From: Candidatus Komeilibacteria bacterium
Lineage (GTDB): Bacteria > Patescibacteriota > Patescibacteriia > UBA1558 > GWA2-36-10
Assembly: GCA_018656655.1 (NCBI GenBank)
Contig: JABHYW010000014.1
Location: 1-38,462, forward strand
Length of the DNA stretch: 38,462 nt
Direction: 5' to 3'
Both the position numbers and the translations under genes were made by a program. The notes below the pieces were generated by a model. That model had not been told where the DNA came from and did not search any database. It worked only from the letters and a program-made list of their open reading frames with translations. This document shows positions 1 through 38,462 of the stretch, one piece after another; the stretch's first letter is position 1, and each line of letters starts with the position of its first letter.

Positions 1-1404
1 CTTAAGGTGTTCCCGACTAACGGCCTTGAGCCAAGTCAGAATTACAAAATATAATAATAAAGATAATGATAAAATAAATACTATATTATATGATCTCAAC
101 GTCCAAGCTATTAAAAAACTAAAAGCTCCAGCTAAAATACTTTTATATAAAACATTTAACTTTAGACTTATATTTATATTCTTTTTTATTACTCGCCAAG
201 CAAATATTACAATTAACCACTCTACAAATAAAGTCATATAAGCTGCTCCCCAATAAGAATACATTGGAATAAGTATAAAATAACCACCTAAAGCTATAAT
301 AGCAGACCAAAGAAAATACTTTATCATCTGTTTTTGGGCATTAATAGCTACTATTAGATAAATAAATAAAGTACCGAAAAATATTCCGACTGTAGCTAAT
401 ATTAATACATCTAATATTGCTCCCGAAGCGGCAAATTCTTGACCAGCTAATTTTATCATCAACGGCCTACTAATAAGCCAGGTACTAAAAAGCATAGCGA
501 TAGATAATATACTAAAAAAATTAAAACTGTGTTGGAAATTATCGTTTAGATCTTTTATTTTATTAGCAACCCAAGAAGCAGTAAAGATTGGTAAAATCAA
601 GGACATAAACATATGAGGAAAAGTAGCCATTACTTCTAAAACCCGATAAGGAGCTCCATAAAGACCAACTTCTTCAGGAGAACGATAGGCTGATAGAACT
701 AAAGTGTCTGCTTTAAAATATAATAAGTTTAATACTACTGTAATAGCTAATGGCCAGGAACGATGCCAAACGGTTCGCCAATATTTAAAATCCCAGGCTA
801 GTGATAATTTAGTATGCCGACGTATAAAAAATAACAGTAAAATAAATGACAAAGCCATGGTAAATGAATTGCCCAAAACTATAACCTTAAGAGAAAAACC
901 ATAAAAGAATAAGTAGAGTAAAAATCCAGCATAAAGAAATTTATTTACAAAATCTACAAAAGCTACTTTAGCCATATCTAATTTCTTAGAAAAGACCGCC
1001 GTCAAAGTGGTGATTAGGCTCTGAAAAAAGAATGTACCCATAAAAAATATAACTCCCGTCTTAACCGCTTGATCATAAGGAAAAAATTGAATAACCACTG
1101 GAATCAAAATTAACATCAAAAGAGAAGAGGCTAAGCGAATAGTAAATATATTATTTATTATCTTATTTTCACTAAGTTTGTCTTTAACTGAAGATATCTC
1201 TCTAAGCATTGCCATATAAAGACCCAGGTCTGCTAAAATAGCAAACAGCTGCACAAAAGCAAAGATAGTGGTGTAAAAACCAAAACCAGCCTGACCTAAC
1301 ATGCGGGTAATTAAAGCCAAAGAAAAAACGCCAATCAAAATATTGACGACTCTAATAGCTACCTGCCAAAGGGTGTTTGTGAATATTTTATTAACTGTAG
1401 ACAT
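1..1404 (-). CDS. Wzx/MATE-like polysaccharide flippase (C-terminus cut by window edge)
   Basis: An open frame runs from ATG at 1404-1402 to the window edge with no in-frame stop, giving 468 visible residues. The N-terminus reads MSTVNKIFTNTLWQVAIRVV and continues with LITRMLGQAGFGFYTTIFAF, the usual opening of oligosaccharide flippases of the Wzx/RfbX (MATE-like) superfamily. The remainder is a long run of hydrophobic segments separated by short basic loops, as expected for about 12-14 membrane helices. Family members are usually 430-520 residues, so little is missing. The presumed role is export of lipid-linked sugars across the membrane for surface polysaccharide. The start sits exactly at the predicted +1 of the promoter at 1411-1439, so the mRNA is probably leaderless. 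The substrate cannot be told. Confidence 0.8.
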   Translation of the reverse strand, partial: MSTVNKIFTNTLWQVAIRVVNILIGVFSLALITRMLGQAGFGFYTTIFAFVQLFAILADLGLYMAMLREISSVKDKLSENKIINNIFTIRLASSLLMLILIPVVIQFFPYDQAVKTGVIFFMGTFFFQSLITTLTAVFSKKLDMAKVAFVDFVNKFLYAGFLLYLFFYGFSLKVIVLGNSFTMALSFILLLFFIRRHTKLSLAWDFKYWRTVWHRSWPLAITVVLNLLYFKADTLVLSAYRSPEEVGLYGAPYRVLEVMATFPHMFMSLILPIFTASWVANKIKDLNDNFQHSFNFFSILSIAMLFSTWLISRPLMIKLAGQEFAASGAILDVLILATVGIFFGTLFIYLIVAINAQKQMIKYFLWSAIIALGGYFILIPMYSYWGAAYMTLFVEWLIVIFAWRVIKKNINISLKLNVLYKSILAGAFSFLIAWTLRSYNIVFILSLSLLLYFVILTWLKAVSREHLK

Positions 1405-1410
1405 GTTCAA

Positions 1411-1439
1411 ATTATACTAATAAAAACCGCCCCTAGCAA
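1411..1439 (-). promoter_or_regulatory. Predicted promoter for the flippase gene, overlapping the recA terminator
   Basis: On the minus strand TTGCTA (1439-1434), a 17-nt spacer and TATAAT (1416-1411). With standard spacing the +1 falls on the A of the flippase ATG at 1404. The -35 lies inside the second arm of the recA terminator hairpin. Confidence 0.55.
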
Positions 1440-1452
1440 GTTGCTAGGGGCG
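1421..1452 (-). terminator. Intrinsic terminator of recA
   Basis: A near-perfect inverted repeat (1428-1439 with 1441-1452, arm CGCCCCTAGCAA) is followed on the minus strand by GGTTTTTATT. It lies 13 nt after the recA stop. Confidence 0.85.
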
Positions 1453-1465
1453 CTTAACAAAATAT

Positions 1466-2476
1466 TTATTCTTCTTCAGAATTTTTACTTTCTTTCCAAA
1501 CCTTTTTTCTGAGTTCTGCTAACAATTTTTTATCGTTTTTCAAAAATGTCTTGGCGGTTTCACGACCTACTCCAAGCTTGATATCTCCGTAACTATAAGA
1601 GTTACCGGCCTTGGTAAGCACACCAAATGCCAGGCCTGTATCTAACATATCTCCTGCCACTGAAATACCTTCATTATACATGATGTCAAAAACCGTTGTT
1701 TTAAATGGCGCAGCTACTTTATTTTTCACAACTTTAGCTTTGACTTGATTACCGATAATTTTTTCTCCTTGTTTAATTACAGCGGCTCTTCTTACCTCAA
1801 TTCTCACAGAAGAATAAAATTTTAAAGCATTGCCACCAGTAGTTGTTTCTGGATTACCAAAAACTACACCAATTTTCATTCTAATCTGATTAATGAAAAC
1901 GACAGTAGTATTACTCTTATGGACAATTCCAGCTAATTTTCTAAGTGCTTGACTCATCAGTCTAGCTTGAAGACCCATATGAGAATCTCCCATATCACCT
2001 TCTATTTCCTTCTTTGGCACTAGGGCAGCTACAGAATCAATAACTATTACATCTACTCCACCAGATCTAACTAGTGTTTCTACAATTTCTAAAGCTTGCT
2101 CACCTGTGTCAGGCTGTGAAATCAACATCTTGTCTATATCTACACCGATTTTTTTAGCATATTCAGGGTCTAATGCATGCTCAGCGTCTACAAAAGCAGC
2201 TACTCCACCTTCTTTCTGTACTTCAGCTACTATGTGCTGAGCTAAAGTAGTTTTTCCAGAAGATTCTGGGCCATAAATTTCTATAATCCTGCCTCTGGGC
2301 ACACCTCCTACCCCTAAAGCAATATCAAGCGACAAACAGCCTGTACTAGTAGCGGCTACATCCATAGCCTTAGCATCACCTAGATTCATAATTGAACCTT
2401 CACCAAAACGCTCCCTTATTTGATCAATGGCATTTTTAACTCCTTGACCCACATCTTCCTTAGTCTTCTTAACCAT
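1466..2476 (-). CDS. recA: Recombinase RecA
   Basis: 336 residues, near the family norm of about 340-350. It polymerises on single-stranded DNA, pairs homologous strands and activates LexA-type cleavage. Visible features: N-terminal helix; Walker [10 protein letters not shown] at 69-77; Walker B with [20 protein letters not shown]; the [15 protein letters not shown] stretch; and DNA-binding loop L2 ([20 protein letters not shown]). The C-terminal domain ends in a short acidic tail. The ATG at 2476 is preceded by AAAGGA, one of the few clear Shine-Dalgarno sequences among the housekeeping genes here. It lies 62 nt downstream of the RodZ-like gene and has its own terminator. No recX follows. 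Identification is firm. Confidence 0.98.
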
Positions 2477-2538
2477 ACGTGTAATCCTTTCTTAGACAGC
2501 AAACTTGCCTGCTTAGGCTTGCCTTATTAATTATATTA

Positions 2539-3219
2539 TTATTCTAATGATTCTCGCAAAATAATGATTTCTATTATATTCACTTTACTATGTTTCTTTT
2601 TAGCACTTATTTCTAAATTATTCAAACCGTTTATCAAATTGATTGATTGACTAAACTTACCCTCCTCATCCAAGAATACCAATTCATTATTAATAGTCAA
2701 CTGTACCTCTGATTTAGTCTGCCCTTTTATGATGACACTGGACTCGGTAGTTTTAAAATTAGTACTTGGCTCAAAAATAATTACTTCGGGAGGGGATATA
2801 GTATTATTTATTTCCCAGCCTAAGTAAGCCAATAAAGTTAGTATTAATAAACTGACTCCTAAAAATTTTAACACCCTTGGCTTTAAAATGCTATAAGGGG
2901 AAATATTGTTAGACTTAACAACTGGATTAGATGCCTTGTGCAATTTATTATTAATAGATTTTTCTATTTTATAATCTACTAATAATTCATTGACTTGTAA
3001 ATCTAAAAAATTCCCATAAAGCTTCAACCAAGCTTTGGAATAAATATCTCCAGGTAATTTTTGATAATCACCTTCTTCTAATATCTCTAGATACTTTACT
3101 TGAATTTTAGTAGCTTCAGCGGCCTCTTCTAAACTAATTTCTTTGTCTAGTCTGGCTTGCCGTAACTTATCCGCTAAGTTTTGAGATCGATTTATCTTCT
3201 TCTGTCTAAAACTGGCCAT
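2539..3219 (-). CDS. RodZ-like membrane protein with N-terminal HTH domain
   Basis: 226 residues. Residues about 12-80 form a helix-turn-helix of the RodZ type (LADKLRQARLDKEISLEEAA, then IQVKYLEILEEGDYQKLPG and YSKAWLKLYGNFL). A linker leads to one transmembrane helix at about 117-135 (LKFLGVSLLILTLLAYLGWEI). The outer part is a small beta-rich domain (PEVIIFEPSTNFKTTESSVI and following), which resembles the bacterial Ig-like/glucodextranase-B fold. RodZ links MreB to the cell wall, but no mreB is in the window, so the cytoskeletal role is inference. It sits 8 nt downstream of ftsK and upstream of recA in one direction, probably one transcript. Related short RodZ-like proteins are common in Patescibacteria. 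Confidence 0.75.
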   Translation of the reverse strand: MASFRQKKINRSQNLADKLRQARLDKEISLEEAAEATKIQVKYLEILEEGDYQKLPGDIYSKAWLKLYGNFLDLQVNELLVDYKIEKSINNKLHKASNPVVKSNNISPYSILKPRVLKFLGVSLLILTLLAYLGWEINNTISPPEVIIFEPSTNFKTTESSVIIKGQTKSEVQLTINNELVFLDEEGKFSQSINLINGLNNLEISAKKKHSKVNIIEIIILRESLE

Positions 3220-3227
3220 AATTAATT

Positions 3228-5444
3228 TTACTTATCTTCTTCCTCTTCTTCATCAGAATCTTCTAGTTCCTCATCCATCTCTTCATTTTCCACTTCCTCC
3301 TCATCTAGGGGTGAATCAAAATTTTCTTCTAAGTCTTCTTGTGAAATCAAAACGCTTCTAGCTTTAGATCCCTCTGATGGACCAACCACTCCCATTTCTT
3401 CTAATATATCTAACAACCTTGCGGCTCTAGCATAACCAACTCTAAGCCTTCTTTGTAATAATGTAGCTGAAGCTTTGCCGGCCTTAATAACTACTTCTTT
3501 AGCATCTAAAGTTAAATCATCCTCAAAGTCTCCAGCGCCTCCAAAACCAGCCACAGCGCCTCCTTTTTTCTCTATAATACTTTCATTATATTCAGGCTCT
3601 TCTTTATCTTTTATAAAAGCAACTACATCATTAATTTCTTCATCTGATATATAAGCACCTTGAATACGGCGAGGCTTAGATAGATCGGCTGTCATAAATA
3701 GCATATCACCCTTACCAAGTAATTTCTCAGCTCCCGAACTATCTATAATAGTACGTGAATCCATAGACGAGGCTACTGCAAAAGCAATTCTAGAAGTAAT
3801 ATTTGCCTTAATAAGCCCAGTAATTACATCTACTGAAGGTCTTTGAGTAGCTAATATCAAATGAATACCAACTGCCCTAGCCATCTGAGCTAAAGACACT
3901 ACAGCTGCCTCAATTTCTTTAGCAGCTAAAGACATTAGAGCGGCAAACTCATCCACTATTATTACTATATATGGTATTTTATTAACTATAACTGCATTAT
4001 TATAAGCATCAATATTTCTCTTACCAGCTGCTTGAAGTAATTTATATCTTTCATGCATCTCATTAACTACCCAACGCAAAGCATTAATAGCTTTATCTGT
4101 ATCGTTAATCACTGGTGTAAGTAAATGCGGAATGTCGTTATATGAAGAAAGCTCTACTCTCTTTGGATCAATTAAAATAAACTTTAATTCGTCAGGTGAA
4201 TTCTGATATATCAAAGACAATATTACATTATTTATACAAACTGATTTCCCCGATCCAGTAGAACCAGCAATTAATAGATGGGGCATGGTAGCTAAATTGC
4301 CCATAATAGACTTACCTGCTACGTCTTTACCTAAAGATATATAAAGATTGTTTTTTCTTTTTTTATAGGTGTTACTTTCAAGAATTTCTCTAAGCTTTAC
4401 AATAGAAACTGATCTATTTGGTACTTCAATACCTACTAATGGTTTACCAGGGATAGGAGCCTCCATACGAAGTGGATGAGCAGCTAGAGCTAAAGCTAAA
4501 TCATTTTGCAAGGTCAGCATTTGTGAAAGTCGAACCCCTTCAGCTGGACGCAGAGTATATTGTGTAACAGTAGGTCCAACATTTACATCTCCCATCTCAA
4601 CTTCAATACCAAAATTTTCTAAAGTCTTTTGGATCTTATTCATATTAGCATCAACATCCCCTGAATCTGGCTTAGAATTTGATTTAGAAAGTAAATCAAC
4701 TGGTATAACGATTTTTTTTCTTGGTTTTTTAATTTCCTCTTCAGAGCCTTCCTCTTCTTCCATATCCTCATCTACCTCAAACTCCTGCTCCTCTTCTTCA
4801 TCCTCTTCAGAGCCTTCCTCTTCTTCCATATCCTCATCTACCTCAAACTCCTGCTCCTCTTCTTCATCCTCTTCTTCATATTCTTGATCTGGTAAAAATT
4901 TTTCTTTAATAATACCCAAGGCTTTAGCTTTAGTTATAATATCTGCAAAAGAAGTATTAAATCCTAAAAATATTCCAATAAATAACACAGCTAACAGAAT
5001 AACCATGGTTCCCCAAAATCCCAAAATACTAATACCTGGATGACTAATCAAATAACCAAGTGCTCCACCGCCTCGACCAGTATTAGCTATTTCAGAAAAT
5101 GTAAAATATCTTACAAAAAAATGTAATATTCCTGAAAAAGATACTAATATAAGAAAAAGGCCAATATAAGTAGCTACTCTTACTCCGTAAACTCCACTCC
5201 TTATTAAAAGATAGCCAAGCCATAATAAAATAACAATAAATAACCAAACACCTAGACCAAAGACGTAAGATAAGGCAAAATTAAGCATTCTACCAAAAGC
5301 ACCTGTCATATCAAATATAGACAAAACACTTAAAATAGCTAGTGTAAATATCAATATTATAAAAATAGCTTTTTTTGTTTCGGGATTTAAACCCAAAAAC
5401 TCATCGTCTTCTTCATAATAATCTCTTTTTTTTCTTCTAGCCAT
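3228..5444 (-). CDS. ftsK: FtsK/SpoIIIE-type DNA translocase
   Basis: About 738 residues from the ATG at 5444 (MARRKKRDYYEEDDEFLGL). An upstream ATG at 5483 and a TTG at 5513 would add 13 or 23 residues. 5444 is preferred because homologues begin with this basic stretch. The protein pumps chromosomal DNA through the division septum. N-terminal region: four or five membrane helices. Next comes a highly acidic linker containing a perfect tandem 22-residue repeat (see repeat at 4735-4874). The RecA-like motor follows, with Walker A IAGSTGSGKSV near residue 400, Walker B YIVIIVDEFAALM and ATQRPSVDVITGLIKANI. A C-terminal gamma winged helix (TLLQRRLRVGYARAARLLD) reads polar guide sequences. The extreme C-terminus is a second acidic tail. 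Shorter than E. coli FtsK, similar in size to SpoIIIE. Confidence 0.95.
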   Translation of the reverse strand: MARRKKRDYYEEDDEFLGLNPETKKAIFIILIFTLAILSVLSIFDMTGAFGRMLNFALSYVFGLGVWLFIVILLWLGYLLIRSGVYGVRVATYIGLFLILVSFSGILHFFVRYFTFSEIANTGRGGGALGYLISHPGISILGFWGTMVILLAVLFIGIFLGFNTSFADIITKAKALGIIKEKFLPDQEYEEEDEEEEQEFEVDEDMEEEEGSEEDEEEEQEFEVDEDMEEEEGSEEEIKKPRKKIVIPVDLLSKSNSKPDSGDVDANMNKIQKTLENFGIEVEMGDVNVGPTVTQYTLRPAEGVRLSQMLTLQNDLALALAAHPLRMEAPIPGKPLVGIEVPNRSVSIVKLREILESNTYKKRKNNLYISLGKDVAGKSIMGNLATMPHLLIAGSTGSGKSVCINNVILSLIYQNSPDELKFILIDPKRVELSSYNDIPHLLTPVINDTDKAINALRWVVNEMHERYKLLQAAGKRNIDAYNNAVIVNKIPYIVIIVDEFAALMSLAAKEIEAAVVSLAQMARAVGIHLILATQRPSVDVITGLIKANITSRIAFAVASSMDSRTIIDSSGAEKLLGKGDMLFMTADLSKPRRIQGAYISDEEINDVVAFIKDKEEPEYNESIIEKKGGAVAGFGGAGDFEDDLTLDAKEVVIKAGKASATLLQRRLRVGYARAARLLDILEEMGVVGPSEGSKARSVLISQEDLEENFDSPLDEEEVENEEMDEELEDSDEEEEEDK
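4735..4874. repeat. Perfect 66-bp tandem duplication inside ftsK
   Basis: 140 nt match themselves at a 66-bp offset without mismatch, i.e. about 2.1 copies. The unit encodes 22 residues in frame, including EQEFEVDEDMEEEEGSEEDE, within the acidic linker. Identity at the DNA level implies recent duplication or ongoing slippage. Confidence 0.95.
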
Positions 5445-5517
5445 TTCTTTTAGATTCTTTAATAAGTGTCTATATTTTAACATATCTGAAGATAAAAATA
5501 AATGCTTTAGCAAACAT

Positions 5518-5540
5518 AAAAACCCCCTAAATTAGGGGGC
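5518..5540 (-). terminator. Intrinsic terminator of rpoC
   Basis: CCCCCTA and TAGGGGG (minus strand) form a 7-bp stem with a tiny loop, followed by TTTTT on the minus strand. It lies 17 nt beyond the rpoC stop. Confidence 0.8.
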
Positions 5541-5556
5541 TTTCTAAATAAATGCT

Positions 5557-8500
5557 TTATTTTTTAGCTTCAAAGCCGGTACCAGCTGGAATCTTTCTAC
5601 CAATTATTACGTTTTCTTTAAGACCCTTCAAATAATCTACCTTGCCTGAAATAGCAGCGTCAATTAATACTCTAGCTGTTTCTTGAAAGGAAGCGGCTGA
5701 TAGGAAGGAGTCAGATGTTAAAGCAGCTTTGGTAATTCCTAGAAGTAATATATCTCCACTAGCCTTATCTCCTTTAGAACCAAGGTTAGCTTCCTCAAAC
5801 TGAGTAGACGTTACAACCTCTCCTGGTAAAAGCTCTGTATCACCAATTTCATTTATCAAAATTCTAGAAAACATTTGCTTAACAATTAATTCAACATGTT
5901 TATCATTTAAATTTTGACCCTGAGAAGCATAAATATGCTTAATCTCTTTGATAATATATTTTTGTACACTTAATTTACCTTTCAAAGCATATAATTCTTT
6001 CAATTCAATACTACCTTCGGTAATTTGCTGACCCTCACTAACAATATCTTTATTTTTTACCCAAATATTATAGCCCGCTGGAATAATAACCTCTTGCATA
6101 CTACCCTCTTTGCTAATGACCTTAAGAGTTTTAGCAGTTAATTTTATTACACCATCTAGCTTAGTACGAACCTTGTCTTTTTTATCCAGGAAGATTACTT
6201 GATCAGCTTCTACTTCTTGACCATCTTCAACCTTGGGCGTAATTCTCTCGCTCATTTCATATTCTTCTACTCTAATTTCTTGCGGTTTGATATTAATAAT
6301 TCTCTGCTCTTTAGAAATTAATTGATTATCATCATCAATATGTACTATACCTGAAATTGGAGCCAAAATTGACTTTTTCTTTGGTTGACGAGCTTCAAAT
6401 AATTCTTCTACGCGAGGTAAACCTTGAGTAATATCACTTTCAGCTACACCACCAGTATGGAAGGTTCTCATAGTAAGTTGAGTACCTGGCTCACCAATAC
6501 TTTGAGCAGCTACAATACCAACGGCTGTACCAATCTTTACTGGTTTATTGAAACCTAAATCAAAACCATAACATTTTTGACAAGCACCTCTAACAGATTT
6601 ACATGAAAGTAATGATCTAATCTTAATATAATCTGGATCAACTTTTCCAATATGTTCAGACAATTCTTTACTTACTAAAACGCCCTTTTTAATCAAAACT
6701 TTTTTAGTTTTTGGATCTACTATACTTTCTAATAATGTACGTCCAATAGATCGCTCCTCTAATGTTTCGTTTAGTTCTTTACTTTCTTCTTTGGTAATTA
6801 TTAAACCTTCTTTGTCTTTACAATCACTTTCTAAAATAACTACATCTTGAGACACATCTACTAAACGACGGGTAAGATAACCTGCGTTAGCAGTACGAAG
6901 AGCTGTATCGGATAAACCTTTACGAGTACCATGAGTAGAAATAAAGTATTCCAAAACATCTAAACCTTCTTGGAAATTAGCTTTAACTGGCAATTCAATA
7001 ATTTCACCAGCCGGATTAATTACCAAGCCTTTCATACCCATAATCTGAATTACTTGTGACATAGAACCACGAGCTCCAGAATTAATAATAGAGGCTACTG
7101 AATTTTTTGGATCAAATATAGCTTCAGCCTCTTTATATATTCTATTTTTTATTTCATTCCAGACCTCAATAACTTTAATATATCTTTCATTATTAGTTAA
7201 AAGACCTTGGTTGTATTGTTCTTTAATTTCCAATACCTTAGTTTCGCCTTCTTGAATTAAGGCTTTTTTACTCTTTAATTTTGGAATATCATCCATGCCC
7301 CAAGATGAGCCTGAAGCAGTGATGTATTTAAAAGCAATATCTTTAATCTCATCAAGTAAAACCACTGTTTTATCATGAGACAGGGTACGAAAAGCTAAAG
7401 CTACAATATCCTTTAAGCCTTTTTTATCTAAAAGATTATTTACATACTCCATCTCAGCTGGCAAAATTCTATTAAATAAAATTCTACCGACAGAAGTTTC
7501 TAATATTTCATTTTTAGCTCTAGCTACTCTTACTTTTATAAGATCTTGCAATCCAATTATTCCTAGAGCAAAAGCTTTCTCAGCCTCATCCTCATTAGTA
7601 AAAGCTTTTTTTACTTTTGCATCTGGATCAATATAAGTAAGATAATAACCACCCCAAACAATATCTTGGTTTGGTACAGCAACTGGATCACCTGTAGCTG
7701 GTTTCAATAAATTATTAGATGACAGCATTAAAGTCTTGGCCTCTTCTTTGGCCTCTTCAGTAAGAGGTACATGAACAGCCATTTGATCACCATCAAAGTC
7801 AGCATTAAAAGCAGAACATACTAATGGGTGAAGTTGAATAGCCTTACCCTCAATAAGAGTTGGTTGAAAAGCTTGGATACCAAGACGATGTAAAGTAGGG
7901 GCACGATTTAACATCACATGAGCACCCACAACCACATCTTCAAGTATAGCCCAAACTTCTGGATGTCTAGCTTCAATATATCTATTGGCAGACCTAACAT
8001 TATGTACTAATTCTTGTTTAATTAATTGAGAGATTACAAATGGTCTAAATAATTCTAAAGCCATTGTTTTTGGTAGACCACATTGATAAATTTTAAGATG
8101 AGGACCAACTACAATTACAGAACGGCCAGAATAGTCAACACGCTTACCAAGTAAGTTCTGTCTAAAACGACCTTGCTTACCTTTTAACATGTCAGCAATA
8201 CTCTTTAGAGATCTTTTTTGTCCAGTAGAAGCGGTTACTGTTTTACCTTGACGAGCATTATTATCAATCAAAGCATCTACAGCCTCTTGTAGCATTCTTT
8301 TTTCATTTCTTTGAATTACTTCTGGTGCACTCAAATTTTTCAATCTCTTAAGACGATTATTTCTATTAATTACTCTTCTATATAAGTCATTCAAGTCAGA
8401 AGAAGCAAAACGTCCGCCATCTAATTGAACCATTGGTCTTAAATCTGGAGGAATAACTGGAATAGCAGTCATAATCATCCACTCTGGATGTATGCCGTTA

Positions 8501-9444
8501 GTTAATAAACTTTTAACTAACCTAGAACGTCTAATTAGTTTCTTTCTCTTAGAAGCAATAGAATTGTCTATCTCCTCTTCTAATGATTCATATAATTTCT
8601 TCAAATTTACTTTCTTCAATAAATCTCTGATGCCTTCAGCACCAATACTAGCTTCAAAAACATGACCATAACGTAAAGCTAGCTCTTGATATTTTGTTTC
8701 AGATATAATTTGGAGCATCTTAAGCTCACGAAGTTCTTTAAGAGCTGTGTCAGCAGCATCTTCTAGAGTTTTTACTTTATCAACCTTAGCTACATTAAGA
8801 TTCAGCAAATCCTGCTCGATTTGTTTATTAACTTTAACTTTATCTTGACCGTCAGCAACTAGTTTATTCTTAGTATTATTTAATTCTTGAATTCTTTGAC
8901 TAAATTCATTATCAATTTGCTTACGTTTATTTTTAAGCTCCCCTTTAATTTGTTCAATAGTCTCTTTACGGGCAGGCTCATCAACGTGAGTTAAAATAAA
9001 ACTAGCAAAGTATATTACCTTTTCAAGAGCTTGAATACTTAAATCAAGTACTAAGCCAATCTTTGATGGAATGCCACGTAAAAACCAAATATGTGATACT
9101 GGAGCAGCTAATTCAATATGCCCCATTCTCTCACGACGTACAACCGCTCGAGTAACCTCTACGCCACATTTATCACAAGTAATTCCTTTATAACGAATTC
9201 TTTTATATTTACCACAATAACACTCCCAATCTTTAGTGGGTCCAAATATTTTTTCACAAAATAAGCCATCTTTCTCTGGTTTTTGAGTACGATAATTAAT
9301 GGTCTCTGGCTTCACTACTTCGCCGTGTGACCACTCATGAATATCTTCAGGAGAGGCTAATCTTAATTTAATAGCGTCAAACTCTAAGACAGTAGTTTTG
9401 TCTCGAGCCATGAAGGTTGTTTTTGTTGATGATGGAGTAGGCAT
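5557..9444 (-). CDS. rpoC: RNA polymerase subunit beta'
   Basis: 1295 residues. This is the catalytic beta' subunit of RNA polymerase. Visible features: N-terminal zinc site CYCGKYKR...CDKCGV; clamp region with [20 protein letters not shown]; the switch and rudder region; the Mg-binding [12 protein letters not shown] near residue 550; the bridge-helix/trigger-loop block ([39 protein letters not shown]); and a second zinc site ([14 protein letters not shown]). The C-terminus contains [20 protein letters not shown] second Met at residue 12 ([11 protein letters not shown]) is an alternative start. rpoB lies 155 nt upstream, so the usual rpoB-rpoC order is kept. An rplJL-type cluster is not upstream. 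Confidence 0.98.
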
Positions 9445-9599
9445 ATATATTTGAGTTAAAAGTTGTAAAGTTTATAAAGTTGTAAAGTTAAAGTGTCTTT
9501 TAAAAAATGATTAGACTATATCATAGAGTTTAAAGTATTTTATTTTTATATAGCCGTTCACTTTTAAACTTTGGACTTTCTGACTTTTGAACTAATGTA
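9445..9599. other. rpoB-rpoC spacer with repeated AAAGT/ACTTT words
   Basis: 155 nt, unusually long for an rpoB-rpoC junction. It has a 14-nt direct repeat (AAAGTTGTAAAGTT at 9459-9472 and 9476-9489). AAAGTTAAAGTG at 9484-9495 is largely complementary to CACTTTTAAACTTT at 9559-9572, so the spacer could fold as a long hairpin. No clear terminator or promoter was found. Confidence 0.5.
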
Positions 9600-12500
9600 T
9601 TATTCTTTAGAGTCTTCTGATTTTGTCTTATCTTTTTTAGTATCAGCTACCACAGGAGTCTCTTTTTTTGAGACCTCTTTGGTTTTTTTATTTGTATCGT
9701 CTATTTCAGTTTCTCGCTTGCCAATCAATTCAACTTCTAAGCCCAAACCTTTGAGCTCTCTAACTAGCACATTAAATGATTCCGGAATATTTAATCTATT
9801 TATTTCTTCACCCTTAATAATAGCTTCATAAGCTTTGGATCTACCTGGCACATCGTCAGATTTGATAGTAATCATTTCTTGGAGTGTGGCTGCAGCACCA
9901 TAAGCCTCTAGAGCCCAAACTTCCATCTCTCCAAATCTCTGTCCACCAAATTGAGCTTTACCACCTAAAGGTTGTTGAGTAACTAATGAGTAAGGACCAA
10001 TAGATCTTTGATGAATTTTATCTTCTACTAAATGATTCAACTTAAGCATATAAGCTACGCCAACTGTAGTTGTATTATCAAATGGCTTACCAGTGCGGCC
10101 ATCAAAAAGTTGTAATTTGCCATCTTCTGGCCAACCAGCTTTTTTAAGCTCACCCCTAATTACTTCTTCATTTACACCATTCAGTGGAGGACTAGCCACT
10201 TTATAACCTAAAGTTCTAGCGGCCAAACCTAAATGCGTCTCAAGTAATTGTCCGAGATTCATACGAGAAATAACACCAAGTGGATTTAAAATTATATCTA
10301 CTGGTGTGCCATCCTCTAAAAATGGCATATCTGAAACTGGCACAACACGAGAAATAACACCTTTATTTCCATGACGTCCAGCCATCTTATCACCAACTTG
10401 TATTTTTCTAAGTTGAGCTACTGTAACCTGAATAGATTTAATTACACCAGCTGGTAATTTATCTCCTTTATCACGAGAGAATACTTTCACGCCAATAATT
10501 TTTCCTCTTTCTCCGTGTTTTAGATAAAGTGAAGTATCACGAACATCTTTAGCTTTTTCACCAAAGATAGCTCTAAGAAGTTTTTCTTCTGCTGAAAGCT
10601 CAGTTTCACCTTTTGGAGTAATCTTACCAACTAAGATGTCACCAGATGATACATTAGCACCAATTCTAACTACACCCTCTCTATCTAAATCTTTAAGTTT
10701 TTCTTCACTTACATTTGGAATATCACGAGTAATTACTTCCGGTCCAAGTTTAGTATCACGAACATCAATTGAATAATCTTCAATACTAACTGAAGTATAA
10801 TTATCATTCTTAGCTACACGCTCTGAAATTAAAATAGCATCTTCATAGTTTCCACCATCCCAAGTCATATAAGCTACCAACATGTTTTGACCTAGAGCCA
10901 ATTCACCTTGATCGGTAGCGGCACCATCGGCTATAGCTATACCCTTCTTAACTTTATCCCCTTTATCTACTATAGGATGTTGGTTCATACTAGTAGAGGT
11001 ATTTGATCTAGCAAATTTATTTAAGTTGTAAACTATAACTTCTTTTTTCTTATTAGTAACCTCGATACGACGACTATCAACATAAGTAACTGTTCCGTCA
11101 TCTTTAGCTACTACTACTTGCCCTGAATCAATAGCTGCTTTAGCTTCAATACCAGTTCCTACAATAGGAGCTTGTGGTCTAATAACTGAAACTGCTTGTC
11201 TTTGCATATTTGTTCCCATCAAAGCACGCACCGCATCATCATGTTCCAAAAATGGAATCATTGAAGTGGCTATAGAAATAATTTGATTTGGTGCAACGTC
11301 CATAAAATCAATCTTTTCTACTCTATCATATCTTGGATTGCCATTAATTCTAATTTCAGAAAAATCATTTACAAAATGTCCGTTCTCATCAATAGGAGTT
11401 GTAGCTGCGGCAGTATTATATTTTTCTTCTTCAAAAGCATCTACATATCTAATTTCATTAGTCACTACTGGCTTAATTGGCACAGTCTCAATCTCTTTGT
11501 GTTTAGCTAATTCCTTAGCTTGAGCTGCATTAATAGTTGCTCCTTGAGCGACAATTAATTTTTTACCGTCTGGGGTTTTAATATCTTCTCTAGCAATTTT
11601 ATCAATAGTTACCTTTGGATTATTATCTACATCATGAAGTACTATTCTGTATGGAGTTTCAATAAAACCAAAATCACTGATTCTAGCATAGGATGCTAAA
11701 TGACCTACTAAACCAATATTTGGACCTTCAGGAGTAGCAATCGGACAAATACGACCATAATGAGTTCTATGTACATCACGAACTTCAAAGCCAGCTCTTT
11801 CTCTAGATAGACCACCTGGTCCCATAGCTGATAAACGTCTTTTGTGTTCTAACTCAGCTAATGGATTAACCTGGTCCATGAATTGAGAAAGTTGAGAACT
11901 CATAAAGAATTCTTTAATCACACCAATTACTGGACGAGAATTAATAAGTTGATTTGGATTGATATTACTCATATCCAAAGTACTCATACGATCCTTAATA
12001 ATTCTTTCCATACGAGCTAAACCAATGCGAAATCTATTTTGAACAAGCTCACCAATTGCTCTAACACGACGATTACCAAGATGATCAATATCATCAGCAT
12101 CATTCTGAGAAAGATTTAGACTAACAATTTCTTTAATCACTAAAATTAAGTCCTCTCTACGGAGCACTCTGGTTTTTTTGTTGTTTGGAATATCTAAAGA
12201 AAAACGAGCATTGATTTTATATCTACCCACTCTACCAAAATCATATCTATCAAAGTCAAAAAACATTGAATGAATAAGACTTCTAGCATTATCAGTGGTA
12301 GCTAAATCACCTGGACGAATACGACGATAAATTTCTTTCAAACCTTCAGCCTCATTAGTAGAAGTATCTTTGTCTAATGTATTTTGAATAAATCTAATTT
12401 CTGGATGAGTATCTACATCTTTAAATAAGTTTGTAATTTCTTCATCAGTAAAATATCCAAAAGCACGAAGTAAAGCTGTAACAGGCACTTTTCTTTTTCT

Positions 12501-13040
12501 ATCTATTTTTACATAAATAATACCATTGACATCAGTTTCAATTTCTAACCAAGCACCACGATTTGGAATAAGCTTGGCTCCATAATATTTTCTACCTCGC
12601 AAAACTTGTGAAGTAAAAAATACACCGGCTGATCTGATAAGTTGAGATACTATTACACGCTCAACGCCATTAATAATAAAAGTTCCTCTTTCAGTCATCA
12701 ATGGAAAATCACCAAGATATGTTTCTTGTTCCTTGACCTCGTTAGTTCTTTTATTTACTAAACGTACATTTACTCGAAGCGGTGCTTCATAAGAAATGTT
12801 TTTATTTTTTGACTCACCTTCGTCAAACTTTGGTTCATCTAGATAATAATCTAGAAAAGAAAGTTCTAAATCACGACCAATAAAGTCTGTAATTGGAGAA
12901 ATTTCATCAAAAAGTTCTTTGAGTCCCTCTTTAAAAAACCAATCATATGATTTCTTTTGGACTTCGACTAAGTCTGTTAGAGGTATAGCTTCTCGTAGAG
13001 TAGTAAAATACTTACGAGTAGGAGTTTTTACTTGAGGCAT
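9600..13040 (-). CDS. rpoB: RNA polymerase subunit beta
   Basis: 1146 residues, at the short end for beta. Visible landmarks: N-terminal [41 protein letters not shown]; the rifampicin region ([20 protein letters not shown], then [20 protein letters not shown]); the fork loop [20 protein letters not shown]; the catalytic-site block [14 protein letters not shown]; and the C-terminal clamp segment [20 protein letters not shown]. The tail is a Lys/Asp/Glu-rich extension of about 40 residues ([10 protein letters not shown] and on) absent from many homologues. The transcript has an approximately 155-nt leader with a strong promoter, an attenuator-like hairpin and an unusual ribosome binding site (described separately). 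Identification is certain. Confidence 0.98.
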
Positions 13041-13089
13041 AAAGATAATGCTAATTATATTGTTTAATTAGCCTCCTATATTGGGGCTT
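13041..13089 (-). promoter_or_regulatory. Hairpin-bridged ribosome binding site of rpoB
   Basis: The only good Shine-Dalgarno (GGAGG, minus strand 13076-13072) is 31 nt before the ATG. Between them GCTAATT...AATTAGC (13072-13066 with 13056-13050) forms a 7-bp hairpin. Looping it out leaves GGAG nine nt from the start. A competing pairing, AGCC (13088-13085) with GGCT (13073-13070), would cover the Shine-Dalgarno. Confidence 0.5.
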
Positions 13090-13113
13090 TATATCTAAGA
13101 CGAATTATGAACA

Positions 13114-13163
13114 CAAAAAATAAACTCACCCTGCTTTTGGGTCAGTTAAAGTTGTTTATTTTT
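13114..13163 (-). terminator. Candidate attenuator in the rpoB leader
   Basis: On the minus strand AACTGACCC, a 7-nt loop and GGGTGAGTT pair with one internal mismatch and are followed by ATTTTTTG. An outer pair of 10-nt arms (AAAAATAAAC at 13116-13125 and GTTTATTTTT at 13154-13163) can extend or compete with it. It lies inside the predicted rpoB leader, about 75 nt upstream of the coding region. Confidence 0.5.
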
Positions 13164-13201
13164 ATTTAAAATAGGCTAGCGGCCAAAAATTTCATAGCCC
13201 A

Positions 13202-13230
13202 ATATTATCAAATTTAGCACTTCCTGTCAA
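13202..13230 (-). promoter_or_regulatory. Strong sigma-70-type promoter for rpoB
   Basis: TTGACA (13230-13225), a 17-nt spacer and TAATAT (13207-13202) on the minus strand. The +1 would be near 13195, giving a leader of about 155 nt before rpoB. Confidence 0.75.
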
Positions 13231-13271
13231 GGTTTTTAGCCTCAAGACCTAAAAACTAAGCTTTTTTAAAG

Positions 13272-13328
13272 AAAAAATGGCTAAACTTAGCCAACAACAC
13301 TATATATACAGATGAAAAAATTTGTCAA
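13272..13328 (-). promoter_or_regulatory. Second upstream promoter with a hairpin at its predicted +1
   Basis: TTGACA (13328-13323) is followed by TATAGT (18-nt spacer) or TATATA (16-nt spacer). The predicted start coincides with GGCTAAGTTTAGCC (13292-13279), which is followed by ATTTTTTC. The hairpin could be the terminator of the Mur-ligase transcript or a 5' cap hairpin of a longer rpoB leader. Confidence 0.4.
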
Positions 13329-13381
13329 ATCAGCCCTATTTAAGGCAATTCTATACACATATATAGCTATTTACCTACAAG

Positions 13382-13390
13382 TTATCCACA
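13382..13390 (+). promoter_or_regulatory. Perfect DnaA-box match upstream of rpoB
   Basis: TTATCCACA, a consensus DnaA box, lies in the gap between the Mur ligase and the rpoB promoters. One such 9-mer is about what chance predicts for 38 kb on two strands at this base composition. Confidence 0.3.
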
Positions 13391-13429
13391 CGGCATTCGC
13401 CGTGCGGGCATTTATTTAACTAATTTTAG

Positions 13430-14719
13430 CTATTTTTTTAATACATCTCTAGCGACCTGCCGATCATCATGAGCTATCATTTGACCATTTGGACCACAAA
13501 TAAATTGCTCCGCTCCTTTGCCAGTAATTAAGACTATGTCATTTGTTTGAGCTAAACCAATTGCCCTGGCTATAGCCTGAGTCCTAGATTCTATCTTAAA
13601 TAAATCCTTATCTTCTATTTTGCCCACTTCTACAGCTCCGCTAGATACATTGTCTATAATTTCATTTATATCATCATCATAGGGATCTTCGTTGGTCACT
13701 ATGACAATGTCAGCTTTTTGCCCAGCTAATTTACCCATAATTGGTTGGCGTGCCTTGTCTCTACCTCCACCGCAAGAACCAATTACATGAATTAGCCTGC
13801 TTTTATTTATTGTGGTCAGAGTTTTATAAAGCTGTCCTAAACTTTCAGGCTCAGGAGCATAATCTACTAAAACTTTAAACTCTTGTCCTTCATCTATCCA
13901 TTCTTGGCGACCAGGAATTCCAATTAATTTTGCCTTAGTTAATTTTTCTAAACCAAAGCCCAATTCTTTAACAGCTACTAAGGCTGCTAAAATATTATAA
14001 ACATTAAAACGTCCAATAAAGTTTGTAGCTATTTTATTATTTTTTAGAGAAAAAGCTACCCCCTCTTCTAATTTTATATCTTGAGCCTGATAGTCAGAAT
14101 TATTATCTATAGAATAAGTAACAAATTTATCCACTTTATATTTTTTTAGACGCTCAGTTTCTAAATCATCATTATTACTTACAATAATTTTTGGAATTTT
14201 TTTATTATCTAAAACTTTTTGTTTTGAATTACTTAAATGTTTAAATAATTTTTCTTTATAGGCTCTATAATTCTCAAAACTACCATGAGCTTCAATATGC
14301 TCAGGTGTAAGATTAGTAAAAATTACTAAATCATAATTAATACCAATATGTCTAAATTGTTCTATGCCCTGAGAGGATGTTTCTATCACTGCATACTTAC
14401 AACCAGCCTTAACCATATCTGATAAAAGTCTCTGGGTTTGGAAACGACCAAGCATGGTCATCTTTTTATCATTCAACCACTTCTGGTCAGCTACCTTAAA
14501 ATTAACAGTGGAGGCTAAACCATTTTTTTGATTTAAACTATCTAAATATTGTGAGACAAAATTAACTACGGTAGTTTTTCCATTAGTACCAGTCACTCCA
14601 ATTACAATTAATTTATCGGCTGGATGACCATAATAAAGAGCCGCCAACTTAGCCAAACTTAAATGGTAAGTTAATAATAATTTTTTACCTAATATTTTTT
14701 TAACTAGTTTTTTTAACAT
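13430..14719 (-). CDS. MurE-like Mur ligase lacking the N-terminal UDP-binding domain
   Basis: About 429 residues from the ATG at 14719 (MLKKLVKKILGKK). A GTG at 14740 is the alternative. The central ATP-binding domain begins almost at once: VIGVTGTNGKTTVVNF near residue 45, then ETSSQGIEQFRHIGI, TNLTPEHIEAHGSFENY and AYKEKLF with the lysine carbamylated in Mur ligases. The C-terminal domain has GRQEWIDEG, IGSCGGGRDKARQPIMGKLA and VTNEDPYDDD, where canonical MurE has its amino-acid-selecting DNPR motif. It joins an amino acid to a nucleotide-linked glycan precursor by analogy. Which amino acid is not predictable, because DNPR is replaced. The first domain (about 90 residues in E. coli MurE) is missing. 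The start overlaps the end of the nucleotidyltransferase gene by 20 bp, so translation is probably coupled. Confidence 0.75.
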   Translation of the reverse strand: MLKKLVKKILGKKLLLTYHLSLAKLAALYYGHPADKLIVIGVTGTNGKTTVVNFVSQYLDSLNQKNGLASTVNFKVADQKWLNDKKMTMLGRFQTQRLLSDMVKAGCKYAVIETSSQGIEQFRHIGINYDLVIFTNLTPEHIEAHGSFENYRAYKEKLFKHLSNSKQKVLDNKKIPKIIVSNNDDLETERLKKYKVDKFVTYSIDNNSDYQAQDIKLEEGVAFSLKNNKIATNFIGRFNVYNILAALVAVKELGFGLEKLTKAKLIGIPGRQEWIDEGQEFKVLVDYAPEPESLGQLYKTLTTINKSRLIHVIGSCGGGRDKARQPIMGKLAGQKADIVIVTNEDPYDDDINEIIDNVSSGAVEVGKIEDKDLFKIESRTQAIARAIGLAQTNDIVLITGKGAEQFICGPNGQMIAHDDRQVARDVLKK

Positions 14720-15452
14720 CTTTTCTGGGTTCCCAATCACCGCTTAAATATTTTTCAACTCTAGCTACATCGGCTGGCTTACCAAGATCTAACCAAATAC
14801 CTTTGAGGTCCATAGCTTTAACTTTACCTTGAGCAGCTAAGAGATTAATAACGTCTGTTAACTCATATTCTCCACGAGAAGAAATTTTTATTTTATCCAA
14901 ATAATCAAAAACCTCTGGTGTAAATTTATAAAGTCCTGTATTTATTAAATTGCCAACTGGCTCTTTGGGTTTTTCTACAATTCTTTTTAATAAATCCTTA
15001 TCATCTATTGCTAAAACACCATAATTTTCTGGATGACTATGCGGCAATCCTGCTACATAAGAATAATCATCATCTATATTAAATCTTTTAAGATCTTCTA
15101 CTGCGTAAAGATTGTCACCATAAACTGCCAAAAAACTCTCTCCAGCCAACATATCTTTTACACATTCTAAAGGGCAAGCTGTACCATATCTATCTTCTCC
15201 TAAAATATCAAACTGGTTAACTAAGGTAATATTAAATTCACCACCATATTCTGCTAAGAATTCTTCCATGAACTCTTTTTTATAACCCACTACCATTATT
15301 ATCTCTTCAAAACCAGCCTCTTTGAGATTTTTCAATAAATAATATAAAAACGGATTACCATTAATTTCTATCAGATGCTTAGGCTTATCTTTAGATAAAT
15401 CTAACATTCTAGTGCCTCTACCAGCAGCCGAAATAAGAACTTTTTTGATCAT
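14700..15452 (-). CDS. Sugar-1-phosphate nucleotidyltransferase
   Basis: 250 residues, matching the nucleotidyltransferase domain of glucose-1-phosphate thymidylyl-/uridylyl- and mannose-1-phosphate guanylyltransferases. Signature at the N-terminus: ISAAGRGTRMLDLSKDKPKH, with the catalytic Arg and the KPKHLI loop. FLAVYGDNLYAVEDL holds the metal-binding Asp. Then come AGLPHSHPENYGVLAIDD, IVEKPKEP and NTGLYKF. LDLGKPADV closes the fold. There is no left-handed beta-helix domain, so it is not a GlmU/GlgC type. It activates a sugar phosphate with an NTP for envelope glycans. The exact sugar and nucleotide are not determinable. It sits between femAB-like and Mur-ligase genes in one operon (6-nt gap upstream, overlap downstream). 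Confidence 0.85.
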   Translation of the reverse strand: MIKKVLISAAGRGTRMLDLSKDKPKHLIEINGNPFLYYLLKNLKEAGFEEIIMVVGYKKEFMEEFLAEYGGEFNITLVNQFDILGEDRYGTACPLECVKDMLAGESFLAVYGDNLYAVEDLKRFNIDDDYSYVAGLPHSHPENYGVLAIDDKDLLKRIVEKPKEPVGNLINTGLYKFTPEVFDYLDKIKISSRGEYELTDVINLLAAQGKVKAMDLKGIWLDLGKPADVARVEKYLSGDWEPRKDVKKTS

Positions 15453-15458
15453 ATTTGA

Positions 15459-16472
15459 TTATTTTTTTAATAAACGTTTTAATTTTGAACTTAGATTATA
15501 AAGCTTATACCAAGAAGTATTATATATCAAATCATGTGCTCCTAAAGAAGTAACAGCTCGTCCACCAAAAGATTTTTTAAAGCGTGTAAAGCCTCCCCAC
15601 TTTGCTTTACTACCATCTTCAGGGGCAATGCCCCAAAAATCATAAATCTCTTTGCCAATATCCATAGCTCTTTTAATACTTCCCCACTGCAAAAGTTGAG
15701 GAGCCATATATTTTCTAAAACCATAATCAGAAGCACCGTGTAAATAAGTAGTGGCTTTACCAAAATTAACTAAAATATTTATCGCCACCACAGTACCATC
15801 TATTTCAGCTACGGCTAATTCACCCGCATCATTATCAATTAATACTTTAAAAAGTTTCTGATAATATTCTTCTGAATGAGTAGTTATCTGATTGCGACTA
15901 GCAGTTTTTTTATTAAGCCTAAAAAAATGTTTTAAATCTTCTGCCTCTCTGGAAAATCTAACTTTAACACCCTTCTTGGTAGCTAGAGCAATATTATAAC
16001 GAGTCTTAGCATGCATATCACCCAAAAGCATTTTAACATCTTTGTTTAAGTCTAAAACCCAAGTATCACATGGCTGGACATCTCTAGATTTTGTTAGGCT
16101 ATCTAAAAATAAATCACTGGTTTCTAATTCTAATTTAAAAAATATTTCCTCCTGCTTTCTAGTAGCTACTGTAATGTCTCTGGCTTTAGATAATATTAAT
16201 TCTAGAACTTCGATTCGCTTGTCTTCTGAAATAACAGCACTAATCACTGGTCCCTTAGGAGCATAAAGATAAGAACGATCTAATGGTAATTTATTTTCAT
16301 AAAAAAGGCAGGTAGCTACAACCTGCTCATTATCCAAAACTGTAGCTCGCCAAGATCTAATACTTTGTTGGTTTAAAAAATCTTGCCAAAAACTAGACTG
16401 TAAAAAATTACCAGATACAAATCTGGTTTTCAAAAAATCATCGTAATTATTATTATCAATTACTAATTCCAT
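15459..16472 (-). CDS. FemAB-family aminoacyltransferase (peptidoglycan bridge formation)
   Basis: 337 residues with the doubled GNAT fold of FemX/FemAB proteins. Visible markers: FLQSSFWQDFLNQQSIRSWR near residue 25; LYAPKGPVI; WVLDLNKDVKMLLGDMHAKT followed by RYNIALATKKGVKV; and YLHGASDYGFRKYMAPQLLQ with WGSIKRAMDIGKEIYDFWGI, then AKWGGFTRFKKSFGG. Such enzymes transfer amino acids from aminoacyl-tRNA to the peptidoglycan stem peptide. The amino acid is unknown. The ATG abuts the ruvA stop (TAAATG), so ruvA, femAB-like, nucleotidyltransferase and Mur ligase form one tight operon. The association with a nucleotidyltransferase and Mur ligase supports a cell-wall role. Confidence 0.85.
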   Translation of the reverse strand: MELVIDNNNYDDFLKTRFVSGNFLQSSFWQDFLNQQSIRSWRATVLDNEQVVATCLFYENKLPLDRSYLYAPKGPVISAVISEDKRIEVLELILSKARDITVATRKQEEIFFKLELETSDLFLDSLTKSRDVQPCDTWVLDLNKDVKMLLGDMHAKTRYNIALATKKGVKVRFSREAEDLKHFFRLNKKTASRNQITTHSEEYYQKLFKVLIDNDAGELAVAEIDGTVVAINILVNFGKATTYLHGASDYGFRKYMAPQLLQWGSIKRAMDIGKEIYDFWGIAPEDGSKAKWGGFTRFKKSFGGRAVTSLGAHDLIYNTSWYKLYNLSSKLKRLLKK

Positions 16473-17045
16473 TTATTTTTTATTTACAAACTGTAGAGCT
16501 TGTTTTATCTTAGTGGCTAAATCAGCTTCTTCTTTTGGTAACTGTTTAACAATTTCTTGAGCTTCTATTTGCTTATAGCCCAAAGATACCAGAGCTTCTA
16601 TTACTTGCTTACCATTATTACTGGTAATAGCTTCACTTGATAGATCAATAATAAATTTTTCCTTAAGCTCAACCACTAATCGCTCAGCTGTTTTCTTACC
16701 AATTCCTGAAACCTGCTGAAGGACTGCATAATCTCCACTAGTAATAGCTCGTTTAAGCTCATCTACGTCTGCCAAAGCCAATACATTCAAAGCACTTTTT
16801 GGACCAATACCTGAAACTGAAATAAGTTTTTTAAAGAAATCCAATTCTTCTAAAGAATAAAAGCCATAAAGATCAAAAGCATCTTCCTTTATATAAGAAT
16901 GAATAAAAAACTCTGCTTTATCGTCTATTTTAATAACATCTAGATTTTTTAAACTCAAAAAAACCTCATAACCAATATCACCAGATAAAACAATGGCTGA
17001 TTTGGTTAGTTTTTGGCTGATTTTCCCTTTTAGGTAAGCTATCAT
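16473..17045 (-). CDS. ruvA: Holliday junction helicase subunit RuvA
   Basis: 190 residues (usual 190-205). RuvA tetramers bind four-way junctions and load the RuvB motor. Domain I is an OB fold (MIAYLKGKISQKLTKSAIVL...GDIGYEVFLS, with FIHSYIKEDAFDLYGFYS). Domain II has two helix-hairpin-helix motifs, LISVSGIGPKSALNVL and LQQVSGIGKKTAERLVVELK. Domain III is the small RuvB-binding helical bundle (NNGKQVIEALVSLGYKQIEA). ruvB and ruvC are not in the window. The predicted +1 is only about 3 nt before the ATG, so the mRNA should be essentially leaderless. First gene of the envelope operon. Confidence 0.95.
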   Translation of the reverse strand: MIAYLKGKISQKLTKSAIVLSGDIGYEVFLSLKNLDVIKIDDKAEFFIHSYIKEDAFDLYGFYSLEELDFFKKLISVSGIGPKSALNVLALADVDELKRAITSGDYAVLQQVSGIGKKTAERLVVELKEKFIIDLSSEAITSNNGKQVIEALVSLGYKQIEAQEIVKQLPKEEADLATKIKQALQFVNKK

Positions 17046-17054
17046 AGTAAAGTA

Positions 17055-17083
17055 ATTCTAGCAGACTTTTATCAGTTTTTCAA
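17055..17083 (-). promoter_or_regulatory. Promoter of the ruvA operon (near-leaderless)
   Basis: TTGAAA (17083-17078), a 17-nt spacer and TAGAAT (17060-17055) on the minus strand. The +1 is expected at about 17048, three nt before the ruvA ATG. Confidence 0.65.
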
Positions 17084-17105
17084 TCTAAAAACTATATAAA
17101 AATTC

Positions 17106-17190
17106 TTGACAGTAAATATTAAATATAGTAGTTTAAATTGTTAGTTTTAGATAAATAAGATTTCAAAATCGTTCACTACAAACAAAGGAG
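17106..17190 (+). promoter_or_regulatory. Leader of the orphan membrane-protein gene, with shared GTTCACTACAAA motif
   Basis: TTGACA at 17106-17111 marks a promoter, although the -10 at 17 nt (TAGTTT) is poor. GTTCACTACAAA at 17171-17182 stands directly before AAAGGAG at 17184-17190. The same 12-mer occupies the same place before the gene at 28347. Confidence 0.55.
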
Positions 17191-17196
17191 ACTATT

Positions 17197-17994
17197 GTGC
17201 AAAACGATGTTCCTGCTACCATGAATTATCCTGTCCGCAACATTGCGTTATGGCGCTGGTGCTTGATAACCTTTTGGGTCTCGCTGGCTATGGCTATCAT
17301 CAAACCATTTGGGCTACACATTCCAAATCAGTCACTGTGGCTGATTCCGTCGATCATACCAAGCTGGTTAACCTGGTCAATCATCAACACACTCTTTGTG
17401 CTGACCTCCATCTGGCTACATACTAACGTATGGAGTTTATCCTTACTCAAAAAGACAGAAGAGCACGATGATCGCCTTTTGGCTCTAATCCAAGGAGCTT
17501 TCATCGGTTTTATCTTCGGTCAGGTCTACAGCCTACTCTTCCTGGTGATTGTCTGTTGGATACTCTGGGTATTAATCCATAACTACTTTTCTACTGATCA
17601 AATCTTCAGTAGACGGGCAGACAACTACGGACTAGGTGCAATGCTGATCTATTTCTATATGATTAATATCTGCACTGGCTATCAATCAATTGCAGGTGAT
17701 TTTTCCTGGCTAGGCATTCTAAAGGTCTTTATCTGGCAACCAGTCCTATACCTAGGTAACACCATCATTGTTATCCTGACTATCCTCCTAGCCTATATAA
17801 CCATCAGCTTGCTTTGGCGGGGAATCCCCAAAGGAGGCAAAAAGTTATGGAGAGGTATCTACCACATTGGCAAAGTCCTCTTCTTCTTTCTCGTAATTAT
17901 GGTTCTATTAATACTAGACGCCTGTGATTGGTTCTATGACTGGTGTGCAAAACACCTAAACAATCTCCGTATCTGGATTTTTCCGCCCATTTAA
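17197..17994 (+). CDS. Orphan multi-pass membrane protein
   Basis: 265 residues from a GTG that sits six nt after a strong AAAGGAG. An ATG at 17221 is the alternative. I do not recognise a family. Roughly six or seven hydrophobic helices are visible, at about residues 15-35, 45-72, 92-130 (two), 150-165, 178-215 and 232-255. The protein is very rich in Trp and Ile. Loops carry RRADNYGLGAM, WRGIPKGGKKLWRG and a C-terminal DACDWFYDWCAKHLNN. Base composition is clearly more G+C-rich than the neighbours, with codons such as CTG, CGC and GTC that are rare in the housekeeping genes. Together with the strong Shine-Dalgarno, this suggests either transfer or a separate expression class. It is monocistronic: own promoter, own terminator, opposite strand to ruvA. 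Function unknown. Confidence 0.75.
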   Translation: MQNDVPATMNYPVRNIALWRWCLITFWVSLAMAIIKPFGLHIPNQSLWLIPSIIPSWLTWSIINTLFVLTSIWLHTNVWSLSLLKKTEEHDDRLLALIQGAFIGFIFGQVYSLLFLVIVCWILWVLIHNYFSTDQIFSRRADNYGLGAMLIYFYMINICTGYQSIAGDFSWLGILKVFIWQPVLYLGNTIIVILTILLAYITISLLWRGIPKGGKKLWRGIYHIGKVLFFFLVIMVLLILDACDWFYDWCAKHLNNLRIWIFPPI

Positions 17995-18017
17995 ACCACA
18001 ATGGTCTCATGTCTCCC

Positions 18018-18060
18018 AGTCCTGAACGCATGTACACATGCCTTTAGGACTTCTTTTTTT
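18018..18060 (+). terminator. Terminator of the orphan membrane-protein gene
   Basis: AGTCCT (18018-18023) pairs with AGGACT (18046-18051) around an inner GCATGT/ACATGC stem, followed by TCTTTTTTT. It begins 24 nt after the stop. Confidence 0.85.
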
Positions 18061-18100
18061 AGCTAGACAAGTTATTATATATATGATAAAAATTGCTATT

Positions 18101-19360
18101 ATGCCAAACAAAAAATACCAAGTAGAGCTCCTAGCCCCAGCTGGTTCTTATGAATCTTTAATGGCTGCTATAGATAATGGCGCTGATGCTATTTATTTTG
18201 GTGTTGGTCAAATTAATATGCGCTCCCAATCAGCAGCTAATTTTGATTTAGAGGATCTTAAGAAAATAGCTAAAATCTGCCAAGAACATAATATAAAATC
18301 ATATTTAACTATCAATACGGTATTATATGACAATGATATTAAGATGATGAAGAAATTAATTGATGTTGCTAAAGAAAATAAAATTAGTGCAGTAATTGTG
18401 GCTGATATGGCCGCTATCCAATATGCTCACAGCGTTAAAATGCCTCTCCATATTTCTACTCAGCTTTCTGTATCTAATATTGAATCCGTTAAATTCTTCA
18501 GCCAATATGCTCAACAAATAGTTTTGGCTCGCGAGTTAAATATAGATATGATTTCTAAAATTAGCCAAGAGATTAAAAAGCAAAAGATTACTAATCCTGA
18601 TGGTGATTTAATTCCTATTGAAGCCTTTGCTCATGGGGCTCTATGTATTGGAATCTCTGGTCGCTGTTCCATGAGTCTATATAATGAAAATTCTTCAGCT
18701 AATAGAGGAGCCTGCCGTCAAATGTGCCGACGTAAATATAAGGTAACTGATTTAGAAACCAATAAAGAAATGGTTTTAGATAATGAATTTGTAATGAGTC
18801 CTAAAGATATTTGTACTATTGGATTTTTAAAAGACTTTTTAGCGGCTGGTATCTCTAGTTTAAAAATTGAAGGTCGAGGACGCTCCCCTGAATATGTAGC
18901 CACTGTTATCAAAGCTTATCGCCAAGCGATAGATAGTATTAATGATGGTACTTATACTTTGAAAAAAGTTTTAGCTTGGGAAAAAGAATTAAATACAGTA
19001 TTCAATAGGGGAATGAGCGATGGATATTATCTCGGTAAATCACTTCATGAATGGTCAGCCTCTGGTAATAGTCAGGCTAGTGAAAAAAAATATTTTGCTG
19101 GTATAGTAACTCACTACTTCCCTAAAGCTAAGGTAGCTGAAATAGATTTACAAGCTTACGATATTAAAATGGGTGATAAATTTTCTATCACTGGTGAAAC
19201 AACTGGCGTTTTATTTGGTAAAATAAAATCTATCCAATTAGCAGACGAATCAAAAACTAAACAAGCTAAGCCTAATCAAATTATTACTATTTCAGTTGAT
19301 AAGCCAGTCAAAAAAAATGATAAACTTTATATTATAAAAGACAGAAAAATATATGACTAG
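18101..19360 (+). CDS. Peptidase U32-family protein (TrhP/YegQ-like)
   Basis: About 419 residues from the ATG at 18101 (MPNKKYQVELLAPAGSYESL). An ATG at 18083 would add six. The longer frame back to 18038 runs into the preceding terminator and is rejected. Family landmarks: ELLAPAGSYESL; GADAIYFGVGQINMRSQSA; the Cys cluster FAHGALCIGISGRCSMSLY followed by ANRGACRQMCRRKY; SPKDICTIGFL; and SSLKIEGRGRSPEYVATVIK. A C-terminal U32 domain follows (YFAGIVTHYFPKAKVAEIDL). Despite the peptidase name, E. coli relatives TrhP (YegQ) act in prephenate-dependent 5-hydroxyuridine formation at tRNA wobble positions and carry an iron-sulfur cluster on the conserved Cys. A [4Fe-4S] ferredoxin lies 45 nt downstream, which fits that role, but this is inference. 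Confidence 0.85.
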   Translation: MPNKKYQVELLAPAGSYESLMAAIDNGADAIYFGVGQINMRSQSAANFDLEDLKKIAKICQEHNIKSYLTINTVLYDNDIKMMKKLIDVAKENKISAVIVADMAAIQYAHSVKMPLHISTQLSVSNIESVKFFSQYAQQIVLARELNIDMISKISQEIKKQKITNPDGDLIPIEAFAHGALCIGISGRCSMSLYNENSSANRGACRQMCRRKYKVTDLETNKEMVLDNEFVMSPKDICTIGFLKDFLAAGISSLKIEGRGRSPEYVATVIKAYRQAIDSINDGTYTLKKVLAWEKELNTVFNRGMSDGYYLGKSLHEWSASGNSQASEKKYFAGIVTHYFPKAKVAEIDLQAYDIKMGDKFSITGETTGVLFGKIKSIQLADESKTKQAKPNQIITISVDKPVKKNDKLYIIKDRKIYD

Positions 19361-19405
19361 CCTTCGGCTAGCTCAGGCTCAAATATTAAAATAAATAAAA
19401 TTGAA

Positions 19406-19636
19406 ATGAAAAAATATAAATTATATATTGACCGTGACAAATGTATTAGCTGTGGAACCTGTGTCAGTCTGATGCCAGAAGTTTTCGAAATAGACGATGC
19501 TGATGGTTTAATCAGAGTTGAAAATTCTAAACCCCAAAAAGGATACTTCATCTTAGAAATAGACGAAAGCCAATTAGAGAGTTTTCAACAAGTAGTTGAT
19601 TCTTGTCCTAGTCAAGTATTTAGAATCCAAAAATAG
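19406..19636 (+). CDS. Small single-cluster [4Fe-4S] ferredoxin
   Basis: 76 residues, the normal size for Fer4_13-type monocluster ferredoxins. Residues about 11-20 read DKCISCGTCV, giving three ligands, and the distal ligand is in DSCPSQVF near residue 68. The acidic middle (VFEIDDADGLIRVE) is typical. It is a soluble one-electron carrier. It follows the U32-family gene by 45 nt in the same direction, probably cotranscribed, and may supply electrons or a cluster to it. A Y-shaped terminator follows directly. Confidence 0.9.
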   Translation: MKKYKLYIDRDKCISCGTCVSLMPEVFEIDDADGLIRVENSKPQKGYFILEIDESQLESFQQVVDSCPSQVFRIQK

Positions 19637-19640
19637 TATA

Positions 19641-19707
19641 ATACCCCCTCTTTTTTTCTCCCCCTAATTTAAGGGAAGATGTCCGATAGGATAGAAGGGG
19701 TATTTTT
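19641..19707 (+). terminator. Branched terminator after the ferredoxin gene
   Basis: ATACCCC (19641-19647) pairs with GGGGTAT (19697-19703), followed by a T run. The 49-nt interior holds small hairpins of its own (CCCT...AGGG and TCC...GGA). A perfect TATAAT at 19637-19642 has no matching -35. Confidence 0.6.
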
Positions 19708-19728
19708 GTTTAATAAATTTTAACAACC

Positions 19729-19824
19729 AAAAAACACCCCAATCGCGCAAGAGTGTTTTCCGGTCTGTCCTATGAGACAGGATTTTACCTCTAAAAACCC
19801 TTTCGACAGGAGTTAAATAAAGGT
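19729..19824 (-). ncRNA. Candidate small RNA (about 96 nt), unassigned
   Basis: No reading frame. A textbook promoter (19831-19859) predicts +1 at 19824, and an intrinsic terminator ends it (AACACTCT/GGGGTGTT stem at 19757-19733, then TTTTTT). Inside, CCTTT...AAAGG and CTGTC...GACAG can pair. It does not show the GGAA-loop signature of 4.5S RNA or other hallmarks I know. Confidence 0.6.
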
Positions 19825-19830
19825 ACTCAT

Positions 19831-19859
19831 ATTATAACAAATAATAAAAAACATTGCAA
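19831..19859 (-). promoter_or_regulatory. Promoter of the minus-strand small RNA
   Basis: TTGCAA (19859-19854), exactly 17 nt, TATAAT (19836-19831) on the minus strand. Confidence 0.7.
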
Positions 19860-19890
19860 AGGCTTTAAACTCTTTTTTGATTAATAAGCT

Positions 19891-19926
19891 TTGATTATTG
19901 ACAAATCATTGATTATAAACTAATGT
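19891..19926 (+). promoter_or_regulatory. Overlapping promoters before the plus-strand structured RNA
   Basis: TTGATT (19891-19896), 17 nt, TATAAA (19914-19919). Overlapping it: TTGACA (19898-19903), 17 nt, TAATGT (19921-19926). Expected starts are 19926-19933. Confidence 0.5.
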
Positions 19927-20175
19927 AAGTAAATGTTTTGTTCTATATCAAGTGCTTGTGTGGAGTATTAATATCTCCTAGTTAGTCTGGTTTTTCCATG
20001 AGACCACTTACCAGCCGAATGCTAGTTCCGTGCAAGCACTACCAATCACCCACACATTTCCGTGTGGGTAAGTCGACTAAAAGGTTTGTGTTGTTTCCGC
20101 TGCAACAACAGAATACCTGAGTCGGCTTAGAAGGGAGACTGTGTAACTTAGCGGCCCACAGTCTTCCTTTTCTTT
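19927..20175 (+). ncRNA. Candidate structured RNA (about 245 nt), unassigned
   Basis: No frame on the plus strand and no recognisable product on the minus strand. Helices seen: AGTGCTTG (19951-19958) with CAAGCACT (20033-20040), enclosing smaller hairpins; ACCCACAC/GTGTGGGT (20048-20055 with 20062-20069); TAAGTCGACT/AGTCGGCTTA (20069-20078 with 20120-20129) enclosing TGTTGTT/AACAACA; and a 13-bp stem 20131-20143 with 20157-20169 followed by a T/C-rich run that can act as terminator. I could not match it to RNase P RNA, tmRNA, 4.5S or 6S RNA. It may continue to the terminator at 20370-20400. Confidence 0.5.
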
Positions 20176-20369
20176 TTCCTTATAGTCCCTTAAAGGAAGG
20201 TAGCTCATGAAAAAATTGTACCAAAGTTTGTCATCTATATGACACGACCATCCGTAACTTCTTTCGGTAGCCACAAGCCTCGTCCTTTATGGAAATCTGT
20301 CATAGCTGACACCTTCTGTTTTTTCTCTTTTGGACTTTATAGTCCCTAAGGGAAGCATCTTAGTCTTCT
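20176..20369. other. Gene-free stretch with short hairpins and a repeated TTATAGTCCCT motif
   Basis: No supported gene. TTATAGTCCCT occurs at 20180-20190 and 20337-20347. Each copy follows a T-rich run, and each is followed by an AA-GGAAG-like tail. Small perfect hairpins are present (GTCATC/GATGAC-like near 20229-20244 and TGTCATAGCTGACA near 20298-20311). It may be the 3' part of the RNA above or a second RNA. Confidence 0.4.
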
Positions 20370-20400
20370 GGCCCAGTGATTACATCAATGGGCCTTTTTT
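20370..20400 (+). terminator. Strong plus-strand terminator
   Basis: GGCCCA (20370-20375) pairs with TGGGCC (20389-20394), then TTTTTT. No protein gene precedes it on this strand, which supports a non-coding transcript ending here. Confidence 0.8.
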
Positions 20401-20408
20401 ATTTAAAC

Positions 20409-20430
20409 AAAAACCCGCTAAATAGCGGGT
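20409..20430 (-). terminator. Terminator of dnaN
   Basis: ACCCGCTA/TAGCGGGT stem with a 2-nt loop, followed by TTTTTG on the minus strand, 6 nt after the dnaN stop. Confidence 0.85.
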
Positions 20431-20436
20431 CTTAAA

Positions 20437-21537
20437 TTACTGCCTAATAGGCATTACTAAATAAATATATTTATCATCGCCAAGTGGTTGAACCAAACCT
20501 GGTGAAGAATTATTATTAATTTTAATATTTACTTGAGTGGTTCCTAGTTGAGCTAAACCATCTAATAAATAACGATAGTTGAAAACAATATCATTATCCT
20601 CTCCTGAGATTTTGGCATCAACTTTAGCTACGGAAGTACCAGTGTTTGAAGAGGCGGTGGCAATGATTATTTTCTGATTTTTAGAATCTAAACTCAAACG
20701 AATATCATTTATACCTGACTTACAAAATAAAGCTACGGATTTTACAGCAGGAACCAACTTATTAATATCACACTTAGCTTCAGTTTTAAATTCAGCTGGA
20801 ATTATTTGATTATAGTCTGGATATTTTCCATCTATTACCCGAGAGGTAAGTTCTACACCATCAAATTCAAATAATATTTGGTTTTCGTTGAAATATATTT
20901 TTAGTTTCTTTTCTGTTTGTTCATTTAATATTCTACTAAGCTCTTGAAGTGTTTTTAATGGAATTATTAAGTCTGTTTTTTGAGTATTTGTAAGATTTAA
21001 TTTCTTTTCGGCTAAGCGATAACTATCAGTAGCAGCTAAAATTAAATTATTATCTTGAAAACTAAAATTCACAGCGTTGATCTCTATACGAGAAGTGTCT
21101 AGAGAGGCTGCTAAGAGTGTCTGGCTGAGACTTTTCTTAAATTCTTGGACTGGTAGCTCAACTACATTAGTTTTATCCATATCAGGGATTAGAGGAAAGT
21201 CTTCTGAAGCTAAACCTTTAATAGTTGTTTCTTGATTTGAAGATTTTATTTCTAAATTATCATCTTTAAGAATTATTTCAATATTTTCCCTAGGTAGGAA
21301 AGATACAAAACTATGAAGAAGCTTAGCATCTACAGTAAATTCCCCTTCTTCTTCTATTTTGCCACGAACTGAAACTTTAATACCAAGTTCTAGGTCTGTG
21401 GTTATAAGGGTTAAGCCTTCTTTATCTGCTTTAAGCAAGACATTATTTAAAATAGGAAGATTAGAACTCTTGTTTGCGATATTTGATACAAGAGATAATC
21501 CTTTGTTTAAATTTTCTTGAGTACAAACGATTTTCAT
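20437..21537 (-). CDS. dnaN: DNA polymerase III sliding clamp (beta)
   Basis: 366 residues, the normal size of the three-domain clamp that tethers the replicase to DNA. Seen: MKIVCTQENLNKGLSLVSNI; the first-domain block LPILNNVLLKADKEGLTLIT; DLELGIKVSVRGKIEEEGEF; domain 2 with AASLDTSRIEINAVNFSF and ATDSYRLAEKKL; IDGKYPDYNQIIPAEF; and the C-terminal clamp end YIYLVMPIRQ, close to the usual MPMRL. It is downstream of dnaA on the same strand across a 290-nt spacer that carries DnaA-box variants. recF and gyrB, which often follow dnaN, are absent. Confidence 0.97.
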   Translation of the reverse strand: MKIVCTQENLNKGLSLVSNIANKSSNLPILNNVLLKADKEGLTLITTDLELGIKVSVRGKIEEEGEFTVDAKLLHSFVSFLPRENIEIILKDDNLEIKSSNQETTIKGLASEDFPLIPDMDKTNVVELPVQEFKKSLSQTLLAASLDTSRIEINAVNFSFQDNNLILAATDSYRLAEKKLNLTNTQKTDLIIPLKTLQELSRILNEQTEKKLKIYFNENQILFEFDGVELTSRVIDGKYPDYNQIIPAEFKTEAKCDINKLVPAVKSVALFCKSGINDIRLSLDSKNQKIIIATASSNTGTSVAKVDAKISGEDNDIVFNYRYLLDGLAQLGTTQVNIKINNNSSPGLVQPLGDDKYIYLVMPIRQ

Positions 21538-21827
21538 ATAATTATTTCTTACTTGTTATTATTATAATATAAATAAGTATTAGTATTAGAGCCTGTGGAA
21601 ATGTTAATAAGTTTTAGAATTTGGCTTAAAAGTTTAGGAAATTTTTGTTTTTATTTATATTTTTGCTGGGGGTAAAGTATGTGTATTTTAGTGGATAAGC
21701 TTTGACTAATACACAGCTGTTTTGCTTTTAAATTTTTTTGTGAATAAGTCTCTTAACTATACACATTTTGGTATTTAATTATCTACAGACTTATGAGATA
21801 TTTATAAACAAGTTACAAACAACAAAG
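21538..21827. other. dnaA-dnaN spacer, probable part of oriC
   Basis: A 290-nt, very AT-rich gap with DnaA-box variants, each one mismatch from TTATCCACA: AGTGGATAA (21690-21698), TGTGAATAA (21739-21747) and TTATCTACA (21779-21787). TGTGGAAAT (21594-21602) has two mismatches. T-rich runs at 21640-21665 and 21720-21740 could serve as the unwinding element. Confidence 0.6.
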
Positions 21828-23213
21828 TTATTCGTAGATTTTTTGGCGGAGAACAAGAATATCATTTTTTATTTTCTCATCAGATTCTATCAAAGTAGTA
21901 ATTTTAATACAGGCGTGCATAGCAGTTGTATGATCACGGTCCCCTATCTCACGACCAATATTTGGGTAAGAAGCCTTGAGCTCCTCTCTCATTAAGAACA
22001 TAGCAATCTGTCTTGGCACTACTAATTCTTTTTTACGGCTAGGTCCTAATAAATTTTCCATACTAATATCATAAAATACTATAATAGATTGCAAAAGTTT
22101 TTTTGGAGTTAAGCCAGCTCGTCTATGATTGGCTGAGATACCACCTAAAATAGCTTTTACACTATCTAATGTGGGTGTAGTGTTGTTTAGTTGGTGGAAG
22201 GCAATAATTCTATTAAGAGCTCCCTCTAATTCACGAATATTTTCTTGGGTATTTTCAGCAACATAATGAATTATTTCTTTATCAAGCTTATATTTCTTTT
22301 CTTGAGCTTTAATTTCTAGGATAGCTACTCTAGTTTCTAAATCTGGAGAGGAAATATCGGCAATCATCCCCCACTCAAAACGAGAAACCAATCTATTCTC
22401 TATAGACTGGATAGCTTTTGGTGGGCGGTCAGAAGAAATTACAATTTGTTTATTATTTTGATGGAGAGCATTGAAAGTATGAAAAAATTCTTCTTGAGTT
22501 TGCTCTTTACCGGCAATAAATTGAATGTCATCTATAAGTAAGACATCAATATTGCGATACATTTGTTTAAATTTATCAGTTTGCCCAGATTTAATAGCAA
22601 AAATAAAATCGTTAGTAAATTTTTCACTATTTATATAAAGAACCTTTTTTGTCGGATCTTTAGATAAAATATAATTACCAACCGCTTGGACTAAATGAGT
22701 TTTACCTAAACCAACACCTCCATATATAAATAAAGGATTATATATTTCACCTGGTTTATTGGCCGCGGCGTGAGATGCTGCTTGGGCTAGTTCATTACCT
22801 GGGCCAACTACAAAACTATTAAATGTATATTTTGGGTTTAAGCCAAATTTTGCTACTGTAGCTCCATTATTTACCTCATTTTTAGGTGCAGAGTTATTAA
22901 CAGGGACTTGTTTCTCAATTGTTTTTTTAACCTGTTCTTGGCTAATGCTAGCAGATTTCTCCTTAGTTATAACCCTGTAGATAACCTGTAGATTATTTTT
23001 TGATAAAACATTTTCTAAGGCTGATAAAATTTGGTCATTATATTTCTTTTCCAACCATACTTTAGTAAAAGCATTAGGTACACCAATAGTGACATTCTCT
23101 TCGTCTAGCTGAGCGACAAAAGTATTTTTGAACCAAGTAGTAAAATTTGCCTTACTAATCAAAAGTTCTAATTCTCCTAGTGTTTTTTCCCAGATTTTAT
23201 CGTTATTTTCCAT
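21828..23213 (-). CDS. dnaA: Chromosomal replication initiator DnaA
   Basis: About 461 residues from the ATG at 23213 (MENNDKIWEKTLGELELLIS). Upstream ATGs at 23234 and 23264 exist. The one at 23264 lies before the +1 predicted from a TATAAT at 23270-23265, so it is unlikely. DnaA binds DnaA boxes and melts oriC. Domain I: KANFTTWFKNTFVAQL. Linker: residues about 85-125. Domain III (AAA+): FNSFVVGPGNELAQAASHAA, Walker A GGVGLGKTHL near 165, Walker B VLLIDDIQFIAG, and sensor 1 at IVISSDRPPKAI. Domain IV: the DNA-reading helix GDRDHTTAMHACIKI, with PRQIAMFLMREEL before it. Confidence 0.95.
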   Translation of the reverse strand: MENNDKIWEKTLGELELLISKANFTTWFKNTFVAQLDEENVTIGVPNAFTKVWLEKKYNDQILSALENVLSKNNLQVIYRVITKEKSASISQEQVKKTIEKQVPVNNSAPKNEVNNGATVAKFGLNPKYTFNSFVVGPGNELAQAASHAAANKPGEIYNPLFIYGGVGLGKTHLVQAVGNYILSKDPTKKVLYINSEKFTNDFIFAIKSGQTDKFKQMYRNIDVLLIDDIQFIAGKEQTQEEFFHTFNALHQNNKQIVISSDRPPKAIQSIENRLVSRFEWGMIADISSPDLETRVAILEIKAQEKKYKLDKEIIHYVAENTQENIRELEGALNRIIAFHQLNNTTPTLDSVKAILGGISANHRRAGLTPKKLLQSIIVFYDISMENLLGPSRKKELVVPRQIAMFLMREELKASYPNIGREIGDRDHTTAMHACIKITTLIESDEKIKNDILVLRQKIYE

Positions 23214-23244
23214 ATTTTTGGCAATATTTACCATAAAAATTAAC

Positions 23245-23332
23245 TGTGTATAACTATACCACATATTATATTTTATTAGAATATAGTGCTTAGTTGATAT
23301 AATGTGAGCAGTCTGTGGATAAATGTGGATAA
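23245..23332. other. oriC core: DnaA boxes between dnaA and rpmH
   Basis: Two perfect DnaA boxes (TGTGGATAA) in direct repeat, one base apart, at 23314-23322 and 23324-23332. A one-mismatch box, TGTGTATAA, lies at 23245-23253 in the dnaA leader. The adjacent sequence to 23420 is strongly AT-rich. Position between dnaA and rpmH is the classic origin location. Confidence 0.8.
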
Positions 23333-23352
23333 CTTTTTATTTATCTTAGCCC

Positions 23353-23381
23353 TTGAAAAAATATTTATAATATGTTATTGT
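23353..23381 (+). promoter_or_regulatory. Promoter of rpmH-rnpA
   Basis: TTGAAA (23353-23358), 17 nt, TATTGT (23376-23381). Expected +1 near 23388. Confidence 0.5.
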
Positions 23382-23420
23382 TTGGTGGTTAAAATATTTA
23401 AGAAATTCTGAAATCAAGAT

Positions 23421-23561
23421 ATGTCTACTAAAAGAACCTATCAACCAAATACTAGAAAAAGAGCCAAAACTCATGGTTTCCGTGCTAGAATGGCCACTAA
23501 GACTGGACGTCGTATTCTTAGTAGAAAAAGAGCCAGAGGTAGAAAAGAACTAGCTGTTTAA
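23421..23561 (+). CDS. rpmH: Ribosomal protein bL34
   Basis: A 46-codon frame: ATG at 23421, TAA ending at 23561. The product begins [20 protein letters not shown] and continues [20 protein letters not shown]. This is the highly basic, unmistakable bL34 sequence, a core component of the 50S subunit. It lies just right of the DnaA boxes and 26 nt before rnpA, the arrangement seen at most bacterial origins. Confidence 0.97.
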
Positions 23562-23587
23562 TTTGTGCTAATATTAGGGCAAATCTT

Positions 23588-23935
23588 ATGTTGCCTAAAG
23601 AAAATAGATTACATACCGATAAAGAGATAAAGGACTTGGTCAAAACAGGCCAAACCTTTTTTTTACCAGAGATGGTAATAAAATATAAGGTTAATAAAGA
23701 GGAGATTACTAAATTTGGTTTTATTGTTTCTACTAAAGTTGATAAAAAAGCTGTAGTTAGAAATAAAGTAGCGCGTCATTTCAGAGAGGTTGCTCGTGAA
23801 CTACTACCAAATATTAAATCAGGATATTCTGTGCTAATAATAGCTAAAAAAAGAGTTTTAGAACTCGATTTTACTACTATTAAAAAACAAATAAACTTTG
23901 CTTTTGATAAGATCAGGCTTTATAATAAGACTTAG
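23588..23935 (+). CDS. rnpA: Ribonuclease P protein component
   Basis: 115 residues, normal size. The small basic protein of RNase P assists the RNA subunit in trimming tRNA 5' ends. The N-terminus MLPKENRLHTDKEIKDLVKT resembles LPKxxRLxxxxEF. The RNR-type motif appears as KKAVVRNKVARHFREVAREL, followed by SGYSVLIIAKKRVLELDF. It sits between rpmH and yidD, and its TAG is immediately followed by the yidD ATG (TAGATG). Confidence 0.93.
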   Translation: MLPKENRLHTDKEIKDLVKTGQTFFLPEMVIKYKVNKEEITKFGFIVSTKVDKKAVVRNKVARHFREVARELLPNIKSGYSVLIIAKKRVLELDFTTIKKQINFAFDKIRLYNKT

Positions 23936-24172
23936 ATGTTAAAAAACCTATTTTTAAAAATAATTCGTTTATATCAAAAGACCTTATCTCCAGATCAAGG
24001 TTGGTTTAAAGTGTATCATCCACATGGTTTTTGTCGTTTTCACCCTCATTGTTCAGAATATGGCTATCAAGCTATAGATAAACACGGGGTTTTAAAAGGA
24101 GGCCTAAAAACCACTTGGAGAATATTACGTTGTAATCCCCTATCAGAAGGCGGGCACGACCCAATTAAATAA
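23936..24172 (+). CDS. yidD: Membrane protein insertion efficiency factor YidD
   Basis: 78 residues. Typical family sequence: LKIIRLYQKTLSPDQGW, then CRFHPHCSEYGYQAIDKHGV, LKTTWRILRCNPLSEGGHDP. The two conserved Cys, CNP and GGxDP are all present. It carries an amphipathic N-terminal helix and is thought to assist YidC/Sec insertion at the inner membrane. The insert WFKVYHPHGF, between SPDQG and the first Cys, is slightly longer than usual. It directly precedes yidC. Confidence 0.93.
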   Translation: MLKNLFLKIIRLYQKTLSPDQGWFKVYHPHGFCRFHPHCSEYGYQAIDKHGVLKGGLKTTWRILRCNPLSEGGHDPIK

Positions 24173-24186
24173 AATAATAAAATAAC

Positions 24187-24945
24187 ATGGAAATTTTTTC
24201 TACAATTTTTTACCAACCAATTTTTAACTTACTAGTTTATATATATAATGTTATACCGGGACACGATATAGGTGTAGCCATTATTATAATAACTTTTATA
24301 ATTAAGTTGGTTCTTTATATTCCGTCAAAGAAGTCTATTAAATCTCAAAAAGAATTAGCTACTCTTCAACCAGCCATAGAGGCACTGAAAGAGGAATACA
24401 AAGATGATAAAGATAAGATGGGGCCAGAGCTGATGGCTCTTTATAAAAAGAAAGGCGTTAATCCATTTTCTTCTTGCTTGCCGATGCTTATCCAGTTGCC
24501 ATTTCTTTTTGCTATCTATAGAGTTTTCTTTAATGGTCTGACAAATGAAAATGCTATGGATTCTTTATATTCTTTTGTGGCTAATCCAGGTATGTTAGAT
24601 CCAATTGCTTTTGGTTTTATAAATTTTGCGGACAAAAGTATTTGGTTAGCACTATTAGCTGGTGCTGGTCAATTTTGGCAATCAAAGATGTTGATGGCTA
24701 AAAAGAAACCAGGGTCTGGTGGTGGAGCCATGGCTGGTATGGGTGCCCAGATGACTTATATTATGCCTATCTTTACAGTTTTTATTGGTTCACGTTTTCC
24801 AGCTGGCTTAACTTTCTATTGGTTCCTCAGTACTGTCTTTTCAGTAATTCAACAGTATATGGTTTTAGGTTTTGGTAAGAAGAAAAAAGATCAGCCAGAA
24901 GTAATTGATGCCCCAAAACAAGACCAACAAAAAAAGAACACATAA
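24187..24945 (+). CDS. yidC: Membrane insertase YidC/Oxa1
   Basis: 252 residues: the core insertase without the large periplasmic P1 domain of proteobacterial YidC and without a lipoprotein signal. Landmarks: IFYQPIFNLLVYIYNVIPGH; DIGVAIIIITFIIKLVLYIP, the first core helix, which includes the hydrophilic-groove position (usually Arg, here Lys in IIKL); cytoplasmic coiled coil SQKELATLQPAIEALKEEYK; and GVNPFSSCLPMLIQLPFLFA. The end is FIGSRFPAGLTFYWFLSTVF with SVIQQYMVLG, then a basic tail. It inserts membrane proteins such as those of the ATP synthase. A shared terminator lies 26 nt downstream. mnmE and jag, often next, are absent. Confidence 0.93.
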   Translation: MEIFSTIFYQPIFNLLVYIYNVIPGHDIGVAIIIITFIIKLVLYIPSKKSIKSQKELATLQPAIEALKEEYKDDKDKMGPELMALYKKKGVNPFSSCLPMLIQLPFLFAIYRVFFNGLTNENAMDSLYSFVANPGMLDPIAFGFINFADKSIWLALLAGAGQFWQSKMLMAKKKPGSGGGAMAGMGAQMTYIMPIFTVFIGSRFPAGLTFYWFLSTVFSVIQQYMVLGFGKKKKDQPEVIDAPKQDQQKKNT

Positions 24946-24971
24946 TTTATACACTATTTTAGAATATACAA

Positions 24972-24997
24972 AAAAACCCTTATTTAAAAGGGTTTTT
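24972..24997. terminator. Bidirectional terminator between yidC and the DAGK-like gene
   Basis: AAAAACCCTT (24972-24981) pairs with AAGGGTTTTT (24988-24997). Symmetric A and T flanks serve both convergent transcripts. Confidence 0.85.
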
Positions 24998-25017
24998 AGC
25001 TATGCGAATTTTTTATT

Positions 25018-25758
25018 TTATTCAAATTGTCTATCGCTACCAACTATAATTTTTAACTTGGCAGGGACGACAGTAATTTCAGCTGGGGTCTTCATTATAA
25101 TTTGTTCATCAGTAAGGATTGCTACCTGTTCCTCGGCCTGACTACCAATTTTTATTTTGGTAAAAGGTAAGACAGTCTCCTCTATTTTCTTTTTACCAAA
25201 GAGATTAGATTTGATGGGAGTGATTACCGCTTCTAGGACACCATCTACTGGTGATGAATTAGCTATACCACTGGAGAAGTTGTATAAAGTGATTTTTGAT
25301 TTTTCAGTAATAGGAGAAATTTTAAAATCTTTATACTCAATTGTTACATCTCCGTTTTCTATCTGAGCAGTATTTACAAAATAATAATTATTTATTTTTC
25401 CTAAGTCTATTTTTTTAATAATTCTAGATGCCAAGACATCACAGGCCATTACCTTTGGTGGTACACCTAGAACTTTAGCAATTTCATTATTATTATCAAT
25501 TGGTATTAAACCAAGAGTAACATCTAAATCTGCCACCACATTGATGACTTTTGCAAAAGTTTGTGCGTTGCCGATGGCAACTACAGTTTGTACCCCCTCT
25601 TTAACACCGTCTGTAATCATCTCCTTCATATTCTTCAGGATGGACAAACGGGCAATCTTTCCCTTGATACCAAGATCAGTAAGCCTTTTTTCTATTTTTA
25701 CTAAAAGGTCAGTGTATTTTTTATCATTAAGAAAGGAGTCGTAAATATATAGATACAT
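25018..25758 (-). CDS. Diacylglycerol-kinase-like protein, degenerate nucleotide motif
   Basis: 246 residues. The layout resembles the lipid/diacylglycerol kinase catalytic fold. The N-terminal half has GVKEGVQTVVAIGNAQTFAK, where active enzymes have a GGDGT loop, and LGLIPIDNNNEIAKVLGVP, where they have a PxGTxNDxAR-like segment. The C-terminal half is a beta-sandwich-like region with FSSGIANSSPVDGVLEAVIT and ILTDEQIIMKTPAEITVVPA. GGDGT is absent, so catalytic activity is doubtful; it may be a regulatory or divergent member. It is cotranscribed with the bactofilin gene (19-nt gap). Assignment rests on pattern only; moderately sure of the fold, not of the function. Confidence 0.6.
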   Translation of the reverse strand: MYLYIYDSFLNDKKYTDLLVKIEKRLTDLGIKGKIARLSILKNMKEMITDGVKEGVQTVVAIGNAQTFAKVINVVADLDVTLGLIPIDNNNEIAKVLGVPPKVMACDVLASRIIKKIDLGKINNYYFVNTAQIENGDVTIEYKDFKISPITEKSKITLYNFSSGIANSSPVDGVLEAVITPIKSNLFGKKKIEETVLPFTKIKIGSQAEEQVAILTDEQIIMKTPAEITVVPAKLKIIVGSDRQFE

Positions 25759-25777
25759 AAACTCCCGAAATTAAGGA

Positions 25778-26200
25778 TTATTTATTTTTTTCTTCTTCCA
25801 ACTTAATTGGTTTTACTTCAGGCCTAGGTTCCTCTACTGTAATGTTGCCAACAGGCATGTTAAAATCACCTTTAATTAAAGCACCACTTTCAATAGAAAC
25901 GATTTGAGCTTTAATATTACCTAAAATAATAGCTGTACCAGTAATTTCTATTTTACCTTTTACTATAATATTTCCTTTTACTTTACCAGATATAAAAGCA
26001 TTATTCGCGTTAATATTAGCCTCAACTAAGGCATTTTGGCCTATTTTTAGGTTGTTTTTGGTTTGTAGACTACCTACAACAATACCTTCAACCACTAAAT
26101 CTCCCTCACCTTTGAAATTTCCTTCTACTTTAACAGAAGGGCCTATAATTGTTTCAATGTTTTTAGAAGATGGTGTAGTGGTTTGATTTTTTGAAAACAT
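25778..26200 (-). CDS. Bactofilin-family polymer-forming protein
   Basis: 140 residues, normal for bactofilins. The core (about 22-120) is a run of short beta strands spaced as in a right-handed beta-helix: IIGPSVKVEGNFKGEGDLVV, GSLQTKNNLKIGQNALVEAN, NNAFISGKVKGNIIVKGKIE, ITGTAIILGNIKAQIVSIES, then GALIKGDFNMP. Short disordered ends flank it. Bactofilins self-assemble without nucleotide into filaments near the membrane and often scaffold envelope enzymes. First gene of a two-gene unit with the DAGK-like gene. Confidence 0.9.
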   Translation of the reverse strand: MFSKNQTTTPSSKNIETIIGPSVKVEGNFKGEGDLVVEGIVVGSLQTKNNLKIGQNALVEANINANNAFISGKVKGNIIVKGKIEITGTAIILGNIKAQIVSIESGALIKGDFNMPVGNITVEEPRPEVKPIKLEEEKNK

Positions 26201-26460
26201 AAGCTTATATTATTGATTTAATTTAAAAATATTAGTCCTTTAATAGTAGCTAATAAAAACCCTAATGTAAAGGGCTTAAAATGGGTATAATTTGGGGTTA
26301 AATATAGACTTTTTAGCTGTTTTGTATTAGAATGATTAGGCTTTTAGCTTAAGCTTAGCTTTTTACTTAGTATTAAGGCTTATAAAATATATTACGACAC
26401 ATTATTTATTCTAATATTAAGCTAAAAAATAATAAATAACATTTTTGACCACCTTAATTA

Positions 26461-26535
26461 GTCCTCGTAGTTCAATGGATAGAATAAGGCCCTCCTAAGG
26501 CTTAGATAGAGGTTCGATCCCTCTCGAGGACACCA
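26461..26535 (+). tRNA. tRNA-Arg (anticodon CCU)
   Basis: Acceptor GTCCTCG/CGAGGAC, D stem GTTC/GAAT, anticodon stem AGGCC/GGCTT with the 7-nt loop CTCCTAA (anticodon CCT at 26494-26496), 4-nt variable region, T arm AGAGG-TTCGATC-CCTCT. CCA is encoded at 26533-26535. It reads AGG. Confidence 0.97.
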
Positions 26536-26545
26536 CCTAATTATT

Positions 26546-26574
26546 TTGATAAATTTACCAAGATTTGCTATTAT
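26546..26574 (+). promoter_or_regulatory. Promoter upstream of the CNNM-like gene
   Basis: TTGATA (26546-26551), 17 nt, TATTAT (26569-26574). The predicted +1 is the A of the ATG of a short leader ORF at 26581. Confidence 0.55.
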
Positions 26575-26580
26575 ATAGAT

Positions 26581-26637
26581 ATGATGAATTTGGACGAATC
26601 TGGTCCTAGTATAAATAATAAGATTAAGCTATTTTAA
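26581..26637 (+). CDS. Possible leaderless leader peptide (18 residues)
   Basis: ATG at 26581 to TAA at 26635-26637, encoding MMNLDESGPSINNKIKLF. It begins at the predicted transcription start and ends 3 nt before a small terminator-like hairpin, upstream of the CNNM-like gene. No homology is recognised. The ORF could be chance, because the tRNA-Arg gene upstream may simply use the same hairpin as its terminator. Confidence 0.3.
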   Translation: MMNLDESGPSINNKIKLF

Positions 26638-26640
26638 AAA

Positions 26641-26662
26641 AGGCCTGTTTTGGCCTGTTTTT
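26641..26662 (+). terminator. Small terminator-like hairpin before the CNNM-like gene
   Basis: AGGCC (26641-26645) pairs with GGCCT (26652-26656) across a TGTTTT loop, followed by GTTTTT. It lies 12 nt before the ATG at 26674. It could end the tRNA transcript or attenuate the downstream gene. Confidence 0.45.
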
Positions 26663-26673
26663 ATTACAAAAAT

Positions 26674-27639
26674 ATGATTTACCTTACATTAGTCATTTTA
26701 TTGGGTCTTTCCTCGTGGTTTTCTGGTATGGAAATTGCCCTATTTTCGCTATCTTCTGCTAAAGTAAAAGAGCTTGTTTTAGCCAAAAAGCACAATGCCG
26801 AGCTATTACAAAGCTTACTTTTAAAGAAACATAAGCTATTAGTAGTTATTTTATTGGGTAACAATTTAGTAAATATCGGAGCAGCCTCTTTAGCTACTTT
26901 AGCGGCTATGGATATTTTTGGTAAAGCTGGAGTAGGTATTGCCACAGGTGTAATGACCTTACTTATCCTTATATTTGGAGAAATGTATCCAAAAGCTTAT
27001 TTTCAAATAAATGCAGTTAAAATTGCCCTATTATTCGCTCCAGTTATACGTATTTTACAAATTATATTATTCCCAGTAGTTTATATTTTAGAGAAATTAT
27101 TAGCTTTAATGACCCGAGGTAAGTCAGGTGAAAAGGTATCAGAAACAGAATTTAAAGCCCTAAGCCGTTTAGCAGTAGAGGAAGGTACTATTGAATTTGA
27201 GGAGCATGAGATGATTATGAATGTTTTAGAATTTAATGATATAGAAGTAAAAGACATTATAACCCCTCGTTATAAAATGAAAGTGTTAAATGATGACGCC
27301 GATGTAGATCAGGTGGCATATTTTATGGGGCAGGCTGGTTTTTCACGTTATCCTGTATATCACAATCAAAAAGACAATATTATTGGTTATGCGCATGTTA
27401 TAGATATTATGAGGGTTTTAAATAGTAAGGATAGGGAAGAGCAGCTTGAAAACTTTATTCAACCAATTATAAAATTAAAACCAGAAGAAAAGATAAATAA
27501 TATTTTCAATAAAATGCGTAGAAAACATAGTCATATGGCTGTAGTTTTGAGAGGGGATGAATTATTGGGCCTAGTAACTATGGAAGATATATTAGAAGAA
27601 ATAATGGGTGAAATACAAGATGAAAACGATGAAGAATAG
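26674..27639 (+). CDS. CNNM/CorC-type membrane protein with CBS domains
   Basis: About 321 residues from the ATG at 26674 (MIYLTLVILLGLSSWFSGME). An earlier TTG at 26650 falls in the hairpin and is rejected. The DUF21 membrane domain occupies about 1-140, with SGMEIALFSLSSAKVKELV, VVILLGNNLVNIGAASLATL and IFGEMYPKAYF, where the family usually has GE-x-x-PK. A linker EEHEMIMNVLEFNDIEVKDI with ITPR leads to two CBS domains (about 190-310: AGFSRYPVYHNQKDNIIGYA and MAVVLRGDELLGLVTMEDIL). The C-terminal CorC/HlyC transporter-associated domain is absent; the protein ends in an acidic tail. Members export or sense Mg2+ or other divalent ions; the name hemolysin is historical. Confidence 0.88.
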   Translation: MIYLTLVILLGLSSWFSGMEIALFSLSSAKVKELVLAKKHNAELLQSLLLKKHKLLVVILLGNNLVNIGAASLATLAAMDIFGKAGVGIATGVMTLLILIFGEMYPKAYFQINAVKIALLFAPVIRILQIILFPVVYILEKLLALMTRGKSGEKVSETEFKALSRLAVEEGTIEFEEHEMIMNVLEFNDIEVKDIITPRYKMKVLNDDADVDQVAYFMGQAGFSRYPVYHNQKDNIIGYAHVIDIMRVLNSKDREEQLENFIQPIIKLKPEEKINNIFNKMRRKHSHMAVVLRGDELLGLVTMEDILEEIMGEIQDENDEE

Positions 27640-27685
27640 CATGGCTAATTCTGACAAGAATATATAATTATCGCTAACATTAGAT

Positions 27686-27722
27686 AAAAAAAGACCTTAA
27701 ATGCCTAGATTTAGGGTCTTTT
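27686..27722. terminator. Bidirectional-type terminator after the CNNM-like gene
   Basis: AAAGACC-TTAAAT and ATTTAG-GGTCTTT arms form a long stem flanked by A and T runs, beginning 47 nt after the stop. Confidence 0.8.
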
Positions 27723-27744
27723 GTATTTATTTTAAATAAAAAGA

Positions 27745-27774
27745 AAGGCCTGCTAGTTTTAAGTAGCAGACCTT
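27745..27774 (-). terminator. Terminator overlapping the 3' end of the small secreted orphan
   Basis: AAGGTCTGCTA (27774-27764, minus) pairs with TAGCAGGCCTT (27755-27745) over 11 bp with one T-G pair, then TTCTTTTTATTT. The stop codon of the gene lies in the loop. Confidence 0.8.
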
Positions 27775-28193
27775 GGCAGCTTGATTATTCTGCAAATAGA
27801 TTTTCCTATAGCAGGTTTTCCAATGCAAATGCATTCGGGGCTTTCATCTAGACCATCGTGCCATAAAAAGGTAAGAGCATAGTTTTTCCCATCGGTGTAA
27901 TAACCGATTAAACGACTAGAACAACCAGTGTCAGGATCCATGTCTAAAATGTTACCATCTCTATCAGTATTAACAATGTAGACAAGGTGGTTATTAACTT
28001 TTGGGAATTCGGGCAGATATTTTTCCAATTCATTTAGACTTGGCCACTTATTGGCCCAAGCTAAGTGTAGAATTTCTTCAGCCCAGTAATGATTATTAAT
28101 CCTAAGGGATCTATTATAGAGGATTAAGAATACAATTCCTGAAAACAGAAGCATAAGCTGGAAGGCTTGTTTTAATAATTCATTGTAACTCAT
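27759..28193 (-). CDS. Orphan protein with N-terminal membrane anchor
   Basis: 144 residues. One hydrophobic helix at about 9-26 (AFQLMLLFSGIVFLILYNRS) suggests an anchored protein with the remainder outside. The domain has Trp- and acid-rich stretches: HYWAEEILHLAWANKWPSLN, NHLVYIVNTDRDGNILDMDP, CSSRLIGYYTDGKNYALTFL, then CICIGKPAIGKSICRI. Four cysteines (CSS, CIC, SIC) suggest disulfides. I do not recognise a family. The start has an excellent GGAGG five nt upstream, unlike most genes here. It is transcribed divergently from the MTA-phosphorylase gene, with back-to-back TTGACA elements in the shared gap. Monocistronic. Confidence 0.7.
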   Translation of the reverse strand: MSYNELLKQAFQLMLLFSGIVFLILYNRSLRINNHYWAEEILHLAWANKWPSLNELEKYLPEFPKVNNHLVYIVNTDRDGNILDMDPDTGCSSRLIGYYTDGKNYALTFLWHDGLDESPECICIGKPAIGKSICRIIKLPRSAT

Positions 28194-28258
28194 GAGAACC
28201 TCCGTGTGAGAATGATAAGAACATATAACTAATTCATTTTCTTATATTTTAGCTAATT

Positions 28259-28300
28259 TGTCAATAATTGTTGACATTTTAATAAAATTAGAGTTATATA
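28259..28300. promoter_or_regulatory. Divergent promoter region with TGTCAA/TTGACA inverted repeat
   Basis: TGTCAA (28259-28264) and TTGACA (28271-28276) are perfect inverted copies 6 nt apart, i.e. back-to-back -35 boxes. On the plus strand an 18-nt spacer leads to TATATA (28295-28300). The minus-strand -10 is not clear. Confidence 0.5.
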
Positions 28301-28320
28301 GAGAGTGATTAGCGTGTAAT

Positions 28321-28340
28321 GTTCACTACAAATGAAAGGA
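28321..28340 (+). promoter_or_regulatory. Shared GTTCACTACAAA leader motif plus ribosome binding site
   Basis: GTTCACTACAAA at 28321-28332 is identical to 17171-17182. It is followed by AAAGGA at 28335-28340, six nt before the ATG at 28347. The match in position supports 28347, rather than the ATG at 28332, as the start. Confidence 0.6.
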
Positions 28341-28346
28341 AATAAG

Positions 28347-29159
28347 ATGAAGCTTCAAAAAATCGGATTAATTGGTGGTACTGGTATGGGTGACATGTTG
28401 GGTTGGGGTAATGCTATTGTTACGAAAAAAACAGCACGTACCCCTTATGGAGTTGTTGATTATTCAGTCTTTCCTCATACCAGCCCGCCTATTGTTATGG
28501 TAAGTCGTCATGAGAATTCAGGGGAATATTTATTACCTCATAAGCTTAATTGGCAGGCATATATGTATGTCTTGGGAAACAAGCTTGAAAACGTTGATCT
28601 TATTTTAACTACTTCGGCAGTTGGTACACCTTATAAGGAGGTTGGAGGTTTTGAACAGGGAGATTTGATTGTACCTAGTGATATTATTGACTATGTGCAA
28701 GACTCTTATACTTTTGCTAGGAAAGGCTTTAGTGATTCATTGGCTTTTCATAGGCCAAGCACGGATCTTTTATGTCCTCATCTTAGGCAAGCTTTAGATA
28801 ATCCGGAAGATTGCAATCCACCTCATTTAATACTAGCAAATAGTATTAAAGGGCCTCGTTTTGAAACCCCAGCGGAAATGAAGGTGCGTTTAGCAGACGG
28901 TGTTGATGTTGTTGGTATGACAACAGCATTTCCAGAAGCAGTTTTAGCTGGTGAATTAGGAATTCCTTACGCAGTTCTTTGTGGGGTAACTAACATAGCC
29001 CCAGCTGAACATAATGGTATGGAGGTAACCGAAGCAATGAAAGTCATGTTGCCAAAGATGAAGGTTTGTATTTTACAAGCAATTGATTGGCTTGTAGAAA
29101 ATGAGCATCCTGACGATTGTCCTTGCCGTAAAGGTAGGGAAGAGTCAGTATTTTGTTAG
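28347..29159 (+). CDS. 5'-methylthioadenosine / purine nucleoside phosphorylase family enzyme
   Basis: About 270 residues from the ATG at 28347 (MKLQKIGLIGGTGMGDMLGW). Landmarks of the MTAP/PNP-II trimeric phosphorylases: IGLIGGTGM; RTPYGVVDYSVF; MVSRHENSGEYLLPHKLNWQ, where the family has RHG...PH.INYRAN; LTTSAVGTPYKEVGGFEQGD with LIVPSDIIDY; then PRFETPAEMKVRLADGVDVV and GMTTAFPEAVLAGELGIPYA. The protein would cleave a purine nucleoside or MTA with phosphate, in methionine or purine salvage. RHEN for RHG and GVTNIAP for the usual T/S-N-W/x region mark it as divergent, so the substrate is uncertain. A Cys-rich tail (DDCPCRKGREESVFC) is unusual. Codon use and the strong Shine-Dalgarno set it apart from its neighbours. 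Confidence 0.82.
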   Translation: MKLQKIGLIGGTGMGDMLGWGNAIVTKKTARTPYGVVDYSVFPHTSPPIVMVSRHENSGEYLLPHKLNWQAYMYVLGNKLENVDLILTTSAVGTPYKEVGGFEQGDLIVPSDIIDYVQDSYTFARKGFSDSLAFHRPSTDLLCPHLRQALDNPEDCNPPHLILANSIKGPRFETPAEMKVRLADGVDVVGMTTAFPEAVLAGELGIPYAVLCGVTNIAPAEHNGMEVTEAMKVMLPKMKVCILQAIDWLVENEHPDDCPCRKGREESVFC

Positions 29160-29244
29160 CAACATAATAGGAGGGGTTTACATCTGCAATGTCCTTTATT
29201 GAGGATACCGGGAAGTAGCCCGAATAAGCCTCTTCTTTCTCGAG

Positions 29245-29274
29245 AGCCCGATCTGAAATATGGTCGGGCTTTTT
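29245..29274 (+). terminator. Terminator of the phosphorylase gene
   Basis: AGCCCGA (29245-29251) pairs with TCGGGCT (29264-29270), then TTTT. The intervening 29160-29244 holds a stray AGGAGGGG but no convincing ORF. Confidence 0.85.
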
Positions 29275-29277
29275 CAT

Positions 29278-29322
29278 TTGACAGAATTTTAGAAGAGTGT
29301 TACTATACCCCCATAGGGTATA
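29278..29322 (+). promoter_or_regulatory. Promoter and operator of the CsoR/CstR-like gene
   Basis: TTGACA (29278-29283), 17 nt, TACTAT (29301-29306). A perfect 7-bp inverted repeat TATACCC-N5-GGGTATA (29304-29322) overlaps the -10 and the start site. It resembles the G/C-tract operators bound by CsoR/CstR-family repressors. Confidence 0.75.
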
Positions 29323-29332
29323 TATTATAAAT

Positions 29333-29593
29333 ATGAAAAAAACCTGTAAACCAGAACGAATTGTTTCCCAACTTCATCGTATTGAAGGGCAAATTCGAGC
29401 TGTAGAAAAGATGTATAACGAAAAGCGCAATATAGAAGACATTATATGTCAGGTTAAAGCAGCTAGAGCGTCACTCGATTCAGTTACTAAACTTTTAGTA
29501 GACGATAAGGTTAGTGGTTGCTATGATGGTACTAGAGTAGCTAAGAAAAAAGAATTATTAAAATTAATAGACGTTTTATTTGACGTCACATAA
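29333..29593 (+). CDS. CsoR/CstR/RcnR-family repressor with altered sensor residues
   Basis: 86 residues from the ATG at 29333 (MKKTCKPERIVSQLHRIEGQ). The longer frame from 29297 crosses the operator. The family core QLHRIEGQIRAVEKMYNEKR (13-32) and the C-terminal LLKLIDVLFDV are clear. These all-alpha tetramers release DNA on binding Cu(I), Ni/Co or on persulfidation. Aligned by eye to CsoR, the first Cys is Ile34 and the His is Lys59; only the last Cys is kept (Cys63). A new Cys39 sits five residues after the usual first Cys, and Cys5 is extra. Cu(I) sensing is therefore unlikely; a thiol-based sensor resembling CstR is possible. It lies upstream of trxA-trxB-gdhA in the same direction and likely represses itself through the palindrome at 29304-29322. 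Confidence 0.85.
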   Translation: MKKTCKPERIVSQLHRIEGQIRAVEKMYNEKRNIEDIICQVKAARASLDSVTKLLVDDKVSGCYDGTRVAKKKELLKLIDVLFDVT

Positions 29594-29598
29594 ACCAG

Positions 29599-29658
29599 TG
29601 TCATCCCGACCGCAGTGGAGGGATCTAGTTAGATTTCTCGACTTCGCTCGAAATGACA
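29599..29658. repeat. REP/MITE-like palindromic repeat
   Basis: 60-nt imperfect palindrome bounded by TGTCAT and ATGACA. The halves TCCCGACCGCAGTGGAGGGA and TTTCTCGACTTCGCTCGAAA are separated by TCTAGTTAGA. The words CGACTTCGCTCGAAATGACA and relatives are a recurring intergenic repeat in many bacterial genomes. It is much more G+C-rich than its surroundings. Confidence 0.75.
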
Positions 29659-29685
29659 TTAGAGTTAATAAATTAAGAAAATAAT

Positions 29686-30012
29686 ATGGCATTAGAATTA
29701 ACAGATCAAAATTTTAATCAAGAAGTAAAAGAATTTAAAGGTGTTATTTTAGTAGATTTTTGGGCACCTTGGTGTGGACCATGTAAAATGCAAGGTCCAA
29801 TTGTAGATGAATTAGCTGAAGAGTTAAAAGATAAAGAGGGTGTAAAAATAAGTAAGCTTAATGTTGATGAAAATCAATCTAAAGCAGGTGAGTATAAAGT
29901 AATGAGTATTCCAACAATTAAAATCTTTAAAGATGGTAAAGATGTAGAAACTATGGTTGGTATGCAGAACAAAGATGTGTTACTTGAGATGATTGATAAA
30001 CATTCAAGTTAA
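29686..30012 (+). CDS. trxA: Thioredoxin
   Basis: 108 residues with the standard fold and active site: VDFWAPWCGPCKMQGPIVDE (WCGPC near residues 27-31) and the cis-proline segment KVMSIPTIKIFKDGKDVETM. It keeps cytoplasmic thiols reduced. The loop ELKDKEGVKISKLNV is slightly longer than in E. coli. The gene is 4 nt upstream of trxB, so the reductase and its substrate are made together. Confidence 0.95.
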   Translation: MALELTDQNFNQEVKEFKGVILVDFWAPWCGPCKMQGPIVDELAEELKDKEGVKISKLNVDENQSKAGEYKVMSIPTIKIFKDGKDVETMVGMQNKDVLLEMIDKHSS

Positions 30013-30016
30013 ATAT

Positions 30017-30997
30017 ATGCCTGAACACACAATCTCTAAAGATGGAGAAAATAAAATATATGATGTAGTAATAGTCGGCGGTGGTCCTTCAGGACTTACA
30101 GCTGGAATATATACTAGTCGTCGAGCTATGAAGACTTTGATAATTTCCAAAGATATTGGTGGTCAAATTTCTTTGACAGACGATGTAGAAAATTATCCAG
30201 GTTTTGAAAATATAGAAGGGTTAGCCTTGGCACAAAAATTCCAAACGCAAGCTGCCAAGACTGGCACGGAATTTTTATTTGAAGAGGTTACTCAAATAGA
30301 TAAAACCGACGATGGTTTTATTGTTAATACTGGGACTAAAAAAGCTATCAAAGCTAAAACAGTCATTTTAGCTTTTGGTCTTACACCAAGAAATCTAGAA
30401 GTACCCGGCGAGAAAGAATTAACTGGTCGAGGAGTTACCTATTGTGCTACTTGTGATGGACCTCTTTATAGAGATAAGACTGTAGTAATAGTCGGTGGTG
30501 GTAATTCAGCCTTGGATGCTGCTGAATATATGTCAAAAATTGCTAAAAAAGTTTATTTATTAGTTCGTAAAGATAAATTTCGTGGAGAGCAAGTCTTGGC
30601 GGATAAAGTAATGGCCGATAAAAATATCGAAGTGATGTTTAAGGCTGTTGTCTCAGAAATAAAAGGTAAAGATAGAGTAGAATCTTTCGTTTATAAAATT
30701 GCAGATACCGAAACTAAAGAAATACAAATCGATGGAGTGTTTATTGAGATAGGGCATATAGCTAGCACTAAGTGGTTGGATAATTTAAATTTAGATCGCA
30801 CCGAAAGAGGTGAAATAAAGATTAGTGTAGATAATGAAACAAATATCCCTGGCATATTTGCCGCTGGTGATATTACTGAAATTACTTATAAGCAAGCAGT
30901 TATTTCGGCTGGCGAAGGTTGTAAAGCAGCCTTACAAGCTTATAGACATCTACAGGGCGATAAACCGATGGCTCCAGATTGGACTCCTAAGAAATAA
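30017..30997 (+). CDS. trxB: Thioredoxin-disulfide reductase
   Basis: About 326 residues from the ATG at 30017 (MPEHTISKDGENKIYDVVIV). The frame back to 29993 lies inside trxA. FAD site: VIVGGGPSGLTAGIYTSRR. Redox centre: GVTYCATCDGPLYRDKTVVI. Pyridine-nucleotide site: VGGGNSALDAAEYMSKI. Second FAD segment: GIFAAGDITEITYKQAVISA with GEGCKAALQAY. The residues after the nucleotide fold read VRKDKFRGE where NADPH-specific enzymes have HRRDxxRA, so the coenzyme preference is not certain. It reduces TrxA. Linked to gdhA by an 11-nt gap. Confidence 0.93.
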   Translation: MPEHTISKDGENKIYDVVIVGGGPSGLTAGIYTSRRAMKTLIISKDIGGQISLTDDVENYPGFENIEGLALAQKFQTQAAKTGTEFLFEEVTQIDKTDDGFIVNTGTKKAIKAKTVILAFGLTPRNLEVPGEKELTGRGVTYCATCDGPLYRDKTVVIVGGGNSALDAAEYMSKIAKKVYLLVRKDKFRGEQVLADKVMADKNIEVMFKAVVSEIKGKDRVESFVYKIADTETKEIQIDGVFIEIGHIASTKWLDNLNLDRTERGEIKISVDNETNIPGIFAAGDITEITYKQAVISAGEGCKAALQAYRHLQGDKPMAPDWTPKK

Positions 30998-31008
30998 CAA
31001 ATAAATAT

Positions 31009-32238
31009 ATGAATGCATATGATAATGCTCTTAGGCAGTTAGAAAAAGCTGCTAAGCTGATAAAATTAGATAAAGACGTTTTGGCTAGATTGTCTAGTCC
31101 AGAAAAAGTAGTAATGGCTTCATTGCCAATTCGGATGGATGATGGATCTTTGCAAATTTTTCAAGCTTATAGAGTACAATATAATAGTGCTCGGGGACCA
31201 TATAAAGGTGGAATTCGTTTTCATCCGCAAGTAGACCTTGATGAAGTAAAGGCTTTGGCTTTTTGGATGGCAATCAAGGCAGCTGTAGTTGGCATTCCAA
31301 TGGGCGGCGGTAAAGGTGGAGTGATAGTTGATCCTAAATCTTTATCTGAAACTGAATTAGAAAAATTATCTCGGGCTTGGATTAGAGCTTTTAGAGAAGT
31401 GATTGGACCTGAGAAAGATATTCCAGCGCCAGATGTTTATACTACTCCTCAAATTATGGCTTGGATGGCGGATGAGTTCTCTAAATTAGAAGGTAAGCCC
31501 TCGCTTGGTGTAGTAACTGGCAAACCATTAGAATATGGTGGTTCACTGGGAAGAAATAGTGCCACAGCTATGGGTGGATTTTATGTTTTAGGTCAGGCCA
31601 TTGATAAGTTTGGCTTAAAAACAAATAAATTAAAAGTAGCTATTCAAGGATTTGGTAATGCTGGGTCTATTATGGCTAAATTAATGTATGATGCTGGTTA
31701 TAAAGTAGTGGCTTTGGCAGATTCCAAAGGCATTATTTATAATACTAGAGGATTTAATATAGACAAAGTAGTGGAACATAAAGCTACAAAAAAAAGCCTT
31801 AAGACTTTTAAAGGGGCTAAGAAAATTAGTTTAGAAGAATTTTTTGCACTTGAAGTTGATGTCTTAGTGCCAGCTGCTTTGGAAAATCAAATTACTAAAG
31901 ACAATGCTGATGATGTTAAAGCAAAATTTGTTGTGGAATTAGCTAATGGACCGACCACTCCAGAGGCAGATGAAATAATGTATAAAAATAAAGTGATAGT
32001 TATTCCAGATGTACTAGCTAATGCTGGTGGTGTGACTGTATCTTACTTTGAATGGTTACAAAACCTGTCTAATAATTATTGGACAGAAGAAGAGGTAGAT
32101 AAAGAACTTAAAGAAAGAATGATTCCAAGCTTTGAAGCTATCTGGGCTATGGCCGAAGATAAAAAAACTGATTTACGTACAGCTTCATTTATGGTAGCTC
32201 TTGATAGAATTGCCCAGGCTTCTAAAGTAAGAGGTTAA
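31009..32238 (+). CDS. gdhA: Glutamate dehydrogenase (Glu/Leu/Phe/Val dehydrogenase family)
   Basis: 409 residues, close to hexameric GDHs of about 415-420. Landmarks: RVQYNSARGPYKGGIRFHPQ; the catalytic lysine stretch MAIKAAVVGIPMGGGKGGVI; PEKDIPAPDVYTT; the Rossmann motif VAIQGFGNAGSIMAKLMYDA; ELANGPTTPEADEIM; and PDVLANAGGVTVSYFEWLQN. It interconverts glutamate and 2-oxoglutarate with NAD(P)H. Family members that use branched amino acids share these motifs, but the length and PMGGGKGG context favour glutamate. Last gene of the csoR-trxA-trxB-gdhA set, so redox carrier and nitrogen metabolism may be co-expressed. Terminator at 32257-32296. Confidence 0.92.
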   Translation: MNAYDNALRQLEKAAKLIKLDKDVLARLSSPEKVVMASLPIRMDDGSLQIFQAYRVQYNSARGPYKGGIRFHPQVDLDEVKALAFWMAIKAAVVGIPMGGGKGGVIVDPKSLSETELEKLSRAWIRAFREVIGPEKDIPAPDVYTTPQIMAWMADEFSKLEGKPSLGVVTGKPLEYGGSLGRNSATAMGGFYVLGQAIDKFGLKTNKLKVAIQGFGNAGSIMAKLMYDAGYKVVALADSKGIIYNTRGFNIDKVVEHKATKKSLKTFKGAKKISLEEFFALEVDVLVPAALENQITKDNADDVKAKFVVELANGPTTPEADEIMYKNKVIVIPDVLANAGGVTVSYFEWLQNLSNNYWTEEEVDKELKERMIPSFEAIWAMAEDKKTDLRTASFMVALDRIAQASKVRG

Positions 32239-32256
32239 TTATAGATTTTAAAATAC

Positions 32257-32296
32257 AAATACTTCCTGACTGAGCTTAGGAAGTATTTTGTTTTTT
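32257..32296 (+). terminator. Terminator of gdhA
   Basis: AAATACTTCCT (32257-32267) pairs perfectly with AGGAAGTATTT (32278-32288), then TGTTTTTT. Confidence 0.9.
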
Positions 32297-32320
32297 AGTT
32301 AAAGGGTGTAAAATGTAGTT

Positions 32321-32905
32321 ATGATGAAATTTATTGTCGGAATAGATGAGGCGGGTAGAGGACCATTGGCTGGGCCGATTGTGGCAGCAGCTGTGCTTAA
32401 TAATTTTTCAGCTAAGAATAAACAAATTTTGTCTCAAGTTAAAGATTCAAAAAAACTTACCCCTAAGCGACGTGAAGATTTATTTTGGCCGATTATAAAA
32501 AATATGACTTGGTCTGTTCGGGCTTTTGATAATCACTTTATAGATAAATATGGAATTCAAGCAGCCAATGTTTTGTTATTTCATGAGCTGGGCCAAGATT
32601 TATTACATCAGACTAAGGGAGGGGTTAAAATATTAGCTGATTATGTAGGAGGTGCTCCAGATAAGTTAAGACATATTGATTTTCATAAAAAGGGTGAAGA
32701 TAAATTTCAGGAAATTGCCGCCGCTTCTATAATTGCTAAAGTATATCGAGATAGATTGATGATGGGTTTAGATAAGGCTTTTCCGCACTATGATTTTTGG
32801 CTACATAAAGGTTATGGTACTAAGAAACATTATGAGAATTTAGATAAATTAGGACCAAGTTCAATACATCGTCGTAGCTTTCTCAAAAATTATTTACAAA
32901 AATAA
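32321..32905 (+). CDS. rnhB: Ribonuclease HII
   Basis: 194 residues (usual 190-220). It removes ribonucleotides and RNA primers from DNA-RNA hybrids. Active-site region FIVGIDEAGRGPLAGPIVAA supplies the Asp-Glu pair; KDSKKLTPKRREDLF and AAASIIAKVYRDRLM are the other signatures. The C-terminus has YGTKKHYENLDKLGPSSIHR, with RSFLKN closing. ATG at 32321, with a second ATG three bases on. No convincing Shine-Dalgarno. Confidence 0.95.
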   Translation: MMKFIVGIDEAGRGPLAGPIVAAAVLNNFSAKNKQILSQVKDSKKLTPKRREDLFWPIIKNMTWSVRAFDNHFIDKYGIQAANVLLFHELGQDLLHQTKGGVKILADYVGGAPDKLRHIDFHKKGEDKFQEIAAASIIAKVYRDRLMMGLDKAFPHYDFWLHKGYGTKKHYENLDKLGPSSIHRRSFLKNYLQK

Positions 32906-32917
32906 ATATAGTTTTTC

Positions 32918-32946
32918 TTGACAGCTTCTTTTTATTTCTCTAAGAT
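32918..32946 (+). promoter_or_regulatory. Promoter of the plus-strand small RNA
   Basis: TTGACA (32918-32923), 17 nt, TAAGAT (32941-32946); +1 expected at 32953. Confidence 0.6.
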
Positions 32947-32952
32947 AGGAGA

Positions 32953-33021
32953 GACAAATAAAGCCGTCGACTCTAAGATAGACGGCTTAGTACAAAAGCC
33001 CCCACCGAAGTGGGGGCTTTT
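32953..33021 (+). ncRNA. Candidate small RNA, plus strand (about 70 nt)
   Basis: Between rnhB and ssb. Two hairpins: AAGCCGTC/GACGGCTT (32961-32968 with 32981-32988) and a perfect 12-bp terminator stem AAAAGCCCCCAC/GTGGGGGCTTTT (32994-33005 with 33010-33021). No coding potential. It overlaps the opposing candidate RNA. Confidence 0.5.
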
Positions 33022-33061
33022 GCGAAGAAAAGCGATTTTGAGAGCTAACTAGGTTAGTCTC
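32993..33061 (-). ncRNA. Candidate small RNA, minus strand (about 70 nt)
   Basis: A minus-strand promoter, TTGACA (33097-33092), 17 nt, TAATCT (33074-33069), predicts +1 near 33062. The RNA would contain a GAGACTAAC/GTTAGCTCTC hairpin. It would end at the same palindromic terminator, whose A and T flanks make it bidirectional. Confidence 0.4.
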
Positions 33062-33168
33062 AGACTCTAGATTAGTATAAAACGGCTTTTTTGTCAATCT
33101 CCAGTCAAGCTGGGGACAGGTTAATAAGTAATTTCATCTAAATAGGTGGAAAAGGAAAGAAAAGCGAT

Positions 33169-33579
33169 ATGGATTTAAACAAAGTAAGTTTAATTGGCAA
33201 TTTAGCTAGTGATCCAGAGGCCAAAACATTGGCATCTGGGCAAAATTTGGCACTTTTTAGGATAGCTACTAATTATACTTGGCGTGACGCTAGTACTAAA
33301 GAAAAAAAGACTAGAGCTGATTTTCACAGAGTAGTAGCTTGGGGTAGATTAGCAGATATTATTAATACCTATTTAAAAAAAGGCTCCAAGGTATTTTTAG
33401 AAGGGCGTTTACAAAATCGTTCTTGGGAGGATAAAGACAAAAATAAACATTATATGACAGAAATCGTGCTGTCTGAGTTAATTATGCTAGGCGGCAGTAG
33501 TAAAAAAGCTGTAAAAGGAGACGAAACAGCTAAAGAGGACGTCGATGTCGAAGAAATTCAAATAGAAGACAACGAGTAG
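33169..33579 (+). CDS. ssb: Single-stranded DNA-binding protein
   Basis: 136 residues. The N-terminal OB fold is typical: MDLNKVSLIGNLASDPEAKT, then FRIATNYTWRDASTKEKKTR, ADFHRVVAWGRLADIINTYL, KKGSKVFLEGRLQNRSWEDK and YMTEIVLSELIMLG. The acidic C-terminus ends EEIQIEDNE and lacks the DDDIPF-like tip that recruits partners in most bacteria, so protein contacts may differ. It binds ssDNA during replication and repair. Its stop codon lies in the loop of a 9-bp hairpin (33565-33587). Confidence 0.93.
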   Translation: MDLNKVSLIGNLASDPEAKTLASGQNLALFRIATNYTWRDASTKEKKTRADFHRVVAWGRLADIINTYLKKGSKVFLEGRLQNRSWEDKDKNKHYMTEIVLSELIMLGGSSKKAVKGDETAKEDVDVEEIQIEDNE

Positions 33580-33587
33580 TTGTCTTC
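33565..33587 (+). terminator. Hairpin spanning the ssb stop codon
   Basis: GAAGACAAC (33565-33573) pairs perfectly with GTTGTCTTC (33579-33587). The T run is short (TTTG). A second stem, CTGAAG/CTTCAG, follows near 33595-33625. Terminator or 3'-stabilising structure. Confidence 0.45.
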
Positions 33588-33693
33588 TTTGAGGTCTGAA
33601 GTTTAGCCTGTACCTTCAGGCCTTAGACAAGATAATTAGAAGAAAAGTTATTTTGGGAGTTCTTTTACATTTAACAAAGGAGGTAGGGAAGTT

Positions 33694-33756
33694 TTGAAGA
33701 AAGAAGGGATTTTAATTGTACTTGTTTTTGTTTTAAACCAAAAAAGGAGAAAGTGA
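33694..33756 (+). CDS. Possible 20-residue small protein coupled to the lipoprotein gene
   Basis: A TTG frame, 10 nt after a strong GGAGG (33679-33683), encodes MKKEGILIVLVFVLNQKRRK. Its TGA overlaps the downstream ATG by one base (TGATG). The product has a basic-hydrophobic-basic profile. The Shine-Dalgarno has no other obvious user, but the start is TTG and there is no homology evidence. Confidence 0.35.
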   Translation: MKKEGILIVLVFVLNQKRRK

Positions 33757-34475
33757 TGAATAGCAAAACTTTAGGTAGTATCATTTTGTTTTCAGTAATA
33801 ATTTTAGTTTTGGGTGGGTGTACTGAAGATCAAATAATTTTCATTCCAGAAATAGAGGAGGCGTCAATTGACATTGAGGATGGCTTGAGTGCAGACGAGA
33901 TTAATAGTATCGCAGTTATAGAATATGAAGATTTTTTAGCAAATGGAGGAGTGCCAAGTGAAGAAGCTATAAATCAAGGGCAGTGTGTTTATGTGTCGGT
34001 ACCTTTGTTTATGCAAAGAGATGAAAGGTGGTGCGATCAATCTTTGGGACATAATTGGGATGGTGCAGCGACTATTGGGCAGTCAAACGGACAGCTTACT
34101 TGTTTGGCCATGATTTATAAAAAGTGGGGCTATAATTCAGACCCACAAATTTTAAATGATTGGTATTTTCACGGGCAAGCACATTATCTTTTTTCTCATA
34201 GTGGAAATGGAGATTTATTACGTTTTCCAGAAGCATTGCATTATCCAGGCGCTGTTAGACAATATAGAGATATTCAAGCGCATGAAATTTTTAGAAAACT
34301 TTTACTTGGTCAACCAGTAATAGCAAATATTACATTTGGTGAAGTTGACAGCCACTTTGTTATTATTTTTGCTTTTGACGGACAACGTTTTTGGGTGAAA
34401 GATCCTATTAGAGGCACTGTCCGTTTATATGGTGCGGCTAATTCTGATAGATCATTCAGGATCTATGGATATTAG
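33756..34475 (+). CDS. Secreted lipoprotein with a C39-like peptidase fold, catalytic Cys displaced
   Basis: 239 residues from the ATG at 33756, six nt after GGAG. A GTG at 33753 is less well spaced. Signal peptide and lipobox: LFSVIILVLGGC, with Cys22 as the lipidated residue. An acidic linker (about 25-75) leads to a Peptidase_C39_2-like domain: VSVPLFMQRDERWCDQSLG; GAATIGQSNGQLTCLAMIYK; WGYNSDPQILNDWY; GQPVIANITFGEVDSHFVII; and WVKDPIRGTVRLYG. His and Asp/Asn positions (SHF, KDP) are kept. In the usual SGC-x-x-T-S-x-A-M motif the Cys position is Gly112, and a Cys occurs four residues later (Cys116). The protein may be an inactive binder or use Cys116. Cell-surface location is inferred from the lipobox. 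Confidence 0.75.
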   Translation: MNSKTLGSIILFSVIILVLGGCTEDQIIFIPEIEEASIDIEDGLSADEINSIAVIEYEDFLANGGVPSEEAINQGQCVYVSVPLFMQRDERWCDQSLGHNWDGAATIGQSNGQLTCLAMIYKKWGYNSDPQILNDWYFHGQAHYLFSHSGNGDLLRFPEALHYPGAVRQYRDIQAHEIFRKLLLGQPVIANITFGEVDSHFVIIFAFDGQRFWVKDPIRGTVRLYGAANSDRSFRIYGY

Positions 34476-34483
34476 CTTTGTGT

Positions 34484-34514
34484 GTGGGGTGTGGAATTAA
34501 ATTTTACACCCCAC
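34484..34514 (+). terminator. Hairpin after the lipoprotein gene
   Basis: GTGGGGTGT (34484-34492) pairs perfectly with ACACCCCAC (34506-34514). The U run is poor, so termination efficiency is uncertain. Confidence 0.55.
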
Positions 34515-34536
34515 TAGATAATTATTAATTTATTTT

Positions 34537-37047
34537 ATGTTGAAAAAAGCGATTTTATTATTTATTTTATTATTTTGCCTTAAAGTTCAGGCCAGTGAAC
34601 AAGATTTAGTCATTTCTGAAATTATGTATGATATTGATGGGGCTGATAGTGGGCATGAATGGATAGAATTATATAATTCAGGACCAGAAGAATTAATAGT
34701 TAGTAGTACTTGGCGATTTTTTGATGGATCTAATCATAATATTAATCTCTATCAAGGCACCAGTACTATAGCTAGCCAAGATTTTTTTGTTTTAGCAGAC
34801 AACTCTGAACAATTTTTGCTAGACTATCCAAATTTTATTGGAAATTTATATGACACAGTCATGAATTTACCAAATTCTAGTTCTAGTTTGGCTATTAGCT
34901 TTGATGGGGGAGCTAGTTATGCCCTAGAAGAGCAGTACGATTCTTTTTGGGGTGCTGACGGCGATGGTTATTCCTTGGAGAAAATAGATTATGCTACTAG
35001 CTCACCAGATAATTGGCAAGTTAGTGCTGATTTAGGGGGTACACCAGGCCAAATGAATAGTGATGGCCAAATAGATGTCCCGCCAGAGGAGAATCCCGAC
35101 CAAGGCGGAGAGGAAGACCAAGGCCAAGCTTGGCAACAACTGATTATTAATGAATTTTTACCAAATCCTGAAGGTAGTGATAGTAATGAGTGGATAGAAT
35201 TGTATAATATTGGTCCGGAGACATTAAATTTAGATAGTTTAAAAATAAAAGATAATTCCAATAGAATTTTTACACTTGATCAGGACGATATTTTGGATTT
35301 AAATTTATTGGCCAATAATTATTTATTACTTCCCAAGAGCGTGACGGGTATTTCTTTAAATAATTCTAATGGTGACGCAGTTATTATTATGAATCCAGCT
35401 GAGGATATTATTCAGTCGGTGGCTTATAGTGAATCAGCTATAGAAGGGCGATCCTACGCTAAATCTGACAGTGGTTTTGTTTGGACTAAAACACCTACGC
35501 CTGGAGCAGTTAATCAAATAGCCCTTAATCAAGCGCCGATAGCTCAAATAAGCGTAGAAGAGGACGAGTTTTTAGTTGGTATTAAGCTTAATTTTTCTGC
35601 TAAAAATTCTTATGATCCAGAAGGGGATGATTTAGATTATCTTTGGGAATTTGGAGATAATCAGACTAGCACTAAAGAAAATATAAAACACGCTTTTGAT
35701 AGTTTGGGTAATTATACAGTACGTTTAACAGTTAGTGATCCAGAAGGAGCCTTTGATACTGTTGAATTTTCAATTGAAATTTTTCAAGCACCCGAAGAAG
35801 TAAATGAAGATGATGAAGAAATAAAATCCGAAGAGCCAGCCAAGATTGCTATTGATTTGGCCGAAGATGATTTAATAATTTCTGAATTTATTCCTAATCC
35901 AGTCGGTAGTGATGACAATGAATGGATTGAACTATATAATGCTAGTGATGAAGAGATAAATTTATATGCCTGGCAGCTTGATGATCAAGAGGGAGGTAGT
36001 AAAGCTTATGAATTTTCGACTAGCACAGTTATTTTGGCAAAGGATTTTTTATTATTAGCTAGAGAAGAAACAAAAATTACGCTTAACAACTCTAGTGATT
36101 CAGTGCGTTTGTTAAATCCTTTGGGAGGCGTTTATCAAGAAGTAGTTTATGAAAAGATACCAGAAGGAAAATCTTATGCTTGGGATTTTGAAAATAATGA
36201 ATGGGCTATCAATGACCCAAGTCCTGGTGTTCAAAATATTTTTATCGAAGACTTAAAAGATGATGTATCAACTGAAATTTTGGCGCAAGGCGAAGAAATT
36301 ATATATGGAATAGCCGAAATAAAAGACCTAGAGAAAAATCAAGAAATAATTACTCAAGGAATAGCCATAAATAATGTAAATTCAGACGAGCGTAGCTTGT
36401 ATTTAGCAGACTATAATTTTTTAGAAGTTAATTTTGAAGAGATTGTAGAAATCTATTCTTATTATAAGAATTTTCCAGACATAAAAATTGGAGATTTAGT
36501 AACAGTGCAAGGTAAAATTTCTAAACTTGATGATTTACCCAGAGTAAAAATTAAAATAGCCGAAGATATTTGGCAAAATGATGTAAGCGTAGATTTACAA
36601 AATTTAGAAATTATCGAAGTAGAGGATATAGAAGAATATTTATTGGGCGCTTATATAAATACTAAAGGTATAGTAGTAAGAAAAAGCGGAAAAAATGTTT
36701 ATTTAGCTAGTAAATTAGAAGAAGATTATATAGTTAGAGTATATAGTAAATTTTCTACCAAAGAACTAGAGATTAAAAAAGGCGATGAAATGGTGGTTTC
36801 TGGCATACTTAGTGAAACTGACAGTAGTTTTAAATTAGTGCCTTTTGATATAGGTGCTATATCAGTATCTAAACAAGTTTTAGGAGCCAAGATTGAAGCC
36901 GATAAAAACATGGAAACGGAGATTAGTACTAGTACTAGCCAAGTTTTAGGGAAGGAAGGAAAAACAAATATAAAGAATATGTTGGTTTTTATTATAATAG
37001 GCTTGGCCATAGTTTCTTTAATTTATTTTGTTAAAAAGAAAATCTAG
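34537..37047 (+). CDS. Large surface protein: three lamin-tail domains, PKD, OB-like repeats, C-terminal anchor
   Basis: 836 residues. Signal peptide 1-19 (MLKKAILLFILLFCLKVQA). Lamin-tail-like domains at about 22-170 (LVISEIMYDIDGADSGHEWI), 200-325 (LIINEFLPNPEGSDSNEWIE) and 445-570 (LIISEFIPNPVGSDDNEWIE), each ending in a PGxxN-type segment. A PKD domain at about 333-415 contains SYDPEGDDLDYLWEFGDNQT and YTVRLTVSDPEG. Residues about 590-765 hold two OB-like segments (IKIGDLVTVQGKISKLDDLP and IKKGDEMVVSGILSETDSSF). It ends with a membrane helix (MLVFIIIGLAIVSLIYFV) and KKKI, a sortase-independent anchor. Extracellular LTDs in bacteria accompany nucleases or adhesion modules, and OB folds often bind nucleic acids, so DNA capture at the surface is an inference. 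No nuclease motif was seen. Confidence 0.85.
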   Translation: MLKKAILLFILLFCLKVQASEQDLVISEIMYDIDGADSGHEWIELYNSGPEELIVSSTWRFFDGSNHNINLYQGTSTIASQDFFVLADNSEQFLLDYPNFIGNLYDTVMNLPNSSSSLAISFDGGASYALEEQYDSFWGADGDGYSLEKIDYATSSPDNWQVSADLGGTPGQMNSDGQIDVPPEENPDQGGEEDQGQAWQQLIINEFLPNPEGSDSNEWIELYNIGPETLNLDSLKIKDNSNRIFTLDQDDILDLNLLANNYLLLPKSVTGISLNNSNGDAVIIMNPAEDIIQSVAYSESAIEGRSYAKSDSGFVWTKTPTPGAVNQIALNQAPIAQISVEEDEFLVGIKLNFSAKNSYDPEGDDLDYLWEFGDNQTSTKENIKHAFDSLGNYTVRLTVSDPEGAFDTVEFSIEIFQAPEEVNEDDEEIKSEEPAKIAIDLAEDDLIISEFIPNPVGSDDNEWIELYNASDEEINLYAWQLDDQEGGSKAYEFSTSTVILAKDFLLLAREETKITLNNSSDSVRLLNPLGGVYQEVVYEKIPEGKSYAWDFENNEWAINDPSPGVQNIFIEDLKDDVSTEILAQGEEIIYGIAEIKDLEKNQEIITQGIAINNVNSDERSLYLADYNFLEVNFEEIVEIYSYYKNFPDIKIGDLVTVQGKISKLDDLPRVKIKIAEDIWQNDVSVDLQNLEIIEVEDIEEYLLGAYINTKGIVVRKSGKNVYLASKLEEDYIVRVYSKFSTKELEIKKGDEMVVSGILSETDSSFKLVPFDIGAISVSKQVLGAKIEADKNMETEISTSTSQVLGKEGKTNIKNMLVFIIIGLAIVSLIYFVKKKI

Positions 37048-37067
37048 TAAGAGAGAAATTTTAGTAT

Positions 37068-37097
37068 TTGACAAAGCATAACGTATCGCGTTATTAT
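37068..37097 (+). promoter_or_regulatory. Promoter and operator of the HigA-like gene
   Basis: TTGACA (37068-37073), 18 nt, TATTAT (37092-37097). ATAACG-N5-CGTTAT (37078-37094), a perfect 6-bp inverted repeat, fills the spacer and enters the -10, as expected for an autorepressor operator. TAATAATTATTA just downstream is a further palindrome. Confidence 0.65.
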
Positions 37098-37129
37098 ATT
37101 AATAATTATTATTGATATATATAAAATAT

Positions 37130-37432
37130 ATGCCAAAAAAAATAAAAGCAATACATCCCGGTGAAATATTAATGGAAGAATTTTTGAAACCTTTTGGAAT
37201 TAGTCAGTATCGTGTAGCTAAGGACATTGGTGTTGCACCAATAAGAATTAATGAGATTGTACATAGCTCAAGAGCTATTACGACTGACACTGCTCTTCGT
37301 CTGGCAAAATATTTTAGTACTTCAGCAGAATTTTGGCTTAATTTACAATCACGTTATAATTTAGAAATAGAAACAGAAAAAATGTCTGGCATTTTACAAA
37401 AAGAAGTTAAGGTGCTGGAATTTAGTAATTAA
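37130..37432 (+). CDS. Orphan HigA/VapI-type HTH regulator
   Basis: 100 residues from the ATG at 37130 (MPKKIKAIHPGEILMEEFLK). The TTG at 37112 is rejected. The family pattern is clear: IHPGEILMEEFLKPFGIS, then QYRVAKDIGVAPIRINEIVH (the HTH), RAITTDTALRLAKYF and TSAEFWLNLQSRYNLEIE. These are antitoxins of HigBA modules or stand-alone repressors. No HigB toxin gene is found: the 64 bp upstream are promoter and operator, and the gene downstream is a TrpR-like repressor. It therefore looks like a solitary regulator, probably autoregulated through the palindrome in its promoter. Confidence 0.88.
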   Translation: MPKKIKAIHPGEILMEEFLKPFGISQYRVAKDIGVAPIRINEIVHSSRAITTDTALRLAKYFSTSAEFWLNLQSRYNLEIETEKMSGILQKEVKVLEFSN

Positions 37433-37440
37433 TATTTTTC

Positions 37441-37484
37441 TTGACAGTATTTAGTATCTATACTATTATACTAGTGTAATAGTA
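37441..37484 (+). promoter_or_regulatory. Promoter and TrpR-type operator of the trpR-like gene
   Basis: TTGACA (37441-37446), 17 nt, TATTAT (37464-37469). A 24-nt palindrome (37461-37484, arms TACTATTA/TAATAGTA around ACTAGT) covers the -10 and +1. Within it CTAT, CTAG and ATAG are spaced by 4 nt, echoing the CTAG-N4-CTAG pattern of known trp operators. The leader is only about 12 nt. Confidence 0.7.
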
Positions 37485-37487
37485 TAT

Positions 37488-37736
37488 ATGAATAAGTATT
37501 TAAAAAATCTAAGTAAATATCTTTTGTCTATTAAGACAGAGCGAGAAATGCAGAATTTTTTGACTGCTATTTTCACTCCAGCTGAAATAGAGCATGTGCC
37601 TAAGAGATTAGAGCTAGTGCGTTTATTAAAACAAGGTATACCTCAACATGAGATAGCTAAGCGATTGAACATGGGTGTAGCTACTGTTACTAGAGGATCG
37701 CAAGAATTAAAAAAGGATAATTTTAAAAATGTATAA
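37488..37736 (+). CDS. TrpR-family repressor
   Basis: 82 residues, shorter than E. coli TrpR (108). Helical N-terminus: MNKYLKNLSKYLLSIKTERE. Then FTPAEIEHVPKRLELVRLLK, matching the LTPDERxALxxRxRIVxxLL stretch. The HTH reads QGIPQHEIAKRLNMGVATVT, followed by RGSQELK. GVATVTRGSQELK is nearly the GIATITRGSNSLK recognition helix of TrpR, which favours a Trp-repressor-like protein over the YerC branch, although YerC-type proteins are close. A Trp-responsive role is supported by context: trpB lies downstream, with a leader peptide and attenuator between. Its stop overlaps the leader-peptide start, so both are on one transcript under the palindromic operator. Confidence 0.85.
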   Translation: MNKYLKNLSKYLLSIKTEREMQNFLTAIFTPAEIEHVPKRLELVRLLKQGIPQHEIAKRLNMGVATVTRGSQELKKDNFKNV

Positions 37737-37794
37737 AACAATAAACAAACAATTAAATTGGTGGAAAGATTTTAAGAGCTGGTGTTGTGCTTAG
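37729..37794 (+). CDS. Candidate trp leader peptide (TrpL), 21 residues
   Basis: ATG at 37729 to TAG at 37792-37794. The peptide contains NWWKDFKSWCC: tandem Trp codons at 37759-37764 and a third at 37780-37782, so 3 of 21 residues are Trp. The start overlaps the last 8 nt of the trpR-like gene. The sequence GATAATTTTAAAA before the ATG lacks a strong Shine-Dalgarno, so translation may be coupled to the upstream stop. The stop codon lies right after the antiterminator's 5' arm. This is the arrangement of ribosome-mediated trp attenuators in Proteobacteria and Actinobacteria. Too short for ordinary gene callers. Confidence 0.75.
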   Translation: MYKTINKQLNWWKDFKSWCCA

Positions 37795-37836
37795 AGTTTT
37801 TATTATTTGCAACAGCCGGTTTGGACCGGTTTTTTT
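37776..37836 (+). terminator. trp attenuator: alternative antiterminator and terminator
   Basis: Terminator: CCGGT (37816-37820) pairs with ACCGG (37825-37829), extended by A-T and G-T pairs, followed by seven T (37830-37836). Antiterminator: 37776-37789 (GAGCTGGTGTTGTG) pairs with 37808-37822 with one bulged G, using the same CCGG. The two are mutually exclusive. A ribosome stalled at the tandem Trp codons leaves 37776 onward free, whereas one at the stop codon covers it. Confidence 0.75.
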
Positions 37837-37863
37837 ATTTAAAAAATTATTAATTATAAAATT

Positions 37864-38462
37864 ATGAAAAAATATGATATTAATCCAGATAAGAATGGTT
37901 ACTTTGGTAAGTACGGAGGTCAAATAATTCCCCCAGACTTAAAACCAATCTTTGACGAAATTGAAAGTTTTTATTTAAACATTAAAGACGATAAAGATTT
38001 CCAAGAAGAATTGCGAGATTTATTAAAAAATTATGTTGGCAGACCTAGCCCAATTTATTATGCTAAAAATTTAAGCACTAAAATTGGTGAGGCTGAAATT
38101 TATTTTAAAAGAGAGGATCTCAATCATACGGGCGCGCATAAAATTAATCATACTTTAGGTGAAGCCTTGATTGCTAAGCGCATGGGCAAGAAAAAACTTT
38201 TAGCTGAAACAGGCGCTGGTCAGCATGGAGTAGCTTTAGCTACAGCAGCAGCTGTAGTTGGGATACCTTGTGAAATACACATGGGGGAAATAGATATAGC
38301 TAAACAAGCTCCAAATGTTCTGCGTATGAAAATATTAGGTGCTAAAGTAGTTCCAGTTAAAATGGGCACTAAAACTCTTAAAGACGCAGTGGATAGTGCC
38401 TTTGGTGAGTTTGTTAAAGATCCTCAAAATATATTTTTTGGGATTGGTTCTGTAGTTGGTCC
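37864..38462 (+). CDS. trpB: Tryptophan synthase beta chain (C-terminus cut by window edge)
   Basis: The frame starts at ATG 37864 and runs off the window after 199 codons of an expected 390-400. The sequence is clear: [58 protein letters not shown], containing the PLP-binding lysine in [26 protein letters not shown]; and [17 protein letters not shown]. These match TrpB1-type enzymes, which join indole and serine, normally with TrpA. Whether trpA or other trp genes follow is outside the window. It is the first structural gene after the attenuator. No good Shine-Dalgarno precedes the ATG. Confidence 0.95.

Follow-up and report, generated by a model that had tools for sequence, protein, structure and literature searches.

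The window, the whole stretch of 38,462 nucleotides that was analysed, is located on contig C36 of a draft genome (779,582 bases, 84% complete) from a Patescibacterium to which Candidatus Komeilibacteria and other Parcubacteria MAGs are closely related. It contains a gene encoding a CsoR/RcnR-family repressor, csoR, followed by trxA, trxB, and a gene encoding a Glu/Leu/Phe/Val (ELFV) dehydrogenase, which probably form one operon (Table 1). The preliminary description of this DNA had assigned positions 29278-29593 to the repressor. The csoR gene (29333-29593) falls within that range, but the range also takes in the promoter. The statement that the next genes are trxA and trxB, and not copper or sulfide genes, was correct, and the dehydrogenase gene is the fourth of the series.

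Table 1 Features of the csoR-trxA-trxB locus. Positions are those of the window.
Feature	Positions	Strand	Remarks
Promoter, sigma-70-like	29278..29306	+	TTGACA-N17-TACTAT, TG before the -10; 10/12 matches; serves the probable csoR-trxA-trxB-dehydrogenase operon
Candidate operator palindrome	29304..29322	.	TATACCC-CCATA-GGGTATA; perfect; overlaps the -10; placement kept in the family
csoR, CsoR/RcnR-family repressor, 86 aa	29333..29593	+	ATG 29333, stop 29593; PF02583, conservation, AF2, fold match
Cys5 codon	29345..29347	+	N-terminal; invariant in 21/21 of the clade
Cys39 codon	29447..29449	+	Confined to three genomes of one genus
Cys63 codon	29519..29521	+	Z cysteine; invariant in 21/21
REP-like hairpin between csoR and trxA	29597..29661	.	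No T run after it; missing in the closest relative
trxA, thioredoxin (WCGPC)	29686..30012	+	TIGR01068 above cutoff
trxB, thioredoxin reductase (CATC)	30020..30997	+	TIGR01292 above cutoff
ELFV dehydrogenase, fourth in the probable operon	31009..32238	+	11 nt past trxB; order kept in the family
Terminator-like hairpin with T run	32257..32288	+	3' of the dehydrogenase gene; closes the operon

The perfect TATACCC-N5-GGGTATA operator that had been described as covering the promoter was found again, overlapping its -10 element. The full palindrome was the sole match in the window at ≤2 mismatches, with 0.08 matches expected in shuffled sequences, and its core was the sole match at ≤1 mismatch across the 779,582-base genome. 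No second copy was thus present in this genome at ≤1 mismatch, and the idea of a wider regulon was rejected on this ground. Among the 20 genomes of the same family, the perfect core ATACCC-N5-GGGTAT was detected automatically in 18, always 0-20 nt before the ATG. In G018, where G stands before it in place of A/T, the core was recognized by eye; the core of G009 is cut by the start assumed for that gene. In most relatives, a TTGAC element precedes the operator by 25-28 nt. Since the operator is located directly upstream, the start codons of csoR are fairly secure. The short distance between operator and ATG also indicates that the csoR mRNA probably has little or no leader, in the window (29304-29335) as well as in the relatives.

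The csoR-trxA-trxB order, and likewise the position of the dehydrogenase gene, was conserved through the family. The trxA gene is on the csoR strand, and the distance from the csoR stop codon to the trxA ATG was ≤38 nt in 17 of 21 genomes, leaving little room for a separate trxA promoter. The conserved operator, gene order, and short gaps make it very probable that the protein represses csoR itself together with the thioredoxin genes, as had been proposed. The gap is longer in the window (92 nt) because the REP-like hairpin was inserted there, and a 98%-identical relative (L008) has a gap of 38 nt and no hairpin. This hairpin (60 nt, -29.4 kcal/mol) occurs once in the host genome as judged by its pattern, and L017, L023, and L031 carry other insertions at this junction.

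The encoded protein belongs to the CsoR/RcnR family (DUF156), scoring 62.4 bits with PF02583 (cutoff 22.8). The AF2 monomer (mean pLDDT 90.6, falling to 77 for residues 1-10 at the N-terminus) consists of helices 7-29, 34-61, and 72-82, and this all-helical protomer had InrS, CstR, CsoR, and FrmR as its best PDB matches, with a probability of 1.00. As expected for the family, the repressor would act as a tetramer (dimer of dimers), and it would bind the candidate operator. With X, Y, and Z denoting the positions of the canonical first cysteine, the histidine, and the second cysteine of the sensor pocket, respectively, the window protein has Ile34 at X, Lys59 at Y, and Cys63 at Z. These two replacements and the retention of Cys63 had already been noticed with the right numbering, together with an additional Cys39. 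However, this inventory overlooked a third cysteine, Cys5, in the N-terminal sequence MKKTC. In the AF2 monomer, Cys5 immediately precedes helix 1 and Cys63 immediately follows helix 2, and the limits of the helices suggest that both lie at one end of the hairpin formed by these helices.

The preliminary description had proposed that the sensor cysteine was relocated to Cys39, in place of the lost first one, with a possible approach to Cys63 across the dimer interface. We compared 21 thioredoxin-linked relatives, comprising 20 of the same family and one sister-family genome. Cys5, usually within a C-x-P motif, and Cys63 were invariant (21/21), and position X was occupied by I, V, L, or A in all of them, showing that the canonical cysteine has been lost. 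Cys39 was shared by 3 of the 21, the window protein and two others of its genus, of which four genomes were sampled. The corresponding residue is mostly Arg elsewhere in the clade and is Arg in G022, the fourth genome of that genus, and one origin of Cys39, by a single change, suffices on the tree. Moreover, Cys39 lies five residues from X, or about 140 degrees round the helix, and should thus face away from the pocket. Its lack of conservation, which the preliminary description had itself named as a ground for refutation, and its single origin led us to reject Cys39 as a moved sensor cysteine, and a Cys39-Cys63 pair is very improbable. The always-present cysteine is Cys5, so that a substitute for the lost X cysteine, if any, would be Cys5. 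The disulfide or polysulfide signal suggested together with Cys39 fared better, as the locus naturally reads as one that responds to a thiol signal, although the pairing of Cys39 with Cys63 is unsupported.

By its residues, the window protein is neither a copper CsoR, nor an FrmR, nor a CstR. An X cysteine is common to all metal-sensing subgroups (PMC5016687), and the characterised sulfur- and formaldehyde-sensing members considered here also use it. FrmR senses formaldehyde with Pro2 and its X cysteine, both of which are required (PMC5146963); Pro2 lies about 3 Å from Cys35 of another subunit, so that the N-terminus reaches the sensor pocket (PMC5146963). The window protein belongs to the same family and could likewise use its N-terminus, as the N-terminal residue at position W is used in the pocket of FrmR/RcnR proteins. 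However, W acts there together with the X cysteine, whereas here X is lost (Ile34), the MKKTC start lacks Pro2, and, in a by-eye alignment, the N-terminal cysteine is displaced inward from W by about one helical turn. As the operon also lacks a formaldehyde-detoxification gene, formaldehyde sensing of the FrmR type has a negligible chance of being correct.

Metals are the signal for most described family members, and Cu(I) can be held by two thiolates. Cys5 and Cys63 could therefore form a two-coordinate site for Cu(I) or another soft metal, thioredoxin being raised under metal stress. The palindromic operator also has the C/G run described for CsoR-RcnR proteins (PMC10318464) and, like the fold, is shared with copper CsoR. 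However, X-Y-Z reads Ile-Lys-Cys in the window protein instead of Cys-His-Cys, and the His ligand at Y is missing in 69 of 70 thioredoxin-linked proteins (described below). Copper in family genomes is served by Cys-His-Cys paralogs adjoining P-type ATPases: at the copper-type loci L034, L035, and L036, csoR is followed by genes for an HMA-DsbD_2-cupredoxin fusion and a P-type ATPase, the HMA/cupredoxin protein and the ATPase being both seen in two loci and the ATPase in the third. The metal type thus occurs with metal genes and the His-less type with thioredoxin genes, and neighbourhood and sensor residues split the family alike. A TspO gene was observed upstream of the copper-type operon in L036. 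The operon of the window contains no copper efflux gene, and searches of the host genome, as far as its 84% completeness allows, detected neither an HMA domain nor a rhodanese; one full-length peroxiredoxin was present. The absence of other sensors is provisional at this completeness. Such a gene content is more in keeping with a general thiol or peroxide stress than with copper or sulfide oxidation. Copper sensing is disfavoured since the His is missing, no HMA domain was detected, and copper has paralogs of its own; we consider a metal-responsive switch unlikely.

The closest parallels are found among thiol-based members of the family. CstR (Staphylococcus aureus, Enterococcus faecalis, and YrkD of Bacillus) senses persulfides through two cysteines (PMC9405070, PMC9918477), and in CstR-type proteins and in TTHA1953, affinity for DNA is lost once a cysteine pair is linked by a disulfide or polysulfide (PMC9918477, PMC9405070, PMC10318464). 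Like CstR, the window protein lacks His at Y, keeps Z, and lies in an operon with sulfur/redox genes, and sister thioredoxin-linked proteins carry the X+Z pair of CstR. Unlike CstR, the window clade carries a cysteine at the N-terminus but none at X, and the operon encodes thioredoxin and its reductase, with the dehydrogenase, and not sulfide/persulfide detoxification proteins such as rhodanese, SQR, or persulfide dioxygenase. TTHA1953 of Thermus thermophilus is also CsoR-like with two cysteines; a disulfide weakens its binding to DNA, and it represses an operon led by a thioredoxin gene, soxW (PMC10318464). However, it controls these sox genes from a distant locus, its gene is not beside a trxA-trxB pair, and its consensus site, TACNNTACNNNNGTANNGTA, contains no C/G run. 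The window protein probably works like CstR or TTHA1953, by analogy with these two-cysteine precedents. Together with the N-terminus of FrmR that enters the pocket and the location of both cysteines at the same hairpin end in the model, they make a Cys5-Cys63 thiol switch the most economical reading.

The distribution of cysteines was then considered at a larger scale, from a class search of 381 genomes and a phylum search of 380 genomes, in which the proteins and neighbours of all fetched loci were read. Thioredoxin-linked CsoR proteins were widespread in the phylum. As loci were picked by their score with the profile of the window clade or its extension, the following counts describe a sample and not natural frequencies: the 70 thioredoxin-linked proteins comprised 26 with N+Z (N being the N-terminal position), 24 with the CstR-like X+Z, 8 with N+X+Z, 8 with X alone, 2 with Z alone, and 2 with none. 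At least two cysteines were thus found at these positions in 58 of the 70 proteins, and His at Y in one. The comparison set without thioredoxin linkage was mostly Cys-His-Cys. Every class member lacking X but keeping Z had an N cysteine of the Cys5 type.

Ten of the 70 proteins with one pocket cysteine, and two with none, speak against a universal pair. Those with Z alone (L136 and L142) and the eight with X alone indicate that members of the wider group can do without a pair, and Cys63 might act on its own, through an inter-subunit disulfide or by reacting with a low-molecular-weight thiol to a mixed disulfide or persulfide, with Cys5 being structural or contacting DNA. Such a single-thiol sensor is rather unlikely in the window clade, where Cys5 is invariant (21/21); a cysteine of its type also occurs in all class members with Z but no X. 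A group of thioredoxin-linked proteins (L077, L080, L082, L086, and L107) has X as its only pocket cysteine, an Arg-rich start resembling RRxSRT, and Leu or Met at Z, and the two proteins without any cysteine at the pocket positions (L083 and L089) may sense something else or be constitutive.

Taken together, we favour, with a probability of about 0.6, an autoregulated sensor of the thiol state (disulfide or polysulfide) that derepresses the thioredoxin operon via the Cys5/Cys63 pair. The reduced tetramer would sit on TATACCC-N5-GGGTATA across the -10 element and block transcription of csoR, trxA, trxB, and the dehydrogenase gene. Oxidation of thiols upon disulfide, peroxide, or polysulfide stress would then join Cys5 and Cys63 by a disulfide or polysulfide bridge, or modify one of them, and the affinity for DNA would drop, such that thioredoxin and its reductase would be produced until reduction undoes the link. 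Evidence for the regulon is good; what we infer is DNA binding, the oligomeric state, and the chemistry, namely the sulfur species that is sensed and the meeting of Cys5 with Cys63.

On the tree, the N+Z arrangement was found in at least two supported groups, one containing the window family with G001 and the other G175, G102, G132, and G157. In addition, a supported group united G172 (N+Z) with G097 and G153, both N+X+Z. The tree was built from 77 columns and its backbone is without resolution, and few events bear on the exchange of N for X cysteines or the reverse: a sign test of N-Cys versus X-Cys on independent pairs had only 3 pairs on starred branches. We give roughly even odds to the broader proposal that a redox pair which does without X, with one cysteine N-terminal to helix 1 and the other at Z past helix 2, belongs to a phylum-wide regulator of thioredoxin operons in Patescibacteria, in which the pair has moved among three adjacent positions (N+X+Z, X+Z, and N+Z) while the target genes stayed constant.

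A large natural clade devoid of the X cysteine would show that the scaffold has other means of sensing, and the natural series of cysteine arrangements offers a ready set for testing the movement of a redox pair within a fixed pocket. Our literature search, mostly of open-access scope and thus a weak basis for a statement of novelty, found no paper joining CsoR, thioredoxin, and Patescibacteria. According to the literature searched, this is the first lead on how the thioredoxin system is regulated in these reduced, mostly uncultured bacteria. Searches of viral contigs detected no relatives, and those found on plasmids were distant, of the metal type, and all below 60% identity. Finally, three class members with three cysteines (L073, L091, and L095) have a different upstream palindrome, around ATACTAGTAT, which does not contain a C/G run.
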